A stretch of 64,000 bases of DNA from Demequina soli (GTDB lineage Bacteria; Actinomycetota; Actinomycetes; Actinomycetales; Demequinaceae). The stretch is from positions 483,460 to 547,459 of the forward strand of contig NZ_BBLZ01000001.1 of the NCBI RefSeq assembly GCF_000971195.1, in the 5' to 3' direction. Positions 1-64,000 of this stretch are shown here, piece after piece. The first letter of the stretch is position 1, and each line of letters starts with the position of its first letter. Position numbers and translations under genes: made by a program. The notes beneath the pieces were generated by a model. It did no database searches and was not told the DNA's origin. It saw only the letters and a list, made by a program, of their open reading frames with translations.

Positions 1-51
1 CGACGCCGAGGCGATGGCCGCGCCCCCGAGCACGGACTTGCTGAGCTTCAC
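1..51 (-). CDS. N-terminus of a secreted protein (truncated by the window edge)
   Basis: Only the first 17 codons are inside the window. They start at a GTG (51 to 49) and read roughly VKLSKSVLGGAAIASAS, a positively charged start followed by a small hydrophobic stretch, as in an actinobacterial signal peptide. A strong ribosome binding site (AGGAGGAAC, + strand 53-61) lies just upstream and decides the start. The mature domain is off the window, so no function can be given. Confidence 0.6.
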   Translation of the reverse strand, partial: MKLSKSVLGGAAIASAS

Positions 52-340
52 TGTTCCTCCTACTGGGACCCACCGGGCGGCGGGCGTTGATAGGCGCCGA
101 ACCGGGGTGTCGGAACGACGACTGGGATGCACGCTGATGACGTGCAACCCGGCCAGGCTAAACGCGGTCTCGTTAACGAATTGTTTCCGGACCGCGAATC
201 ACCGGGCTTTGTGACCAAATAGTAATCACGCGTCCCACCATGCGAGACGAGTGTGATCAGGGTCACAGGACGCCCGTCCCAGGCAGGCGTCGGCGGGCCG
301 TGGTGGGGCCTTGTCGGACCCCGGTGGGACAGTCGTGACC
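52..340. promoter_or_regulatory. Divergent intergenic region with a likely long 5' leader for the leftward gene
   Basis: This stretch separates the leftward secreted-protein gene from rmuC. It is unusually AT-rich around 160-230. A minus-strand -10 hexamer TACTAT is seen at 219-224, about 165 bases before the GTG start, which implies a long leader. That leader can fold a stem CGCGGTC (163-169) with GACCGCG (190-196) around the palindrome CGTTAACG. I compared it from memory with the c-di-AMP (ydaO) riboswitch found upstream of actinobacterial cell-wall genes and did not find its conserved blocks, so no riboswitch is called. Confidence 0.35.
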
Positions 341-1582
341 ATGGTCACCCTTCTGTCCTCGCTCCTCTGTCTCGTCGTCGGGGCCGCCCTCGGGGCCCTC
401 GTCGCCACGCGCCGCGCGGCCGCCGCATCGTCCCGCGACGCCGCCACGCTGCGCGCCGAGCGCGACGCCCTCCGCCAGGAGTTCCGGGCGCTCAGCGGCG
501 AGGCGCTGCGCGCGAGCCAGGAGCAGTTCCTCGACCTCGCGCACGAGCGGCTCAAGCGCTCCGAGCAGGAGGGCGGGGCCGCGCTGCTGCGACGCGAGCA
601 GGCGATCCGCGAGATGGTCGAGCCGCTGTCGCGGTCGCTCGAGGCGATCCGCGAGCAGACGATGCTCGCGGACCGGGCGCGCGCGGCCGGCCACGCCGCG
701 CTGGGCGAGCAGGTGCGGCACATGCTCGAGGCGTCCGAGCGGGTAGGCCGCAAGGCCGACGACTTCGTCAACACGCTGCGCCGCTCGGACGTGCGCGGCA
801 ACTGGGGCGAGGTCCAGCTGCGCCGCGTGGTCGAGCTCGCGGGGATGCTCCCCCACGTGGACTTCACCGAGCAGGACGTGGTGCGCGACGCCGAGGGACG
901 CAACCTGCGCCCCGACATGACGGTCCGGCTCGCGGGCGGGCGGACCATCGTGGTCGACTCGAAGGTCGCGCTCGTGGGGCTGCTCGAGGCCTTCGAGGCG
1001 GAGGACGAGGCGGTGCGCGCCGAGCGCCTGCAGGCTCACGCCCGCCACGTGCGCCGGCACATCGACGACCTCGCGTCGAAGCGCTACTGGGAGCAGTTCG
1101 ACTCGGCGCCCGAGTTCGTGGTGATGTTCGTGCCCTCGGAGGCGTTCTACCAGGCCGCGGTCGAGCAGGACTCGTCGCTGCAGGAGTACGCGTACGGCCG
1201 CGGCGTGATGATCGCGACGCCCACCACGCTCGTCGCGATGCTGCGCACCGTCGCGCACGCGTGGAAGGAGGACGCGCTGGCGCGCGACGCGCAGCAGGTG
1301 CTGGCGCTGGGCAAGGAGCTGTACGACCGCCTGTCGACCATGGCCGGCCACCTCGCGAAGGTGGGCCGTGCGATCGACCAGGCGGGCAAGGCCTACAACT
1401 CGACCGTGGCATCTCTTGAGTCGCGCGTGCTCGTGAGCGCGCGCAGGTTCGGCGAGATGCAGCACATCGCCGCCGAGATGCCGCCCGTCGAGCAGGCGGA
1501 GACCGACATCCGCGTCCTCGCCGCGCCCGAGCTGCTCGAGGCCGACCTCGAGCGCGCGGCCCAGGCGTCGCCTCAGGACTAG
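341..1582 (+). CDS. rmuC: RmuC family DNA recombination protein
   Basis: RmuC proteins limit recombination at short inverted repeats; the family carries a restriction-endonuclease-like fold, but the reaction is not settled. The 413-residue product has an N-terminal membrane segment (about residues 3-25), a long charged heptad-rich region (about 30-120) and the RmuC domain, with recognisable family motifs IVVDSKVALVG, FVPSEAFYQAAVE and VMIATPTTLVAMLRTVAHAWKE. The ATG at 341 is chosen because it directly precedes the membrane segment and sits 7 bases after a possible -10 (GACAGT, 328-333). A GTG at 335 and a TTG at 311 are in frame. It converges on ispH with a 4-base gap, leaving no room for a separate terminator. 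Confidence 0.85.
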   Translation: MVTLLSSLLCLVVGAALGALVATRRAAAASSRDAATLRAERDALRQEFRALSGEALRASQEQFLDLAHERLKRSEQEGGAALLRREQAIREMVEPLSRSLEAIREQTMLADRARAAGHAALGEQVRHMLEASERVGRKADDFVNTLRRSDVRGNWGEVQLRRVVELAGMLPHVDFTEQDVVRDAEGRNLRPDMTVRLAGGRTIVVDSKVALVGLLEAFEAEDEAVRAERLQAHARHVRRHIDDLASKRYWEQFDSAPEFVVMFVPSEAFYQAAVEQDSSLQEYAYGRGVMIATPTTLVAMLRTVAHAWKEDALARDAQQVLALGKELYDRLSTMAGHLAKVGRAIDQAGKAYNSTVASLESRVLVSARRFGEMQHIAAEMPPVEQAETDIRVLAAPELLEADLERAAQASPQD

Positions 1583-1586
1583 GACG

Positions 1587-2570
1587 TCACGCGCGCGTGG
1601 CGCGCTCTGCCTCCTTGGCCTTGAGGTCGGCACGGATCTCGCGCGGCAGGGAGAACATGAGGTCCTCGGTGGCGGTGCGGACCTCCTCGACGGTCGCGAA
1701 GCCGCGCGCCGCGAGCGCCTCGACGACGTCGCGGACGAGGATCTCCGGCACGGACGCGCCCGACGTGACGCCGACGGTGGCGACGCCGTCGAACCACTCG
1801 TCGCGGATCTCGGTCGCGCGGTCGATCCGGTGGGACGTGCGCGCGCCGGACTGCAGCGCGACCTCGACGAGGCGCACGGAGTTCGACGAGTTCGCCGAGC
1901 CCACCACGATGACGAGATCGCACTCGGGCGCGAGCTTCTTGACCGCGACCTGGCGGTTCTGCGTGGCGTAGCAGATGTCGTCGCTCGGCGGATCCTGGAG
2001 CGCGGGGAAGCGCTCGCGCAGGCGGCGCACCGTCTCCATCGTCTCGTCGACCGAGAGCGTGGTCTGCGACAGCCACACGACGTTCTCGGGGTCCGGGACC
2101 TCGAGGCCGTCGACGTCCTCGGGCGAGTTCACGATGATCGTGTGCTCGGGCGCCTCGCCCGCCGTGCCCTCGACCTCCTCGTGGCCGGCGTGGCCGATGA
2201 GGAGGATGGTGCGCTCGTCGCGCGCGAAGCGGATGGCCTCCTTGTGCACCTTCGTCACGAGCGGGCACGTCGCGTCGATGGTGAGGAGGTTGCGCTGCTC
2301 GGCCGCGTCGCGCACCGCGGGGGACACGCCGTGCGCCGAGAACACCACGCGGGCGCCCTCGGGCACCTGGTCCGTCTCGTCGACGAAGATCGCGCCGCGC
2401 TCGGACAGCGTCTCCACCACATACTTGTTGTGGACGATCTCCTTGCGCACGTAGATGGGCGCGCCGTGGAGCTCGAGTGCCTTCTCGACCGCGATGACCG
2501 CGCGGTCGACGCCCGCGCAGTAGCCTCGCGGCGCGGCCAGCAGGACGCGCTTGGTGGTGGTGTCGGGCAT
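1587..2570 (-). CDS. ispH: 4-hydroxy-3-methylbut-2-enyl diphosphate reductase
   Basis: IspH (LytB) is the iron-sulfur enzyme that ends the MEP pathway, reducing HMBPP to IPP and DMAPP. The 327-residue product has the three cluster cysteines at C18 (GYCAGV), C102 (DATCPLV) and C200 (ICYATQNRQ), and the histidines expected in the active site at H47, H80 (SAHG) and H130 ([10 protein letters not shown]). The start at 2570 is preferred over the in-frame ATG at 2579 because a -10 hexamer TAGGAT (2578-2583) ends 7 bases upstream, so the mRNA is probably leaderless. It is divergent from xseA. uppS, a later user of the isoprenoid pool, lies elsewhere in the window. Confidence 0.95.
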
Positions 2571-2601
2571 GGCCTCCATCCTACGTGGCAGGCTGGTCGC
2601 C

Positions 2602-3840
2602 GTGACCGAGCCCCCCGCCCCGCACACCCTGCCCGCCACGGCCGGCGAGACGTCCGCCGAGCGGCCGTGGCCGGTGCGCCACCTGTCCCCCAAGATCGGC
2701 GAGTTCGTCTCGCGTCTGCCCGCGGTGTGGGTCGAGGGCCAGGTGCTCAACGTCAAGCGGTGGCGCCACCTCGTGTTCCTCACGCTGCGCGACACCGACG
2801 AGAACATGTCGATGTCCGCGACCATCCCGGCCCGGGAGGCGGAGTCGCTGGGCGTCGACCTGGTCGACGGCACGCGCGTGGTCCTCCACGCCAAGCCGGA
2901 GTGGTGGACGCGCTCCGGCTCGCTCCAGCTGGGCGGCCGCGAGATCCGCCAGGTGGGTCTCGGCGACCTGCTCGCGCGCCTCGAGGCGCTCAAGGACGCT
3001 CTTGCGCGCGAGGGCCTGTTCGACCTGGAGCGCAAGCGGCCGCTGCCGTTCATCCCGCGCGTCGTGGGACTCGTGTGCGCGACGCAGGGCGACGCGGAGC
3101 ACGATGTCGTGGAGAACGCGACCCGCCGCTGGCCGGGCGTCCGCTTCGAGATCCGCCGCGTCACCGTCCAGGGACCGCGCGCCGTGCCCGAGACCACCGC
3201 CGCGATCCGCGAGCTCGACGCCCACCCCGACGTCGACGTCATCGTGGTCGCGCGCGGCGGCGGCTCGTTCGAGGACCTGCTGCCGTTCAGCGACGAGGCG
3301 CTCGTCCGCGCGGCCGCGGCCTGCGGGACGCCGCTCGTGAGCGCGATCGGCCACGAGAAGGACTCGCCGCTGCTCGACCTGGTCGCCGACTACCGCGCGT
3401 CGACGCCCACGGACGCGGGCAAGCGCATCGTCCCCGACGCCGCCGCGGAGGCGGCCGGCATCGCGCGCGCACGCCGCTCGATGGCGGCGGCCGTGGAGCG
3501 CATGGTGATGAGGGAGGCCGCGGGACTCGCGGCGATGCGTTCCCGTCCCGTGCTCGCGCGCCCCGAGGCGATGCTCGTGCCGTACGCCGACGCTGTGTCG
3601 CGGCTGCGCGACCGGGCGGGCGCGGCGGCGACGGCCCGCATCGACCGCGCCGAGGCGGCCACGCGCGAGCTCACCGCGTCGCTGCGCGCGCTGAGCCCCC
3701 TCAGCACGCTCGAGCGCGGGTTCGCGGTGGTCCGCACGCCCGACGGCACGGTGCTGCGCGACGCGGCGGCCGTGCACGCGGGCGACGCCCTGCGCATCCG
3801 CCTCGCGCGCGGCGAGGTGGAGGCCGTCGCGCGCGGCTGA
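2602..3840 (+). CDS. xseA: Exodeoxyribonuclease VII large subunit
   Basis: XseA is the catalytic subunit of exonuclease VII, which degrades single-stranded DNA to oligonucleotides. The 412-residue product has an N-terminal OB-fold region (about 30-125, [13 protein letters not shown] and following) and the exonuclease core with the family signature [20 protein letters not shown], then a helical C-terminal arm. The GTG at 2602 is chosen because it is the first good start clear of the divergent ispH promoter; no strong Shine-Dalgarno is seen. Unusually, the small subunit gene does not follow directly: a reverse-strand gene lies between xseA and xseB. Confidence 0.93.
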
Positions 3841-3855
3841 CGCCCGGTTCGGCAG

Positions 3856-3934
3856 GCACGGTTCCGCATGCGGCTCGCCGACGGTCCACGTATGTGAACG
3901 TGTCCAGTCCGGCGCGGCGCCGGCGGAACCGTGC
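3856..3934. repeat. About 80-bp palindromic element, family C copy 1
   Basis: Perfect 12-bp inverted ends GCACGGTTCCGC (3856-3867) and GCGGAACCGTGC (3923-3934) enclose 55 bases. The right end continues as CCGTGCGCAGCAAACG and matches the right end of the element at 8809-8888 in 16 of 18 positions. Both copies sit between convergent genes, so a role in transcript termination or mRNA 3' ends is possible. The shared right end and similar length are the only evidence that they form one family. Confidence 0.45.
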
Positions 3935-3957
3935 GCAGCAAACGGGGCGCGGGCGCG

Positions 3958-4539
3958 CTACTTGCCGCCGAGCAGGATGTCGAGCGCGTCGGCGCGCTCG
4001 CCGCGGTTCGGGTCGAGGGGGTTCGCGATCGCGCGGACGGCGGTCGACGCGGGCGCGACGGTCGGGAACGCGGGCACCGTGACGTCCTGCGCCGGGGCCG
4101 GCGCGACGGGGGCCGGGCCGACCTGCGGGGCCCACGTGCCGGCCTTGACCGCGGCCGAGCGGGCGCGCGCCGCCTTGGCGTACTCCTTGTGGATCTGCCG
4201 GCCGAGCTTGGAGATGAGCGCCTCAGGCACCGCAGGGTTGTCGATCAGCGCGTAGACCACGTCGACGTTCTTGTCCTTGGCGAGGTCCTCGCGCAGCTCG
4301 ACCGGGATGCCGGGCCGGGGATTGCGGGCGAGGCCCATCCGCACATCCGCGGACGCGTCCTCGGCGAGCTTGAGCAGCGTCATGAGGGGCGTGCCGGGGT
4401 GGGCCGCGACCGCGGCGCGCACCTTCGCCTCGGGCGAGCGCGAGAGCGCGGCGAGCTCGCCATCCGTGATCCCCTCGCGGATCGTCTGCTGCGCGCTCTT
4501 GCGCGCGGTCTGCGGGGCGCTGGTGCTGTCGCTGAACAT
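3958..4539 (-). CDS. Variant leucine-rich / HEAT-like repeat protein
   Basis: The 193-residue product has short alpha-helical repeats between about residues 25 and 105, of the form VRAAVAAHPGTPLMTLLKLAED, VRMGLARNPRPGIPVELREDLA and VVYALIDNPAVPEALISKL. This 'xxAL(A)xNPxxPxxLL' pattern is typical of bacterial leucine-rich-variant repeats. The C-terminal half is Pro/Ala-rich and probably disordered. The repeats suggest a protein-binding scaffold; no partner is known. The start at 4539 has a good ribosome binding site (GAGGTGG). It separates xseA from xseB on the opposite strand. Confidence 0.7.
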   Translation of the reverse strand: MFSDSTSAPQTARKSAQQTIREGITDGELAALSRSPEAKVRAAVAAHPGTPLMTLLKLAEDASADVRMGLARNPRPGIPVELREDLAKDKNVDVVYALIDNPAVPEALISKLGRQIHKEYAKAARARSAAVKAGTWAPQVGPAPVAPAPAQDVTVPAFPTVAPASTAVRAIANPLDPNRGERADALDILLGGK

Positions 4540-4655
4540 GTCCACCTCATCGTGTCGTTCCGGGTGCCTCATGAGAGGGCGTGGGGAGCCCGGTATGACG
4601 CTGTTCTCGGCAGAACGCCTCCGAGGCTTGAGCGCGCGCCGGTACGGTAGCCGTC

Positions 4656-4928
4656 ATGAGCGACGCAGCCGCCCCCTTCACCGACCCCGTGGACGACCTC
4701 TCCTACGAGGACGCCCGCGACGAGCTCATCGCGATCGTCGCCCGCCTCGAGGCGGGCAGCGCGACCCTCGACGAGTCGCTCGGCCTGTGGGAGCGCGGCG
4801 AGGCCCTCGCGGCCCGCTGCCAGGCCCTGCTCGACGGCGCGCGCGACCGCATCGTCCAGGCGCAGGCGGACGATGCGGCGGACGCCGGCGTCGTGGGCGT
4901 CGTCTCCGGCGACGACGAGGAGGCGTGA
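4656..4928 (+). CDS. xseB: Exodeoxyribonuclease VII small subunit
   Basis: XseB partners XseA in exonuclease VII. At 90 residues it has the normal size, and the helical core [20 protein letters not shown], then [25 protein letters not shown], is the family pattern. A -10 hexamer TACGGT (4643-4648) ends 7 bases before the ATG, so it probably has its own leaderless promoter despite being displaced from xseA. The last third carries an inverted pair of the genome-wide 10-mer (4848-4857 and 4868-4877) that can form a perfect 10-bp hairpin inside the coding sequence. It overlaps the next kinase gene at TGATG. Confidence 0.92.
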
Positions 4929-5845
4929 TGAGCGAGCACGTGCTGGTGATCGGCGAGACCCTCGTCGACGTCGTGATCGGCCCCGAGGGCACCGCCGCGC
5001 ACCCGGGCGGCTCGCCCGCCAACGTGGCACTCGGGCTCGCGCGCCTGGGCCGCGAGGTGGACCTCGTCACCCACCTGGGGCTCGACCCCAACGGCCTCCT
5101 GTGCGCCGACCACCTCCAGGACAACGGCGTGCGCCTCACCCCCGGGTCGGCCGGCCCGGGCGTGACCTCGGTCGCCACGGCCACGCTCGACGCGGCCGGC
5201 GCCGCGACCTACGACTTCGACATCACGTGGTCGCTCGAGGCCGGCGTGCGGCTGCGCAACGCCCCGCTCGCGGTGCACACCGGGTCGATCGCCGCGGTCA
5301 TGGAGCCCGGCGCGGCGGAGGTGCTCAAGCTGGTCCGCATCCTCCGCTACAACTCGACGATCACGTACGACCCCAACGTGCGGCCGTCGCTCATGGGCGA
5401 CCCCGCCCAGGCGCGCGCCGCGATCGAACGCTTCGTCGCGCTCGCCGACGTGGTCAAGGCCTCCGACGAGGACCTCGCGTGGCTCGCCCCGGGCGAGGAC
5501 CACGCCGCCGTCGCGCGCGACTGGGCCTCGCGGGGCCCGGCGTTCGTCGTGGTGACGCGCGGCGGCGCGGGCGCAATCGCCTACCTCGCGGACGGGCGGG
5601 AGGTCGCCGTGAGCGCGCCCACCGTCACGGTGGCCGACACCGTGGGCGCCGGCGACTCGTTCATGAGCGGGATCGTCGACGGGCTGTGGGAGGCGGGCCT
5701 GCTCGGCGGCTCGCATCGCGAGGAGCTGCGCGCGATCACGGACGAGTCCCTCGCGGCGGTGCTCGCGCGGTGCGCCCGCATCGCGGCGATCACCGTGTCG
5801 CGCCCCGGCGCGAACCCGCCCACCCGCGCCGAGCTCGACGCCTGA
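4928..5845 (+). CDS. PfkB family carbohydrate kinase (fructokinase-like)
   Basis: A 305-residue ribokinase/PfkB fold sugar kinase. Visible motifs are the N-terminal [15 protein letters not shown] signature, the substrate-lid region, TRGGAGA and the C-terminal ATP/anion-hole signature [13 protein letters not shown] with the catalytic Asp. Members phosphorylate fructose, ribose or similar sugars with ATP; a fructokinase is the closest fit, but the substrate cannot be read from sequence. It is translationally coupled to xseB through the TGATG overlap. This looks like a local arrangement rather than a functional link. Confidence 0.8.
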
Positions 5846-5945
5846 CGGGCGGTCCGACCGGGCCCGCGCATCGTCCCGGGCGGATCGGCCGCGATCCCGT
5901 CCGCACGGGACGGAGGTCCCCCGTCGTCGTGCCAGACTTGGCGCC

Positions 5946-7334
5946 ATGACAACGGAGTTCCGCATCGAGCACGACACCATGGGCGAGGTCCGCGTGCCCG
6001 CCGAGGCCCTCTACCGCGCGCAGACCCAGCGCGCCGTCGAGAACTTCCCCATCTCCGGCATCACGCTCGAGCGGCGCCACATCGAGGCCCTCGCCCGCGT
6101 GAAGAAGGCCGCCGCCCGCGCCAACGCGGAGCTGGGCGTGCTCGCGCAGGACATCGCCGACGCGATCGTCGCCGCCGCGGACCAGGTCGCGTCGGGCGCG
6201 CACGACGCCCACTTCCCGGTCGACGTGTTCCAGACCGGCTCCGGCACCTCGTCGAACATGAACACCAACGAGGTCATCGCGACGCTCGCGACCGAGGCGC
6301 TCGGCCGCGACGTGCACCCGAACGACCACGTCAACGCGTCACAGTCCTCCAACGACGTGTTCCCCACCTCGGTGCACGTCGCCGCGACCGCGTCGCTCGT
6401 CGGGGACCTCATCCCCGCCCTCGAGCGCCTCGCGACGTCGCTCGAGGGCAAGGCCGAGGAGTTCGCCGACGTCTACAAGTCCGGCCGCACGCACCTCATG
6501 GACGCGACCCCGGTCACGCTCGGCCAGGAGTTCTCCGGGTACGCCGCCGCGGTCCGCTACGGCGTCGAGCGCCTCATGGTCGCGCTCCCCCGCGTCGCCG
6601 AGGTGCCGCTTGGCGGCACCGCCGTGGGCACCGGCATCAACACCCCGGAGGGCTTCCCGCAGCGCGTCATCGCGCTGCTCGCGGAGGACACGGGCCTGCC
6701 CATCACCGAGGCCCGCAACCACTTCGAGGCGCAGTCCGCGCGCGACGGCCTGGTCGAGGTGTCGGGCGCGCTGCGCACCATCGCGGTGTCGCTCACCAAG
6801 GTCTGCAACGACCTGCGCTGGATGGGCTCCGGCCCCAACACCGGCCTGGGCGAGATCCAGCTTCCCGACCTGCAGCCCGGCTCGTCGATCATGCCCGGCA
6901 AGGTCAACCCCGTGGTCCCCGAGGCCGTCCTCATGGTGTGCGCCCGCGTGGTGGGGAACGATGCGACGGTCGCCTGGGCGGGCGCGTCCGGCGCGTTCGA
7001 GCTCAACGTGCAGATCCCGGTGATGGCGCTCGGCGTGCTCGAGTCCACCCGCCTGCTCGCCAACGCCGCCCGGGTGCTCGCCGACCGCACGGTCGACGGC
7101 ATCGTCGCGAACGTCGACCGGGCGCGCTTCCTCGCGGAGGCCTCGCCGTCGATCGTGACGCCGCTCAACCGCGTGATCGGCTACGAGAACGCCGCGGCGA
7201 TCGCGAAGCACGCGGTGAAGAAGGGGCTGACGGTCCGCGAGGCGACCGTCGACCTCGGGTTCGTCGAGCGCGGCGAGATCACGGAGGAGCAGCTCGACGC
7301 GCTGCTCGACGTCACCACGATGGTGGGGCGCTGA
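5946..7334 (+). CDS. fumC: Class II fumarate hydratase
   Basis: FumC interconverts fumarate and malate in the TCA cycle and needs no metal. The 462-residue length is normal. The superfamily signature [11 protein letters not shown] is intact, as are [14 protein letters not shown] and [18 protein letters not shown], which carry active-site residues. A -10-like CAGACT (5933-5938) ends 7 bases before the ATG and no Shine-Dalgarno is seen, so translation is probably leaderless. The upstream 100-base gap holds one copy of the 10-mer motif at 5867. The fumC stop codon overlaps the -35 of the ndh promoter. Confidence 0.95.
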
Positions 7335-7360
7335 CCGTTATCACCCGTATCGCGTAGAAT
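7332..7360 (+). promoter_or_regulatory. Promoter of the type II NADH dehydrogenase gene
   Basis: A good -10 hexamer TAGAAT at 7355-7360 lies 17 bases after a -35-like TGACCG (7332-7337) that overlaps the fumC stop codon. Transcription from here would give a leader of about 80 bases before the ATG at 7449, which has a strong ribosome binding site (GGAGGTGG). Confidence 0.55.
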
Positions 7361-7448
7361 CCTGGGGTTCACGAACGCACCGCCGCGGGAGGCGTTCGAG
7401 GGAGCACCCGCACGCCTGCCACGGTTCACCCCCTTGGAGGTGGCTCCC

Positions 7449-8762
7449 ATGTCGCGCACCCGAATCCTCATCCTCGGCGGAGGCTACGTCGGCCTCTACA
7501 CGGCCCTCACGCTCATGCGGAAGGCCAAGGACAGGGTCGACATCACGGTGATCGACCGCCGCCCGTACATGACCTACGCGCCCTTCCTGCCGGAGGTCGG
7601 CGCATCGTCCATCGCGCCCCGCAACGCCGTGGTGCCGCTGCGCCGCGAGCTCGAGGGCGCGCGCATCCTCCAGGGCAAGATCGAGTCGATCAACCACGCC
7701 GACCGCTCGGTCGTCGCGACCACGGACCTGGGCGAGGAGCTCACGGTCGAGTACGACGAGGTCGTCGTCGCCCTGGGCGCCGTGTCGCGCACCCTGCCGA
7801 TCCCGGGCCTGGCCGAGTTCGGCATCGGCTTCAAGTACGTCGAGGAGGCCATCGCGCTGCGCAACCGCGTGCTGGGCCGCATCGCGCGCGCCGCGACCAC
7901 GCACGACGCCGACGCGCGTCGCAAGCTCCTCACCTTCGTGTTCGTGGGCGGCGGCTTCGCGGGCGTCGAGGCGTTCTCCGAGGCCGAGGACATGGCCAAG
8001 GCGGCGCTGCGCTACTACCCCGAGCTGGCCGCCGAGGACCTCAACTTCGTGATGGTCGAGGCGGCGCCGCGCATCCTGCCCGAGATGGGCACCGAGATGG
8101 GCGCGTACGCCGTCAAGGAGCTCGAGGACCGCGGCATGCGGGTGCTGCTCGAGACGCGCCTCGACAGCTGCGTCGACGGTCACGTGGTGCTGTCCAACGG
8201 CGAGGCCTTCGAGGCCGACACGGTCGTGTGGACCGCCGGCGTCAAGCCCTCCCCCGTCATCCAGTCCTCGGACCTGCCGCTCGGCCCGCGCGGCCACGTC
8301 AACACCGCGGCGACGCTGCAGGTGATCGACGAGCACGGGATCCCCATCGGCGGCGCGTGGGCCGCGGGCGACTGCGCCCAGGTGCCCAACCTGGTCGAGG
8401 GCGAGGGCGACTGGTGCGCCCCGTCCGCGCAGCACGCCGTGCGCCAGGCCAAGCACCTCGGCGCCAACATCGCCCGCCACCTCACGGGCCGTCCCCTCGA
8501 GCAGTACAAGCACAAGCACCTCGGCGTGGTCGCGTCGCTGGGCCTGGGCAAGGGCGTCGCGTCGACCATGGGCTTCAAGTTGCGCGGCTGGCCGGCGTGG
8601 GTGATGCACCGGACCTACCACCTGCTCGCGATCCCGACCTTCAACCGCAAGGCCCGCGTGGCGCTCGACTGGACGGCGGCGGTGTTCTTCCGCCGCGACC
8701 TCGTGTCGATGGGCCGCATCCAGGAGCCGCGCCGCGCCTTCGAGGAAGCCGCGCGCAGCTGA
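7449..8762 (+). CDS. ndh: Type II NADH dehydrogenase (NDH-2 family FAD oxidoreductase)
   Basis: A non-proton-pumping NADH:quinone oxidoreductase family protein of 437 residues. The FAD dinucleotide site ILGGGYVGLYT is at residues 7-17, the NAD-binding glycine motif FVGGGFAGVEAFSE is near 165, and the second FAD motif AWAAGDCAQVPN is near 305. The C-terminal region with aromatic and basic residues (RGWPAWVMHRTYHLL) fits membrane attachment. The start is decided by the GGAGGTGG site at 7436-7443. NDH-2 is the best call; other members of this disulfide reductase superfamily are possible. Confidence 0.85.
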   Translation: MSRTRILILGGGYVGLYTALTLMRKAKDRVDITVIDRRPYMTYAPFLPEVGASSIAPRNAVVPLRRELEGARILQGKIESINHADRSVVATTDLGEELTVEYDEVVVALGAVSRTLPIPGLAEFGIGFKYVEEAIALRNRVLGRIARAATTHDADARRKLLTFVFVGGGFAGVEAFSEAEDMAKAALRYYPELAAEDLNFVMVEAAPRILPEMGTEMGAYAVKELEDRGMRVLLETRLDSCVDGHVVLSNGEAFEADTVVWTAGVKPSPVIQSSDLPLGPRGHVNTAATLQVIDEHGIPIGGAWAAGDCAQVPNLVEGEGDWCAPSAQHAVRQAKHLGANIARHLTGRPLEQYKHKHLGVVASLGLGKGVASTMGFKLRGWPAWVMHRTYHLLAIPTFNRKARVALDWTAAVFFRRDLVSMGRIQEPRRAFEEAARS

Positions 8763-8797
8763 GGCCGGGCAGCTGAGGCCGCCCGCAGCCGAGGCCG
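8756..8797. repeat. Short tandem repeat over the ndh stop codon
   Basis: Three near-identical 12-mers CAGCTGAGGCCG lie at 8756, 8770 and 8786 (the last as CAGCCGAGGCCG). The first contains the ndh stop codon TGA. This looks like local slippage duplication. Confidence 0.55.
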
Positions 8798-8808
8798 CCC
8801 GGATGCTC

Positions 8809-8888
8809 CGCACGGTTCTCCACGCGACACCCCGGTAACGGCGGACGCTGTGCCGCCCGGGTCGGCGCGTCGCGGCAGGATCCGTGCG
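8809..8888. repeat. About 80-bp palindromic element, family C copy 2
   Basis: Imperfect 19-bp inverted ends (8809-8827 and 8870-8888, about 14 matches) begin CGCACGG and end CCGTGCG. The right flank CCGTGCGCAGCGAACG matches the copy at 3856-3934. It lies between the convergent ndh and the leftward gene at 9012. Confidence 0.45.
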
Positions 8889-8890
8889 CA

Positions 8891-8929
8891 GCGAACGTCG
8901 CGAGCGAACGTCGCGAGCGAGCGTCGTGA
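8891..8929. repeat. 13-bp tandem repeat, three units
   Basis: The unit GCGAACGTCGCGA occurs at 8891, 8904 and (with changes) 8917, directly after the palindromic element and before the terminator. No function is evident. Confidence 0.6.
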
Positions 8930-8940
8930 GCGATGACGAA

Positions 8941-8968
8941 GGGCCCCGAGGAGATCTCCTCGGGGCCC
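8941..8968. terminator. Bidirectional terminator hairpin
   Basis: A perfect 28-base palindrome with 14-bp arms (GGGCCCCGAGGAGA and its complement) followed by TT. It sits between the convergent ndh and the leftward hypothetical gene and can end both transcripts. Confidence 0.8.
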
Positions 8969-9011
8969 TTGCCTCGTTCCCGCCGGTCGTCCCGGATCCG
9001 ACGGGCACGTC

Positions 9012-9491
9012 CTACGCCGCGGACACCTCGCGGCACAGCTCCTCGACCAGCAGGGCGGCCTGCGCGTCGCGCGCGGCGGCGTCCAGCGCCGCGTCGGTCA
9101 GGTGAGGCGCCAGCACCTCGACGACGCTCACGTCGAGCAGCAGGTCCTCGCGCACGACGGCGTGCGCCTCCTCGGGCCAGCCGCCGCGCCCGCGCAGGCA
9201 CGCGGCCGTCTCGGCGGCGCTCAGGCGCGTGACGAGGTAGCGGGTGCCGGCGGAGGCGAGGATGCCCGCCTCGTAGCGGCCGCCGGCGAAGTCGACCGCG
9301 GCGACGTCGGGCTCGCAGCCGTCGACCCATGCCGCCATCAGGCGGCGGAAGCCGTCCACGCACATGGCGCCGTCGGGGTGGTCGCCCACGATGACGGTCG
9401 CGCCGTGCGCAGTCTCGAGGCGCAGGCGGCTGTGCGGGGCCGCGGCGGCGATCGCGGCGACGTCGGTGAGGGCCTCGCGGCTGAGCGTCAT
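9012..9491 (-). CDS. Hypothetical protein
   Basis: I do not recognise this 159-residue protein. It has no signal peptide or membrane segment. Acidic and small residues dominate, with segments such as LRLETAHGATVIVGDHPDGAMCVDGFRRLMAAWVDG and AHAVVREDLLLDVSVVEVLAPHLTD suggesting a mixed alpha/beta fold. The start at 9491 is supported by GGGAGG seven bases upstream. A 9-bp inverted repeat (9566-9589) about 75 bases upstream may be an operator for it. It is separated from hemH by a palindromic element, so it is probably not in the heme operon. Confidence 0.6.
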   Translation of the reverse strand: MTLSREALTDVAAIAAAAPHSRLRLETAHGATVIVGDHPDGAMCVDGFRRLMAAWVDGCEPDVAAVDFAGGRYEAGILASAGTRYLVTRLSAAETAACLRGRGGWPEEAHAVVREDLLLDVSVVEVLAPHLTDAALDAAARDAQAALLVEELCREVSAA

Positions 9492-9565
9492 GCGGGGCCT
9501 CCCGGCGGTGTCGGAGGCGGCCCGCGGCCGCCCGGTGACGCCCACTGTAGGGGCCCGAGGCCGAT

Positions 9566-9589
9566 TAACGCAACAACCGCGTTGCGTTA
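9566..9589. promoter_or_regulatory. Candidate operator, inverted repeat
   Basis: Perfect 9-bp arms TAACGCAAC (9566-9574) and GTTGCGTTA (9581-9589) are separated by 6 bases. The sequence is AT-rich against its surroundings and lies upstream of the leftward gene at 9491. The spacing suits a dimeric regulator. The regulator is not identifiable here. Confidence 0.45.
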
Positions 9590-9597
9590 TCCGATTC

Positions 9598-9682
9598 CCA
9601 ATGACAGATGTGACGCATGGGACGGGGGCGACGGGGAGGTCCCTTCCTTCCCACAGGCACCACTGGTCACATCTGTCATTGG
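9598..9682. repeat. 85-bp palindromic element, family B copy 1
   Basis: Perfect 17-bp inverted ends CCAATGACAGATGTGAC (9598-9614) and GTCACATCTGTCATTGG (9666-9682) enclose 51 bases. A second copy sits at 19389-19478, and the two share the left end plus an internal GCATG...GACGGGGGCG block. This copy lies 8 bases downstream of the hemH stop and could act as its terminator. Confidence 0.7.
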
Positions 9683-9690
9683 AAGTCGTC

Positions 9691-10863
9691 TCAGCAGGAC
9701 GCGATGGTCTCCTTCGCCGCGCGGCCGAGGCAGCAGTCCGCGGGGCAGACGTCCTGCCACGGGCCCAGGTCCGTGAGTGCCTCCCGGGCTCGCGGCGCAT
9801 CGTCCGGCGACGCGACGTGGCGCTCCTCGACCAGGTCGATCAGCCCCGCGACGAAGGCGGGGTCCACGCCGACCGTGGGCACGCGGACGGGCACGATGCC
9901 GCGCCCCTCGCACGTCTCGACCGCCTCGTTGTCGAGGTCCCAGGCGACCTCCATGTGGTCGGACACGAAGCCGATGGGCGAGATCACGAGCCCGCGGACG
10001 GACGCCGGCAGCGCCTCGATGGCGTCGTTGATGTCGGGCTCGAGCCACGGGATCTCGGGCGAGCCCGAGCGCGACTGGAACACGAGCGACCACGGCATGC
10101 CGGGGAACTCGTCCGCGACGCGGTCCATGACGAGCGCGGCGACCGCGCGCTGCTGCGCGACGTACCAGCCGCCTCCCGCGTACCACTCGTCGGCGCCGCC
10201 GGTGGGCGCGTCGTCGCCCGAGGGCAGCGCCTCGCGCGGGCCGGACACGTCCGCCGCGGCGGTCGGGATGGAGTGGGTCGCGAACATCACGTGGGCGCCC
10301 TCGAGCAGCCCCTGCTCGCGCAGCGTCGCGAGGCCGCCGCGGACGGCGTCGACGTTCGGGTCCACGAAGCCGGGGTGGTCGAAGTACTGGCGCACCTTGT
10401 CGAGCACGATCTCGCCCTCGAGGCCCGTCTCCCTGAGCGCCGCGGCGAGGTCCTCGCGATACGCGCGGCAGCCCGAGTAGCTCGAGAAGGCCGTCGTGAC
10501 CAGCACCAGCACCTTCCGGTGGCCGTCGGCGTGGATCTCCCGGAGCGCGTCGGCGAAGTACGGCGCCCAGAAGCGGTTGCCCCAGTAGACGGGGAGCCCC
10601 AGCCCGCGCGAGGCGATCTCCGCCTCGAGCGCCGCCTTGAGCTCGCGGTTCTGCTCGTTGATGGGGCTGATGCCGCCGAAGTGCCGGTAGTGGTGCGAGA
10701 CCTCCTCGAGGCGCTCGTCGGGGATGCCGCGGCCGCGCGTGACGTTGCGCAGGTACGGGATGACGTCGTCCTGGCCCTCGGGGCCGCCGAAGCCGGCGAG
10801 CAGGATCGCGTCGTAGGTGGTCGCGTCGAGGACGCGGGACGATGCGGCGAGCGGCCGGGTCAC
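9691..10863 (-). CDS. hemH: Ferrochelatase (coproporphyrin ferrochelatase type)
   Basis: Inserts iron into coproporphyrin III in the coproporphyrin-dependent heme pathway used by actinobacteria (also called CpfC). The 390-residue product has family motifs LLAGFGGPEGQDDVIPYL, HYRHFGGISPINEQNREL, VYWGNRFWAPYFADAL and an active-site histidine in ATHSIPTAA. A cysteine in SGCRAYRED and the C-terminal cluster CPADCCLG match the [2Fe-2S] ligands known from actinobacterial ferrochelatases. The GTG start at 10863 overlaps the hemQ stop as GTGA, so the two are translationally coupled. It is the last gene of the reverse-strand heme operon. Confidence 0.93.
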   Translation of the reverse strand: MTRPLAASSRVLDATTYDAILLAGFGGPEGQDDVIPYLRNVTRGRGIPDERLEEVSHHYRHFGGISPINEQNRELKAALEAEIASRGLGLPVYWGNRFWAPYFADALREIHADGHRKVLVLVTTAFSSYSGCRAYREDLAAALRETGLEGEIVLDKVRQYFDHPGFVDPNVDAVRGGLATLREQGLLEGAHVMFATHSIPTAAADVSGPREALPSGDDAPTGGADEWYAGGGWYVAQQRAVAALVMDRVADEFPGMPWSLVFQSRSGSPEIPWLEPDINDAIEALPASVRGLVISPIGFVSDHMEVAWDLDNEAVETCEGRGIVPVRVPTVGVDPAFVAGLIDLVEERHVASPDDAPRAREALTDLGPWQDVCPADCCLGRAAKETIASC

Positions 10864-11534
10864 GACGCGAGCACCTCCACGGCCTCGGCGGTCGTCACGC
10901 GGCGACCGGTGTAGAACGGCACCTCCTCGCGCACGTGGCGGCGCGCCTCGGTGTAGCGCAGCTCGCGCATCATGTCGACCAAGTCGGTGACCTCGTCGGC
11001 CTCCATGGGCAGCAGCCACTCGTAGTCGCCGAGCGCGAAGGCGGCGACCGTGTTCGCGACCACGTCCTTGAACGCGGCGCCCTTCATGCCGTGGTCGCGC
11101 AGCATCGCCGAGCGCTCCTCCTCGGGCAGGAGGTACCACTCGTACGAGCGCACGAACGGGTACACGGTGAGCCAGTTGCGGGGGCGCTCGCCGCGCAGGA
11201 AGCCCGGGACGTGGCGCTTGTTGAACTCGGCGTCGCGGTGCACGCCCGCGGCGGACCACGTGAGAGCGGTCTCGGCGAGCAGCTCGGTCGCGCGCAGCTC
11301 GCGCAGCGCGAGCTGCAGGTCCTCGAGCACGGGGCCGTGCAGCCACAGCATCACGGTGCCGTCGGCACGAAGGCCGGACACGTCGTAGATGCCGCGCAGG
11401 ACCACCGCGTGCTCGGCGAGGTCGGCGACCGCGTGGTCGAAGTGCTCGACGACCTCGGCGAGGTCCTCGTCGGGAGCGTCGAGCATGCCGTCGAGGACGG
11501 CGAACAGGGTGAAGCCGGAGGGGTTGTCGGTCAT
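10860..11534 (-). CDS. hemQ: Coproheme decarboxylase (chlorite dismutase family)
   Basis: HemQ (ChdC) removes two carboxylates from coproheme to give heme b, the last step of the coproporphyrin route. The 224-residue size and the block with RNWLTVYPFVRSYEWYLLP, then MLRDHGMKG, are typical of the actinobacterial family; the tyrosine in YPFVRSY and the histidine in RDHG are the expected reactive and heme-ligand region. ATG 11534 is used; an in-frame ATG lies 9 bases earlier. It is followed by hemH with a 4-base overlap and preceded by cgoX with a gap of 47 bases. Confidence 0.92.
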   Translation of the reverse strand: MTDNPSGFTLFAVLDGMLDAPDEDLAEVVEHFDHAVADLAEHAVVLRGIYDVSGLRADGTVMLWLHGPVLEDLQLALRELRATELLAETALTWSAAGVHRDAEFNKRHVPGFLRGERPRNWLTVYPFVRSYEWYLLPEEERSAMLRDHGMKGAAFKDVVANTVAAFALGDYEWLLPMEADEVTDLVDMMRELRYTEARRHVREEVPFYTGRRVTTAEAVEVLAS

Positions 11535-11581
11535 GCCCCACATCTTCCGATGAATCGGGCCGCGTGGGAAATCGCTGGGAC

Positions 11582-12865
11582 CTAGGTCCTGGATGCCTGG
11601 GCGCCCACGATCGCGGCCAGCCCGCTGAGGCCCGCCGCGACACCGACCAGCTCGAGGCCCGGCAGCGGGTGCTCGTCCCGCACGCGCGCCGGCGAGGCGT
11701 CGGGCCACTCGACCAGGGCGGACGCGAGCACACGCTCCGCGGGCAGCGCGACGCCGAGCAGCCGGTTGGCGTCCGCCAGGGCGTGCGCGAGGAGGTCCTC
11801 GTGCGGGTCGCGGATCGCGTACGACAGCCGCACCACGTGCCGGCCGCCGGCGGCGGCGGCGCGCAGCCACGGCCACTTCGCGGTCGCGTGGGTGAGCGCC
11901 TTGGCGCGCGTGACGCCGTCGAGGGCGAGGACCCCGGTGCCGCGCGGCGCGGCGTCGAGCTCGGGCGCGTCGAGCACGAGCGTCGCGAGGGCGACGCGGC
12001 GCTCGGCGACCGGCTCGGGCAGCGCGGGCACCAGCCGATGCGCCTCGACGGGCGGCACCGCGAGCACCAGGACGTCGGCGACGAGGGTGCCGCCGCCGGC
12101 ACGCACGCGCCACGCGCCGTCGACGTGCTCGACCGAGTCCACGGCCGTGCCCCACACGAGGCGCGCGCCCGCGGCCCGGGCCGCGTCGGCGAGCGCCTCC
12201 GTGAGCCGCCACATGCCGCCGCGGATGCCCATGACGGACGCGCCGGCAGGCGCGAGCCTGCGCCTCCGCGACGCGAGCTCGAGGAGGCTGCCCGCGTCGC
12301 GCAGCTGCTGCGGCAGCGTCGGGTCGATCGCCGCGAGCGGCAGCTCGTCGAGCGGGCGCGAGTACACGCCCTGCAGCACGGGGGCGACGAGGAGGTCGGC
12401 GACCGCGTCGCCCAGGCGCGTGCGCACGAGCGACCCGACCGTCGCATCGTCCTCCACGACGCCGAGCGGGCGCGACCGCTCGAGCGCGGCCTCGGCGGCG
12501 GCGCCCCAGCCGATGATGCGGCGCACGTCGGCGAGCAGGGGCCGTGTCGGGATGCCGAGCCAGCCGGTGGTGGGCAGCGGGTACGAGCGGTCGGGCGTGA
12601 CGACCCACGCCGGGGCGCGCGTCGGCGCGACGAGGTCCTCGCCAAGGCCGAGCTCGCGCGCGAGCGCCTCGACCGCGGTGGTGCGGGTCGCGAACGACTC
12701 TGCGCCGGCGTCGAGCGTGAGGTCGTCGATCTCGAGCGGGCTGACGCGCCCGCCCCAGCCCTCGCCGGACTCGAGCAGCGTGACCACCGCGCCGCGGTGC
12801 GCGTGACGGCGCGCCGCGAGCAGCCCCGAGACGCCCCCGCCGACGACGAGGACGCGCTCAGCCAC
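11582..12865 (-). CDS. cgoX: Coproporphyrinogen III oxidase, flavin-dependent (HemY/CgoX type)
   Basis: A 427-residue FAD protein of the HemG/HemY protoporphyrinogen oxidase family. In HemQ-containing Gram-positive bacteria this enzyme oxidises coproporphyrinogen III to coproporphyrin III. The N-terminal FAD site VLVVGGGVSGLLAARR is at residues 5-20, followed by a GWGGRVSPLEIDDLTLDAGAE block that binds the flavin. The C-terminal GLELVGVAAGLSGLAAIVGAQ is the usual last FAD-contact motif, somewhat altered from GVG/GIP. The GTG start at 12865 overlaps the hemE stop by 8 bases. Confidence 0.88.
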   Translation of the reverse strand: MAERVLVVGGGVSGLLAARRHAHRGAVVTLLESGEGWGGRVSPLEIDDLTLDAGAESFATRTTAVEALARELGLGEDLVAPTRAPAWVVTPDRSYPLPTTGWLGIPTRPLLADVRRIIGWGAAAEAALERSRPLGVVEDDATVGSLVRTRLGDAVADLLVAPVLQGVYSRPLDELPLAAIDPTLPQQLRDAGSLLELASRRRRLAPAGASVMGIRGGMWRLTEALADAARAAGARLVWGTAVDSVEHVDGAWRVRAGGGTLVADVLVLAVPPVEAHRLVPALPEPVAERRVALATLVLDAPELDAAPRGTGVLALDGVTRAKALTHATAKWPWLRAAAAGGRHVVRLSYAIRDPHEDLLAHALADANRLLGVALPAERVLASALVEWPDASPARVRDEHPLPGLELVGVAAGLSGLAAIVGAQASRT

Positions 12866-13943
12866 GCTCGTGGACGAGGTCGACGATGCGCTGGAGCTGG
12901 GCGGGGTCGGTCTCGGGGGGCACGCCGTGGCCGAGGTTGACCACGTGGCCGGGCGCCTCGGCGCCGCGCGCGAGCACGTCGAGCACGTGCGCGTCGAGCA
13001 CGTCGCCGGGGGCGGTGAGGCGCGCGGGGTCGATGTTGCCCTGGAGCGGGTAGGCGCCGGCGAGCACGCGCGACGCCTCGTCGAGCGGCATGCGGTAGTC
13101 GACGCCCATCGCGGTGGCTCCCGTGGCGGCCATCGAGCGCAGCAGGTGCGAGCCGTGCGCCGCGAAGTGGATGCGCGGCACGTCGAGGTCCTCGACGGCG
13201 GCGAAGGCGGCGCTGGAGCCGGGCGCGCAATGGGCGTCGTAGTCGGCGGCGGCGAGCGAGCCCGCCCACGAGTCGAACAGCTGCACCGCCGACGCGCCCG
13301 CGAGCACCTGCGCACGCAGGAACAGTCCGGCCGCCTTCGAGGTCCACGCGGCGAGCGCGTCCCACACTTCGGGCGCCTCGAGCATGAGGCGGCGCGCGCC
13401 GAGGTGGTCGCGCGACGGGCGTCCCTCGACCATGTAGGCGGCGAGCGTGAACGGCGCGCCGGCGAAGCCGATGAGCGGCGTCGTGCCGAGCTCCGCGACG
13501 GTCAGGCCCACGGCCTCGCGGATGGGCTCGAGGCCGCGGTCGAACGCGCCGCCGTCGCCCGGCTCGCCGAGGTCGGGCAGCGCCTCGACGTCGGCCATGG
13601 TGCGGATGGGCCGCTCGAAGACCGGGCCGACGCCCGCGGCGATCTCGACGCCCCAGCCGGCGACCTTCATCGGCACCACGATGTCGGAGAAGAAGATGCC
13701 CGCGTCGACCCCGTAGCGGCGCACGGGCTGGAGCGTGATCTCCGCCGCGAGCGCGGGCGTGAGGCACGACTCGAGCATCGTCGTGCCCTTGCGCGCCTCG
13801 AGGTACTCGGGAAGGGAGCGCCCGGCCTGGCGCATGAACCACACGGGACGATGCGCGGGACGCTCGCCGCGCAGCGCGGCGAGCAGGGGCGCGCCGGCGG
13901 TGCGGCCGTCGGCGAGCGGGTGGGAGGCAGGCAGGGCGGACAT
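12858..13943 (-). CDS. hemE: Uroporphyrinogen decarboxylase
   Basis: Converts uroporphyrinogen III to coproporphyrinogen III. The 361-residue product carries both family signatures: RPVWFMRQAGRSLPEY near residue 33 and GFAGAPFTLAAYMVEG near 155. The aspartate in GIFFSDIVVPM is also conserved. A -10 CAGAAT (read on the minus strand, 13951-13956) ends 7 bases before the ATG, so the operon mRNA is probably leaderless. It heads hemE-cgoX-hemQ-hemH and is divergent from hemA, so early and late heme steps share one control region. Confidence 0.95.
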   Translation of the reverse strand: MSALPASHPLADGRTAGAPLLAALRGERPAHRPVWFMRQAGRSLPEYLEARKGTTMLESCLTPALAAEITLQPVRRYGVDAGIFFSDIVVPMKVAGWGVEIAAGVGPVFERPIRTMADVEALPDLGEPGDGGAFDRGLEPIREAVGLTVAELGTTPLIGFAGAPFTLAAYMVEGRPSRDHLGARRLMLEAPEVWDALAAWTSKAAGLFLRAQVLAGASAVQLFDSWAGSLAAADYDAHCAPGSSAAFAAVEDLDVPRIHFAAHGSHLLRSMAATGATAMGVDYRMPLDEASRVLAGAYPLQGNIDPARLTAPGDVLDAHVLDVLARGAEAPGHVVNLGHGVPPETDPAQLQRIVDLVHERG

Positions 13944-13949
13944 GACGTC

Positions 13950-13982
13950 GATTCTGCCCTGTCGCGGGGCCGTGTCAGAATC
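13950..13982. promoter_or_regulatory. Divergent leaderless promoters of hemE and hemA
   Basis: The two -10 hexamers (CAGAAT on each strand, 13951-13956 and 13976-13981) form a perfect 8-bp inverted repeat CGATTCTG/CAGAATCG with a 17-base spacer. Each ends 6-7 bases before its start codon. The symmetry gives co-regulation by geometry and could also be a regulator site. Confidence 0.55.
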
Positions 13983-13987
13983 GTGGG

Positions 13988-15295
13988 GTGTCCTTGATGT
14001 CCCTCGTCGCGTCCCACCGCAACCGTGAGCTCGCCGTGCTCGAGCAGCTCCAGGTCGGAGCCGACACCCTGGCGCAGGAGCTCCTCGCCTCGGGAGGCGC
14101 CGTGACCGGCGCCGTCGTGCTGCCCACGTGCAACCGCTTCGAGGTGTACGTCGAGACCGAGGACCCCACGGCCGCGCGCCGGGCCGTCGTGGACGCCATC
14201 GCGCGCGCGAGCGCGCTCGAGCCGTCCACGGTCGAGCAGGCGCTCGTGCCGTTCGAGGACGACGACGCCGTCCAGCACCTCCTCGCCGTGACGTCGGGCC
14301 TGGAGTCGATGGTCGTGGGCGAGCGCGAGATCAGCGGCCAGGTGCGCCGCGCCCACCACGAGGCGCAGCGCCGGCACGAGATCTCGCCGCGCCTCGACCG
14401 CCTCTTCCAGTCGGCGCTGCGCACGTCGCGCGTGGTCGCCTCCTCGACAGGGCTCGGCACGTCCGGCCGGTCCGTGGTGTCCGTCGCGCTCGACCTCGCC
14501 GACACCTCCGTCGACTGGGACGGCGCGCGCGTGCTGCTCATCGGCACGGGCGCGCTCGCCGAGACGGCCGTGGGCACCCTGCACGGCCGCGGTGCCCGCG
14601 TCGACTCCGTGTTCTCCCCCTCCGGGCGCGCCCCCGAGTTCGCGCTGCGCCACGGCATCGAGGCCGTCGAGCTCGACGGCCTGGAGCTCGCGGTGCGCGA
14701 GGCGGACATCGTGTTCGCCTGCTCCGGCGGCGAGTCCGTGGTGCTCACGCCCGCGCTGGTCGCGAACGCCCGCCACGGCCTCGAGGCGCCCCTCACCCTC
14801 ATCGACCTCGCCCTGCACCGCGACATCGCCCCCGGCGTGGGCGACCTCCGCGGGGTCACCGTGATCGGCCTCGACGACGTGGGCGCGCACGCGCCGGGCG
14901 AGTCCGTCGGCGCGATCGAGGCCGCCCGCGCGATCGTCGCGCACGCGGTGGCCAGGTTCGGCGACGGCGAGACCGCCCGCTCGCTCGACCCCGCCGTGGT
15001 CGCGCTGCGCGAGCACGTGTTCGGGCTGCTCGAGCGCGAGGTCGCGCGGATCCGGCCCGGCGCCGGCGCGCCGCAGGAGGCCGTCGACCGTGCCGACGAC
15101 GTCGAGCAGGCGCTGCGCCGGTTCGCCAAGACGCTGCTCCACACCCCGACGGTGCGCGCGCGCGAGCACGCGCAGGCCGGCGAGGCCACCCAGTACCTCG
15201 AGGCGATCCGCGCGCTGTACGGCATCGACGTCGCCGTGCCCGACGACGCCTGCCCCGCGCCGCAGATCGATGCGGAGACCGCCGAGCGCGACTGA
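13988..15295 (+). CDS. hemA: Glutamyl-tRNA reductase
   Basis: Catalyses the first committed step of heme synthesis from glutamyl-tRNA. The 435-residue product has the nucleophilic cysteine C48 in LPTCNRFE, the ASHRNRE motif near residue 9, MVVGEREISGQVRRAH, and the NADPH-binding segment VLLIGTGALAE near residue 180. The GTG at 13988 is chosen because the -10 CAGAAT ends 6 bases upstream; an in-frame ATG at 13997 is the alternative. hemL, hemB, hemC and hemD are not in the window. The next genes are for iron uptake, which fits coordination of heme and iron. Confidence 0.94.
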   Translation: MSLMSLVASHRNRELAVLEQLQVGADTLAQELLASGGAVTGAVVLPTCNRFEVYVETEDPTAARRAVVDAIARASALEPSTVEQALVPFEDDDAVQHLLAVTSGLESMVVGEREISGQVRRAHHEAQRRHEISPRLDRLFQSALRTSRVVASSTGLGTSGRSVVSVALDLADTSVDWDGARVLLIGTGALAETAVGTLHGRGARVDSVFSPSGRAPEFALRHGIEAVELDGLELAVREADIVFACSGGESVVLTPALVANARHGLEAPLTLIDLALHRDIAPGVGDLRGVTVIGLDDVGAHAPGESVGAIEAARAIVAHAVARFGDGETARSLDPAVVALREHVFGLLEREVARIRPGAGAPQEAVDRADDVEQALRRFAKTLLHTPTVRAREHAQAGEATQYLEAIRALYGIDVAVPDDACPAPQIDAETAERD

Positions 15296-15350
15296 CGCAC
15301 GGGCCGGCAATTAGCGAACGGCCGCGTTTCCTAAAGGCTCCTCGGGTGCG

Positions 15351-15369
15351 CTAGGTTAGGTGCGCCTAA
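15351..15369. promoter_or_regulatory. DtxR/IdeR-type iron box upstream of the siderophore importer
   Basis: The 19-mer CTAGGTTAGGTGCGCCTAA matches the actinobacterial iron-box form TTAGGTTAGGCTCACCTAA at 15 of 19 positions. The same bases form a near-perfect palindrome GGTTAGGTG/CGCCTAACC (15354-15371). It lies 42 bases before the first permease gene, where an iron-bound repressor would block transcription. Confidence 0.75.
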
Positions 15370-15410
15370 CCGCGCACCCCGGCGTGCGCCGTCCCATGTC
15401 GAGGAGTCCG

Positions 15411-16406
15411 ATGCGCACCCGTGCCCTGATCGCGCTCGCCGCCGCCGCGGTGCTGCTCGCCGCGGTCGCGCTGTCGCTCGCGGTGGGCGCCGGGGACATC
15501 CCGCTGCACACCGTGTGGGACGCGCTGGTGCACTACGACCCGAGCGACCCGCTCCAGGGCAACGTCCGCGTGCTGCGCGTGTCCCGCACCGTCATCGGGG
15601 TGGTCGCCGGCGCGGCCCTCGCGGTCGCAGGCGCGCTCATGCAGACGCTCACGCGCAACCCGTTCGCCGACCCCGGCCTGCTCGGCATCAACGCGGGCGC
15701 GTCGCTCGCGGTGGTCGTCGGGCTCGCGACGGGCGTCGCGACCGGCTTCGCGGCGCAGGTGCCCCTCGCGTTCGTGGGCGCGGGCGTCGCCGCCGTCCTC
15801 GTCTACGCGATCGGGGCGCGCGGCGCCGCGGCTGGCGCCCCGGTCCGCCTCGCGCTCGCCGGCGTCGCGCTCGCGTCGCTCATCTCCTCGATCACCTACG
15901 CGGTGCTCATGCTCGACGACGCGACGCTCGACCAGTACCGGATGTGGGTCGCGGGCTCGCTCACGGGCCGCGACCTCGCGAACGTCATGCCGCTCATCCC
16001 GATCGTGCTCGTGGCGATCACGGTCGCGCTGGTCGCCTCGCGTCAGCTGGCGGCCGTCGCGCTCGGCGAGGACGCGGCCCGCGCGCTGGGCGTCAACATC
16101 GGCCTCATCCGCACCGTCACCATCGTCCTCGTGACGCTCCTCGCGGCGTCCGCGACGGCCGCCGCCGGGCCCATCATCTTCGTCGGGCTCGCCGTGCCGC
16201 ACCTCGCCCGCGCCCTCGTGGGGGCCTCCCTGCCGTGGATGCTCGCCGTGAGCGCGCTCGGCGGCGCGGCGCTCGTGCTCGTGTGCGACGTCATCGGCCG
16301 GGTGGTCGCCCCCCCGGGCGAGATCGGCGTGGGCATCACCACGGCCTTCGTCGGCGGCATCATCTTCGCGGTGCTCGCGCGCCGCATGAAGGTGGTGGAG
16401 CTGTGA
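15411..16406 (+). CDS. Iron-siderophore ABC transporter permease (FecCD family), subunit 1
   Basis: A 331-residue inner-membrane permease of the BtuC/FecCD fold. It shows the family motifs RVSRTVIGVVAGAALAVAGALMQTLTRNPFADPGLLGINAGA, LGEDAARALGVN (the coupling-helix region) and AAGPIIFVGLAVPHLAR, with about ten hydrophobic segments. The ATG at 15411 is set by a GAGGAG site (15401-15406). It heads a four-gene operon under the iron box, with a GTGA overlap into the second permease. Confidence 0.9.
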   Translation: MRTRALIALAAAAVLLAAVALSLAVGAGDIPLHTVWDALVHYDPSDPLQGNVRVLRVSRTVIGVVAGAALAVAGALMQTLTRNPFADPGLLGINAGASLAVVVGLATGVATGFAAQVPLAFVGAGVAAVLVYAIGARGAAAGAPVRLALAGVALASLISSITYAVLMLDDATLDQYRMWVAGSLTGRDLANVMPLIPIVLVAITVALVASRQLAAVALGEDAARALGVNIGLIRTVTIVLVTLLAASATAAAGPIIFVGLAVPHLARALVGASLPWMLAVSALGGAALVLVCDVIGRVVAPPGEIGVGITTAFVGGIIFAVLARRMKVVEL

Positions 16407-17434
16407 GGATCCTCCGCATCGGCCCCCTGGGCATCGCCACCCACCGGCGCACGTTCGCCGTGGGCCTCATCATGCTCGGCGCGCTCGCCGCGCTGCTGAC
16501 GTTCTCCCTGGTGCAGGGCCAGGCGGACGTCCCGATCCTCGACGCGCTCAAGGCCGCCGTCGGCATCCCGGTGGGCGCCCCCACCGACTTCATCGTCGGC
16601 CAGGTGCGCGCGCCGCGTGCCCTCACGGCGGTCCTCGTGGGTGCCATGCTCGGCCTGTCGGGCGCGATCCTGCAGTCCCTGACGCGCAACCCGCTGGCCT
16701 CCCCGGACTTCATCGGGATCAGCATGGGTGCCGGCACCGGGGCGGTCCTCACCATCTGGCTCATCGGCGCGACGTCGCTGTGGGTGACCGCCGCGGGCGC
16801 CATGGCGGGCGCGCTCCTCACGGCCGCGCTCATCTTCGCGATCGCGTGGAAGCACGGCCTGGTGCCGCTGCGCCTCATCCTCGCGGGCATCGGGATCGGG
16901 TTCGTCGCGAACGCCGCCACCCAGTACGCGATCACCCGCATGGACGTCCACGACGCGGGCAACGCGCTCGGCTGGCTCGTCGGCTCGGTCACCGGGCGCA
17001 CGTGGGACCACGTCGCCGTCGCGGCCGCGGTCCTCGCGGTGCTCGCCCCGCTCGTGCTGTGGAACGCGCGCGCGCTGCGCACCATGGAGATGGGGGACGA
17101 TGCGGCGCGCGCCCTGGGCATCCCCGTCGGCTCCGCGCGCGGCGTCCTCGCACTGTGCTCGGTGCTGGTCGCCGCCACGGCCGTCGCCGTGACCGGCCCC
17201 ATCGGCTTCATCGCCCTCGTGTCCCCCGCGATCGCGCTGCGCGTCACCCGCAACGCGGGCGTCACGCTCATCCCATCCGCGCTCATGGGCGCGCTGCTGC
17301 TGCTCGCGGCGGACCAGGTCGCGCAGCAGATGCCCGCGAACCTCCAGCTGCCCGTCGGCATCTTCACCGCCGCCGTGGGCGCCCCGTACCTGATGTGGCT
17401 CGTGTGGCGGGCCTCGCGAGGAGGACAGTCATGA
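16403..17434 (+). CDS. Iron-siderophore ABC transporter permease (FecCD family), subunit 2
   Basis: The 343-residue partner of the preceding permease; together they form the heterodimeric channel. It has the same motif set (LSGAILQSLTRNPLASPDFIGISMGAG, MGDDAARALGIPVG, VTGPIGFIALVSPAIALR). The last motif has SP..ALR where most family members have PH..R. The GTG start overlaps the previous stop (GTGA), and its own stop overlaps the ATPase start (ATGA), so the three are translationally coupled. Confidence 0.9.
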   Translation: MRILRIGPLGIATHRRTFAVGLIMLGALAALLTFSLVQGQADVPILDALKAAVGIPVGAPTDFIVGQVRAPRALTAVLVGAMLGLSGAILQSLTRNPLASPDFIGISMGAGTGAVLTIWLIGATSLWVTAAGAMAGALLTAALIFAIAWKHGLVPLRLILAGIGIGFVANAATQYAITRMDVHDAGNALGWLVGSVTGRTWDHVAVAAAVLAVLAPLVLWNARALRTMEMGDDAARALGIPVGSARGVLALCSVLVAATAVAVTGPIGFIALVSPAIALRVTRNAGVTLIPSALMGALLLLAADQVAQQMPANLQLPVGIFTAAVGAPYLMWLVWRASRGGQS

Positions 17435-18225
17435 CCCGGCTCGAGACCCACGGCGCCGTCATCGGCTACGGCGACACGACCATCGTCCACGGCGTCGACG
17501 TCGCGATCCCCGACGGGAGGATCACCGCGATCGTGGGCCCCAACGGGTGCGGCAAGTCCACGCTGCTGCGCGCGCTGGTGCGCCTGCTCGCCCCCTCGGA
17601 CGGCACCGTGCTGCTCGACGGCGAGGACATCCACCGCATCCCCACCCGCGAGGTCGCGCGCCGCGTCGGGCTGCTGCCGCAGTCGCCCATCGCGCCCGCC
17701 GGCATCACGGTCAAGGAGCTGGTCGCGCGCGGCCGCACCCCGCACCAGAAGGTGCTGCGGCCGTGGACCGCGCAGGACGAGATGGCCGTCACCTCGGCGC
17801 TCCACTCCACGTCCCTCACCGCCATCCAGGACGCCGTGGTGGACCAGCTCTCGGGCGGCCAGCGCCAGCGCGCCTGGATCGCGATGACGCTCGCGCAGGA
17901 CACGCCGCTCATGCTGCTCGACGAGCCGACCACCTACCTCGACATCGCCCACCAGTACGACGTCATGGACCTGCTCCACCACCTCAACACGCGCCAGCAG
18001 CGCACCATCGTCATGGTGGTCCACGACCTCCACCAGGCCGCGCGCTACGCGCACCACGTCATCGCGATGCGCGACGGCGTCGTGGTCGCCGCGGGCGAGC
18101 CGTCCGAGGTGTTCACCGAGGACCTCATCCGCGAGGTCTTCTCCCTCGAGGCGCGCGTGCTGCCCGACCCCGTCACCGGCACCCCGATGGTGGTGCCCGC
18201 CCACGGACCCGGCGGCGCGCGCTGA
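17431..18225 (+). CDS. Iron-siderophore ABC transporter ATP-binding protein
   Basis: A 264-residue ATPase powering the two FecCD permeases. Walker A GPNGCGKST is at residues 36-44, the Q-loop is in LLPQSPIAP, the ABC signature is LSGGQRQR, and Walker B is LMLLDEPTTYLD with the H-loop in VVHDLHQA. The 'TTYLDIAHQ' Walker B extension is characteristic of the siderophore (FepC/FecE/FhuC) subfamily. It is followed by a 62-base gap containing the 10-mer motif at 18235, then the binding-protein gene. Confidence 0.92.
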   Translation: MTRLETHGAVIGYGDTTIVHGVDVAIPDGRITAIVGPNGCGKSTLLRALVRLLAPSDGTVLLDGEDIHRIPTREVARRVGLLPQSPIAPAGITVKELVARGRTPHQKVLRPWTAQDEMAVTSALHSTSLTAIQDAVVDQLSGGQRQRAWIAMTLAQDTPLMLLDEPTTYLDIAHQYDVMDLLHHLNTRQQRTIVMVVHDLHQAARYAHHVIAMRDGVVVAAGEPSEVFTEDLIREVFSLEARVLPDPVTGTPMVVPAHGPGGAR

Positions 18226-18287
18226 GCCGCGCCCCGCATCGTCCCCCCACAGATTCGTCCCGACCCGCACCCCACGAAAGGAACGTC

Positions 18288-19394
18288 ATGTTCTCCTCCT
18301 TCTCCCGGCGCAAGGCCGGCGCGATCGGCCTCGCGGCCGTCGCCGCCCTCGCGCTCGCGGCCTGCTCCTCCGCGTCCTCGGACGGCGAGCCGAGCGCGAG
18401 CGCCTCCACCGGCGCCTCGACCGCGACCGGCGACGCGGGCGCCTTCCCCGTCACGATCGACACCGCGATGGGCGAGGTCACGATCGACGCGAAGCCGGAG
18501 CGCATCGTCACGCTGGGCTCGCACGAGCACGAGTACCTCTACGCGCTCGGCGTCGCGCCCGTCGCGGTGCCCGTGAGCTGGCAGGGCTACGACAACGGCA
18601 CCGGCCCGTGGGCCGTCGCCGACATGGAGGCCGCGGGCGCCGCCCCCGAGACCTTCGAGCCGGGCACCACCACGTACGACGCCGAGGTCATCGCGTCGTT
18701 CAAGCCCGACCTCATCGTGGCGACCTACCCCAACCACACGATGACCCAGGAGGAGTACGACCTGCTCTCCGGCATCGCGCCCGTGCTCACGCGCCCCGCG
18801 ACCGGCTCCGACGGCACCGAGACCGTCGAGTGGGGCGTGACCATGGCCGACGAGCTCACCGAGCTCGGCAAGGCGACCGGCACCGAGGACAAGGCGGCCG
18901 AGGTCATCGCCGACGTGGACGCGCAGTTCAAGGCCGTGCGCGACGCGCACCCCGAGTGGGCCGGCAAGACCTCGCAGGTGGGCGGCTACTACGAGGGCCA
19001 GGCCTTCGTGTACGCCGCGAGCGACACGCGCAACCAGTTCCTCGCGAACCTGGGCCTCGACGTGTCCTCGGTGCCCGGCACCGACGCCGCGTGGCTGCAG
19101 ATCAGCGCGGAGAAGCTCGACGTGATCGGCAACCTCGACTCCGTGGTGTGGCAGGTCGCGACCGACCCGACCACCCAGGCCTCGCTGGAGGCGCTGCCGC
19201 TGTTCGCGTCGCTCAACTCCACCAAGGTCGGCGGCAACGTGTGGATCACGGACTCGGTGCTCGAGGGCGCGTTCTTCGCGAACTCCCCGTCGTCGATCAC
19301 GTACTCCCTGAACGCGTTCGTGCCGCAGCTCGAGGCGGCGCTCGACGGCGACCCGGCCACGAAGGTCCCGGCGTACTCCGACGGTTCGCAATGA
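18288..19394 (+). CDS. Iron-siderophore ABC transporter substrate-binding lipoprotein
   Basis: A 368-residue class III (helical-backbone) binding protein, lipid-anchored outside the membrane. The signal peptide ends in a lipobox with Cys at residue 26 (LALAAC), followed by a Ser/Ala-rich linker and the FepB/FhuD-like domain beginning VTIDAKPERIVTLGSHEHEYLYALGV. It presents a ferric siderophore to the upstream permeases; the ligand cannot be told. Its stop codon TGA lies inside the palindromic family B element, so the last codon and stop are supplied by a repeat, suggesting the element inserted into or replaced the original 3' end. Confidence 0.88.
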   Translation: MFSSFSRRKAGAIGLAAVAALALAACSSASSDGEPSASASTGASTATGDAGAFPVTIDTAMGEVTIDAKPERIVTLGSHEHEYLYALGVAPVAVPVSWQGYDNGTGPWAVADMEAAGAAPETFEPGTTTYDAEVIASFKPDLIVATYPNHTMTQEEYDLLSGIAPVLTRPATGSDGTETVEWGVTMADELTELGKATGTEDKAAEVIADVDAQFKAVRDAHPEWAGKTSQVGGYYEGQAFVYAASDTRNQFLANLGLDVSSVPGTDAAWLQISAEKLDVIGNLDSVVWQVATDPTTQASLEALPLFASLNSTKVGGNVWITDSVLEGAFFANSPSSITYSLNAFVPQLEAALDGDPATKVPAYSDGSQ

Positions 19395-19478
19395 CAGATG
19401 TGGCGCATGTGACTCATTCCTGACGGGGGCGGCGGCCTCACCCGCCCCACGGGTTGACTCTCGTCACAAGTGTCATTG
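19389..19478. repeat. 90-bp palindromic element, family B copy 2
   Basis: Imperfect 16-bp inverted ends (19389-19404 and 19463-19478, 13 matches) share the left sequence CAATGACAGATGTG and an internal GCATG...GACGGGGGCGG block with the copy at 9598-9682; this copy has about 9 extra bases in that block. It starts within the final codons of the binding-protein gene. Confidence 0.65.
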
Positions 19479-19483
19479 TCAAT

Positions 19484-19530
19484 CGACGATGCCCGGCTCC
19501 CCTTCTCGCGAAGGGGGCCGGGCATCGTCG
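19484..19530. terminator. Bidirectional terminator built on the GACGATGC motif
   Basis: Arms of about 20 bases (19484-19504 and 19511-19530, one bulged base) enclose a 6-base loop and each outer end carries CGACGATGC. It separates the siderophore operon from the convergent phoH. Confidence 0.8.
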
Positions 19531-19551
19531 CGTCCGGGGCGCAGCCCGGTG

Positions 19552-20919
19552 CTAGAGGTCGAGCCTCTCGAGCATGTCCGTCACCAGCGCCGCCACCGCG
19601 GAGCGCTCGGAGCGCTCGAGCGTGACGTGCGCGAACAGCGGGTGACCCTTGAGCGCCTCGATCACGGCGGCGATGCCGTCGTGACGGCCGACGCGCAGGT
19701 TGTCGCGCTGCGCGACGTCGTGGGTGAGGACCACGCGCGACGACTGGCCGATGCGGGACAGCATGGTCAGCAGCACGTTGCGCTCGAGGGACTGGGCCTC
19801 GTCCACGATCACGAACGCGTCGTGGAGCGAGCGGCCGCGGATGTGCGTGAGCGGCAGCACCTCGAGCATGCCCCGCGCCATCACCTCCTCGACCACCTCG
19901 GAGGACACCATCGCGCCGAGCGTGTCGAACACGGCCTGCGCCCAGGGGTTCATCTTCTCGGAGGCGTCGCCGGGCAGGTAGCCCAGGTCCTGCCCGCCGA
20001 CGGCGTACAGCGGGCGGAACACCATGATCTTCTTGTGCTGGCGCCGCTCCATGACCGCCTCAAGGCCGGCGCACAGCGCGAGCGCGCTCTTGCCGGTGCC
20101 GGCGCGGCCGCCCATGGACACGATCCCGATGGACTCGTCGAGCAGCAGGTCGATCGCGATGCGCTGCTCGGCGGAGCGGCCGTGGATCCCGAAGACCTCC
20201 TGGTCGCCGCGGACCAGGCGGACCTGGCCGTCCTCGGTCACCCGACCGAGCGCGCTGCCGCGACCCGCGTGGATGACCAGGCCGGTGTGCACCGGCAGCG
20301 TCTCGAGGTCCTCGCCGCACAGCGACGGGTCGGGCGCGGGCAGCGCCTCGTCCTCCCACAGCGACGCCATCTCCTCGTCGGTCAGCTGGATCTCGCGCAT
20401 GCCGGTCCAGCCGGACTCGACGGCCAGCTCGGCGCGGTACTCCTCCGCCTCGATGCCCAGCGCGGAGGCCTTGACGCGCATCGGCAGGTCCTTGGACACC
20501 ACGGTGACGGAGTGGCCCTCGGCCTTGAGGTTGGCGGCGACGGCGAGGATGCGCGTGTCGTTGTCGCCCAGGCGGAAGCCGGACGGCAGCACCTCGGGGT
20601 CGGTGTGGTTGAGCTCGACGCGCAGCGTGCCGCCCGTCTGGTTCACCGCGACCGGCTCGTCGAGCTTGCCGTGCTGGACGCGCAACTCGTCGAGCATGCG
20701 CAGCGCGGACCGGGCGAAGTAGCCGAGCTCCGGGTGGTGCCGTTTCGCCTCGAGCTCCGTGATGACGACCACGGGAAGGACCACCGCGTGCTCCGCGAAC
20801 CGCTTCATGGCGCGCGGGTCCGAGAGGAGGACCGAGGTGTCGAGGACGAACGTGCGCACGTCCGTCTCGAGCGTGCCCTCGGTGGCGGTGGCGGGGATGG
20901 AGCGAGGCGAGGTGGTCAA
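19552..20919 (-). CDS. phoH: PIN domain-PhoH family ATPase
   Basis: A 455-residue two-domain protein. Residues 20-155 form a PIN ribonuclease domain with acidic residues at D27 (FVLDTS), E55 and D119/D121 (LGDNDTRIL). Residues 235-450 form the PhoH ATPase with Walker [10 protein letters not shown] at 270-278 and Walker B in [15 protein letters not shown]-PhoH proteins of mycobacteria act as RNA-cleaving, ATP-dependent RNA-unwinding enzymes; the cellular role here is inferred from that. Translation appears to start at TTG 20919 with GGGAG upstream. It faces a terminator at its 3' end. Confidence 0.88.
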
Positions 20920-21265
20920 CGGGGCTCCCAGCGTTCTGGCCGCAGGGCGCCGGTCGCCCTGTCGGCGATCGGTTTACGTCAGCATCGGGGCGATGTGACG
21001 GCGTTGTGCTACCACGTCACCGACGCTACGCCCCTCGTGAGGACTTCCGGGAGGCTCGCCGGGAAGAATTCACACAGATGTAACTTGCATCCCGCGCTCG
21101 GGCGTGTCCACGCGCCTCGGCGCCGTCGTGACCTCCTTCCACACACGGCCGAGGCTGGGAGCGCTCACGCGATGCAACTCGCCTCGCAAAGCCCGAGTGG
21201 GGCGCCGCCAGGTGCAGATCTTGTGTGGAAAGAGGTCCGGGGTCGGGGGACGATGCGCGCGGCAC
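20920..21265. other. 346-base intergenic region between phoH and uppS
   Basis: No gene is seen. It holds the upstream region of the leftward phoH (20920 to about 21060), a possible degenerate relic at about 21060-21113 (CACACAGATGTAACTTGCATC then CGCTCGGGCGTGT) resembling half of a family A element, the complete family A element at 21130-21237, and a 10-mer motif at 21248 just beyond the uppS stop. Confidence 0.5.
21130..21237 (-). repeat. 108-bp MITE-like palindromic element, family A copy 1
   Basis: 15-bp ends GACCTCCTTCCACAC (21130-21144) and GTGTGGAAAGAGGTC (21223-21237) differ at one position when paired. Read in reverse orientation the inside carries AGATCTGC near one end and GCGAGTTGCATCGCG in the middle, as in the copies at 28245, 38218 and 59053. 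Confidence 0.8.
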
Positions 21266-22030
21266 CTACCGCCCGAGCCGGCGCTCGCGCTGGGAGAAGT
21301 CGCGCAGCGCGCGCAGGAAGTCGATCCGCCGGAAGTCCGGCCAGTAGACCTCGCAGAAGTAGAACTCCGAGTGGGCGCTCTGCCACAGCAGGAAGCCGCC
21401 GAGCCGCTGCTCCCCTGAGGTGCGGATCACCAGGTCGGGGTCGGGCTGGCCCTTGGTGTAGAGGTGCTCGGCGATGTGCTCGACCGAGAAGCTCTCCGCG
21501 ACCTCCTCGAGCGAGTGCCCCGCGTCGACGCCCGCGCGCAGGAAGCTGCGCACCGCCTCCGCGATCTCGTGCCGGCCGCCGTAGCCGACGGCGACGTTGA
21601 CGTGCAGGCCCGTGGCCTCGGACGACCTCTCGACGGCGGCGGCGAGGCGGGCCGCGATGTCGGGCGGCAGGAGCGACGCGTCGCCCACGTGGCGCACGCG
21701 CCAGCGGCCGTCGTCCGCGAGGCCCTCGACCGTGGTCGCGATGATCTCGAGCAGCGGCGCGAGCTCCCTCGGGTCGCGTTCGAGGTTGTCGGTGGACAGC
21801 ATCCACAGCGTCACCACCTCGACGCCGGCGTCCTGGGACCACTCGAGCACCTCGGTGATCTTGTCGGCACCCTTCTGGTGGCCGTGGGCGGTGGACGCGC
21901 CCGACTGCTTCGCCCAGCGGCGGTTGCCGTCGAGGATGACGCCGATGTGGCGCGGAGGGGCCGCCGTGCGCTTGAGCGTGCGCGCGAGCCGCTTCTCATA
22001 CGTGCCGTACAGGAGCGAGCTGAGAGCCAT
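21266..22030 (-). CDS. uppS: Polyprenyl diphosphate synthase, cis type (UppS family)
   Basis: A 254-residue cis-prenyltransferase that makes the long isoprenoid carrier for cell-wall synthesis. The family motifs are complete: VILDGNRRWAKQ with the catalytic Asp near residue 35, GYGGRHEIAEAV, and DLVIRTSGEQRLGGFLLWQSAHSEFYF then EVYWPDFRRIDF. Whether it makes undecaprenyl or decaprenyl diphosphate cannot be read here. ATG 22030 has GAGGAGGAAC upstream. It is divergent from trhA, with a palindromic site between them. Confidence 0.93.
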   Translation of the reverse strand: MALSSLLYGTYEKRLARTLKRTAAPPRHIGVILDGNRRWAKQSGASTAHGHQKGADKITEVLEWSQDAGVEVVTLWMLSTDNLERDPRELAPLLEIIATTVEGLADDGRWRVRHVGDASLLPPDIAARLAAAVERSSEATGLHVNVAVGYGGRHEIAEAVRSFLRAGVDAGHSLEEVAESFSVEHIAEHLYTKGQPDPDLVIRTSGEQRLGGFLLWQSAHSEFYFCEVYWPDFRRIDFLRALRDFSQRERRLGR

Positions 22031-22085
22031 CGACGTCCGTTCCTCCTCGACGCGCGCGAACGCGTCAACCGTACTCCCGCGCACT

Positions 22086-22105
22086 AACCTACGGTATCGT
22101 AGGTT
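22086..22105. promoter_or_regulatory. Palindromic operator overlapping the trhA promoter
   Basis: A 20-base palindrome AACCTACG-GTAT-CGTAGGTT, with 8-bp perfect arms, ends one base before the trhA ATG. Its centre contains the likely -10 TATCGT (22095-22100), 6 bases before the start. A dimeric repressor, for instance of the TetR type, would block this leaderless promoter and could also reach uppS. Confidence 0.55.
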
Positions 22106-22106
22106 C

Positions 22107-22763
22107 ATGGCAGAGAACCTCCCCGTGCCTGGTAAGCCGCTCATGCGCGGCTGGCTGCACCTCGGCGCGGCGCCGCTGGCCCTCGTGGCGGGACTGATCC
22201 TCACGGCGGTCGCCCCCACGCTCGCGGGGCGCGTCTCCTTCGCGATCTTCACGCTGACGGCGGTGATGCTGTTCGGCACCTCGGCCATCTACCACCGTGG
22301 CAACTGGTCGCCGCGCACGGCGGCGGTGCTGCGCCGGATGGACCACGCGAACATCTTCCTCATCATCGCCGGCACGTACACGCCGCTCACGGTGATGCTG
22401 CTCGAGCGTCCCACCAGCGTGTACGTGCTCGCCATCGTGTGGGGCGGCGCGCTGCTCGGGCTGCTGTTCCGCGTGATCTGGCTCGGCGCCCCGCGCTGGA
22501 TGTACGTGCCCATCTACGTCGCGCTCGGCTGGGTCGCGATCGGCTTCATCAAGCCGTTCTACGAGGCGGGCGGCGCCGCCGTGGTGACCCTCGTCATCAT
22601 CGGCGGGCTCTGCTACACCGTCGGCGCGATCATCTACGGCACGAAGTGGCCCCGCGGATCCACCAAGTACTTCGGGTTCCACGAGATCTTCCACGCGCTA
22701 ACGATCGCCGGCTTCGCCTGCCACTTCGTCGCCGCGTCCATCGCCGTCTTCGTCGCCGCGTAA
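22107..22763 (+). CDS. trhA: Hemolysin III / TrhA family membrane protein
   Basis: A 218-residue protein with seven membrane segments and the family (PAQR) residues: SAIYHRG, MDHANIFLIIAGTYTPL and a C-terminal HEIFHALTIAGFACHF, which together give the conserved metal-binding Ser/Asp/His set. Bacterial homologues affect membrane fluidity and energetics; true hemolysis is doubtful. It is probably leaderless and under the palindromic site. Its last 66 bases overlap the convergent small membrane-protein gene. Confidence 0.88.
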   Translation: MAENLPVPGKPLMRGWLHLGAAPLALVAGLILTAVAPTLAGRVSFAIFTLTAVMLFGTSAIYHRGNWSPRTAAVLRRMDHANIFLIIAGTYTPLTVMLLERPTSVYVLAIVWGGALLGLLFRVIWLGAPRWMYVPIYVALGWVAIGFIKPFYEAGGAAVVTLVIIGGLCYTVGAIIYGTKWPRGSTKYFGFHEIFHALTIAGFACHFVAASIAVFVAA

Positions 22764-22970
22764 CGGCGCCGCGTCGCCCGCGGAGTCCGCGGAACCCGCG
22801 GCGAAGTCCGCCTCGCGAGCCTCCTCGCGCGCCTCCTCGCGCGCCGACCGGGCGCGCATCTTCCGCAGGTGGCGCGTGAGCGACAGCATGATCACCACGG
22901 TGGCGACCACGAGCGCGAAGGTGGCGACGAAGGCGAGGAAGCCCGGGCCGCCGGTGAAGTCCGAATCCAT
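22698..22970 (-). CDS. Small single-pass membrane protein
   Basis: A 90-residue product beginning MDSDFTGGPGFLAFVATFALVV, one membrane segment (about residues 10-31), a basic stretch (TRHLRKMRARS) and a highly charged acidic C-terminus. This is a common unnamed actinobacterial type with cytoplasmic tail. The start at 22970 has AGAGGTGG upstream. Its 3' 66 bases lie antisense to the end of trhA, which constrains both sequences. No function is known. Confidence 0.65.
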   Translation of the reverse strand: MDSDFTGGPGFLAFVATFALVVATVVIMLSLTRHLRKMRARSAREEAREEAREADFAAGSADSAGDAAPLRGDEDGDGRGDEVAGEAGDR

Positions 22971-23004
22971 GTCCACCTCTCTGACCGGACTATCCTGCCT
23001 CATC

Positions 23005-23394
23005 ATGAGCACCACTCCGTCCGACGCCGAGCCGGAGGCCCGGCCACGCATGAGCCGCCGCAACCTCACCCTGGTGATCGCCGGCCTCGCGGTCGTGGTC
23101 GCCGGGATCGCCTGGTACGCGTTCGGCATCGCCAAGGAGGACGTCCGCTGGAAGGACGTGGGCTTCTCCGTCGCCTCACCCACCGCGATCGACGTGACGT
23201 ACGAGGTGTACCTCTACTCCGACAAGGACGCGGACTGCACGCTGCGCGCGCTCAACACCCGCTTCACCGAGGTCGGCGTCGCCACCCAGCACGTCTCCCG
23301 CGCGGACGGCGCCCAGCAGCGCCTCACCACGAGCATCGTCACCACCGAGGAGGCGACCACCGCGCAGGTCCAGTACTGCGTGCCCGTGGACTGA
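23005..23394 (+). CDS. DUF4307 family membrane-anchored protein
   Basis: A 129-residue protein with a short basic cytoplasmic N-terminus, one membrane segment (LTLVIAGLAVVVAGIAWYAFGI, about 21-42) and an extracytoplasmic beta-rich domain with two cysteines (DADCTLRALN and VQYCVPVD) that may form a disulfide. This is the DUF4307 pattern found across actinobacteria, function unknown. A -10 TATCCT (22991-22996) is 8 bases before the ATG, so it is probably leaderless. greA follows after a gap with its own promoter. Confidence 0.75.
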   Translation: MSTTPSDAEPEARPRMSRRNLTLVIAGLAVVVAGIAWYAFGIAKEDVRWKDVGFSVASPTAIDVTYEVYLYSDKDADCTLRALNTRFTEVGVATQHVSRADGAQQRLTTSIVTTEEATTAQVQYCVPVD

Positions 23395-23487
23395 TCCCCG
23401 CGTACCGGGGACGATGCGCGCCGGACTTGGGTGCCCGCGCACCCGCTTGGTATCGTGGCTCACCTTGTCACCCGAGGAGGATGAACC

Positions 23488-23970
23488 GTGACCGAGACCA
23501 CCGGAACCTGGCTGACCCAGGAGGCGTTCGACCGTCTCCAGGCGGAGTACGACCACCTGGTGAACGTCGGCCGCGTCGAGATCGCCAAGGAGATCGACGA
23601 GCGCCGCCAGGAGGGCGACCTCAAGGAGAACGGCGGCTACCACGCGGCCCGCGACGAGCAGGCCAAGATGGAGGCCCGCATCCAGGAGCTGCGCCACAAG
23701 CTCGAGACCGCCCAGGTGGGCGAGGCGACCTTCGACGGCACCATCGCCGCCGGCACGGTCGTCTCCGCCGAGGTGATGGGCCGCGCGATGCGCTTCCTGG
23801 TCGGCTCGCGCGAGATCGCCGACGGCACCGACCTGGACGTGTTCAGCCCCGAGTCGCCGCTGGGCGCCGCGCTGATCGGCCGCAAGGCGGGCGACGAGAC
23901 GTCCTACGTTGCCCCCAACGGCAAGGAGATCGACGTCAAGGTCGTCGCCGCGGAGCCGTTCGGCGGCTGA
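23488..23970 (+). CDS. greA: Transcription elongation factor GreA
   Basis: GreA rescues backtracked RNA polymerase by stimulating transcript cleavage. The 160-residue length is normal. The coiled-coil tip motif QEGDLKENGGYHAARDEQ carries the essential acidic residues at D44 and E47. The GTG start has a clear GAGGAGG site. A promoter TTGGGT (23427-23432)/TATCGT (23451-23456) with an 18-base spacer gives a leader of about 25-30 bases. A 10-mer motif lies at 23409. Confidence 0.95.
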   Translation: MTETTGTWLTQEAFDRLQAEYDHLVNVGRVEIAKEIDERRQEGDLKENGGYHAARDEQAKMEARIQELRHKLETAQVGEATFDGTIAAGTVVSAEVMGRAMRFLVGSREIADGTDLDVFSPESPLGAALIGRKAGDETSYVAPNGKEIDVKVVAAEPFGG

Positions 23971-23990
23971 GCCGCACCCGACCCGACGCG

Positions 23991-24016
23991 AGGCCCTCGG
24001 AGAGATCCGGGGGCCT
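23991..24016. terminator. Terminator between greA and rlmC
   Basis: 11-base arms AGGCCCTCGGA and TCCGGGGGCCT (10 pairs, one mismatch) with a 4-base loop, followed by TT. It lies between convergent genes. Confidence 0.7.
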
Positions 24017-24031
24017 TCCGCGTTCCCGGGC

Positions 24032-25189
24032 TCAGGCCCGCTCGAGCAGCACCACGGCCTCGTAGTGCGCCGTGTGCGGGAACATGTCGAGCAGCCGGCC
24101 GCGCACCGGGCGCAGCGACGGCATCGCCGCGAGGTCCCGCGCGAGCGTGACGGCGTTGCAGCTCGAGTACACGACGGTGCCCACGCCCGAGGACTCGAGC
24201 CAGCCAGCGAGCTGCTCCCCGATCCCGCGCCGCGGCGGGTTGACGATCACGACGTCGGGCACGAGCTCCTGCTCGCGCGCCCACACGGTCGCGTCGGCCG
24301 CCACGAAGATCGCGTCGTCGGCGCCGTCGCGCCCGGCCCGCGCGAGCTCGTCGACGCTGAGCCGCGCGCTCTCCACCGCCTGCTCGCTCGCCTCCACGCC
24401 CACCACCGTCCGGCCGCCCGCGAGGCAGTGCAGCGCGAAGCCGCCCACGCCGCAGTACAGGTCCCAGACCGAGGCGGGCGCCGCATCGTCCACCCACCCG
24501 GCCACCTGGGCGTAGAGCTCGCGTGCGATCGCGGTGTTGGTCTGGAAGAAGCTCTGCGGGCGCAGGTGCAGGACCACGTCGCCCATCGCCATCGCGAGCG
24601 AGTCGCGGTCGGTCAGCACGATCTCCCGCTCGCCCTCGAGGACGGCCTTGTGCTCGGGGAGCACGTTGACGGTGAGCACCGCGAGCGAGGGCAGCCGCTC
24701 GAGCAGCCACGGCAGGTGCTTCTGGATCCGCGACAGCGCCTCGGTCGAGCGCATCACCAGGCGTGCCATCAGCTCGCCGTCGGGGGCGAGCGTGACGATG
24801 ACGTGCTTGAGCTCGCCGGTGCGGCCGGGGACGTCGTACGGCTCGAGGCGCGCGACGCGGATGAACTCCGCGAGCACGGGGAACGATGCGGCGAGCGGCT
24901 CGGGGTAGAGCGGGCAGTCGCGCAGGTCGACGCCGCGGCCGTCGGCGTCGAGGATCCCGATGGTCGGCTCGTCCATGGTGCCGGCGACCACCATCTTGGC
25001 CTTGGACCGGAAGCCCTGCTCGGCGCTCAGGAGCGGCGGCTCCCACGCCAGGGCGGCGGCGCGGTCACCGATCGCGTCGGCGAGCAGCGCCTCGAGGTCG
25101 GCCTGCTTGCGCACGACCTGGAGGGCGTGCGGCACCGGGATGAGGGTGCACGAGCGGCAGCGGTCGGAGTCGAAGTACGCGCACTGCAC
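24032..25189 (-). CDS. rlmC: 23S rRNA (uracil-C5)-methyltransferase, RlmC type
   Basis: A 385-residue TrmA/RlmCD-family RNA m5U methyltransferase. The N-terminus MQCAYFDSDRCRSCTL gives the C-x6-C-x2-C iron-sulfur ligands and resembles E. coli RlmC (U747). The SAM-binding motif is LYCGVGGFALHCLAG, followed by NPPRRG and the catalytic cysteine in YSSCNAVTLARDL. The GTG start is placed by a -10 TAGACT whose complement is at 25196-25201, 6 bases upstream, and that overlaps the stop codon of the upstream gene. It could have another rRNA uridine as target. Confidence 0.87.
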   Translation of the reverse strand: MQCAYFDSDRCRSCTLIPVPHALQVVRKQADLEALLADAIGDRAAALAWEPPLLSAEQGFRSKAKMVVAGTMDEPTIGILDADGRGVDLRDCPLYPEPLAASFPVLAEFIRVARLEPYDVPGRTGELKHVIVTLAPDGELMARLVMRSTEALSRIQKHLPWLLERLPSLAVLTVNVLPEHKAVLEGEREIVLTDRDSLAMAMGDVVLHLRPQSFFQTNTAIARELYAQVAGWVDDAAPASVWDLYCGVGGFALHCLAGGRTVVGVEASEQAVESARLSVDELARAGRDGADDAIFVAADATVWAREQELVPDVVIVNPPRRGIGEQLAGWLESSGVGTVVYSSCNAVTLARDLAAMPSLRPVRGRLLDMFPHTAHYEAVVLLERA

Positions 25190-25198
25190 CGCTGAAGT

Positions 25199-26449
25199 CT
25201 AGGCGGACGGCCGGTCGTCGTCCTGGCCGTCCTCTTGGGGGTGGCGGCGGATCCGGATCTCACCGGTGCGCGCGATGACGTCGCGCGCCTTCTTGATGGC
25301 CTCGCGCGGATGCTCGGTGAGGATCTGCCCGGTGTCGGGCGGCGACTCCTCCGTCATCTCGCGGTGGAGCGAGCGCGCGAAGGCGTAGCAGAAGGACACG
25401 ATCGGCACCGCGATGACCGCGCCGACGAGCCCCAGCAGCAGCGTGCCCGTCGACACGGCGAGCAGGATGACGAGCGGGTGCAGGGACGCGGCCTTGCCGA
25501 ACAGCCACGGGTAGAGGACGTTGCCCTCGATCTGCTGGACCAGGAGCACCACGCCGAGCATGATGAGCGCCTTGACCCAGCCGCCGTCGAACAGCGCGAC
25601 GAGCACCGCGATCGCGCCCGACAGCGTCGCGCCGAAGAGCGGGATGAACGACAGCAGGAACACGAAGATCGCGATGGGCAGCGCGAGCGGCAGCCCGAGG
25701 ATCCACGCGCCGGTGCCGATGCCGACCGCGTCGATGAACGCGACGAACACGCTGGTCTCGGTGTAGCGGCGCAGCGTCAGCCACGCGCTCATGCCGGCGC
25801 GGTCGATGCGCTCGCCGCGCGTGCGGGGCTGGAGCCCGACGAACCACAGCCAGATCTTGCGGCCGTCCTTCATGAAGAAGAACAGGGAGAACAGCGCGAC
25901 GATCGAGCCGGCGAAGAGCGAGCCCACCGCGCCCGTCACCGACAGCGCGCCGGTCGCGACCCCGCCGGCGTTGTCCTGGATCATCTTCTGGAGGTTCTGC
26001 AGCGCCTGGTCGATCTGGTCGCGCGAGCGGTGCAGCGGACCGTCGACGAGCCAGGCGAGGAACTGGTCGAAGCCCTTCGCCGCCGCCTGCTGCAGATCGC
26101 CGAAGCCGGACACGATGGACGAGCCGGCGGCCACCGCGAGGCCGAGCACGATCACGACGAGCGCGACGATCGCGAGGGCGGCGCCCAGGGCGCGCGGGAT
26201 GCCCCACTTCTGCAGGCGGCTCACGAACTGCTCGAGCGGCGCCGCGATGAGGAGCGCGATCGCGAGCGGCAGCACCACCGACGCGAGCGTGGTGAAGCTC
26301 GTGAAGAGGATGTAGACGACGATCCCGACGACGATGAGCCGCCACGACCACGCGGCGGCCACGCGCAGCCACACGGGCACGTTCTCGGCCACGACGTCGA
26401 CGGGCGGTCCCGACCGCTCGCCGCCGTCCTCGGGCGTCGAAGGAGGCAT
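25199..26449 (-). CDS. AI-2E family transporter (PerM-like permease)
   Basis: A 416-residue membrane protein with a hydrophobic N-terminal pair, a long central amphipathic region (FDQFLAWLVDGPLHRSRDQIDQALQNLQKMI) and a C-terminal bundle ending in SLHPLVILLAVSTGTLLLGLVGAVIAVPI. This is the AI-2 exporter/PerM family layout. Members export small molecules or exchange ions; only some export AI-2. The presence of luxS in the window makes an AI-2 link worth noting but unproven. A -10 TAGGCT (complement at 26457-26462) 7 bases before ATG 26449 indicates a leaderless start. Confidence 0.8.
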   Translation of the reverse strand: MPPSTPEDGGERSGPPVDVVAENVPVWLRVAAAWSWRLIVVGIVVYILFTSFTTLASVVLPLAIALLIAAPLEQFVSRLQKWGIPRALGAALAIVALVVIVLGLAVAAGSSIVSGFGDLQQAAAKGFDQFLAWLVDGPLHRSRDQIDQALQNLQKMIQDNAGGVATGALSVTGAVGSLFAGSIVALFSLFFFMKDGRKIWLWFVGLQPRTRGERIDRAGMSAWLTLRRYTETSVFVAFIDAVGIGTGAWILGLPLALPIAIFVFLLSFIPLFGATLSGAIAVLVALFDGGWVKALIMLGVVLLVQQIEGNVLYPWLFGKAASLHPLVILLAVSTGTLLLGLVGAVIAVPIVSFCYAFARSLHREMTEESPPDTGQILTEHPREAIKKARDVIARTGEIRIRRHPQEDGQDDDRPSA

Positions 26450-26574
26450 GACGCCGAGCCTAGCGCGCGCATCGTCCGTGCCCGGGAGGCCGCGACGCGT
26501 GGGACGATGCGCCGGTGCCCTCGCCCGGAACAGAACCGGCGGCGGGGGCGTTCGTCCTCCGGAAGGGAGCACAG

Positions 26575-27219
26575 ATGCTCGGAATCGACAAGACCCGCAT
26601 GATCGCCGCCGACAAGGCCCTCACCGGCCGCGACGCGGAGATGCAGATCGCGGACCGCCACGTGGTGCTCGGCACCCCGCTCAAGGGCCCCTGGCCCGAG
26701 GGGCACGAGGTGCTGTACGTCGGGATGGGCTGCTTCTGGGGCGCGGAGCGCATCTTCTGGCAGATCCCCGGCGTGTACTCGACGGCGGCGGGGTACATGG
26801 GCGGCTGGACGCGCAACCCGAACTACCAGGAGACCTGCACGTCGCTGACGGGGCACACGGAGACCGTCCAGGTGGTCTACGACCCCTCGAAGGTGTCGCT
26901 CGACACGCTGCTCGCGGCGTTCTGGGAGAACCACGACCCGACCACGCCCAACCGTCAGGGCGGCGACATCGGCACGCAGTACCGCAGCGCGATCTTCGCG
27001 ACCACGGACGCGCAGCTCGCGGCCGCCGAGGCCTCGCGCGAGCGGTACCAGGAGCGGCTGAGCGCCGAGGCGTTCGGCGCCATCACGACCCAGATCGCGC
27101 CCGCGGCCGAGGCCGGCGACGGCACGTTCTACTACGCCGAGGACTACCACCAGGGGTACCTGCACAAGAACCCCGACGGCTACTGCAACCACGGGTTCTG
27201 CCAGGTCAGCTACGCCTGA
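26575..27219 (+). CDS. msrA: Peptide methionine-S-sulfoxide reductase
   Basis: MsrA repairs oxidised methionine (S epimer). The 214-residue product has the catalytic C53 in [18 protein letters not shown] and resolving cysteines at the C-terminus in [13 protein letters not shown]. It is the long form with an N-terminal extension seen in actinobacteria and enterobacteria. The ATG at 26575 has GGAAGGGA upstream; an in-frame ATG at 26515 is less likely. The divergent spacer upstream contains an inverted pair of the 10-mer motif (26468-26477, 26502-26511). Confidence 0.94.
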
Positions 27220-27233
27220 CCGGCCCGGGAACG

Positions 27234-27267
27234 ACGAACGCCCCGACCATCCGGTCGGGGCGTTCGT
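27234..27267. terminator. Bidirectional terminator, msrA / Bax inhibitor
   Basis: A perfect 15-bp stem (ACGAACGCCCCGACC and its complement) with an ATCC loop sits between the convergent genes. Confidence 0.85.
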
Positions 27268-27276
27268 GCGTGCGGG

Positions 27277-28110
27277 CTACCTGTTGTTCGCGAAGATCGC
27301 GATGAGGCGCAGGAACTCGGTGTAGAGCCACACGAGCGTGACGATGAGGCCGAACGCGGCGGTCCACTCGAGGCGCTTGGGCTGGCCGCTCTTGACGCCG
27401 TTGTCGATGAACTCGAAGTCGCCGATGAGCGAGATGCACGCGAGCAGGACGGCGATCGCGCCGATGATCATGCCGAGCGGGAACGTGAGCCCGCCGATGT
27501 TGACCTCGTTGCTGTACATGCCGAAGCCCGTCGCGTTGGGGCTGAAGATCATGTAGCCGACGTTGACCAGGCTGAAGATCAGGTACGAGATCGCGCCGAC
27601 CATGAAGATCTTGTTGAGCTTCGCGGTGTAGCGGACCTTGCCCGAGCGGAACAGCGCGAGGCACACGAGGAATGTGATGCCGGTCGCGATGAGCGCCTGC
27701 AGGGCGGCGCCGGGGGCGTTGAAGGACGTCTCGATCGCCACCGAGATGGCGCCGAGGAAGAAGCCCTCGAGGATCGCGTAGAGGCCCACGATGACGGGGT
27801 TCGCCCCCTTGCGCTGGAACACCGCGATCATCGCGAGCACGAACGCCGCGATGCCGGCGCCCATCGCCATCATGTAGACGGCGGCGGAGTCGAGCGCGGT
27901 CGCGTAGCCGACCGCGCCGGCGCCGATGGTGAGGATGCCGAGGACGGTCGTCTTGTTGATGACGCCGGAGTAGGACATGCGCTGCTCGGCGACGTAGCCC
28001 GGGGCGCCGGCGGGCGCCTGGTACTGGCGCTCCAGGTCGGCGGCGGTGGGCTGCGCGAGCAGCGGGTCTGCCTTGAACTCCTTGGAGTTGCTGAATACCG
28101 GACTTGCCAC
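27277..28110 (-). CDS. Bax inhibitor-1 / YccA family membrane protein
   Basis: A 277-residue protein with a soluble N-terminus of about 60 residues and seven membrane segments, with YVAEQRMSYSGVINKT before the first and LYTEFLRLIAIFANNR at the end. This is the actinobacterial YccA/BI-1 form. Homologues are pH-gated calcium channels; the physiological role in actinobacteria is unknown. GTG 28110 has an excellent AGGAGGAATC site. A -10 TACACT (complement at 28138-28143) lies upstream. Confidence 0.85.
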   Translation of the reverse strand: MASPVFSNSKEFKADPLLAQPTAADLERQYQAPAGAPGYVAEQRMSYSGVINKTTVLGILTIGAGAVGYATALDSAAVYMMAMGAGIAAFVLAMIAVFQRKGANPVIVGLYAILEGFFLGAISVAIETSFNAPGAALQALIATGITFLVCLALFRSGKVRYTAKLNKIFMVGAISYLIFSLVNVGYMIFSPNATGFGMYSNEVNIGGLTFPLGMIIGAIAVLLACISLIGDFEFIDNGVKSGQPKRLEWTAAFGLIVTLVWLYTEFLRLIAIFANNR

Positions 28111-28244
28111 GATTCCTCCTAGTGGGGCGACCGCTCCAGTGTAGGCGGGGCCCAGGCGGCACCGACAGGAGGGGTCGAATGGACAACGGCCCAGGGTCGC
28201 CGGATGTTGCACGGGGTGACGGAGGCCACTCGGCCCGATCCCGC

Positions 28245-28351
28245 GACTTCCCTCCACACAGGATCTGCAGTTCGCGCGTCTGTGGTCAGGGTTTGCCGCG
28301 CGAGTTGCATCGCTGGGGACGATGCGGCGCTCGGGCGTGTGGAGGAAGGTC
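28245..28351 (+). repeat. 107-bp MITE-like palindromic element, family A copy 2
   Basis: 15-bp ends GACTTCCCTCCACAC and GTGTGGAGGAAGGTC pair with two mismatches. Inside are GGATCTGCAG near the left end and GCGCGAGTTGCATCGC in the middle. This copy also contains GGACGATGCG at 28317. Confidence 0.8.
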
Positions 28352-28368
28352 CCGGCGGCGAAGTCCGA

Positions 28369-28394
28369 GTTGCTTTGTTTGTGTTGCTTTGGTT
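28369..28394 (+). promoter_or_regulatory. Direct-repeat operator of the fructose operon
   Basis: Two 12-base direct repeats GTTGCTTTGTTT (28369-28380) and GTTGCTTTGGTT (28383-28394) are spaced 14 bases apart in an AT-rich island. DeoR-family regulators commonly bind such repeats, and fruR follows directly, so autoregulation with fructose 1-phosphate as inducer is the likely model. The TTGCTT elements can also serve as -35 hexamers. Confidence 0.6.
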
Positions 28395-28443
28395 TTGAAT
28401 CCGTGGTTTCATGTGGGAATCCGGGTTCGGACAAAGGAGTCAC

Positions 28444-29205
28444 ATGTACGCGACGGAGCGACAGCAGCGCATCCTGGCGGAGGCGCGCACCGCGGGCCGG
28501 GTCGAGGTCGCCGCCCTGGCGGAGTCCCTCGAGGTCACCCCCGAGACGATCCGCCGCGACCTCACCGCGCTCGAGCAGCGCGGCTCCCTGCGCCGCGTCC
28601 ACGGCGGCGCGATCCCCGTCGAGCGGCTCGAGTCCGAGCCCACGCTCGCCGCGCGCTCCGCGACCCGCATGGACGTCAAGCGGCGCATCGCCGCGCGGGC
28701 CGTCGAGGAGATCCCGGCCGGCGGCACGGTGCTCCTCGACGCCGGCTCGACCACGCAGGCGCTCGTCGACCTCCTGCCGATCGACATCGACCTCACCGTG
28801 ATCACGAACTCGCTGCCGGCCGCGAGCGCCCTCGCGGGCCGGCCCGGCATCTCGCTGTACGTCCTCGGCGGCCGGGTGCGCGGCGTCACGGGCGCGGCGG
28901 TCGGCGAGTGGACGGCATCCGCGCTGGCCGGGATGGTCGTCGACGTCGCGATCATGGGCACCAACGGGCTGTCCGCGTCACGCGGGCTCACCACGCCGGA
29001 CCAGGCCGAGGCCGAGGCCAAGCGCGCGATGATCGCCGCGGCCCGGCGGGTGGTGGTGACCACCGACTCGTCCAAGGCGGGCGACGACCACCTTCACCGC
29101 TTCGCGAGCCTCGAGGACGTCGACCTCGTCATCACCGACGACGACCTCGCCGACGACGTGGCCGACGAGCTGCGCGCGGCCGGACCCGAGGTCGTGACGG
29201 CATGA
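28444..29205 (+). CDS. fruR: DeoR family transcriptional regulator of the fructose operon
   Basis: A 253-residue DeoR regulator. Residues 5-58 form the helix-turn-helix with the signature RVEVAALAESLEVTPETIRRDLTALEQRGSLRRVHGG. The C-terminal sugar-phosphate sensor has LLDAGSTTQALV, VITNSLPAA and VVTTDSSKAG. It should respond to a phosphosugar made by the genes it controls. The ATG has AAAGGAG upstream. It overlaps fruK by ATGA and so heads the operon. The symbol rests on context. Confidence 0.88.
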   Translation: MYATERQQRILAEARTAGRVEVAALAESLEVTPETIRRDLTALEQRGSLRRVHGGAIPVERLESEPTLAARSATRMDVKRRIAARAVEEIPAGGTVLLDAGSTTQALVDLLPIDIDLTVITNSLPAASALAGRPGISLYVLGGRVRGVTGAAVGEWTASALAGMVVDVAIMGTNGLSASRGLTTPDQAEAEAKRAMIAAARRVVVTTDSSKAGDDHLHRFASLEDVDLVITDDDLADDVADELRAAGPEVVTA

Positions 29206-30152
29206 TCGTCACGCTCACCCCCAACCCGAGCGTGGACCGCGCCGTCACCGTCGCGTCCCTCGAGCGCGGCGAGGTGCACCGCGCCGCCGACGTCCGCGTC
29301 GATGCGGGCGGCAAGGGCGTGAACGTCGCCCGCGCCGTCACCGCCCAGGGCGGCGACGCCGTCGCGGTGCTGCCGGTCGGGGGCCCCGAGGGCCGCCTGC
29401 TCGAGGAGCTGCTCGACGCCGCCGGGGTCGCCCGCGTCTCCGTGCCGATCGCGGGCTCGGCCCGCATGAACGTCTCCGTCCTCGAGCCCGACGGCACCAC
29501 CACCAAGCTCAACGAGCCGGGCCCGACCCTGTCCCCCGCGGAGGTCGAGGCGCTGCTGGGCGCGACCGTCGCATCGGCCGCCGGCGCCGACTGGGTGGTG
29601 GGCTGCGGCAGCCTCCCGCCCGGCGCCCCCGACGACCTCTACGCCTCGCTCGTCACGCGCGCCCGCGCCGCCGGCGCGCGCGTCGCCATCGACTCCTCCG
29701 GCGCGCCCCTCGCGGCCGCCGTCGAGGCCCTCCCTGACCTGATCAAGCCCAACCACGAGGAGCTCGCCGAGCTCGTCGGCCACCCCCTGCCCACGCTGGG
29801 CGACGTCCGCGACGCCGCGGCCGCGCTGGTGGGCCGCGGGATCGGGGCGGTCGCGGTGAGCCTGGGCGCCGACGGCGCCCTGCTCGTGACATCGGATCAG
29901 GCGGTCCACGCGCGCGCCACCATCACGGCGGCCGTCTCGACCGTGGGCGCCGGCGACTGCATGCTCGCCGGCCTGCTGCACGGCCTCACCCGCACCCTCC
30001 CCCTGGACGCCGCCCTCGCGGAGGGCGTCGCCTGGGGAGCCGCGGCCGTCACCCTCCCCGGAAGCCGGGTCCCCGGCCCGGACGACCTCCACGGCATCCC
30101 CGTCGACGTCGACCCCCACCCCCTCGCCGCCCTGGCACTGGGTCAGCGCTGA
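29202..30152 (+). CDS. fruK: 1-phosphofructokinase
   Basis: Phosphorylates fructose 1-phosphate, the product of the PTS permease, to fructose 1,6-bisphosphate. The 316-residue PfkB-family protein starts MIVTLTPNPSVDRAV, the hallmark of FruK/LacC enzymes, and has GGKGVNVARAV, SLPPGAP and the catalytic VSTVGAGDCMLAGLLHG. It lies between fruR (ATGA overlap) and fruA (19-base gap with AAAGGA site), which strongly supports the substrate. Confidence 0.93.
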   Translation: MIVTLTPNPSVDRAVTVASLERGEVHRAADVRVDAGGKGVNVARAVTAQGGDAVAVLPVGGPEGRLLEELLDAAGVARVSVPIAGSARMNVSVLEPDGTTTKLNEPGPTLSPAEVEALLGATVASAAGADWVVGCGSLPPGAPDDLYASLVTRARAAGARVAIDSSGAPLAAAVEALPDLIKPNHEELAELVGHPLPTLGDVRDAAAALVGRGIGAVAVSLGADGALLVTSDQAVHARATITAAVSTVGAGDCMLAGLLHGLTRTLPLDAALAEGVAWGAAAVTLPGSRVPGPDDLHGIPVDVDPHPLAALALGQR

Positions 30153-30171
30153 CCCCGAAAGGACCACCACC

Positions 30172-32217
30172 ATGTCACTGATCTATGAGCAGCAGGTCGT
30201 GCTCGACCTCGGCGCCGAGGATCGTCACGCCGCCACCCGCACGCTCGCCGCGACGCTCGTCGCGACGGGCCGCTGCACCGACCTCGACGGCTTCGTCGCC
30301 GACGTGCGCAAGCGCGAGGAGACGATGGCGACGGGCCTGCCCGGCGGCATCGCGATCCCCCACGCCCGCTCCGCCGCCATCACCGAGCCCACGCTCGCGT
30401 TCGGCCGCACGGACGGCATCGACTGGGGCGCCAAGGACGGCCCGGCTGACATCGTGTTCCTCATCGCGGCCCCCGAGGGCGCGTCGGACGCGCACATGCA
30501 GGTGCTGCCCAGGCTCGCCAAGGCGCTCATGAAGAAGGAGTTCACCGGCGCGCTGCGCGCGGCCGCGACGCCGGCGGAGGTCGTCGCGATCGTCGAGGCC
30601 GAGGTCGGCGACATCCAGGCGGCACCCGCCGCCGCGCCGGCCCCCACGCCCGCGCCCGGTCCCGCGACCCCGCCCGCGGCGACCCCCGCATCGTCCCTCA
30701 CACTCGTGGGCGTGACGTCCTGCCCCACCGGCATCGCGCACACCTACATGGCGGCCGAGGCGCTCGAGCGGGCGGCCAAGGAGGCCGGCCACACCATGAA
30801 GGTGGAGACCCAGGGCTCCGCCGGTGCGACCCCGCTCACCGCGGAGGAGATCGCCGCGGCCGACGCCGTGATCTTCGCGCACGACGTCGAGGTGCGGAAC
30901 GCCGAGCGCTTCGCCGGCAAGCCCCTCGTCGACGTCGGCGTGAAGAAGGCCATCTCGGACGGCCCGGCACTCATCTCCCAGGCGGTCGCGAAGGCCTCCG
31001 AGTGGAGCACCAACCCGGCGGCCTCCACCGCGGTCCCCGCGGCCGCCGCGTCGGCGGGCCTCGCGACCAAGGTCGACAGGAGCGCCGGGTTCGGCACGCA
31101 GCTGCGCCAGTGGCTGATGACCGGCGTGAGCTACATGATCCCGTTCGTCGCCGCGGGCGGCATCCTCATCGCCCTGTCGTTCATGCTGTCCCAGATCGCG
31201 CTGGGCGACAACGGCCCGATCGAGATCACCAAGTACAACCTGACCTCGGCCGACGAGTTCAACATCGCCCAGCACTTCGACGTGACGAGCCTGACCTCGT
31301 GGGCGGCGCTGATGTTCGTCATCGGCGGCGCGGCGTTCGGGTTCCTCGTGCCGATCCTGTCGGGCTTCATCGCCTTCGCGATCGCGGACCGGCCCGGCCT
31401 GGTCCCCGGCATCGTGGGCGGCGCGATCGCGTCCACCATGGGCGCCGGCTTCCTCGGCGGCATCGTCACCGGCCTGCTCGCCGGCGTGGTCGCGCGCTGG
31501 ATCGCGAGCTGGAGGGTCCACAAGGGCGTCCGCGGCGTGATGCCCGTCGTGGTGATCCCGCTGCTGTCCACCCTCGTCACGTCGGGCCTGTTCATCACGA
31601 TCCTGGGCCTGCCGATCAAGGGCCTGTCCGACGGCCTCAACAGCTGGCTCACCAGCCTCCAGGGCGGCTCCGCCTTCGTGCTTGGCCTGGTGCTCGGCGC
31701 GATGATGGGCTTCGACCTGGGCGGCCCCGTCAACAAGGTGGCGTACTTCTTCGCCACCGCCGGACTCGCGGCGGCGGGCACCGCGACCGACGCCCCCGCG
31801 CTGACCATCATGGCGGCCGTCATGGGCGCCGGCATGGTCGCCCCGCTCGCCATGGCGCTCGCCACCACCGTCCGCCCGCGGCTCTTCTCCGAGCCCGAGC
31901 GGGAGAACGGCAAGGCCGCCTGGCTGCTCGGCGCCTCGTTCATCTCCGAGGGCGCGATCCCGTTCGCCGCGGCCGACCCGGTCCGGGTGATCGTGTCCTC
32001 GGTGATCGGCTCCGCGCTCACCGGCGGGCTGATCATGGTGTTCGGCGTGACCCTGCGCGCCCCCCACGGCGGCATCTGGGTGCTGCCCCTCATGGGCGGC
32101 TTCCTGTGGTTCCTCGTCGCCCTGGCCGCCGGCGTCCTGCTGATGACCGCGATCGTCGTGGTGCTCAAGTCCCGCGACAAGAAGCTCGCGACGGTCGACG
32201 CCGTCGCGACCGTCTGA
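30172..32217 (+). CDS. fruA: PTS fructose transporter, EIIABC fusion
   Basis: A 681-residue permease importing fructose with phosphorylation at C1. Order: EIIA (1-150) with phospho-histidine H64 in GIAIPHARS; a Pro/Ala linker (about 150-172); EIIB with phospho-cysteine C184 in VGVTSCPTGIAHTYMAAEAL; and the EIIC membrane domain from about residue 305, with eight or more membrane segments and the GFDLGGPVNK and SEGAIPF substrate motifs. The linker encodes Ala-Ser-Ser through the 10-mer motif at 30687. All components needed upstream (HPr, EI) follow in the same operon. Confidence 0.95.
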   Translation: MSLIYEQQVVLDLGAEDRHAATRTLAATLVATGRCTDLDGFVADVRKREETMATGLPGGIAIPHARSAAITEPTLAFGRTDGIDWGAKDGPADIVFLIAAPEGASDAHMQVLPRLAKALMKKEFTGALRAAATPAEVVAIVEAEVGDIQAAPAAAPAPTPAPGPATPPAATPASSLTLVGVTSCPTGIAHTYMAAEALERAAKEAGHTMKVETQGSAGATPLTAEEIAAADAVIFAHDVEVRNAERFAGKPLVDVGVKKAISDGPALISQAVAKASEWSTNPAASTAVPAAAASAGLATKVDRSAGFGTQLRQWLMTGVSYMIPFVAAGGILIALSFMLSQIALGDNGPIEITKYNLTSADEFNIAQHFDVTSLTSWAALMFVIGGAAFGFLVPILSGFIAFAIADRPGLVPGIVGGAIASTMGAGFLGGIVTGLLAGVVARWIASWRVHKGVRGVMPVVVIPLLSTLVTSGLFITILGLPIKGLSDGLNSWLTSLQGGSAFVLGLVLGAMMGFDLGGPVNKVAYFFATAGLAAAGTATDAPALTIMAAVMGAGMVAPLAMALATTVRPRLFSEPERENGKAAWLLGASFISEGAIPFAAADPVRVIVSSVIGSALTGGLIMVFGVTLRAPHGGIWVLPLMGGFLWFLVALAAGVLLMTAIVVVLKSRDKKLATVDAVATV

Positions 32218-32248
32218 CCTCCACCCACCCGTTCGAAGGAGAACCCCC

Positions 32249-32524
32249 ATGTCCCAGCGCACCGTCACCATCGCATCGTCCGTGGGCCTGCACGCCCGCC
32301 CCGCCGCCCTCTTCGTCGAGGCGGCCCAGGGCACCGGGCTGGACGTCGAGATCGCCCGCGCGGGCGAGGACCCGGTCGACGCGACCAGCATCCTCGGCGT
32401 GATGGCGCTCGGCGCCAAGCACGGCGAGGAGGTGGTCCTCACCGCCGACGGCGAGGGCGCCGACGCCGCCCTCGAGACCCTCGTCGCGCTGCTGTCGCGC
32501 GACCTGGACGCCGAGGAGGGCTGA
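32249..32524 (+). CDS. ptsH: Phosphocarrier protein HPr
   Basis: Carries phosphate from EI to EIIA. The 91-residue product has the active histidine H15 in GLHARPAA and a serine at S47 in DATSILGVMALGA, the position phosphorylated by HPr kinase in low-GC Gram-positives; whether it is used here is unknown. The ATG has GAAGGAG upstream. The codons for Ala9-Ser10-Ser11, just before the active site, are a copy of the 10-mer motif (32272). Confidence 0.96.
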   Translation: MSQRTVTIASSVGLHARPAALFVEAAQGTGLDVEIARAGEDPVDATSILGVMALGAKHGEEVVLTADGEGADAALETLVALLSRDLDAEEG

Positions 32525-32525
32525 C

Positions 32526-34205
32526 ATGTCCGGCGACACCCGTCACGGCGTCGGCGTCAGCCCGGGCACGGCGGTCGGGCCGGTGGTGCAGGTCGCGCCG
32601 CCGGTCCGGCCCCCGGCCGACGAGCCGGCCCCCGCGGACGCGGGTGCCGCGACCGACCTGGTCCTCGAGGCCCTCGCGTCCGTCGCCGCCGACCTCGACG
32701 ACCGGGCCGCCGCCGCGAGCGAGCACGCGCGGCCCATCCTCAAGGCCACCGCGATGATCGCCCGCGACAAGGGCCTCGCCAAGGCCGCCGGCAAGCACGT
32801 CGGGGCGGGCCTGGGGCCGGCCCACGCGATCGCGGCCGCCGTCGACGAGTACGCGGCGCAGTTCGAGGCGCTCGGCGGCTACTTCGCCGAGCGCGTCACC
32901 GACCTGCGCGACGTGGGGAACCGCGCCGTCGCCGCGGTGCTCGGAGTGCCGGCGCCCGGGGTGCCGGTGCTGACCGGCCCCTCGGTCATCGTCGCCGAGG
33001 ACCTCGCGCCCGCGGAGACCGCGGCGCTCGACCGGGCGCTCGTCGTCGCGATCGTCACCGAGGCCGGCGGACGCACGTCGCACACCGCGATCCTTGCCGC
33101 GCAGATGGGCATCCCGGCGGCGGTCCAGGTGCACGGCGCGTGCGCGATCCCGGCGGGCACCACCGTCGCGGTCGACGGCGACGCGGGGGCCGTCACGCTC
33201 GACCCCGACCTCGAGCTGCTCGAGGCCCAGCGTGTGCGCCGCGAGCGCCGCGCCGCCGCGCTCGCCTCGGTCTCGGGGCCGGGCGCCACGCGGGACGGCC
33301 ACGCGATCGCCCTGCTCGCCAACATCGGCGGGGTGGACGATGCGGTGGCCGCGGGCGCCCAGGACCTCGAGGGCGTGGGGCTGTTCCGCACCGAGTTCGT
33401 CTACCTGTCCGCGCCGACGATGCCCACGGTCGAGGAGCAGGCCGAGGTGTACCGGGGCGTGCTCGCGCCGTTCGGCAGCCGCCGCGTGGTGGTGCGCACG
33501 CTCGACGCGGGCGCCGACAAGCCCCTCGCGTTCGCCGACCTGGGCGAGGAGGAGAACCCCGCGCTCGGGCGGCGCGGCCTGCGCCTGTGCCAGGCGCGCC
33601 CCGAGCTCATCGACTCGCAGCTCGAGGCCCTCGCGATCGCCGCGCGCGACACGGGTGCCGACGTGCGCGTGATGGCGCCCATGGTCGCGACGGTCGAGGA
33701 GGCGCGGTGGTTCGCGTCCCGGGTCCGCGCGGCGGGGCTGCCCAAGGCGGGCGTGATGATCGAGGTGCCGGCCGCGGCGCTGCGCTCCCGGCACGTGCTC
33801 GCCGAGGTGGACTTCGGCTCGCTCGGCACCAACGACCTCGCCCAGTACACGATGGCCACCGACCGCATGGCGGGCGAGCTGTCCGACCTGCTCGACCCGT
33901 GGCAGCCGGCGGTGCTCGACGTGGTCGCGGCCGCGTGCGCCGGCGGGGCGTGGGCCGGCAAGCCGGTGGGTGTGTGCGGCGAGTCGGGCGGCGACCCGCT
34001 GCTCGCACTCGTGCTCGCGGGCCTCGGGGTGGCGAGCCTGTCGATGGCGCCGTCCAAGGTCCCCGCGGTGCGCTACGCGCTGTCGCTCCACACGCACGAC
34101 GAGTGCCGCGCGCTCGCAGAGCTGGCGCGAGGGGCGGCGACCGCGGCCGAGGCGCACGAGGCCGTGCGGGCCGCCGCGCGCGAAGAGCTCGCGGCGATCC
34201 TGTGA
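32526..34205 (+). CDS. ptsI: PTS enzyme I (phosphoenolpyruvate-protein phosphotransferase)
   Basis: Takes phosphate from PEP and passes it to HPr. The 559-residue length is typical. The phospho-histidine is H186 in GGRTSHTAILAA. The PEP-binding domain shows LFRTEFVYL, RTLDAGADKPL, APMVATVEEA, FGSLGTNDLAQYT and the active-site C484 in VCGESGGDP. It starts one base after the ptsH stop region and ends the operon. Having both general PTS genes inside the fructose operon suggests fructose may be the main or only PTS sugar. Confidence 0.96.
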   Translation: MSGDTRHGVGVSPGTAVGPVVQVAPPVRPPADEPAPADAGAATDLVLEALASVAADLDDRAAAASEHARPILKATAMIARDKGLAKAAGKHVGAGLGPAHAIAAAVDEYAAQFEALGGYFAERVTDLRDVGNRAVAAVLGVPAPGVPVLTGPSVIVAEDLAPAETAALDRALVVAIVTEAGGRTSHTAILAAQMGIPAAVQVHGACAIPAGTTVAVDGDAGAVTLDPDLELLEAQRVRRERRAAALASVSGPGATRDGHAIALLANIGGVDDAVAAGAQDLEGVGLFRTEFVYLSAPTMPTVEEQAEVYRGVLAPFGSRRVVVRTLDAGADKPLAFADLGEEENPALGRRGLRLCQARPELIDSQLEALAIAARDTGADVRVMAPMVATVEEARWFASRVRAAGLPKAGVMIEVPAAALRSRHVLAEVDFGSLGTNDLAQYTMATDRMAGELSDLLDPWQPAVLDVVAAACAGGAWAGKPVGVCGESGGDPLLALVLAGLGVASLSMAPSKVPAVRYALSLHTHDECRALAELARGAATAAEAHEAVRAAAREELAAIL

Positions 34206-34237
34206 CCCCTGCCACGGGGCCCCGTGGACGACGCCCG

Positions 34238-34243
34238 TACAAT
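34238..34243 (+). promoter_or_regulatory. -10 element of the MetF-like gene
   Basis: TACAAT, close to consensus, lies 43 bases before the TTG start. No convincing -35 is seen. A leader of about 38 bases with a GAAGGAGG ribosome site follows. Confidence 0.5.
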
Positions 34244-34286
34244 AGGAGTCGCTTCCCTGCTTCAACGGACCGAAGGAGGCCCGTCG

Positions 34287-35141
34287 TTGCACCGGACCCC
34301 CACGCTTCTCGAGGATCTCTCCGTCGAGATCACCGCGCGTGACACCGCCACGCTCGTCGCCCACGCCGGCGACCTGCCCGCCGGCACCCGCGTGAGCGTC
34401 ACGCACCTGGGCACCGAGGGTGCGGCCGAGCGCCGCGAGGCCGCCGCCGCGGCCGCGCGCGCCGCGCTGGTGCCGGTCCCCCACGTCGCCGCGCGCCGCC
34501 TCGCGTCTCCCTCCGAGCTCGCCTCCACGCTCGAGGGCCTGCGCCGGCACGATGCGCACGGGCGGCTCTTCGTGGTCGGCGGCGACCCCCGCACGCCGAC
34601 GGGGCCCTACGCGTCGGCGCTCGACGTCATCGCGTCCGGCGCGCTCGCCACGGCGGGCGTGCGCGAGGTCGGGATCGGCGCGTACCCGGAGGGCCACCCC
34701 GCGATCGCGGACGATGCGCTGTGGGCCGCGCTCGACGCCAAGGTCGCCGCGATCGCCGACCAGGGCCTCGCGGGCTCCCTCACCACGCAGTTCTCGTTCG
34801 ACGTCGACGCCGTGCTGACGTGGGTCGAGCGCATCCGCGAGCGCGGCATCGAGCTGCCCGTGCGGGTCGGCGTCCCGGGCCCCGCCGGCGTGCGCCGCCT
34901 CATCGCGTTCGCGCGCCGCTGCGGCGTCGGCACGAGCGCGGGGATCGCCCGCAAGTACGGCTTCTCGCTCGCGTCGCTCGCGGGCACCGCCGGCCCGGAC
35001 GCGTTCGTCGAGGACCTCGGCGCCCGCCTCACGCCCGAGCACGGCGAGGTGCGCCTGCACCTCTACACGTTCGGCACGCTCGACGCGACGATCGCGTGGG
35101 CCGCCGCGGCGCGCATGGCCGCCACCGCCCCGGCGGGCTGA
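34287..35141 (+). CDS. Methylenetetrahydrofolate reductase-like protein
   Basis: A 284-residue TIM-barrel protein resembling actinobacterial MetF homologues, which reduce methylene-THF to methyl-THF for methionine synthesis. Family-like elements are LSVEITARD (the glutamate aligns with the catalytic Glu of FEFFPP), RVSVTHLGTE, VPHVAARRL, LFVVGGDP, EVGIGAYPEGHP, LTTQFSFD, LPVRVGVPGPAG and a C-terminal RLHLYTFGTLDATIAWA. The classical FEFFPP is not kept, so the substrate may differ. TTG is used as start because GAAGGAGG sits at 34271-34278. Confidence 0.65.
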   Translation: MHRTPTLLEDLSVEITARDTATLVAHAGDLPAGTRVSVTHLGTEGAAERREAAAAAARAALVPVPHVAARRLASPSELASTLEGLRRHDAHGRLFVVGGDPRTPTGPYASALDVIASGALATAGVREVGIGAYPEGHPAIADDALWAALDAKVAAIADQGLAGSLTTQFSFDVDAVLTWVERIRERGIELPVRVGVPGPAGVRRLIAFARRCGVGTSAGIARKYGFSLASLAGTAGPDAFVEDLGARLTPEHGEVRLHLYTFGTLDATIAWAAAARMAATAPAG

Positions 35142-35178
35142 CCCCGCCCGGGCGACCGGCGCATCGTCCCGCCGCCCG

Positions 35179-35270
35179 GGCGTGTCGCGCGGGACCGGCA
35201 CCTGGTCTCCGCAACTGCTCAACATGTTGAACAGTTGCGGAGAGGCTCACGGCACCCCGCGCGACACGCC
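35179..35270. repeat. Large nested palindrome, 92 bp
   Basis: Outer 15-bp arms GGCGTGTCGCGCGGG (35179-35193) and its complement (35256-35270) enclose an inner 38-base near-perfect palindrome (35206-35243), TCTCCGCAACTGCTCAACA against TGTTGAACAGTTGCGGAGA, with one mismatched pair. It lies between two convergent genes. The AT-richer core is unlike a simple GC-rich terminator. No second copy was found in the window. Confidence 0.75.
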
Positions 35271-35276
35271 GGCGCG

Positions 35277-36032
35277 CTACGCGACCCTGCGCCGGTACGC
35301 CGCCATCGCGAAGGCGTACGCGACCGCGAGCATCCCGACGCACCACGCGAGCGCGATCCACAGATCCGACCCCACGGACCCGCCCGCGAGCAACGCGCGC
35401 ACGGAGTCCACGATCGCCGTCACCGGCTGGTGCTCCGCGAACCAGCGGACCGGTCCCGGCATGGACTCCGTGGGCACGAACGCCGAGCTGACGAACGGCA
35501 GCAGGATGAGCGGGTACGCGAACGCGCTCGCGCCGTCGGCGGAGGTGGCCGTCAGCCCCGGGATCACCGCAAGCCACGTGAGCGCGAGCGTGAGCAGCGC
35601 GAGGATCCCGATCACGCCGAGCCAGGCCCCGAGCCCCGCCGAGGAGCGGAACCCCATCACCAGCGCGACGGCCACCACGGCCGCGAGCGACACGAAGGTC
35701 GCGACCAGGGACGTGACCACGTGCGCCCACAGCACCGACGGCCGGGACACCGGCATCGAGTGGAAGCGCTCGAAGATGCCGCTCTGCAGGTCGAGGAAGA
35801 GGCGGAACGCCGTGTACGACACGCTCGACGCGATCGTGATGACGAGGATGCCGGGCAGCAGGTAGGTCACGTACGACCCGGTGCCGGTCTCGATCGCGCC
35901 GCCCAGCACGTAGACGAACAGGAGCAGGAACGCGACGGGCATGAGCGCGGTGGTGATGATGGTGTCCGGGCTGCGCGAGATGTGGCGCAGGGAGCGGCCC
36001 GTGAGGATGCGGGTGTCGGCGATGGCGGTCAT
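35277..36032 (-). CDS. ABC-2 type exporter permease
   Basis: A 251-residue membrane protein with six hydrophobic segments in the drug-exporter ABC-2 pattern: an N-terminal TRILTGRSLRHISRSPDTII, then segments at about 30-50, 58-78, 105-130, 140-165, 172-190 and 225-245. It should form a dimer driven by the adjacent ATPase, whose stop overlaps its start (ATGA). Exporters of this DrrB-like class remove antibiotics, lipids or dyes; the substrate is unknown. It is the last gene of the PadR operon. Confidence 0.88.
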   Translation of the reverse strand: MTAIADTRILTGRSLRHISRSPDTIITTALMPVAFLLLFVYVLGGAIETGTGSYVTYLLPGILVITIASSVSYTAFRLFLDLQSGIFERFHSMPVSRPSVLWAHVVTSLVATFVSLAAVVAVALVMGFRSSAGLGAWLGVIGILALLTLALTWLAVIPGLTATSADGASAFAYPLILLPFVSSAFVPTESMPGPVRWFAEHQPVTAIVDSVRALLAGGSVGSDLWIALAWCVGMLAVAYAFAMAAYRRRVA

Positions 36033-36796
36033 GACCGGTCCTTCCCGCCGACCACCGCGAGGAAGACCTCCTCGAGGGTCGGCTGCCTCTCGACGTACTC
36101 GACGGTGGGCGCGGGGATGAGCGCCCTGAGCTCGTCGAGCGTGCCGTCGACGATGATGCGGCCCTCGTGGAGGATCGCGATGCGGTCGGCGAGGCGCTCG
36201 GCCTCGTCGAGGGTCTGGGTGGTGAGCAGCACGGTGGTGCCGCCGTCCGCGAGCGCGCGCACCGCCGCCCACGCCTCGCGCCGCGCCTCGGGATCGAGCC
36301 CCGTGGTCGGCTCGTCGAGGAAGACGACGCTCGGCTCCCCCACGAGGCTCATCGCGATGTCGAGCCTGCGCCGCATGCCGCCCGAGTAGGTGCCGACCCG
36401 ACGCGCGCCCGCCTCCGCGAGGCCGAACCGGGCGAGCAGCGCATCGGCCACCCCGCCCGGCCCGGGGACGCGGCGCAGGCGCGCGACCAGGACGAGGTTC
36501 TCGCGGCCGGTGAGGATGTCGTCGACCGCGGAGAGCTGGCCGGTGAGGCTGATCGCGGCCCGCACCTCGGCCGGGGACGCGGCGACGTCGTGGCCGTCCA
36601 CCGTGGCGACGCCCGCATCGGCCCTCAGCAGGGTGCTGAGGATGCGCACGAGGGTGGTCTTGCCGGCGCCGTTCGAGCCGAGCAGGGCGACGATGCGCCC
36701 GCGGGGCACCTCGAGATCCACGCCCTTCAGCACCGCGAGGTCGCCGTAGGAGTGGCGGAGGTCGCGGACCTCGATGGCGGGGGCGCGCGCGGTCAT
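36029..36796 (-). CDS. ABC exporter ATP-binding protein (DrrA-like)
   Basis: A 255-residue ATPase with Walker A GSNGAGKTT near residue 40, signature YSGGMRRRLDIAMSL, Walker B SVVFLDEPTTGLD and the H-loop region LLTTQTLDEAERL (Gln in place of the common His). The C-terminus with PTLEEVFLAVVGG is typical of DrrA drug-resistance ATPases. It overlaps the DUF1048 gene and the permease gene by 4 bases at either end, so the operon is tightly coupled. Confidence 0.9.
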   Translation of the reverse strand: MTARAPAIEVRDLRHSYGDLAVLKGVDLEVPRGRIVALLGSNGAGKTTLVRILSTLLRADAGVATVDGHDVAASPAEVRAAISLTGQLSAVDDILTGRENLVLVARLRRVPGPGGVADALLARFGLAEAGARRVGTYSGGMRRRLDIAMSLVGEPSVVFLDEPTTGLDPEARREAWAAVRALADGGTTVLLTTQTLDEAERLADRIAILHEGRIIVDGTLDELRALIPAPTVEYVERQPTLEEVFLAVVGGKDRS

Positions 36797-37155
36797 GACG
36801 GTCCGTCCCCGGCGGCGTGGTCTATCGCCTTGATCAGGCGGGCGCGCTCCTTGTCGATCCACCGGCGGCCCGTGTACGCCTCCGCGAAGGCCTCGGCGAA
36901 CTCGACCGGGTCGGCGCCGACGATGTCGCGCACCGGCGTGCCGTCGGCGGCGGCGCGCTCCCACAGGTCCGCGAGGTCGCCTATCATCGTGATCATCTCG
37001 TCCCCGTCGGTGAGGCCGCCGTAGTACATGAAGTAGCGATGCATCGCCATCGCCGCCTCCATGTAGGGTGCGGGAAGCGCCGCCATGCGGCGCACGTCGG
37101 CCTTGTACTGCTTCTTCTCCGCGAGCGAGCCCGTGAGCTTCTCGAACCATGCCAT
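36793..37155 (-). CDS. DUF1048 family protein
   Basis: A 120-residue soluble helical protein beginning MAWFEKLTGSLAEKKQYKADVRRM and with the family block DLADLWERAAADGTPVRDIVGADPVEFAEAF and WIDKERARLIKAID. DUF1048 proteins are repeatedly encoded between a PadR regulator and an ABC exporter, as here; their biochemical role is unknown and may be regulatory or as an accessory to the exporter. It starts two bases after the padR stop codon. Confidence 0.85.
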   Translation of the reverse strand: MAWFEKLTGSLAEKKQYKADVRRMAALPAPYMEAAMAMHRYFMYYGGLTDGDEMITMIGDLADLWERAAADGTPVRDIVGADPVEFAEAFAEAYTGRRWIDKERARLIKAIDHAAGDGPS

Positions 37156-37157
37156 GG

Positions 37158-37484
37158 CTACTGTCCTTCCTTGAGGTGAGCGAGCCGGTCGGCGAGGAAG
37201 CCCCAGCTGCTCCAGAACTCGTCCAGCGCCTCGCGGCCCCGGGCGTTGAGGGTGAACACCTTGCGCGGCGGACCCTTCTCGGACGGCACCTTCTCCACGT
37301 CGACCAGGCCGCGCTGCTCGATGCGGACCAGCAGCGCGTACACGGTGCCCTCCGCGATGTCGGCGAACCCCTGGTCGCGCAGCCGCGCCGTGATCTCGTA
37401 CCCGTACGCCGGGCCGAGGGCGAGGAGCGCGAGGACGATGCCCTCGAGCGTGCCCTTGAGCATCTCGGTCATCTGCTTGCCCAT
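37158..37484 (-). CDS. PadR family transcriptional regulator
   Basis: A 108-residue winged-helix regulator: LKGTLEGIVLALLALGPAYGYEITARLRDQG, then IAEGTVYALLVRIEQRGLVDVEKVPSEKGPPRKVFTL, then a short C-terminal dimer helix, which is the subfamily-2 PadR layout. It probably represses its own operon and is released by the exported compound. ATG 37484 has AGGAGG upstream. A promoter lies about 40 bases beyond. Confidence 0.9.
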   Translation of the reverse strand: MGKQMTEMLKGTLEGIVLALLALGPAYGYEITARLRDQGFADIAEGTVYALLVRIEQRGLVDVEKVPSEKGPPRKVFTLNARGREALDEFWSSWGFLADRLAHLKEGQ

Positions 37485-37524
37485 GCCGGGCCTCCTGCTA
37501 CTCAGTGTTGTTGACTACCGGTAC

Positions 37525-37552
37525 ATAGTAACGCTGAATAGTGGATGCGCAA
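37525..37552 (-). promoter_or_regulatory. Promoter of the PadR-ABC operon
   Basis: On the minus strand TTGCGC (37547-37552) and TACTAT (37525-37530) are 16 bases apart, a near-consensus promoter. The dyad ACTACCGGTACATAGT (37514-37529) overlapping the -10 region is a plausible PadR operator. Confidence 0.55.
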
Positions 37553-37572
37553 GAGGTCTGCGCGTCCTGGGA

Positions 37573-37608
37573 GGTGCTCACCGCCCGGAATCGCGGATCC
37601 TGAGCACC
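37573..37608. terminator. Possible terminator downstream of yaeQ
   Basis: 8-base arms GGTGCTCA (37573-37580) and TGAGCACC (37601-37608) around a GC-rich 20-base loop, 31 bases beyond the leftward YaeQ stop. Weak evidence. Confidence 0.3.
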
Positions 37609-37639
37609 GAGCACCTGCCAGCGCGTGGCGGCGCCGCGC

Positions 37640-38179
37640 TCAGCCGAGCGGTGCCTCATGCAGGGAGGAGTCCAGCGACGTGCCATTGAGCTCGAGGTAC
37701 AGGTGCGCCTCGCTGACGGTCACGGTGAGCGCGTTGCGACGCGAGACCAGCGCCGCGGCGGCTTCGACGAAGCCCGGGTCGAAGCTCCTCAGCACGATCG
37801 CCTCGCGCCTGTGGATCCTCTTGCCCTCCCAGCGGGCGAGCACCTTGGCCGGGTCGTGCTGTGTGTAGACGACGGTGCGCCCCGCGAGCCGCGAGCCCCG
37901 GTGCAGGCGCTCCGCCTCGGGCTGGCCGACCTCGATCCAGGCCGTGATGAGCCCGGTGAGGTCGCGCACGATCACGGCGGGCTCCTCCGTGGTGGAGATG
38001 CCCTCGGAGAACGCGATGCCCTCCTCGTGCTCGAGGCAATACGCGAGCACGCGCGTGATCATGAAGGGCCCCGTCTCGGACGGGTGCCGCGCGACGCGGA
38101 GGGAGAGGTCCTCGTAGACGCCGCGGTCGACGTCCGCGAGCGTGATGTCGAACGTGTGGATCGTCGCGCCGGCAGCCAT
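37640..38179 (-). CDS. yaeQ: YaeQ family protein
   Basis: A 179-residue protein matching YaeQ: MAAGATIHTFDITLADVDRGVYEDLSLRVARHPSETGPFMITRVLAYCLEHEEGIAFSEGI is the family's conserved N-terminal half, and a C-terminal LYLELNGTSLD is also kept. YaeQ has a PD-(D/E)XK nuclease-like fold and unknown role. A -10 TAGGCT (complement at 38188-38193) is 8 bases before the ATG, suggesting a leaderless start. It is flanked upstream by a family A repeat. Confidence 0.88.
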   Translation of the reverse strand: MAAGATIHTFDITLADVDRGVYEDLSLRVARHPSETGPFMITRVLAYCLEHEEGIAFSEGISTTEEPAVIVRDLTGLITAWIEVGQPEAERLHRGSRLAGRTVVYTQHDPAKVLARWEGKRIHRREAIVLRSFDPGFVEAAAALVSRRNALTVTVSEAHLYLELNGTSLDSSLHEAPLG

Positions 38180-38217
38180 GGCGCACCAGCCTACGGCGTC
38201 GCCGACGCCGCGCCTGC

Positions 38218-38324
38218 GACCGTCCCCCACACGCGACGGCGGATGAATCGCTTCACCGATGCAACTCGCGTCGCGAACCACGACCCGGGCGCGCACGCAC
38301 GCAGAATCCGTGTGGGGCGCGGTC
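38218..38324 (-). repeat. 107-bp MITE-like palindromic element, family A copy 3
   Basis: 15-bp ends GACCGTCCCCCACAC and GTGTGGGGCGCGGTC pair with two mismatches. Read in reverse it contains CGGATTCTGC near one end and GCGAGTTGCATCGG in the middle. It lies between yaeQ and the tRNA gene. Confidence 0.8.
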
Positions 38325-38372
38325 GCGGGCGCGGGCGCGGGCGCGGTCGCGGGCTGCGCCGCGCGCCGCGCG

Positions 38373-38446
38373 TGCCCCCGGCGGGGTTCGAACCCGCACT
38401 GGGCCGGGTTTAAGCCGGCTGCCTCTGCCAGTTGGGCTACGGGGGC
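38373..38446 (-). tRNA. tRNA with anticodon UAA (Leu-like) lacking a long variable arm
   Basis: The minus strand folds as a full cloverleaf: 7-bp acceptor GCCCCCG/CGGGGGC, a D arm with AACTGG in the loop, anticodon stem GCCGG/CCGGC around loop CTTAAAC (anticodon UAA), a 5-base variable loop CCAGT, T stem GCGGG/CCCGC around TTCGAAC, and discriminator A. CCA is not encoded. Bacterial leucine tRNAs are class II with a long variable arm, so this 74-nt class I molecule is atypical for UAA. The fold is certain; the amino acid is not. Confidence 0.85.
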
Positions 38447-38448
38447 GG

Positions 38449-38474
38449 GACGATGCGGCGGTCGCCGCATCGTC
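38449..38474. terminator. Hairpin from an inverted pair of the 10-mer motif, downstream of ppx
   Basis: GACGATGCGGCG (38449-38460) and CGCCGCATCGTC (38463-38474) form a perfect 12-bp stem with a 2-base spacer (a 4-base loop in practice), 6 bases beyond the leftward ppx stop and just before the tRNA. Confidence 0.6.
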
Positions 38475-38480
38475 GCGGGC

Positions 38481-39434
38481 TCAGCCGCGTTCGGCCGCCG
38501 AGAAGGCGATGCCGTCGAGGATGTCGTGCTCGCTGGTGACCACGTGCGGCAGGGCGCCGCCCGCCCCGACGACGGCGGAGCGCACGCGCGTCATCACGGT
38601 GCGCCACACGAGCGCGCCCGCGCCGATCACGTCGACGCGGCCCGGGTGCATGAACCCCAGCGCGGCGCGCTCGGTGCGCGACGCCGCGAGCAGCTCGTCG
38701 CACGCGCGGATCGCGTCGTCGATGTCGATCACGGCGCCGTTGATGGCGTCGCGGTCGTACTCGGGCAGGCCGAGCGCGTGCGCGGTCACGGTGGTGATGG
38801 TGCCCGCCAGCCCCACGAGCGTCGCGGTGCGCTCGACGGGGACCCCGGCGAACGCCATGTCGATCGCGTCGTTGACGTCGGCCTCGGCCGCCGCGACCTG
38901 CTCGGCGGACGGCGGGTCGCCCGCGAGGTGACGCTCGGTCATGCGCACGCAGCCGACGTCCATCGAGTGCGCGGCCTCGGGGCGCGACACCCCGAGCACC
39001 ACCTCGGTCGAGCCGCCGCCCAGGTCCACCACCAGGAACGGCGCGTCGTGCGCCGCGTCGAGGGCGCCGGTCGCGCCGCGGAAGGACAGCGCGGCCTCCT
39101 CGGCGCCCGAGATGACCTCGGGCGTGACGCCGAGGCGCGACTCGACGCCCGTGAGGAACGCGTCGCGGTTGCGGGCGTCCCGGGTCGCCGAGGTCGCGAC
39201 GAAGCGGATCGCCTCGACGCCGTGCTCGCGGCACCGCTCGGCGTAGTCGTCGACGGCGGCGAACGTCCGCGACAGCGCCTCGGCGGAGAGCTCGCCGGTC
39301 CGGTCCACGCCCTGGCCCAGCCGGACCACGGTCATGGTGCGCACCACGTCGGTGAGCGTCCCGGTCTCGAGGGAGACGTCGGCGATGAGCAGGCGGATCG
39401 AGTTCGTCCCGCAGTCGATGGCGGCTACACGCAT
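38481..39434 (-). CDS. ppx: Ppx/GppA family exopolyphosphatase
   Basis: A 317-residue single-module member of the actin-like phosphatase superfamily, hydrolysing polyphosphate and/or pppGpp. Motifs AAIDCGTNSIRLLIAD (phosphate-1) and FLVVDLGGGSTEVV (phosphate-2) are intact, as is GLAGTITTV. It is the short actinobacterial PPX form without the C-terminal HD domain. A -10 TAGTCT (complement at 39441-39446) lies 6 bases before the ATG. The mfd-mazG-eno-divIC-DUF501-ppx order is conserved in actinobacteria. Confidence 0.9.
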   Translation of the reverse strand: MRVAAIDCGTNSIRLLIADVSLETGTLTDVVRTMTVVRLGQGVDRTGELSAEALSRTFAAVDDYAERCREHGVEAIRFVATSATRDARNRDAFLTGVESRLGVTPEVISGAEEAALSFRGATGALDAAHDAPFLVVDLGGGSTEVVLGVSRPEAAHSMDVGCVRMTERHLAGDPPSAEQVAAAEADVNDAIDMAFAGVPVERTATLVGLAGTITTVTAHALGLPEYDRDAINGAVIDIDDAIRACDELLAASRTERAALGFMHPGRVDVIGAGALVWRTVMTRVRSAVVGAGGALPHVVTSEHDILDGIAFSAAERG

Positions 39435-39447
39435 GACGTCAGACTAG

Positions 39448-39960
39448 TCAGACCTCGACCGCGCACGTGCAGCGGTCGGGGCTCCACGAGGCGGAGATCA
39501 GCGCGAGCGCCTCGTCGCCGAGCGGGTTGACGCCCGGGCCCGCGGCGAGCGCGTGGCCCACGAGCACGTGGAGGCACTTCACGCGGTCGGGCATGCCGCC
39601 GGCCGAGATGCCGTGGATCTCGGGCACGTCGCCCAGCTCGTAGCGCTCCTCCAGGTAGCGCTCGTGCGCCGCGCGGTAGGCCGCGACGAGCTCGGGCTCC
39701 TCGCCGGAGGTCAGCCTCGCCTGCATCTCCTTCATCACGCCGTTGGCCTCGAGCGTCGAGACCGCGGCGACGGCGTCGGGGTGCGTGAGGTAGTACTGCG
39801 TCGGGAAGGGCGTGCCGTCGGGCAGCCGCGGCGCGGTGTGCACCACGGTGGGGTTGCCGCACACGCAGCGGGCCGCGATGGCGACGATCCCGCGCGGCGC
39901 GCGCCCCAGCTGGGCGGCGAGGACGGCGACATCGCGCTCGGTGGCAGGGGTGTCGTTCAC
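39448..39960 (-). CDS. DUF501 family protein
   Basis: A 170-residue soluble protein with a CVCGNPTVV motif and TPFPTQYYLTHPDAVAAVSTLEA, then GGMPDRVKCLHVLVGHALAAGPGVNPLGDEAL, which is the DUF501 core. Clustered Cys and His residues (CVCG, KCLHVLVGH, CTC) hint at metal binding. The function is unknown, but the gene always travels with ppx and divIC in actinobacteria. The GTG start follows a -10 TAGAAT (complement at 39967-39972) by 6 bases. Confidence 0.88.
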   Translation of the reverse strand: MNDTPATERDVAVLAAQLGRAPRGIVAIAARCVCGNPTVVHTAPRLPDGTPFPTQYYLTHPDAVAAVSTLEANGVMKEMQARLTSGEEPELVAAYRAAHERYLEERYELGDVPEIHGISAGGMPDRVKCLHVLVGHALAAGPGVNPLGDEALALISASWSPDRCTCAVEV

Positions 39961-39969
39961 CCCGCGATT

Positions 39970-40698
39970 CTAGTGGCCGCCCGCGCCGGACGATGCGGCG
40001 GGCGTCGGCTCCGCCGACGGGTCCGCGCTCGAGTCCGCGGTCCTCCCCGCCCCGACCTTGGCGTCGCCGGCCGTCTCGACCGAGTCCCACAGCCGGGTGT
40101 ACCAGGTGCCGGACGGGTCCGCGGTGACCGGGTCCTCCGCGGCGGGCGAGCCCTCGGCGGCGCCCTCCACGGTCTCGGGGTCGATCACCTGGTACGGCGT
40201 CTCGCCCGGGTAGACGTACTTGAGGCGTTCGCGCGCCTGCGCGACCACGTACGCGCGGTCGTCCCAGCGCTTGACCTCGCCCGTGAGGTCCTCGACGGAC
40301 TGCTGCGCGGTCGCGGCGTCGGCGCGCAGCGCGGACAGCTCCTCCTGCTGGCGGAAGTAGGCGCGCAGCGACGGCAGCACGACGGCGGCGGCGAGCACCA
40401 GCACGCCGATCAGCACGGCGACGCGCCACGACATGGCCGAGACCCAGGAGCCGCGCGGCCTGGCCGGCTCGATGCGGTTGGGGCGTGGCGCCTGGCGCCC
40501 GGGGCCCGTGGCGCCGCCGGGGCGGCTCGACGCGCGCGGCCCGGAGGTGCGCGCCCCGCCGGACGCGGCCGCGGGGCGCCTGCGCGTGGCGGCACGGGCA
40601 CGGTTCGCGGCGGACGACGCGGCGGACGCCTTGGCCTGCGTGCCCGACTCCGGCGCGACGGGGCGACGGGGCTCGCCGGGGCGCGTGGGAGAGGTCAC
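39970..40698 (-). CDS. divIC: Septum formation initiator (DivIC/FtsB-like)
   Basis: A 242-residue bitopic division protein. Residues 1-85 form a basic Pro/Ala/Arg-rich cytoplasmic tail, a membrane segment follows at about 91-109 (VAVLIGVLVLAAAVVLPSL), then a coiled coil (FRQQEELSALRADAATAQQSVEDLTGEVKRW) and the hallmark RAYVVAQARERLKYVYPGETPYQVID. The acidic C-terminus is likely disordered and contains Ala-Ser-Ser from the 10-mer motif at 39988. Acts in the divisome with FtsL/FtsQ. GACAAT (complement at 40705-40710) precedes the GTG by 6 bases. Confidence 0.87.
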   Translation of the reverse strand: MTSPTRPGEPRRPVAPESGTQAKASAASSAANRARAATRRRPAAASGGARTSGPRASSRPGGATGPGRQAPRPNRIEPARPRGSWVSAMSWRVAVLIGVLVLAAAVVLPSLRAYFRQQEELSALRADAATAQQSVEDLTGEVKRWDDRAYVVAQARERLKYVYPGETPYQVIDPETVEGAAEGSPAAEDPVTADPSGTWYTRLWDSVETAGDAKVGAGRTADSSADPSAEPTPAASSGAGGH

Positions 40699-40777
40699 CC
40701 CGCCATTGTCCAGGGCGCGGGCGCCGCTCCCGCGCACGCCCGGGCGCGAGTCGCCAGAAAGCGGCCCCGGAACGCGG

Positions 40778-40811
40778 GACGGGCGCGCCTCCCGAGGGAG
40801 ACGCGCCCGTC
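40778..40811. terminator. Terminator of eno
   Basis: A long GC-rich stem (GACGGGCGCG... 40778-40793 with ...CGCGCCCGTC 40796-40811, one bulge) lies 19 bases beyond the leftward eno stop codon. Confidence 0.75.
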
Positions 40812-40829
40812 CTGAGCCTGCGCTGCGGC

Positions 40830-42857
<2,028 letters not shown>

Positions 42858-42865
<8 letters not shown>

Positions 42866-43493
42866 GCGCCGCCCACGGGGCCGTGGTGTCCTGGAACGCG
42901 TTGACGCCGGCGAAGGCCATGAAGTAGTTGCCCGACATGTTCTGCGCGCTCGCGATCGCGTCGTTGATCGAGGCGATCAGGGCGTCGGTCGAGTACTCGC
43001 CCAGGCGCGGCGAGAACGTGCCCTCGTCCTCGACCTGCTGCGACAGCCGCGTGATGGTGTCGAGCGACGTGTCGCCGCCGATCACGAGGTAGATGCCGAG
43101 CATGTCGGTCATCGAGGCGACCACGTCGTCCGTGATGACGGGGTCCTTGGCGCCGAGGCCCGTGAACCACTGCTCGGCGACCTTGCGCACGTTGCCGTCG
43201 TTGAGGCCCAGATCGGTGCCGGCGGTCTTCGCGTCCTCGCGCGCCTGCGCGACCGCGTCCGGGCCCAGCGCGGCCCAGGTCGCGAGGATGCGCGGGGTGG
43301 GGACGGCGTAGCCCTGGCTCGCGGCGTCCCACGACTGCGCGAGCGCGTCCAGGTCGGCGGTGGTCACCGTCGCGCCCTGGTAGGACGCCGCCACGCCGGG
43401 CGCCTCGGGCTGCCCGGGCACGGCGCAGCCCGCGAGGAGAAGGGACGATGCGGCAAGGACGGCGAGGCGTCGGCGGAACGTCATGCCGGTCAT
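42858..43493 (-). CDS. Lipoprotein with SurA-N-like region
   Basis: A 211-residue exported lipoprotein with a lipobox cysteine at C23 (SLLLAGCAVPG). The remainder is helical, with an N-terminal part (VAASYQGATVTTADLDALAQSW) resembling the start of SurA/PrsA-type chaperones, but without the peptidyl-prolyl isomerase domain. Homologues sit beside mfd and mazG in many actinobacteria; function unknown. Its start overlaps the mfd stop (ATGA). The signal peptide itself contains Ala-Ser-Ser from the 10-mer motif (43443). Confidence 0.78.
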
Positions 43494-46400
43494 CCTAGTG
43501 CGGGTGAGCCGGTGGCCTGGATGACGGTCCTGACCCAGTCCAGCACCTCGAGGCCTTCGACGGGTCTGCCGCCGATGCGCGCGGTCATGGGCGCGGGGAC
43601 CAGCACCTGGCGTACCGCGGGCTTGATGAGCGTGCCGGGGAAGAGGCGGTTCATGCGCAGCGCGGCCGAGTCCGGCAGCTCGAGCGGGCTGAAGCGGATG
43701 TACTTGCCCTGCGCGACCACGTCGTGGATGCCGATCGCGCGCAGCTCGAGGCGCAGCCGCGCCACCGCGAGCAGGTGGGTGACGGGCTCGGGCGGCGTGC
43801 CGTAGCGGTCGTCGAGCTCCTCGGCGATCGCGGCGAGGGTCGCCTCGTCGTCGGCGTCGGCGATCTTCCGGTACGCCTCGAGGCGCAGACGCTCGTGCTC
43901 GACGTAGGACTCGGGCAGGTGGGCGTCGATGGGCAGGTCGACCGTCATGGGGGCGCGGTCCTCGACCTCCTCGCCGCGGAAGCCCGCGACGGCCTCGCCG
44001 ACCATGCGGATGTAGAGGTCGAAGCCGACGCCCTCGATGTGGCCGGACTGCTCGGCGCCCAGCAGGTTGCCCGCGCCGCGGATCTCGAGGTCCTTCATCG
44101 CGACCGCCATGCCCGACCCGAGGTCGGTGTTGGCGGCGATGGTCTGGAGGCGGTCGTGGGCCGTCTCCGTGAGGGTGCGGTCCGGCGGGTACAGGAAGTA
44201 GGCGTACGCCCGCTCGCGGCCGCGGCCCACGCGCCCGCGCAGCTGGTGGAGCTGGCTGAGGCCGAACGTGTCGGCGCGCTCGACGATGAGCGTGTTGGCG
44301 TTGGAGATGTCGAGGCCCGTCTCCACGATCGTGGTGCACACGAGCACGTCGTAGCGCTTCTCGTAGTAGTCGACGATCACCTGCTCGAGCTGCTTCTCGC
44401 TCATCTGCCCGTGCGCGACGGCGATGCGCGCCTCGGGCACCAGCTCGCCGAGCTTGAGCGCGGCGCGGGTGATGGTCTTGACGGAGTTGTGGATGTAGAA
44501 CACCTGGCCGTCGCGCAGCAGCTCGCGGCGGATCGCGGCGGTCACCTGCGCGTCCTCGTGCGGGCCCACGTAGGTGAGGATCGGGTGGCGCTCCTCGGGC
44601 GGCGTCGCGAGCGTCGACATCTCGCGGATGCCGGTGACGGCCATCTCGAGGGTGCGCGGGATCGGGGTCGCGGACATCGCGAGGACGTCGACGTCGGTGC
44701 GCAGCGCCTTGAGGGTCTCCTTGTGCTCGACGCCGAAGCGCTGCTCCTCGTCGACGACGATGAGGCCGAGGTTCTTGAAGCGCACCTGGCCCGTGATGAG
44801 GCGGTGGGTGCCGACCACCAGGTCGATGGTGCCGTCGGCGAGCCCCTCGATGATCTCCTTGGCCTCCTTGTCGGTCTGGAAGCGCGACAGCGCGGCGACC
44901 TTGACCGGGAACTGGCCGAAGCGCTCCGTGAACGTGTCGACGTGCTGCTTGACCAGGAGCGTCGTGGGGCACAGCACGGCCACCTGGGTGCCGTCCTGGA
45001 TGGCCTTGAACGCGGCGCGCACCGCGATCTCGGTCTTGCCGAAGCCCACGTCGCCGCACACGAGGCGGTCCATGGGCACGGGCTTCTCCATGTCGGCCTT
45101 GACCTCGTCGATGGTCGACAGCTGGTCGGGGGTCTCGACGAACGCGAAGGACTCCTCGAGCTCGCGCTGCCACGGGGTGTCCGGGCCGAACTCGCGGCCC
45201 TTGGTCGCCATGCGCGCGCTGTACAGGCGGATCAGCTCGGCGGCGATCTCCTTGACGGCCTTGCGTGCCTTGGTCTTGGTCTTGGACCAGTCGGCGCCGC
45301 CCATCTTGTTGACCGACGGGGTCTCGCCGCCCACGTACTTGGTGATGAGGTCGAGCTGGTCGGTGGGCACCGACAGCCGGTCCCCCGGGCCGCCGCGCTT
45401 CGAGGGCGCGTACTCGATCACCAGGTACTCGCGCTCGATGCCGCGCACGGTGCGCTTGACCATCTCGACGAACCGGCCCACGCCGTGCGTCTCGTGGACC
45501 ACGAAGTCGCCGGGGCGCAGCTGGAGCGGGTCCACCGCGGTGCGGCGCCTGCTGGGCACCTTGACCTTGGGCCCGGCGGCCGACACGGACCGGCCGGTGA
45601 GGTCGGACTCGTGCAGCACCATCAGGCGCGCGGACGGCACCTGGAAGCCGCCGCCGTCGACGCCCGCGAGGACCGCGACGACCCCGGGGTCCGCATCGTC
45701 CCCATGCGCGGCGACGCGCGCCGGGATGTCGGCCTCGCCGCACTGCTCGGCGATGCGGTGCGCGCTGCCGGTGCCGGCGGCCGCGATGACGACGCGCCAG
45801 CCGTCGGCGAGGCGGCCGCGGACGGCGTCGAGCGCGGCGGCGAGGCGGCCGCGGTGGTCCTCGACCTCCTGCACGGCGGACGCGACGGCCGCGGCGGTGC
45901 CGAACGGGCCGATCGTGGTCCAACCCAGGCCCCGCTCCGCGGCGGCCACCTCGATGTCCTCGAAGGACAGGAAGCCGCCGTGAGTCTCGAGGGGCGAGTC
46001 GGCGCCGGCGGCCGCGCTCACCCAGGCGGCCTGAAGGAACTCGGCGGCGGTGCGCTGGAGGTCCTCGGCGCGGCGGGCGAGCCGCTCCGGCTCGAGGGCG
46101 ACGAAGCGCGTGGCCGCGGGGAGGACGTCGGTGACGGCCTGCAGGCGCGTGAGCAGCGCAGGGATGAGCGACTCCATGCCCTCGACCGCGTGGCCGTCGG
46201 CGATGCGGGCGAGCATGTCCGCGGCGGACGGGTGCTGGTCGACGAGGCTCGCGGCGCGCGCGCGGATGTCGTCGGTGAGCAGCAGCTCGCGGCACGGCGG
46301 CGCCCACAGGCGCTCGACGTCCTGCAGGGACCGCTGGTCGGCGACGGAGAACGAGCGCAGCGACTCGACCTCGTCGCCGAAGAACTCGACGCGGACCGGG

Positions 46401-46978
46401 TGAGGATCGGTAGGCGGGAACACGTCGACGATGCCGCCGCGGACCGCGAACTCGCCGCGGCGCTCGACCATGTCGACGCGCGTGTAGGCGGCGCCCGCGA
46501 GCGCGGCCGTGAGGTCGGTGAGGTCGCGCACGTCGCCCACCGTGAGGTGCACGGGCTCGAGGTCCGCGAGGCCCGGCACGAGCGGCTGGAGGATCGCACG
46601 CAGCGGCGCGATCACCACGCGCAGCGGGGGCAGGCCGCTCTCGGCCGCGGCGGTGTCGGGGTGGACCAGGCGGCGCAGCGTCGCGAGGCGGCGCGCGACC
46701 GTGTCGGAGCGGGGGCTGAGTCGTTCGTGCGGGAGGGTCTCCCAGCTCGGGAACGTGGCGACCGTGCGCGGGTCGAGGTAGGCGGACAGGGCCGCCTCGA
46801 GCTTCTCCGCGTCGCCGCCCGTCGCGGTGACCGCGAGCAGCGGGGCCTCGGCGTCGCCCGCGGCGCGCGCGAGCAAGGGCGCCGCGGCGGGCGCGGGCGC
46901 CTGCACGTGCGACGCGTCGCCGAGCCGGGCGTCGGCCCACTCCCCGAGGACGGTGGACAACGGCGGGACTGCGCTCAC
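43490..46978 (-). CDS. mfd: Transcription-repair coupling factor
   Basis: Mfd displaces stalled RNA polymerase and recruits UvrA. The 1162-residue product has the UvrB-like N-terminal region (WETLPHERLSPRSDTVARR), the polymerase-interacting domain (GDFVVHETHGVGRFVEM and following), and the RecG-like motor with Walker A CGDVGFGKTEIAVRAAF, DEEQ box VVDEEQRFGVEHKE and SATPIPRTLEMAVTG, then the C-terminal autoinhibitory domain. GTG 46978 is preferred over upstream in-frame ATGs because GGGAGG lies just before it. A 10-mer motif lies at 45692. Confidence 0.96.
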   Translation of the reverse strand: MSAVPPLSTVLGEWADARLGDASHVQAPAPAAAPLLARAAGDAEAPLLAVTATGGDAEKLEAALSAYLDPRTVATFPSWETLPHERLSPRSDTVARRLATLRRLVHPDTAAAESGLPPLRVVIAPLRAILQPLVPGLADLEPVHLTVGDVRDLTDLTAALAGAAYTRVDMVERRGEFAVRGGIVDVFPPTDPHPVRVEFFGDEVESLRSFSVADQRSLQDVERLWAPPCRELLLTDDIRARAASLVDQHPSAADMLARIADGHAVEGMESLIPALLTRLQAVTDVLPAATRFVALEPERLARRAEDLQRTAAEFLQAAWVSAAAGADSPLETHGGFLSFEDIEVAAAERGLGWTTIGPFGTAAAVASAVQEVEDHRGRLAAALDAVRGRLADGWRVVIAAAGTGSAHRIAEQCGEADIPARVAAHGDDADPGVVAVLAGVDGGGFQVPSARLMVLHESDLTGRSVSAAGPKVKVPSRRRTAVDPLQLRPGDFVVHETHGVGRFVEMVKRTVRGIEREYLVIEYAPSKRGGPGDRLSVPTDQLDLITKYVGGETPSVNKMGGADWSKTKTKARKAVKEIAAELIRLYSARMATKGREFGPDTPWQRELEESFAFVETPDQLSTIDEVKADMEKPVPMDRLVCGDVGFGKTEIAVRAAFKAIQDGTQVAVLCPTTLLVKQHVDTFTERFGQFPVKVAALSRFQTDKEAKEIIEGLADGTIDLVVGTHRLITGQVRFKNLGLIVVDEEQRFGVEHKETLKALRTDVDVLAMSATPIPRTLEMAVTGIREMSTLATPPEERHPILTYVGPHEDAQVTAAIRRELLRDGQVFYIHNSVKTITRAALKLGELVPEARIAVAHGQMSEKQLEQVIVDYYEKRYDVLVCTTIVETGLDISNANTLIVERADTFGLSQLHQLRGRVGRGRERAYAYFLYPPDRTLTETAHDRLQTIAANTDLGSGMAVAMKDLEIRGAGNLLGAEQSGHIEGVGFDLYIRMVGEAVAGFRGEEVEDRAPMTVDLPIDAHLPESYVEHERLRLEAYRKIADADDEATLAAIAEELDDRYGTPPEPVTHLLAVARLRLELRAIGIHDVVAQGKYIRFSPLELPDSAALRMNRLFPGTLIKPAVRQVLVPAPMTARIGGRPVEGLEVLDWVRTVIQATGSPALG

Positions 46979-47101
46979 GGAGACCTCCCGGGCATGACGA
47001 ACGACCGGGAAATCCGGCACGGACATCCTAGGCACGTCCGGCGGCGCCCCTCCGCTCGCCTCTCATCGTCCTCCCATCGGCCCCTGCCTACGGTCGGCGT
47101 C

Positions 47102-47839
47102 ATGACCTCCACCGCGATCGCGCTCGACCGGGTCACGCACCGCTACGGCACGCGTCCCGCTCTCGTCGACCTCACGCTCGACATCCCGGAGGGCGAGATC
47201 TTCGGCCTCCTCGGCCACAACGGCGCGGGCAAGACCACCACCGTCGGCATCCTCACCACGCTGCTGCAGGCATCCGCGGGGGACGCGGTCGTGGCAGGCC
47301 ACGACGTCCGCACCGCGGCGCGCGACGTGCGCGCGTCGCTCGGATACCTGCCCGAGAACGTCACGTTCTACAACGACCTCACGACCATGGAGAACCTCGT
47401 GTTCTTCGCGCGGCTGTCCGGGCTCAGGCGCCCCGAGGCGCGCATCGGCGAGGTGCTGGAGTTCGTGGGCTTCACGGGCCACGACCACGAGCGGGTCGGG
47501 ACCTTCTCGAAGGGCATGCGCCAGCGCGTCGGCCTCGCGCAGGCGCTGCTCCACCGGCCCGCGGTGCTCTTCCTCGACGAGCCGACGTCGGGCCTGGACC
47601 CCGAGGGGGTGCGCGCCCTGCGCGAGCTGATCCTGCGGGTCAATGCCGAGCACGGCACCACGATCTTCATGAACACCCACCTGCTGTCCGAGGTGACCAA
47701 GACGTGCACGAGCATCGGCATCCTGCGCTCAGGGCGGCTGGTGCACCACGGCACGCTCGCGGACACGGTCGGGGCGTTCCCCACCGAGGACGCCCTGGAG
47801 CGCGCCTACTTCGCCTCCGCGACGGACGCGCCGGCATGA
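47102..47839 (+). CDS. ABC transporter ATP-binding protein
   Basis: A 245-residue ATPase: Walker A GHNGAGKTTT, signature FSKGMRQRVGLAQALL, Walker B AVLFLDEPTSGLD, H-loop MNTHLLSEV. The signature Ser-Lys-Gly replaces the usual Ser-Gly-Gly, which is common in this NatA/CcmA-like exporter group. A -10 TACGGT (47089-47094) ends 7 bases before the ATG, so a leaderless operon starts here. It overlaps the first permease gene by ATGA. Divergent from mfd. Confidence 0.9.
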   Translation: MTSTAIALDRVTHRYGTRPALVDLTLDIPEGEIFGLLGHNGAGKTTTVGILTTLLQASAGDAVVAGHDVRTAARDVRASLGYLPENVTFYNDLTTMENLVFFARLSGLRRPEARIGEVLEFVGFTGHDHERVGTFSKGMRQRVGLAQALLHRPAVLFLDEPTSGLDPEGVRALRELILRVNAEHGTTIFMNTHLLSEVTKTCTSIGILRSGRLVHHGTLADTVGAFPTEDALERAYFASATDAPA

Positions 47840-48732
47840 GCACCGCGATCACCGCCGCGCGGCACGAGCTGCTCGCGAGCGTGCGCGCGAAGGCACCGTA
47901 CGCGCTCGTCGCCGCGTTCCTCGGGATGGTCGCGGCGTCGACGTTCATCGGGTGGCGCACCACCGTCACCGTCACCGCCATCTACGAACGCGTGCTCGCC
48001 GACGGCTACACCACGCAGCCCAACCCCTTCACCGACGTCTCGCCCCTGTACTACGTGCGCAACACGGTCATCTACGTGCTGCTCATCGGCACGCTGATGG
48101 CGGCGACGCTCGGGGTCCAGTCGGCGCTGCGCGACCGCAAGGCGGAGACCGCCGCGCTGATCGGCACGCGGCCGGTCGACGCCCGCGCGTTGCGCACGGG
48201 CCGGCTGCTCGGCCTGGGCATCCTGCTCGCCGCGCTCGTCGCCGTCACCGAGGTGGTGACGTGGGTCAGCGTCGGGCTGCTCGTCGGAGGCCCGCTCGAC
48301 GCCGCGGAGACCCTCCGGATCGCGGGCTTCGGCGTCCTCACGTGGCTGCTGCTGGTGGGCTTCGCGGGCGTCGGCATGCTGTCGGGCCGCCTGCTGCATC
48401 GCGAGCGCACCGCGCTCCTGGCGCCCGTGGTCGTGTGGGCCGTCATCGCGTTCGTGGTGCCCCAGCTGGGCACGGCGGCGCGCCCGGTGTCCCTGCTCAA
48501 CCCCGTGCCGCTGCCCGCGCAGGACTCGGGAGCGTTCGCGTGGCTGTCGCATGCGTTGGCCCCGATCGCGATCACGGAACGCTTCAAGACAGCGTCGGGC
48601 GCGCTGCTCGGCTCGCCCACCACCGGGTCCGCCGCCGCGTCCGCGCTCCTCGTCGCGCTGTTCGCGGCCGTCGCGCTCACCGCGGCGATCCTGGTGCGCG
48701 GCACCCGCACCCAGGGGGTGCCTCATGAGTGA
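47836..48732 (+). CDS. ABC transporter permease (ABC-2 / NosY-like) 1
   Basis: A 298-residue protein with about six membrane segments and a large extracytoplasmic loop after the first (TTVTVTAIYERVLADGYTTQPNPF). The motif RDRKAETAALIGTRPVDARALRTGRLLG after the second segment resembles the NosY/ABC-2 pattern of membrane exporters that recognise a hydrophobic substrate. It forms a transporter with the preceding ATPase and the following permease, which it overlaps by 8 bases. Confidence 0.82.
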   Translation: MSTAITAARHELLASVRAKAPYALVAAFLGMVAASTFIGWRTTVTVTAIYERVLADGYTTQPNPFTDVSPLYYVRNTVIYVLLIGTLMAATLGVQSALRDRKAETAALIGTRPVDARALRTGRLLGLGILLAALVAVTEVVTWVSVGLLVGGPLDAAETLRIAGFGVLTWLLLVGFAGVGMLSGRLLHRERTALLAPVVVWAVIAFVVPQLGTAARPVSLLNPVPLPAQDSGAFAWLSHALAPIAITERFKTASGALLGSPTTGSAAASALLVALFAAVALTAAILVRGTRTQGVPHE

Positions 48733-49693
48733 GACGGTCACTCTCGCACGCAAGGAGCTGCTCGACCTCCGCCGCGACCGGGTCGTGTGGATCGTGGTGG
48801 GCACGCTCGGCCTCGCCGTCGTGCTGTCCGTGGTGGTCGCCTCCCTCGACTTCCGCGCGCAGCTCGCCGACTACGAGGCCTACGCGGCCCAGGTGAAGGC
48901 CTCGGGCAGCGGCGTGACGCCGGCGGCGCCTCAGCTGTTCCCGCTCCAGCTGCTGCGCGGCGGCATGGAGTACGTCGAGGTGCTCGGCGCCCTGTTCGCG
49001 CTGATGATCGGGTACGGCGCCATCGCGAAGGAGCGCTCGCGCGGCACGGTGGACCTGCTGCTCACCCGGGCGCGCTCGGGCACGTCGATCGTCATGGGGA
49101 AGCTCCTGGGCCTGGCGATCCTGTGGGCGGTGATCATGGCGGCGGTCGTGGTGACCGCGCTCGCGTCGGTCGCGCTCATCGGCGGCTCCACGATCGGCTG
49201 GCACGAGGTGGGCCGCATGGCGCTCGCGGGGGCCGCGGGCTGGGTCTACGCCGTGTTCTGGAGCGCGATCGCGGTCGCGGTCACCACGCTCACCCGGAAC
49301 TCGACCGCCGCGCTGCTCACCCTGCTGGTGCTCTGGTTGGTGATCGTGCTGGTCATCCCGCAGATCGGCGACACGATGGATCCGGACAACCAGGTGCCCG
49401 GCGGGCTGTTCAAGGCGCTCGCGATCGCGAAGCCCGACGAGCATGCCGTGCTCCACCACTTCGCGACCTACGAGAGCCTGCGGAACGGGCTCGAGGTCAG
49501 CTCCCTCTCGAAGCTCTATGAGCGGTTCACCTTCGCGACCCTCGGCATCAAGGACATCTACAACGGCCAGAGCCTCGCGGTCGTGTGGGACGGCACGTTC
49601 CGCTACGTCATCGGCGCGCTCACGCTCACGGGCGCCGCCCTCACCTTCGCGGCGGCATCCGGCCGTCGCATCCACACCCTCAGGAGGTCCTGA
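48725..49693 (+). CDS. ABC transporter permease (ABC-2 / NosY-like) 2
   Basis: The 322-residue partner permease, also with a large first extracytoplasmic loop (about residues 38-90). It has the clear family motif GYGAIAKERSRGTVDLLLTRARSGTSIVMGKLLG. A second loop (IGDTMDPDNQVPGGLFKALAIAKPDEHAV) precedes the last segments. Its stop codon overlaps the lipoprotein start (TGATG), tying the lipoprotein to the transporter. Confidence 0.85.
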   Translation: MSETVTLARKELLDLRRDRVVWIVVGTLGLAVVLSVVVASLDFRAQLADYEAYAAQVKASGSGVTPAAPQLFPLQLLRGGMEYVEVLGALFALMIGYGAIAKERSRGTVDLLLTRARSGTSIVMGKLLGLAILWAVIMAAVVVTALASVALIGGSTIGWHEVGRMALAGAAGWVYAVFWSAIAVAVTTLTRNSTAALLTLLVLWLVIVLVIPQIGDTMDPDNQVPGGLFKALAIAKPDEHAVLHHFATYESLRNGLEVSSLSKLYERFTFATLGIKDIYNGQSLAVVWDGTFRYVIGALTLTGAALTFAAASGRRIHTLRRS

Positions 49694-50286
49694 TGCACCA
49701 CCCGCTCCACGGCCCGATCGCGGCCGTCACCGTCGCCCTCGCCGGCGCGGCCCTGCTCGCCGGCTGCTCCTCGCCCACCACCGCATCGTCCCCGGCCGCA
49801 TCCGGCGCGTCCGGCGCGGCGGGCGGCGCGACCGCCGGCACGGCGTCCGGGGTGCTGCCCGTCGCCTCCGACCCCATCACCGACACCGCCACCACGCCCG
49901 GGCTCACGGTCACCAAGGTCCTCGCCGAGGACAACACCGACGCGTCCGGCGCCGCCATCGCGGACTGCCTGCAGGTCACCATCTCGAACTCGTCGGCGCA
50001 GGACGCGACGGGGCTGGAGATGTACTACACGATGACCGACACCACCACGCATGCCTCGGAGTCCTACTACCAGGCGCTCGACGGCGTGACGATCCCGGCG
50101 GGAGGCTCCGCGACCGTGTGGTTCGACGGCGGCAGCGGCACCGGCCACTATCCCGAGAACCGGTACAGCATCTACCGGTCGTCCAAGAACGAGGTGGACT
50201 TCACCGTCGAGGTCGCGGCCACCGGCCTCCGCGCCGCCACCGGGACCGGGAAGAAGAGCACCGGCAACGGCGAGCAGGCCGACTGA
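49693..50286 (+). CDS. Transporter-associated lipoprotein
   Basis: A 197-residue exported lipoprotein with a lipobox cysteine at C25 (ALLAGCSSP), a Ser/Ala/Gly/Thr-rich linker (26-55) that holds the 10-mer motif as Ala-Ser-Ser, and a beta-sandwich-like domain (DCLQVTISNSSAQDATGLEMYYTMTDTTTHASESYYQ). I do not recognise the family. Coupling to the ABC permease suggests an accessory or sensor subunit, and a two-component system follows within 50 bases. Confidence 0.75.
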   Translation: MHHPLHGPIAAVTVALAGAALLAGCSSPTTASSPAASGASGAAGGATAGTASGVLPVASDPITDTATTPGLTVTKVLAEDNTDASGAAIADCLQVTISNSSAQDATGLEMYYTMTDTTTHASESYYQALDGVTIPAGGSATVWFDGGSGTGHYPENRYSIYRSSKNEVDFTVEVAATGLRAATGTGKKSTGNGEQAD

Positions 50287-50334
50287 CCCGCGTAGCATCG
50301 AGCACGGTCGACGCATCGGAGAGGAGCGGGCGCG

Positions 50335-51015
50335 ATGAGGGTCCTGGTGGTCGACGACGAGCCGCGCCTGACCTCGATCATGGAGCGCAGCCTCGGCGAG
50401 TCCGGCTACGCGGTCGACGTCGCGCACACGTCGGACGTCGCGCTCGAGCGCATCGCGGTCGAGCCGTACGACCTCCTCATCCTCGACGTCATGCTCGCGG
50501 GCTCGCCCATGGACGGTTACGCGCTGTGCACCGAGATCCGCCGCACCCACCCCGACGTTCCGATCCTCATGCTCACCGCGCTCGGAGCGGTGCCGAACCG
50601 CGTGTCGGGGCTCGACGGCGGCGCGGACGACTACGTCGTCAAGCCCATCCATGCGCTCGAGCTTCTGGCACGCGTGCGCGCCCTGCTCCGCCGCGCACCC
50701 CGGGCGGACGCACCCGTGCTCCGCGTCGGCGCGCTGTCGCTCGACCCCGCCTCGCGCCAGGTCACCTGCGGCCCCCACGAGGTCGACCTCACGGCCAAGG
50801 AGTTCGCGGTGCTCGAGTACCTCATGCGGAACGCGGGGCGTGTGGTGAGCGCGAGCGAGCTGATCGACCACGCGTGGGACGCGAACTACGACGGCTACTC
50901 CAACGTGGTCCAGACCTACATCCGCTACCTGCGGCGCAAGCTCGAGGAGGTGGGGGCGGGGGACGCGATCACCACCCGTCGGGGCGCGGGCTACGTGATG
51001 GAGGACGCCGGATGA
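50335..51015 (+). CDS. OmpR family response regulator
   Basis: A 226-residue regulator: receiver domain 1-118 with acidic pocket D7/D8, phosphorylation site D51 (LLILDVMLAG) and the conserved Lys in DYVVKPI, then a winged-helix DNA-binding domain ending VQTYIRYLRRKLEEVG and TRRGAGYVME. It is coupled to the histidine kinase by ATGA. Co-direction with the preceding ABC exporter and lipoprotein suggests it controls them in response to an envelope signal. Confidence 0.93.
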   Translation: MRVLVVDDEPRLTSIMERSLGESGYAVDVAHTSDVALERIAVEPYDLLILDVMLAGSPMDGYALCTEIRRTHPDVPILMLTALGAVPNRVSGLDGGADDYVVKPIHALELLARVRALLRRAPRADAPVLRVGALSLDPASRQVTCGPHEVDLTAKEFAVLEYLMRNAGRVVSASELIDHAWDANYDGYSNVVQTYIRYLRRKLEEVGAGDAITTRRGAGYVMEDAG

Positions 51016-51959
51016 TCGTCCGCCGGACCACGGTGCGGCTCGCCCTCGCGTTCACCGGGATCCTGCTCGCCGTCGTCGCCGTCGCGTTCGTCGGCATCTA
51101 CGTGTTCGCGACCCTCGCCTTCGACTTCGACGTGGTGGCGACCGACGCGGGCGCCGGCGGTGACGCGGTCACGCACGCGCTGGCGAGCCTGCGCTCGGTG
51201 CTGCTGACCTCGTACGCCGTCATCGCGGTCGCGTCGCCGCTGGTCAGCTGGGCGATGGCGCGGCTGGCGCTGCGCCCGCTCCGACGCTCCTACGAGGTCC
51301 AGGCCCAGTTCGTCGACGCGGCCTCGCACGAGTTCCGCACGCCCCTCGGCATCCTCATGGGCGAGATGTCGTGGGCCCTGCTCCGCCGCCGCTCCCTCGA
51401 CGACTACGAGCGGTCGTTGCGCACCTCGCTCGAGACCGTCGAGTCGCTGTCCCACCTCACCGATCAGCTGCTGCTGCTGTCGCGCGACGACCAGGTCGAG
51501 CTGGCCGCGTCGCGCGAGCGGGTACCCCTGGCCGAGATCGCCGCCGAGGCCGTCGTGCTCGCCGCACGAGAGCACGACGCCGCGGGGCGCGTCACCCTCG
51601 AGGCCGATGACGACGCGACGGTCCTCGTGTCGCACGATCTCATGGTGAGCGCCGCGCGGAACCTGCTCGACAACGCGCTCAAGTACTCGGCACCCGATGG
51701 CCGCGTCCGCGTGCGCACCGCCCGGCGCGGACGCACCGCCACCCTCACGGTCGTCGACGACGGGCGCGGGCTGTCACCGGCCGACGCGAGGAAGGCGTTC
51801 GAGCGGTTCTGGCGCTCGCCGGCCGCCACGGATGTCCCCGGCCACGGGCTGGGGCTGCCGCTGGTCCGCAGCATCGCGGAGGCGCACGGAGGCCGCGTGG
51901 AGCTGCGCGGCGACGCGCACGGCGGCGCGATCGCCACCCTCACGCTGCCGACGGCGTAG
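51012..51959 (+). CDS. Sensor histidine kinase
   Basis: A 315-residue membrane kinase with two membrane segments (about 9-37 and 63-88) separated by a very short loop of about 25 residues, so it probably senses within the membrane or through partner proteins such as the adjacent transporter or lipoprotein. The HisKA box is FVDAASHEFRTPLGILMGE with phospho-histidine H106, followed by N box NLLDNALKYSAP, DDGRGLSP and GHGLGLPLV. It partners the preceding response regulator. Confidence 0.92.
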   Translation: MIVRRTTVRLALAFTGILLAVVAVAFVGIYVFATLAFDFDVVATDAGAGGDAVTHALASLRSVLLTSYAVIAVASPLVSWAMARLALRPLRRSYEVQAQFVDAASHEFRTPLGILMGEMSWALLRRRSLDDYERSLRTSLETVESLSHLTDQLLLLSRDDQVELAASRERVPLAEIAAEAVVLAAREHDAAGRVTLEADDDATVLVSHDLMVSAARNLLDNALKYSAPDGRVRVRTARRGRTATLTVVDDGRGLSPADARKAFERFWRSPAATDVPGHGLGLPLVRSIAEAHGGRVELRGDAHGGAIATLTLPTA

Positions 51960-51968
51960 CGCTCGGGC

Positions 51969-52691
51969 TCAGCCCGCGACGGGTGCCGCCTCGCGCGCCG
52001 CGCGCGCGAGCAGGTCCAGCGTCGCCCTCGCGGAGCGCGCGGCCGCGTCGTCGAGGTGCTCGTCGAACTCGACTCCGCCGTCGCCCTGGCACATGTCCGA
52101 CACGCAGCGCAGCGACAGGAACGGGATGCCGGACGTGGCCGCGACCTGCGACACGGCCGCGGACTCCATGTCGGTCGCGATCACCTTGGGGAAGCGCTCG
52201 CGGATGAGGTCCACGGTCTCCGCGACGGCGAAGGCGTTCGCGGAGGCGAGGTAGCCCTTCTTGGCGCCCATCTCGACGGCGAGGTCGACGAGGTGCTCGT
52301 CGGACTCGTGGAACTCCGCGTGGCCGGGCACCTGCCCGTACTCGTAGCCGATCGACGTCGAGTCGGCGGACCAGTCGAGCGAGCAGCACGGCGCGACGAT
52401 GTCGCCGACGGTGACGTGCCCGGGGATGCCGCCGCACGTGCCCGCGGACACGATCGTGGTGGCGCGGACGCCGCCGATGACGCCGTGCGACACCAGGGTC
52501 GCCGCGCGCGCCGCCGAGACCATGCCGATGCCCGTCACGACGAGCAGGTAGGTGACGTCCCCGGCGGTCGCGATCCACGCATCGTCCGGGGAGTTGAGGC
52601 CCTCGTGGGTGTCGGAGAGGTCGAGGAAGCCCTGCGCCTCCTCGGGCATCGCGACCAGGACGGCCGGCATCGACGCCACCTCGCCCGCCAT
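51969..52691 (-). CDS. mtnN: 5'-methylthioadenosine/S-adenosylhomocysteine nucleosidase
   Basis: MtnN (Pfs) cleaves S-adenosylhomocysteine and methylthioadenosine at the N-glycosidic bond, giving S-ribosylhomocysteine for LuxS. The 240-residue product has the nucleoside phosphorylase-1 fold: AVLVAMPEEAQGF near the start with the catalytic Glu region, GTCGGIPGHVTVGDIVAP, and ATDMESAAVSQVA, where the Met-Glu binds ribose and Asp is the general acid. It overlaps luxS by one base (TGATG), so the two act in sequence. Confidence 0.85.
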   Translation of the reverse strand: MAGEVASMPAVLVAMPEEAQGFLDLSDTHEGLNSPDDAWIATAGDVTYLLVVTGIGMVSAARAATLVSHGVIGGVRATTIVSAGTCGGIPGHVTVGDIVAPCCSLDWSADSTSIGYEYGQVPGHAEFHESDEHLVDLAVEMGAKKGYLASANAFAVAETVDLIRERFPKVIATDMESAAVSQVAATSGIPFLSLRCVSDMCQGDGGVEFDEHLDDAAARSARATLDLLARAAREAAPVAG

Positions 52692-53161
52692 CAGCGCATC
52701 ACCGTGAGCAGCTCGTCGCCGCGGGCGGTGAAGCCCTCGACCGCGGCGCGCATCGCCTCGAGCGAGTGGTGCGCGCCCCAGCCGCACTGCACCTCGTTGG
52801 CGGCGGGCACCTCGGTGAGCGCGAGCATGTCCGTCATGGTGGCGAGCACCAGGTCGCGGATCTCCGCGGGGGTGTGCTCGCCCGACATGATGAGGTAGAA
52901 GCCGGTCTGGCAGCCCATGGGGCCGAAGTCGATCACCTGCGCGCTGTGGTCGCGCACGCACTCCGCGAACGCGTGCTCGATCGAGTGCACGGCGTCCATC
53001 TCGAGGTGCGCGACGTTGGGCTGGGTGAAGCGCACGTCGAACTTGGTGAGGACGTCGCCGTGCGGCAGCTCCTTGCGGTCCGCGAGGCGGATGAAGGGCG
53101 CGGCCACCGCCGTGTGGTCGAGGTTGAACGACTCGACGTTCATCTTGCGGGGCTCGGTCAC
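52691..53161 (-). CDS. luxS: S-ribosylhomocysteine lyase (AI-2 synthase)
   Basis: Converts S-ribosylhomocysteine to homocysteine and DPD, the precursor of autoinducer-2. The 156-residue product is complete: metal ligands H59 and H63 in HSIEHAFAE, the catalytic cysteine in [12 protein letters not shown], and a third ligand cysteine in [14 protein letters not shown]. The GTG start at 53161 is set by AAGGA 7 bases upstream. With mtnN it forms the two-step SAH detoxification route. LuxS is not universal in actinobacteria. The AI-2E family gene at 25199 is a possible exporter. Confidence 0.96.
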
Positions 53162-53233
53162 CTGGGATCCTTCGGTTCGTGGACGGCCCACCAAGAGTAA
53201 TGCGGCGCACCGCGCACTTCTAGACTTCTCGAC

Positions 53234-54712
53234 ATGACAGACCCGCACGCGACCGCCGAGCGGATCCTGCGCCGCTTCGCCCGCGACACCAACCTCCTCA
53301 TCGCCGGGCGTCCGGTCCGCGTCTCCGCCGAGGCCGACGACACCGCCACCGCCCTCGCCGTCGCCGGGATGGCCCGCGCGCTCGGCGCGCGCCTCGTCGA
53401 GGACGACGCGACGGGCCCCGACGTGCTCGACATCGACATCCAGGGGGACGATGCTTCCCTCGCCCTGGGCGGCCGGCCGCTGGCCTCGCGCGGGGACGCC
53501 GCGGGACGCCTCGAGTTCGCGCGCGCCCACATGCCGGTCTCGACCGCGCTGGCCGCCGAGCTGGCGTCCGCCGGCACCGTCGCGGGCCTGCGGATCGGCG
53601 TCTCGATGACGCTCGAGCCCAAGACCGCGAACCTCGCGCTGCTGCTCGTGGACGCCGGCGCGGAGGTCGCCGTCTACGCGCACCCCGACGAGACCGACGC
53701 CGCGGTCGCCGACGCGCTGCGCGCGCACGGCGTCCCCGTGGACGCCGATCCCACGCTCGCCGGTCCCGCCGAGCGCGACGCCGCCCTCGCGTGGCTGGGA
53801 CGCGGCTTCGACGTCGTGGTCGACGACGGCTCGCACCTCGTGCGCCTCGCGCACGAGGCCGCGCCCGACCTGGTCGACGGGTGGATCGGCGTGACCGAGG
53901 AGACCACCTCCGGGCTCACCCCGCTGCGGGCGATGGCGGCGGCCGGGCTCCTGGGGACGCCCGTGATCGCGGTGAACGACGCGGCCACCAAGACCGGGTT
54001 CGACAACCGCTACGGCACCGGCCAGAGCTGCGTGTTCGCGATCGCGGACCTCATCGAGCAGGCGGACGTGACGGTGCGCGACCTGCCAGTCCTGATCATC
54101 GGCTACGGCCCGGTCGGCGTCGGGGTCGCGGCGCACCTGGGTGCGCTCGGCGCGCACGTGACCGTCGCCGAGATCGACCCGCTGCGCGCGCTCCTCGCCG
54201 CCCACGACGGCTACGAGGTGGGACGCGCCGAGGACCTCGCCTCCGGCGCCCTGATCATCTCCTGCACCGGGGTCGCCGGCACCGTGACCCGCGAGCTGAT
54301 CGAGCTGGGCAGCATCGTCGCCGTCGCGGGTGGCGTGCCCGGCGAGGTGGACCTGGACGAGGCGGCGCTCGAACCCGTCGAGGTCGGCGGCCGCGCGGTG
54401 GCGCACCTCGACGTCGACGTCGAGCGCGGCACCCTGATCCTGGACCGCGGCGGCTGCATCAACGTCACCGCGGCGGAGGGCAACCCGATCGAGATCATGG
54501 ACCTCAGCTTCGCGACGCAGCTCGCCGCCGTCCGGCGGCTGGTGGAGACCCGCCCCGCCGTCGGCGTCCACGCCCTGGACGATGCCGCGGTGGCCCACGT
54601 CGCGGCGACCGCGGCGCTCGTGCGCGGCATCCCGACGGACACGGCCCCCGCGGCCTCCGCCGCCGCATCGTCCGACTGGCGCTCGCGCCGCTACCGGGGG
54701 ACGTCCGCATGA
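53234..54712 (+). CDS. Divergent adenosylhomocysteinase-like protein lacking the catalytic histidines
   Basis: A 492-residue SAHH superfamily member. From residue 94 it aligns with [60 protein letters not shown], the NAD site GYGPVGVG (290-297), ID-P after E313, and [15 protein letters not shown]. The Lys (K253), Asp (D257), Asn (N258) and Glu of the active site are kept, but the positions of human H55, H301 and H353 are S124, G367 and N417. Residues 1-93 are an extra domain. A substrate other than SAH, such as S-inosylhomocysteine, is possible. -10 TAGACT (53221-53226) gives a leaderless start. Confidence 0.75.
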
Positions 54713-56013
54713 CCACCCTCGTCTACAGCGCCGCCCTGGTCCTGCCCATGACCGCGCCGCCCGTGCTGGACGGCGCGATCGCGGTGCGCGGCCGCCGCAT
54801 CGTCCACGTCGGCGAGCGCGCGTGGGTCGTCGAGGCGCTGCGCGAGAGCGGGCACGCGTTCACCGAGCACCGCTGGGACGGCGTGCTCATGCCGGGGCTC
54901 ATCAACGCCCACACCCACCTCCAGTACACCGGCATGGCCGAGGTGGGACGCGGCAGCTACCAGGGGTTCGAGGACTGGGCGCAGGCCTTCAACCCGGTCT
55001 ACGACCGCGGTCAGGACTGGCGTTCCGCCGCCGCGGCCGGCGCCCGGATGGCCGTCGAGGCGGGCACCACCGCCGTCGCGGACATCGTCACGGACCTCGA
55101 GGCGATGTACGCGCTCAACGACGCGGGACTGCACGGCATCACCTACTGGGAGGTGATGGACTGGACCAACGCCGACTGGCGCGAGCGCGGACGCGCGCAG
55201 GTCGAGGCCGCGCTCGACGCCCTGCCGACCCCGCCGGGGACCGGGCTGAGCCCCCACGCGCCGTACTCCCTCGAGATCGTGCCGCTGCTCGACATCCCCG
55301 ACATCGTCCGCGAGCGCGGCAGCCGCATCCACATCCACCTGGGCGAGTCCGCGATCGAGCGCGAGTTCTCCCACACCGTCGCGGAGCCGTGGCAGGCCAA
55401 GGGCCTCGGCTCGCTGTCCGAGCTGCGCTCTGCCGGCTACGGCACGTCCGCGACGGACTACGTGGACCACCTGGGCGTGCTCGGCCCGGACTGCCACATC
55501 GCCCACGGCGTCTACCTGTCCGCGAAGGACCGCGCGATCCTGCGCGCCCGCGGCACGTCGGTGGCGCTGTGCCCGCGCTCGAACGCGGTGATCGGGCTCG
55601 ACGAGCCGCCCGTCGCCGCCTACCTCACCGAGGGCAGCCCGATCTCGGTGGGCACGGACTCGCTGTCGAGCTCCCCGTCCCTCGACCCCATGGGCGACGT
55701 CGCCGCGCTCCACGCGATGGCGCGCCGCCAGGGCTACGACCGCGCCGACCTCGCCGAGCGCCTGCTGGCCGCCGTCACGCTCGGCGGCGCGCGCGCGATG
55801 GGCCTGCACATGGGGCCCGACCGCACCGGCCACCTCGCGGTGGGCGCGCGCGCCGACCTGGCGTTCCTCGACGTGCCCGTCGGCGACCTCGCGACCACGC
55901 TCGAGGACCTCGCCCGCGCCGGCGACGGCCACGCCGCCGCCACCGTCATCGGCGGGCGCCTGCGCCACGCCACGCCCGCCTTCACCGACCAGACCGGAGC
56001 CACGCTCGCATGA
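54709..56013 (+). CDS. Amidohydrolase, nucleoside deaminase type (MtaD/TrzN-like)
   Basis: A 434-residue metal-dependent hydrolase. Metal ligands appear as [10 protein letters not shown] (H-x-H), HIHLGES with His and Glu, AHGVYLS (His) and TDSLSSSP (Asp), the set used by deaminases of the methylthioadenosine/SAH/aminofutalosine group. N- and C-terminal beta strands complete the composite domain (GALIVRG-type region and ARADLAFLD). Its start overlaps the SAHH-like gene (ATGA). The pairing suggests deamination of an adenosine thioether before cleavage by its neighbour; aminofutalosine or chlorohydrolase-type substrates are alternatives. Confidence 0.78.
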
Positions 56014-56435
56014 CCATCCCCGCCACCGCGACCATGCTCGGCCTCGAGGCCCACCCCGAGGGCGGCTGGTTCCGCCGCACGTACACCTCGGGCATCCCCG
56101 TCGACACCGGCGGCGGCGCGCGCCCCGCCGCCACGATCATCCACTACCTCCTCACCCCCGGCGAGGAGAGCGCGTGGCACGTGGTCACCTCCGACGAGAT
56201 GTGGCTATGGCACGGCCCCGGCGCGCTCGAGCTGCGCCTCGGCGGGTCGGGTGACACCCCGGACGATGCGCCGGAGACCCTGGTGATGGGCCCCGACCTG
56301 GCATCGGGCCAGGTCGCGCAGGTGCTCGTGCCGGCGGGCACGTGGCAGGCCGCGCGCCTCGCGGGCGACGCGGAGGCGCTCGTCAGCTGCGTGGTCTCCC
56401 CCGGCTTCGACTTCGCCGACTGGCGGCTCGCGTAG
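56010..56435 (+). CDS. Cupin, DUF985 family
   Basis: A 141-residue single-domain cupin with the DUF985 pattern: LEAHPEGGWFRRTY, ATIIHYLLTPGEESAWHVVTSDEMWLWHGPGALEL and VLVPAGTWQAARL, ending VSPGFDFADWRL. The family probably binds a sugar or small ligand; no reaction is established. Its ATG overlaps the amidohydrolase stop, so it belongs to the same operon and may act on the same pathway. The 10-mer motif at 56261 encodes Asp-Asp-Ala in a loop. Confidence 0.88.
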   Translation: MTIPATATMLGLEAHPEGGWFRRTYTSGIPVDTGGGARPAATIIHYLLTPGEESAWHVVTSDEMWLWHGPGALELRLGGSGDTPDDAPETLVMGPDLASGQVAQVLVPAGTWQAARLAGDAEALVSCVVSPGFDFADWRLA

Positions 56436-56451
56436 GCGCATCCCCGCGTCT

Positions 56452-56480
56452 CACGATGCGGCGGCATCGCCCGCATCGTG
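56452..56480. terminator. Hairpin from near-motif repeats between the cupin and binding-protein genes
   Basis: CACGATGCG (56452-56460) and CGCATCGTG (56472-56480) form a 9-bp stem with an 11-base loop, 17 bases beyond the cupin stop. Both arms are one-base variants of the abundant 10-mer. It probably ends the upstream operon; a -10 TAGACT (56486-56491) for the next gene follows. Confidence 0.5.
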
Positions 56481-56547
56481 GCCGGTAGACTGTGCCCGCA
56501 CGGCCAGCGGTGGCCGTCCCCTCCCCCAACTCTTCCAAGGAGCATCC

Positions 56548-57420
56548 ATGACCAGCACACGTGTGCGCGCCGGCCTTCTCGCGACGACCGCCCTGGGCGC
56601 GCTGATGATGGCGGGCTGCTCCTCCACGTCGTCCGACTCGGAGGCCTCGACGTCGGCGTCCACCGACGCCACCGCATCGTCCGCCGCCGAGCTGGAGACC
56701 CTCACCCCGGGCAAGCTCACCATCGCGACCGGCGAGCCCGCCTACGAGCCGTGGGTCGTCAACGACGACCCCGCGTCGGGCGAGGGCTTCGAGGCCGCCG
56801 TCGCGTACGCCGTCGCGGAGCAGATGGGCTTCTCGAAGGACGACGTCGTGTGGGTCCGCTCGAGCTTCGACTCGGCCATCGCGCCCGGCGCGAAGGACTG
56901 GGACATGAACATCCAGCAGTTCTCGATCACCGACGAGCGCAAGCAGGCCGTCGACTTCACGAGCCCGTACTACACGACCACGCAGGCCGTGGTGACGGTC
57001 GAGGGCTCGGCCGCCGCCGACGCGACCACGGTCGCGGAGCTCAAGGACCTCAAGATCGGCGTCCCGTCCGGCACCACCTCGTACACGGTGGCCGCCGAGG
57101 TGCTGGGCGACCAGAACCTCGCCGTGTTCAACTCGTCCGAGGACGCCGTGCTGGCGCTCACCTCGGGCCAGATCGACGCGTTCGTCATCGACCTGCCGTC
57201 GGCCTTCTACCTCTCCGCCGTCGAGCTCGAGAACGGCAAGATCGTCGGCCAGTTCGCGGACAGCACCGGCGGCGACGAGTTCGGCATCGTCCTGCCCAAG
57301 GGCTCGTCGCTGACGGCGCCCGCGACCGCCGCGGTGGACGCCCTGCGCGAGGACGGCACGCTCGACTCGCTCCAGACCCAGTGGCTGTCGACCGCGGTCG
57401 ACGTCCCGGTCCTGAAGTAA
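56548..57420 (+). CDS. Amino-acid ABC transporter substrate-binding lipoprotein
   Basis: A 290-residue family 3 solute-binding protein. Lipobox cysteine at C24 (LMMAGCSST), a Ser/Thr/Ala linker holding the 10-mer motif, then GKLTIATGEPAYEPWVVNDD, EGFEAAVAYAVAEQMG, FDSAIAPGAKDWDMNIQQFSITDERKQAVDFTSPYYT and a DAFVIDLPSAF hinge, all typical of polar amino-acid binders. The ligand is unknown. AAGGAG precedes the ATG; a promoter -10 TAGACT lies at 56486-56491. Confidence 0.92.
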   Translation: MTSTRVRAGLLATTALGALMMAGCSSTSSDSEASTSASTDATASSAAELETLTPGKLTIATGEPAYEPWVVNDDPASGEGFEAAVAYAVAEQMGFSKDDVVWVRSSFDSAIAPGAKDWDMNIQQFSITDERKQAVDFTSPYYTTTQAVVTVEGSAAADATTVAELKDLKIGVPSGTTSYTVAAEVLGDQNLAVFNSSEDAVLALTSGQIDAFVIDLPSAFYLSAVELENGKIVGQFADSTGGDEFGIVLPKGSSLTAPATAAVDALREDGTLDSLQTQWLSTAVDVPVLK

Positions 57421-57438
57421 CCCCGAGGTAGGCGCACG

Positions 57439-58305
57439 ATGACGGAACGGGCGGCGGTGGAGGCCTGGGAGCCCAGCTCACTCGAGCTGGAGCGCCGCCT
57501 CGCGCGCAAGCGAGCCTCCCGCCGCTCGGTCCTCATCGCGCTGTTCTCGACCGTCGCGTTCGCGGCCCTCGCGTGGTGGGCGATCGTGAGCTCGCCGGGC
57601 TGGGAGGGCGTGCAGCAGCAGTTCTTCAGCCCCGAGGTGGCCAGGAAGGCGTTCCCCAAGGTCCTCGAGGGCCTGTGGCTGAACATCCGGGTGCTGTTCT
57701 TCGCGACGATAGTCGTCGCGGTGCTCGGCACGCTGCTCGCGGTGATGCGCTCGCTGCGCGGGCCCGTGTGGTTCCCGGTGCGCGCCCTCGCCACGGGCTA
57801 CACGGACCTCTTCCGCGGGCTGCCCGTGCTCATCGTGCTGTACCTGGTCGGCTTCGGGATCCCGGCGCTCAACCCCGAGAGCCGCATCTCGGTGGCCGTG
57901 CTCGGCACCGTCGGCATCTCGCTGTGCTACTCCGCCTACGTGGCCGAGGTGCTGCGCGCCGGCATGGAGGCCGTCCACCCGTCGCAGCGCATCGCGGCCC
58001 GCTCGCTGGGCCTGTCCCACGCGCAGACGCTGCGCCTCGTGGTGATCCCGCAGGCGCTGCGCAAGGTGGTGCCCGCGCTCATGAACGACTTCGTGTCGAT
58101 GCAGAAGGACGTGGGCCTCATCTCGGTGCTCGGCGCCGTGGACGCGGTCCGCGCCGCGCAGATCGTCACCGCGCAGACCTACAACTTCACGCCCTACGTG
58201 GTCGCCGGCCTGCTCTTCGTCGCGCTGAGCTTCCCGATGATCCGCCTCACCGACGCGGTCCAGGCGCGCATGGCCCGCCGCGAGCAGATCGGAGGGACGG
58301 TGTGA
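57439..58305 (+). CDS. Amino-acid ABC transporter permease (HisM/GlnP type)
   Basis: A 288-residue permease with a cytoplasmic N-terminus, an N-terminal membrane segment (about 32-50), an extracytoplasmic stretch and the conserved HisMQ core (FPKVLEGLWLNIRVLFFATIVVAVLGTLLAVMRS, YTDLFRGLPVLIVLYLVGFG). The EAA coupling loop is AGMEAVHPSQRIAARSLGLSHAQTLRLVVIPQA. As a single permease gene it should form a homodimer. It overlaps the ATPase start by GTGA. Confidence 0.93.
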   Translation: MTERAAVEAWEPSSLELERRLARKRASRRSVLIALFSTVAFAALAWWAIVSSPGWEGVQQQFFSPEVARKAFPKVLEGLWLNIRVLFFATIVVAVLGTLLAVMRSLRGPVWFPVRALATGYTDLFRGLPVLIVLYLVGFGIPALNPESRISVAVLGTVGISLCYSAYVAEVLRAGMEAVHPSQRIAARSLGLSHAQTLRLVVIPQALRKVVPALMNDFVSMQKDVGLISVLGAVDAVRAAQIVTAQTYNFTPYVVAGLLFVALSFPMIRLTDAVQARMARREQIGGTV

Positions 58306-59036
58306 GCGTCCTCGAGCTCGACAACGTCCACAAGCTGTTCGGCGACAACCACGTCCTGCGCGGCGTCGACCTCACGGTCGACGAGCACGAGGTCGTGGTC
58401 GTCATCGGAGCGTCCGGCTCGGGCAAGTCGACGCTCATGCGCACCATCAACCTCATCGAGCGCGTCGACGACGGCCGCATCCTGCTCAGCGGCGACGACA
58501 TCACCGAGCCGACGGTCGACGTCGACAAGGTGCGCGCCCGCATCGGCGTCGTGTTCCAGCACTTCAACCTGTTCCCCCACATGCGCGTGATCGACAACGT
58601 CACGCTCGCGGCCCGCAAGGTCCACGGGACCGACGCCGACGTCGCGCGCGACCGCGCGATCGGGCTGCTCGACAAGTTCGGGCTCGGCGAGAAGGTCGAC
58701 GACTACCCCGACCGCCTCTCGGGCGGCCAGCAGCAGCGCGTCGCGATCGTCCGCGCGATCCTCACCGACCCCGAGCTGCTCCTGCTCGACGAGATCACCT
58801 CGGCGCTCGACCCCATGCTGGTCGGCGAGGTGCTCGACCTGGTGCGCGACCTCAAGGCTCAGGGCTCGACCATGCTCATGGCGACGCACGAGATGTCCTT
58901 CGCCGCCTCGGTGGCGGACCGCATCGTCTTCATGCACGCCGGCCGTCCCCTCGAGGTGGGCACCCCGGACCAGATCTTCGGCGACCCGCAGCAGCCGGAG
59001 ACCCGCGAGTTCCTCGCGCGCATCACGCACCGCTGA
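58302..59036 (+). CDS. Amino-acid ABC transporter ATP-binding protein
   Basis: A 244-residue GlnQ/HisP-type ATPase: Walker A GASGSGKST, RTINLIERVDDGRI, FQHFNLFPHMRVIDNV, signature LSGGQQQRVAIVRAI, Walker B LLLLDEITSALDPMLVGEVL and H-loop ATHEMSFA. The Walker B 'DEITSALDP' with Ile for Pro is a familiar variant in this subfamily. It ends the importer operon and is followed by a family A repeat. The importer lies directly downstream of the SAHH-like operon, so it may import a related sulfur amino acid; that link is only positional. Confidence 0.93.
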   Translation: MSVLELDNVHKLFGDNHVLRGVDLTVDEHEVVVVIGASGSGKSTLMRTINLIERVDDGRILLSGDDITEPTVDVDKVRARIGVVFQHFNLFPHMRVIDNVTLAARKVHGTDADVARDRAIGLLDKFGLGEKVDDYPDRLSGGQQQRVAIVRAILTDPELLLLDEITSALDPMLVGEVLDLVRDLKAQGSTMLMATHEMSFAASVADRIVFMHAGRPLEVGTPDQIFGDPQQPETREFLARITHR

Positions 59037-59052
59037 GCCCCCCACTCCGCGC

Positions 59053-59160
59053 GACCGTCCCCCACACGCGATCTGCAGTGGGAGGGCCTCTGGTCGAGGT
59101 TCACCGCGCGACCTGCATCGCGTGAACGGTCACAGCGACCCGCCTGTGTGGGGCAAGGTC
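59053..59160 (+). repeat. 108-bp MITE-like palindromic element, family A copy 4
   Basis: 15-bp ends GACCGTCCCCCACAC and GTGTGGGGCAAGGTC pair with two mismatches. Inside are CGATCTGCAG near the left end and GCGCGACCTGCATCGCGTGA in the middle. It lies between the convergent ATPase and GH65 genes. Confidence 0.8.
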
Positions 59161-59186
59161 ACTGTCGGGCAAGGTCAGGCAGCCCG

Positions 59187-61703
59187 CTACTCGTAGTCGT
59201 CGGGCTCGACCACCGCGGGCAGCGACGCCGTCACGACCGACCCGTCTGCGCGCAGCGTGCCGTGGAACGCCGAGGCGTCGGGCGCGCCGGGCAGCCGCGG
59301 CCCCTGGTCGGCCAGCGGCACCACCGCGTCCTCGCCGCGCAGCACGCTCACGCGGTGCCCGCGCACCATCACGGTGAGCCCCTGTCCCTCCTCGACCGTG
59401 AACGCGATCTCGTGCTGGCGCAGCGTCACCAGCAGCCGGGTGCCGCGCTGGGTCAGCCGGAAGCGCATCTCGGGCCACGACTCGGGCAGCCGCGGGTCGA
59501 ACGACAGCACGCCGCCGTAGTCGCGCATGCCACCGAAGCCGTGCACGAGCGCCGACCACACTCCACCCGCGGACGCGACGTGCACCCCGTCGGCGGTGTT
59601 GGAGTGGAGGTCCGCGATGTCGACGAGCAGCCCGTCCCAGAAGTAGCGCAGCGCGAGCTCGTGGTAGCCCACCTCGGCGGCCATGATCGACTGGACCACC
59701 CCGGACAGCGTCGAGTCGCCGGTGGTGATGGGGTCGTAGTAGTCGAAGTCGGCCTTCTTCTCCTCCGCGGTGAACTGGTCGCCCTGGAGGAACAGCGCGA
59801 GCACCACGTCCGCCTGCTTGAGCACCTGGAACCGGTAGATCACCAGCGGGTGGAAGTGCAGCAGCAGCGGGCGCTTCTCCGGCGGGGTGTTCTCGAGGTC
59901 CCACAGCTCGCGCTCGTGGAACAGCGCGTCCTGCGGGTGGATGCCCAGGTCGTCGTCCCACAGGATCGCCATGGCCTCCGCGGCGGACTCCCACTCGATG
60001 ACCTCGGCGTCCTCGAGGCCCAGGCGCGCGACCATCTTGCGGTGCTGGTCGGGCCACATGGACGCGAGCTTGCGCACGGCCGCCGCCGCGGCGCGCAGGT
60101 TGAAGCGCGCCATGACGTTCGTGTAGAGGTTGTCGTTCACCACGGTCGTGTACTCGTCGGGGCCGGTGACGCCGTGGATGCGGAAGCTCGACCCGTCGCC
60201 CTTGATGTTGCGCCAGAATCCCAGGTCCGCCCACATGCGGGCGGTCTGCACGAGGATGTCGATGCCCTCGCGGGCGAGGAACTCGTCGTCGCCGGTGGCC
60301 TTGACGTACTTGTCGATCGCGAAGGAGATGTCGGCGTCGATGTGGTATTGCGCGGTGCCGGCCGCGTAGTACGCGGACGCCTCCTCGCCGTTGACGGTGC
60401 GCCACGGGAACAGCGCCCCGTGCTGGGCCAGCTCGCCGGCCCGCTCGACGGCCTTCGGCAGCATCCGGTAGCGGTAGCGCAGCGCGTTCCGGGCGATGCC
60501 GGGCGACGTGTAGACGAAGAACGGGACCACGTAGATCTCGGTGTCCCAGAAGTAGTGGCCGCTGTAGCCCGAGCCGGTCACGCCCTTCGCCGCCACGCCC
60601 TGCCCGTCGCCGCGGGCGGCGGCCTGCGCGAGCTGGAACAGGTTCCAGCGGATCGCCTGCTGCACGCGGTCGTCGCCGTCGACCTCGACGTCGGAGCGCC
60701 GCCAGAAGTCCGCGAGCCACTCCTCCTGGTCCGCGAACTGGTGCTCGACGCCCTCGCTCCGCACGCGCGCGAGCGTGCGGTGGCAGCGGTCGCCGAGCTC
60801 GCGCGCCGGCACCATGCGGGACGTGTGATAGGTCACGACCTTGGTCAGCGAGAACGTCCGCCCCGGCTGCGCGTGGAAGCGGAACACCTGCTTGGCGTAG
60901 TCGGGCTGGATCTCGGTCTCGATCGCGACGTCGCCGTCGAACTCGTACGAGTGCTCCATCGCGACCGCGAGCGTCATGCCCGAGTTCACCGCCTCGTAGC
61001 CGAGCATGAGGTGATCGCCGTGGGCGCGGTGGATGCGCGGCTCGAGGACCCGCTCGTTGAAGGACTCCGACTTGCGCGGGTCGAAGCCGGCGGTGGCGCC
61101 GGGCGACGATCGGTACTCGTCGGCGCCGGCCTGCCGGTTGAGCAGCTGCGAGGAGATCGCGATGGGCGCCTCCTTGTCCAGCAGCGTCACCTCGAACTGC
61201 ATGATCGCGAGGTGGCGCTGGGTGAACGACACCATGCGCCGCGACCGCACGCGCACGCGGTTGCCCGCGGGTGTGCGCCACAGCAGGTCGCGCGTGAGCA
61301 CGCCCGTGCGCATGTCGAGCGTGCGCGAGTACTCGGGCAGGTCCGCGATGGACAGCAGCAGCGGCTCGTCGTCGACGTACAGCCGGATCACCTTGGGGTC
61401 GGGCACGTTGACGATGGTCTGGCCGGTCCGCGCGAAGCCGTACGCCTCCTCGGCGTGCCGGATCCGGTAGGTCTCGTGGAAGCCGTTGATGAAGGTGCCG
61501 TGCGCGTGCGCGTCGTGGCCCTCCTCGATGTTGCCGCGCAGGCCCAGGTAGCCGTTGCCCACCGAGAACAGCGTCTCGGTGGTGCCCAGGTCCTCGGCGC
61601 CGAACTCGGTCTCGATCAGCCGCCACGGGTCCGCGGGGAACCGCAGCTCGTCCACGTAGTCGGGCGCGCTCGTGTCGCCGAGCGCCCGCTGCGCCGCCTT
61701 CAT
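59187..61703 (-). CDS. Glycoside hydrolase family 65 disaccharide phosphorylase
   Basis: An 838-residue GH65 protein, of the family that phosphorolyses trehalose, maltose, kojibiose or nigerose to beta-glucose 1-phosphate. The N-terminal beta-sandwich begins ETLFSVGNGYLGLRGNIEEG; the (alpha/alpha)6 barrel has GYSGHYFWDTEIYVVPFF and the catalytic glutamate in HGVTGPDEYTTVVNDNLYTN (about residue 516); phosphate-binding TTGDSTLSGVVQSIMAAEVGY and HVASAGGVW follow. Phosphorylase rather than hydrolase is supported by the beta-phosphoglucomutase-like gene overlapping it by ATGA. The disaccharide cannot be assigned. Confidence 0.9.
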   Translation of the reverse strand: MKAAQRALGDTSAPDYVDELRFPADPWRLIETEFGAEDLGTTETLFSVGNGYLGLRGNIEEGHDAHAHGTFINGFHETYRIRHAEEAYGFARTGQTIVNVPDPKVIRLYVDDEPLLLSIADLPEYSRTLDMRTGVLTRDLLWRTPAGNRVRVRSRRMVSFTQRHLAIMQFEVTLLDKEAPIAISSQLLNRQAGADEYRSSPGATAGFDPRKSESFNERVLEPRIHRAHGDHLMLGYEAVNSGMTLAVAMEHSYEFDGDVAIETEIQPDYAKQVFRFHAQPGRTFSLTKVVTYHTSRMVPARELGDRCHRTLARVRSEGVEHQFADQEEWLADFWRRSDVEVDGDDRVQQAIRWNLFQLAQAAARGDGQGVAAKGVTGSGYSGHYFWDTEIYVVPFFVYTSPGIARNALRYRYRMLPKAVERAGELAQHGALFPWRTVNGEEASAYYAAGTAQYHIDADISFAIDKYVKATGDDEFLAREGIDILVQTARMWADLGFWRNIKGDGSSFRIHGVTGPDEYTTVVNDNLYTNVMARFNLRAAAAAVRKLASMWPDQHRKMVARLGLEDAEVIEWESAAEAMAILWDDDLGIHPQDALFHERELWDLENTPPEKRPLLLHFHPLVIYRFQVLKQADVVLALFLQGDQFTAEEKKADFDYYDPITTGDSTLSGVVQSIMAAEVGYHELALRYFWDGLLVDIADLHSNTADGVHVASAGGVWSALVHGFGGMRDYGGVLSFDPRLPESWPEMRFRLTQRGTRLLVTLRQHEIAFTVEEGQGLTVMVRGHRVSVLRGEDAVVPLADQGPRLPGAPDASAFHGTLRADGSVVTASLPAVVEPDDYE

Positions 61704-62452
61704 CCCTGCACCAGCTCCCTCAGGTCCTCGACGACGATGTCCGCCCCGCCCTCGCGCAGCTCCTCGGCACCCGCGCCGCGGTCCACGCCCACGACCAGGC
61801 CGAACGCCCCGGCCCTGCCGGCCTGGACGCCCGACATGGCGTCCTCGACCACCACGGCGCGCTCCTTGGGCACGCCCAGCAGCTCGGCCGCATAGAGATA
61901 GGTGTCGGGAGCCGGCTTGCCCGCGATGCCGTGGTCGGCGGCGACCTGGCCGCTCACCACGTGCACGAAGCGGTCCGCAAGCCCGGCGGCCTCGAGCACG
62001 GCGGGGGCGTTCCTGGACGAGGACACGACCGCCATCGCGCAGCCGATCGCCTCGAGGTGCTCGATCAGCGCGACCGAGCCCGCGTACGGCGTGACGCCCT
62101 CGTCGTGCAGGATCCGCGCGAACGCCTCGTTCTTGTCGTTGCCCAGCCCGCAGACGGTCTCGGTGCCCGGCGCATCGTCCGGCGTGCCCTCGGGGAGGTG
62201 CACGCCGCGCGATGCAAGGCACGCGCGCACGCCGTCGTAGCGGGGCTTCCCGTCGACGTACGTGAAGTAGTCGTCGTCCGTGTAGGCCGGGGTGATGCCG
62301 TGCGACTCGAAGTAGTCCGTGAACATGCGCCGCCACGCATCCATGTGCACGTCCGCGGTCGGCGTGAGCACGCCGTCCAGATCGAACAGCGCGGCGGCGA
62401 AGCTCGCGTCGGGCACCTGCGGCAGGCGCCAGGGGCTGGTCTCGGTCGTCAC
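61700..62452 (-). CDS. HAD family hydrolase, beta-phosphoglucomutase-like
   Basis: A 250-residue HAD superfamily protein: nucleophile and acid D24 and D26 in ALFDLDGVLTPTADVH, a cap domain (about 40-110), motif II VVSSSRNAPAV, and motif III AGKPAPDTYLYAAELLG with EDAMSGVQAGRAGAFG. The pairing with a GH65 phosphorylase indicates conversion of beta-glucose 1-phosphate to glucose 6-phosphate, linking disaccharide use to glycolysis. The GTG start at 62452 has GGGAGA upstream. A phosphatase role cannot be excluded. Confidence 0.87.
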   Translation of the reverse strand: MTTETSPWRLPQVPDASFAAALFDLDGVLTPTADVHMDAWRRMFTDYFESHGITPAYTDDDYFTYVDGKPRYDGVRACLASRGVHLPEGTPDDAPGTETVCGLGNDKNEAFARILHDEGVTPYAGSVALIEHLEAIGCAMAVVSSSRNAPAVLEAAGLADRFVHVVSGQVAADHGIAGKPAPDTYLYAAELLGVPKERAVVVEDAMSGVQAGRAGAFGLVVGVDRGAGAEELREGGADIVVEDLRELVQG

Positions 62453-62646
62453 GGGGTCTCCCTCCAGCTCGTGTCTCGGGCGGCATGCCCGGCATCCGCT
62501 CGAACGCACGCGCCCTCCGGAGCATGCCCAGCGGCGCCGCGTCACGTCCCTTCGATACTAGCCACCACCCCTCCCGGACGGGCCGGGACCGGGGACGATG
62601 CGCCTCCCGGCCCGGCATCGGGACCCCCGCGCCGTACAGTGGTCGG

Positions 62647-63267
62647 GTGGATACCGAGGCGCTCGACCCCATGCGAGCCGAGGACGTCGTGTCCGGCGCG
62701 GTGCTCGAGAACCGTCATCTCGACGGCGGCGTCCTGGGCGACCTCGAGGCGGCCTCGGTCGCGCTGATCGAGTGCATGGTGAGCGACACCCAGGGCGACG
62801 AGTGCCGGTTCCCGGGCCTGCGCTCGACGGGCACCACCGTGATCGGCTCGTCGTTCGCGACGCTCGCCGTGCCCGGCGCGACGGTCTTCTCGGGACGGCT
62901 CGAGGGCGTGCGGATCGGCGCGCTGCTCATGGACGGCTCGGACGTGTCCGTGCATCGCATCGTCGCCTCGCGCATCGACGTGCTGTCGCTGCGGGACTCC
63001 AAGGTGCGACGCCTCGAGATCGTCGACTCGCAGATCGGGCTGCTGGACCTCGGCGGCTCGAAGATCCGCGAGGTGACGGTGGTGGGCGGCTCGATCGACG
63101 AGCTGGTGCCCTCGCGCGGCAGCGTCGAGGACTTCGACGTGTCCCGCACCGCGCTCGGGACAGTGGCCGACCCCGCGGCGCTGCGGGGCCTGACGCTGTC
63201 CGCCGCGCAGGCGATGACGCTGGGCACGGACCTCGCGCGCCACCTCGGCGCGACGGTCGTCGACTAG
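62647..63267 (+). CDS. Pentapeptide-like / right-handed beta-helix hypothetical protein
   Basis: A 206-residue protein with no signal or membrane segment. From about residue 20 to 170 it shows regular 20-residue turns with alternating hydrophobic residues, for example VIGSSFATLAVPGATVFSGRLEGVRIGALLMDGSDVSVHRIVAS, then IDVLSLRDSKVRRLEIVDSQIGLLDLGGSKIREVTV, the look of a pentapeptide-type quadrilateral helix. Such folds can mimic DNA or act as scaffolds; no function is assigned. The GTG at 62647 lies 6 bases after a near-consensus -10 TACAGT (62635-62640), so the mRNA is probably leaderless. Confidence 0.7.
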   Translation: MDTEALDPMRAEDVVSGAVLENRHLDGGVLGDLEAASVALIECMVSDTQGDECRFPGLRSTGTTVIGSSFATLAVPGATVFSGRLEGVRIGALLMDGSDVSVHRIVASRIDVLSLRDSKVRRLEIVDSQIGLLDLGGSKIREVTVVGGSIDELVPSRGSVEDFDVSRTALGTVADPAALRGLTLSAAQAMTLGTDLARHLGATVVD

Positions 63268-63279
63268 CCGGAGGCGCGC

Positions 63280-63852
63280 TCAGCCCTTGGTGTGGAACCT
63301 CATCTGCGCCGCCTCGACGCCCGACTCGAGGATCGCCTCGACGGCGTCCGCCGCATCGTCCACCAGGAACGGCAGCTCCTTGCGCTCGGCCGCGGAGAAC
63401 GGCTTGAGCACGAACGTCGCGGCCTCCATGCGGCCCGGCGGGCGGCCGATGCCCACGCGCACCCGCACGTAGTCGGGGGTGCCGAGCGCCTTGGTGACGT
63501 CCTTGAGGCCGTTGTGGCCCGCGGATCCGCCGCCGCGCTTGATCTTCACGGTGCCGAACGGGATGTCGAGCTCGTCGTGGACGACGATGACGTCGGTCGG
63601 CTGGACCGAGTGGTACTTCGCGAGCGACGACGTGGGGCCGCCCGAGACGTTCATGTACGACATCGGCACGCCGACGACGACGGGACGGCCCGCGAGGCGC
63701 ACGGTGGCGTTGCGGGTGTGGGTCTTCTTCGACACCGACAGGGACGAGGAGCCCCGGCGGCAGAGCTCGTCGATCACCATCTGGCCGATGTTGTGGCGCG
63801 TCTCGGCGTACTCGGGGCCGGGGTTGCCCAGGCCGATCACCAGGTCGCTCAC
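63280..63852 (-). CDS. pth: Peptidyl-tRNA hydrolase
   Basis: Releases stalled peptidyl-tRNA by hydrolysing the ester bond. The 190-residue product has the catalytic histidine H20 in LGNPGPEYAETRHNIGQMVID, VPMSYMNVSGG and DELDIPFGTVKIKRGGGSAGHNGLKDV. The GTG start at 63852 has GGAGG upstream. It follows the L25 ribosomal protein gene, the usual rplY-pth order in actinobacteria. The 10-mer motif at 63352 encodes Asp-Asp-Ala near the C-terminus. Confidence 0.96.
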   Translation of the reverse strand: MSDLVIGLGNPGPEYAETRHNIGQMVIDELCRRGSSSLSVSKKTHTRNATVRLAGRPVVVGVPMSYMNVSGGPTSSLAKYHSVQPTDVIVVHDELDIPFGTVKIKRGGGSAGHNGLKDVTKALGTPDYVRVRVGIGRPPGRMEAATFVLKPFSAAERKELPFLVDDAADAVEAILESGVEAAQMRFHTKG

Positions 63853-63937
63853 GCGCGCCTCCGTCTCGTTCGTGCGATCAGACGACGACGCCCGGCGCGC
63901 CCATAGTCGGGCGAGCCGGGCGTGCATCGGTGTGAGA

Positions 63938-64000
63938 TTACTCCGCGGCGGTCTCGGTGGCCTCCGCCGCCTCGCCCTCGGCGGCGCCGGCGCCACGCGG
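63938..64000 (-). CDS. rplY: C-terminal end of 50S ribosomal protein L25/CTC (truncated by the window edge)
   Basis: Only the last 20 codons and the stop are inside the window, reading PRGAGAAEGEAAEATETAAE. An acidic Ala/Glu/Thr-rich tail is typical of the long CTC form of L25 in actinobacteria. The assignment rests on this tail and on the position directly upstream of pth; the folded domain is off the window. Confidence 0.6.
   Translation of the reverse strand, partial: PRGAGAAEGEAAEATETAAE

Follow-up and report, generated by a model that had tools for sequence, protein, structure and literature searches.

Cytosolic leucine tRNAs of bacteria are described in textbooks and reviews as class II molecules, which carry a long variable arm. 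The tRNA-Leu(UAA) encoded by bldA in Streptomyces belongs to this class and is the sole decoder of UUA in a high-GC actinobacterium, where this codon is very rare. The human mitochondrial tRNA-Leu(UUR) has no long arm and is charged by leucyl-tRNA synthetase (LeuRS) through A73 and A14 (PMC9976931). In the tRNA clusters of the Mycobacterium mucogenicum clade, a tRNA-Leu(TAG) with a short variable loop is found beside the normal class II TAG tRNA (PMC6582537). The leucine determinants of E. coli include A73, A15-U48, G18-G19 and A20a; leucylation did not correlate with how the long arm is folded or with its sequence, truncated armless forms were active, and the LeuRS was reported to be independent of the long variable arm (PMC9976931). 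In some bacterial LeuRS, the arm makes contact with the C-terminal domain (PMC5059758).

The genome of Demequina soli contains the gene of a real, conserved leucine tRNA for the rare codon UUA, which has no long side arm. The gene is located on the minus strand at positions 38373-38446 of the window, the whole 64,000-nucleotide stretch of contig NZ_BBLZ01000001.1 that was analyzed. Its sequence, 5'-GCCCCCGTAGCCCAACTGGCAGAGGCAGCCGGCTTAAACCCGGCCCAGTGCGGGTTCGAACCCCGCCGGGGGCA, has the anticodon UAA and is 74 nt long without the CCA end, which is not encoded by the gene. ARAGORN calls it tRNA-Leu(taa) at 38372-38446 on the minus strand. The Rfam model RF00005 matches positions 38373-38446 of the same strand over 71 of its 71 positions, with a score of 55.7 bits (E-value 2.2e-10); this is above the gathering cut-off of 29, so the gene counts as a tRNA. 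All pairs are formed in the acceptor stem (7 of 7), the anticodon stem (5 of 5) and the T stem (5 of 5). The T loop is TTCGAAC, the discriminator is A (A73) and the variable loop, CCAGU, has 5 nt, compared to the 10 nt or more that define a class II arm. The molecule thus combines an anticodon of the leucine set with class I architecture. The initial annotation had described a complete cloverleaf with the same discriminator, T loop and 5-base variable loop, and ARAGORN, Rfam and the sequence all agree with that description.

The assembly comprises 3.0 Mb in 16 contigs and is 99.3% complete. It contains 48 tRNA genes, which were found with RF00005 and then read individually, and the gene described here is the only UAA tRNA among them. 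The leucine set consists of three class II tRNAs (UAG, GAG and CAG) with variable loops of 13-16 nt, and two class I tRNAs (UAA and CAA) with 5-nt variable loops. The class I CAA gene (G000:C13:361719-361792, which is L061:6001-6074) is 81% identical to the UAA gene. Both UUR decoders of the genome are therefore without a long variable arm. A normal class II tRNA-Leu(UAA), for which the initial annotation had recommended a search, is not present among the 48 genes, nor is a class II CAA tRNA, and a class II UUR tRNA pattern has no match in the genome. The same pattern has one match, a CAA form, in 37 genomes of the genus.

The M. mucogenicum tRNA-Leu(TAG) is likewise an actinobacterial tRNA in which a leucine anticodon is joined to a class I body. 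However, it is an extra copy in a cluster, whereas the UAA tRNA is the sole decoder of its codon and occupies a conserved chromosomal site. The human mitochondrial tRNA-Leu(UUR) is also a UUR decoder without a long arm, but it is organellar and has an unstable anticodon stem, whereas the UAA tRNA is encoded on a bacterial chromosome and forms a firm, GC-rich cloverleaf.

For a comparison of identity determinants, all tRNA species of the genome were placed on the standard numbering. A73, A15-U48 and A20a occur together in exactly five species, namely all leucine tRNAs of the genome, with long and short variable loops alike. The UAA tRNA has the bacterial leucine set A73, A15-U48, G18-G19 and A20a, the same as in the canonical class II tRNA-Leu of E. 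coli and in the UAG, GAG and CAG tRNAs of this genome. Furthermore, the D stem of the class I leucine tRNAs still has three pairs and a 13/22 mismatch, as in the class II leucine tRNAs; in other class I tRNAs of the genome, e.g. Lys(CUU), it has four pairs. Apart from the shorter variable loop (5 nt compared to 13-16 nt), the UAA tRNA differs from the class II form in having C12-G23 and C13.A22 in place of G12-C23 and G13.A22, and the mismatch is C.A in the class I and G.A in the class II leucine tRNAs. The simplest reading of these features would be that the arm of a leucine tRNA was lost and that positions 12-23 and 13 were adjusted.

The class I body could also mean that the tRNA carries another amino acid, in which case UUR codons would be reassigned or mistranslated. 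A35, A36 and A73 also belong to phenylalanine identity, and the UAA tRNA overlaps with it in these positions. Nevertheless, the leucine determinants are present and are exclusive to leucine tRNAs; C12-G23 and the 13/22 mismatch resemble leucine tRNAs, whereas the tRNA-Phe of the genome has a four-pair D stem. UUR codons, moreover, stand at leucine positions in relatives. In aligned genes, to which the D. soli genome itself contributes few TTG sites and no TTA sites, the relatives' TTG is opposite leucine in 140 of 160 cases and TTA in 19 of 21, which is no worse than the 1231 of 1456 for the control codon CTG. In a pairwise comparison with one relative from the genus, TTG is opposite leucine in 10 of 15 cases for the D. 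soli genome and in 32 of 42 for the relative, and there are four TTG-TTG pairs. A different amino acid is therefore extremely improbable. A leucine isoacceptor, the first of the possibilities raised by the initial annotation, is what the determinants and the codon positions support.

A bacterial-type LeuRS of 833 aa is encoded in the genome (L258:784-3285, minus strand). The leucine-specific domain is missing from the LeuRS of the genus, as it is from AgnB2 (PDB 5ah5) and from H. pylori LeuRS; in most other families of the order the enzyme has a length of 960-1020 aa. A connection between the class of the tRNA and the domain make-up of the LeuRS was considered and rejected. Genome G041 has a LeuRS without the leucine-specific domain, yet a class II CAA tRNA, and G044 has both class I tRNAs, yet a long LeuRS.

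We consider it highly likely that the cell uses the UAA tRNA, with its class I body, as the ordinary leucine tRNA for UUA, and that the ordinary bacterial LeuRS charges it. The transcript would be trimmed, receive its CCA end from the nucleotidyltransferase and be charged with leucine. The LeuRS would recognize the A15-U48 hinge pair, the discriminator A73 and, in the D loop, G18-G19-A20a, all of which are common to the class II leucine tRNAs, and the long arm would be dispensable for the enzyme. As the variable arm is touched by the C-terminal domain in some bacterial LeuRS, the charging efficiency of the UAA tRNA may differ from that of the class II tRNAs. The charged tRNA would read UUA and, by wobble, probably also UUG. 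Because bacterial LeuRS is known not to need the long arm, the tRNA very probably works normally. Its function is ordinary; its architecture departs from the textbook rule for bacteria. An unusual mode of charging, as suggested by the initial annotation, need not be invoked, since the E. coli LeuRS is independent of the arm (PMC9976931) and the leucine determinants are present.

TTA is the rarest codon of the genome. It occurs 5 times in 100,398 codons if a strict gene filter is applied, and at most 13 times in about 123,000 codons of predicted genes with a looser filter, where some cases are doubtful: two of the 13 are open reading frames of the window, in which the TTA is probably outside the real gene. 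This confirms the expectation that UUA is very rare, and the list of TTA genes is a handful that includes a type ISP restriction enzyme. The UAA tRNA is therefore, like bldA of Streptomyces, the sole decoder of a very rare UUA codon in a high-GC actinobacterium. The two tRNAs differ in that bldA is class II (the class II UAA pattern is matched in family f21), whereas the D. soli tRNA is class I.

This likeness raises the question of a regulatory leucine tRNA, charged with leucine, whose level or charging limits the translation of a few UUA genes. The confinement of the rarest codon to very few genes, including that of the type ISP enzyme, would suit such a role. Loss of the arm could also weaken LeuRS binding. 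However, no regulatory gene set was found among the identified UUA genes, the rarity of TTA fits the base composition and is expected from it, and the class I CAA tRNA, which decodes the commoner UUG, has the same body. Thus a bldA-like role is very unlikely. As for a decoder of a special gene set, also suggested by the initial annotation, this is true only trivially, because UUA codons are so scarce.

The tRNA is widespread. A match is present in 56 of 59 relatives. Among 109 genomes of the order, about 90 have a class I UAA tRNA, about 36 a class I CAA tRNA and 27 both, according to a manual tally of exact patterns, which miss variants and leave the UUR tRNAs of some families unassigned. In most of the other genomes of the order, the class I UAA tRNA is paired with a class II CAA tRNA. 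The reverse arrangement, a class II UAA with a class I CAA, occurs in two genomes of family f3 (G054 and G323), a hint that the two isoacceptors may have exchanged anticodons or genes. In family f4 (G039, G055, G311, G324 and others), both UUR patterns, class I and class II, are without a match. Of 246 genomes sampled from the phylum, 52 contain the class I and 183 the class II pattern. Public genomes, when scanned, gave at least 119 stretches with the class I pattern, from Mycobacterium, Nocardia, Corynebacterium, Gordonia, Arthrobacter, Cellulomonas and others, as well as from some metagenome-assembled genomes of other phyla; 79 of 80 among the matches listed fold as a class I tRNA-Leu. The initial annotation had considered that the gene might turn out to belong to a family of normal leucine tRNAs in the phylum, and this is largely what was found.

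In 131 distinct class I UUR sequences, the pairs of the acceptor, anticodon and T stems are each standard in 98-100%, with many compensatory changes. The anticodon loop and A73 are nearly invariant, and the variable loop has 5 nt in 126 sequences and 6 nt in five. The D arm is present in 36 of 36 sequences found by BLAST, which are the informative ones in this respect because the arm was built into the search pattern for most others. In these alignments the stems are held by compensatory change, i.e. by selection on structure.

The gene follows ppx, beside which the initial annotation had placed it, on the same strand and at a distance of 34 nt. This neighbor (38481-39434, minus strand) encodes a Ppx/GppA phosphatase (Pfam PF02541, E-value 5.7e-58), is syntenic in relatives and is preceded by a gene for a DUF501 protein (39448-39960, minus strand; PF04417, E-value 5.5e-39). 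Among 127 tRNA loci, ppx is directly upstream on the same strand in 38 (median gap 48.5 nt), farther upstream on the same strand in 24 and on the opposite strand in one; the 64 stretches without ppx are often short on that side. This linkage points to vertical inheritance of the tRNA within the actinobacteria.

Related class I leucine tRNAs also occur in phages, plasmids and tRNA arrays, and the gene could on that account be seen as a pseudogene, a mobile passenger or a tRNA-like RNA with no role in translation. Against this stand its position as the only UAA tRNA of the genome, the compensatory changes in three stems and the stable chromosomal site near ppx, and we give this explanation next to no credence. 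The regulatory or non-translational tRNA proposed in the initial annotation likewise finds no support in a sole UAA tRNA with stems under compensatory change. The ordinary leucine tRNA for UUA remains the preferred reading.

The gene was said to lie between two repeat elements, which is roughly correct for D. soli. An inverted repeat with 15-nt arms and a 2-nt spacer, found by repeat search and folding, lies between ppx and the tRNA (38446-38477), and GGGCGC-rich direct repeats (38315-38362) follow beyond the 3' end of the tRNA. The flanks vary among relatives, in which neither the hairpin nor the downstream repeats are conserved. The hairpin is strong and has no T run; it is possibly the end of the ppx transcript. 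Promoter and terminator scans gave no hits. ARAGORN also reports a tRNA-Arg(gcg) at 38316-38406 on the plus strand; this call is spurious, as it overlaps the UAA gene, lies in the GC repeats and has no counterpart in the Rfam search.

Genes of this type are named tRNA-Leu in databases, yet no paper on their class I architecture was found: the search covered the openly available literature, with subscription journals mostly outside it, and gave nothing on bacterial UUR-Leu tRNAs of class I. In most sampled genomes of the order, UUA is decoded by a class I leucine tRNA, and in many the same is true of UUG. These genomes represent a natural experiment that agrees with the in vitro work on E. coli, where LeuRS has no need for the long arm, and they add chromosomal bacterial cases to the armless mitochondrial tRNA-Leu. 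Methods that recognize leucine tRNAs by their variable arm can be expected to fail here. Within this one order, either UUR isoacceptor can have a class I or a class II body, so that loss or replacement of the arm is open to direct study. A more speculative and rather unlikely extension is that in these actinobacteria the UUR leucine tRNAs are labile in their structural class, which would move from one of the isoacceptors, UAA or CAA, to the other, with one LeuRS serving two bodies; where LeuRS makes no contact with an arm, UUR leucylation would fall first in leucine shortage, a built-in, bldA-like control of UUA genes.

The expectation that similar genes are already annotated as tRNA-Leu elsewhere is borne out by phage records and by ARAGORN calls on relatives. 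The phage tRNA-Leu genes that resemble class I leucine tRNAs come from phages of Corynebacterium, Gordonia, Mycobacterium, Streptomyces and Erwinia and from cyanobacterial phages (records H16-H55). A similar tRNA is located at L318:4001-4073 on the Mycolicibacterium plasmid pTY66_01; it is absent from the plasmid's gene table, which has no RNA genes. A tRNA array in a Chloroflexi genome (L159:6477-7937) contains class I leucine tRNAs with the anticodons GAG, CAG, UAA and CAA, and class II UUR tRNAs are present elsewhere in the same genome.
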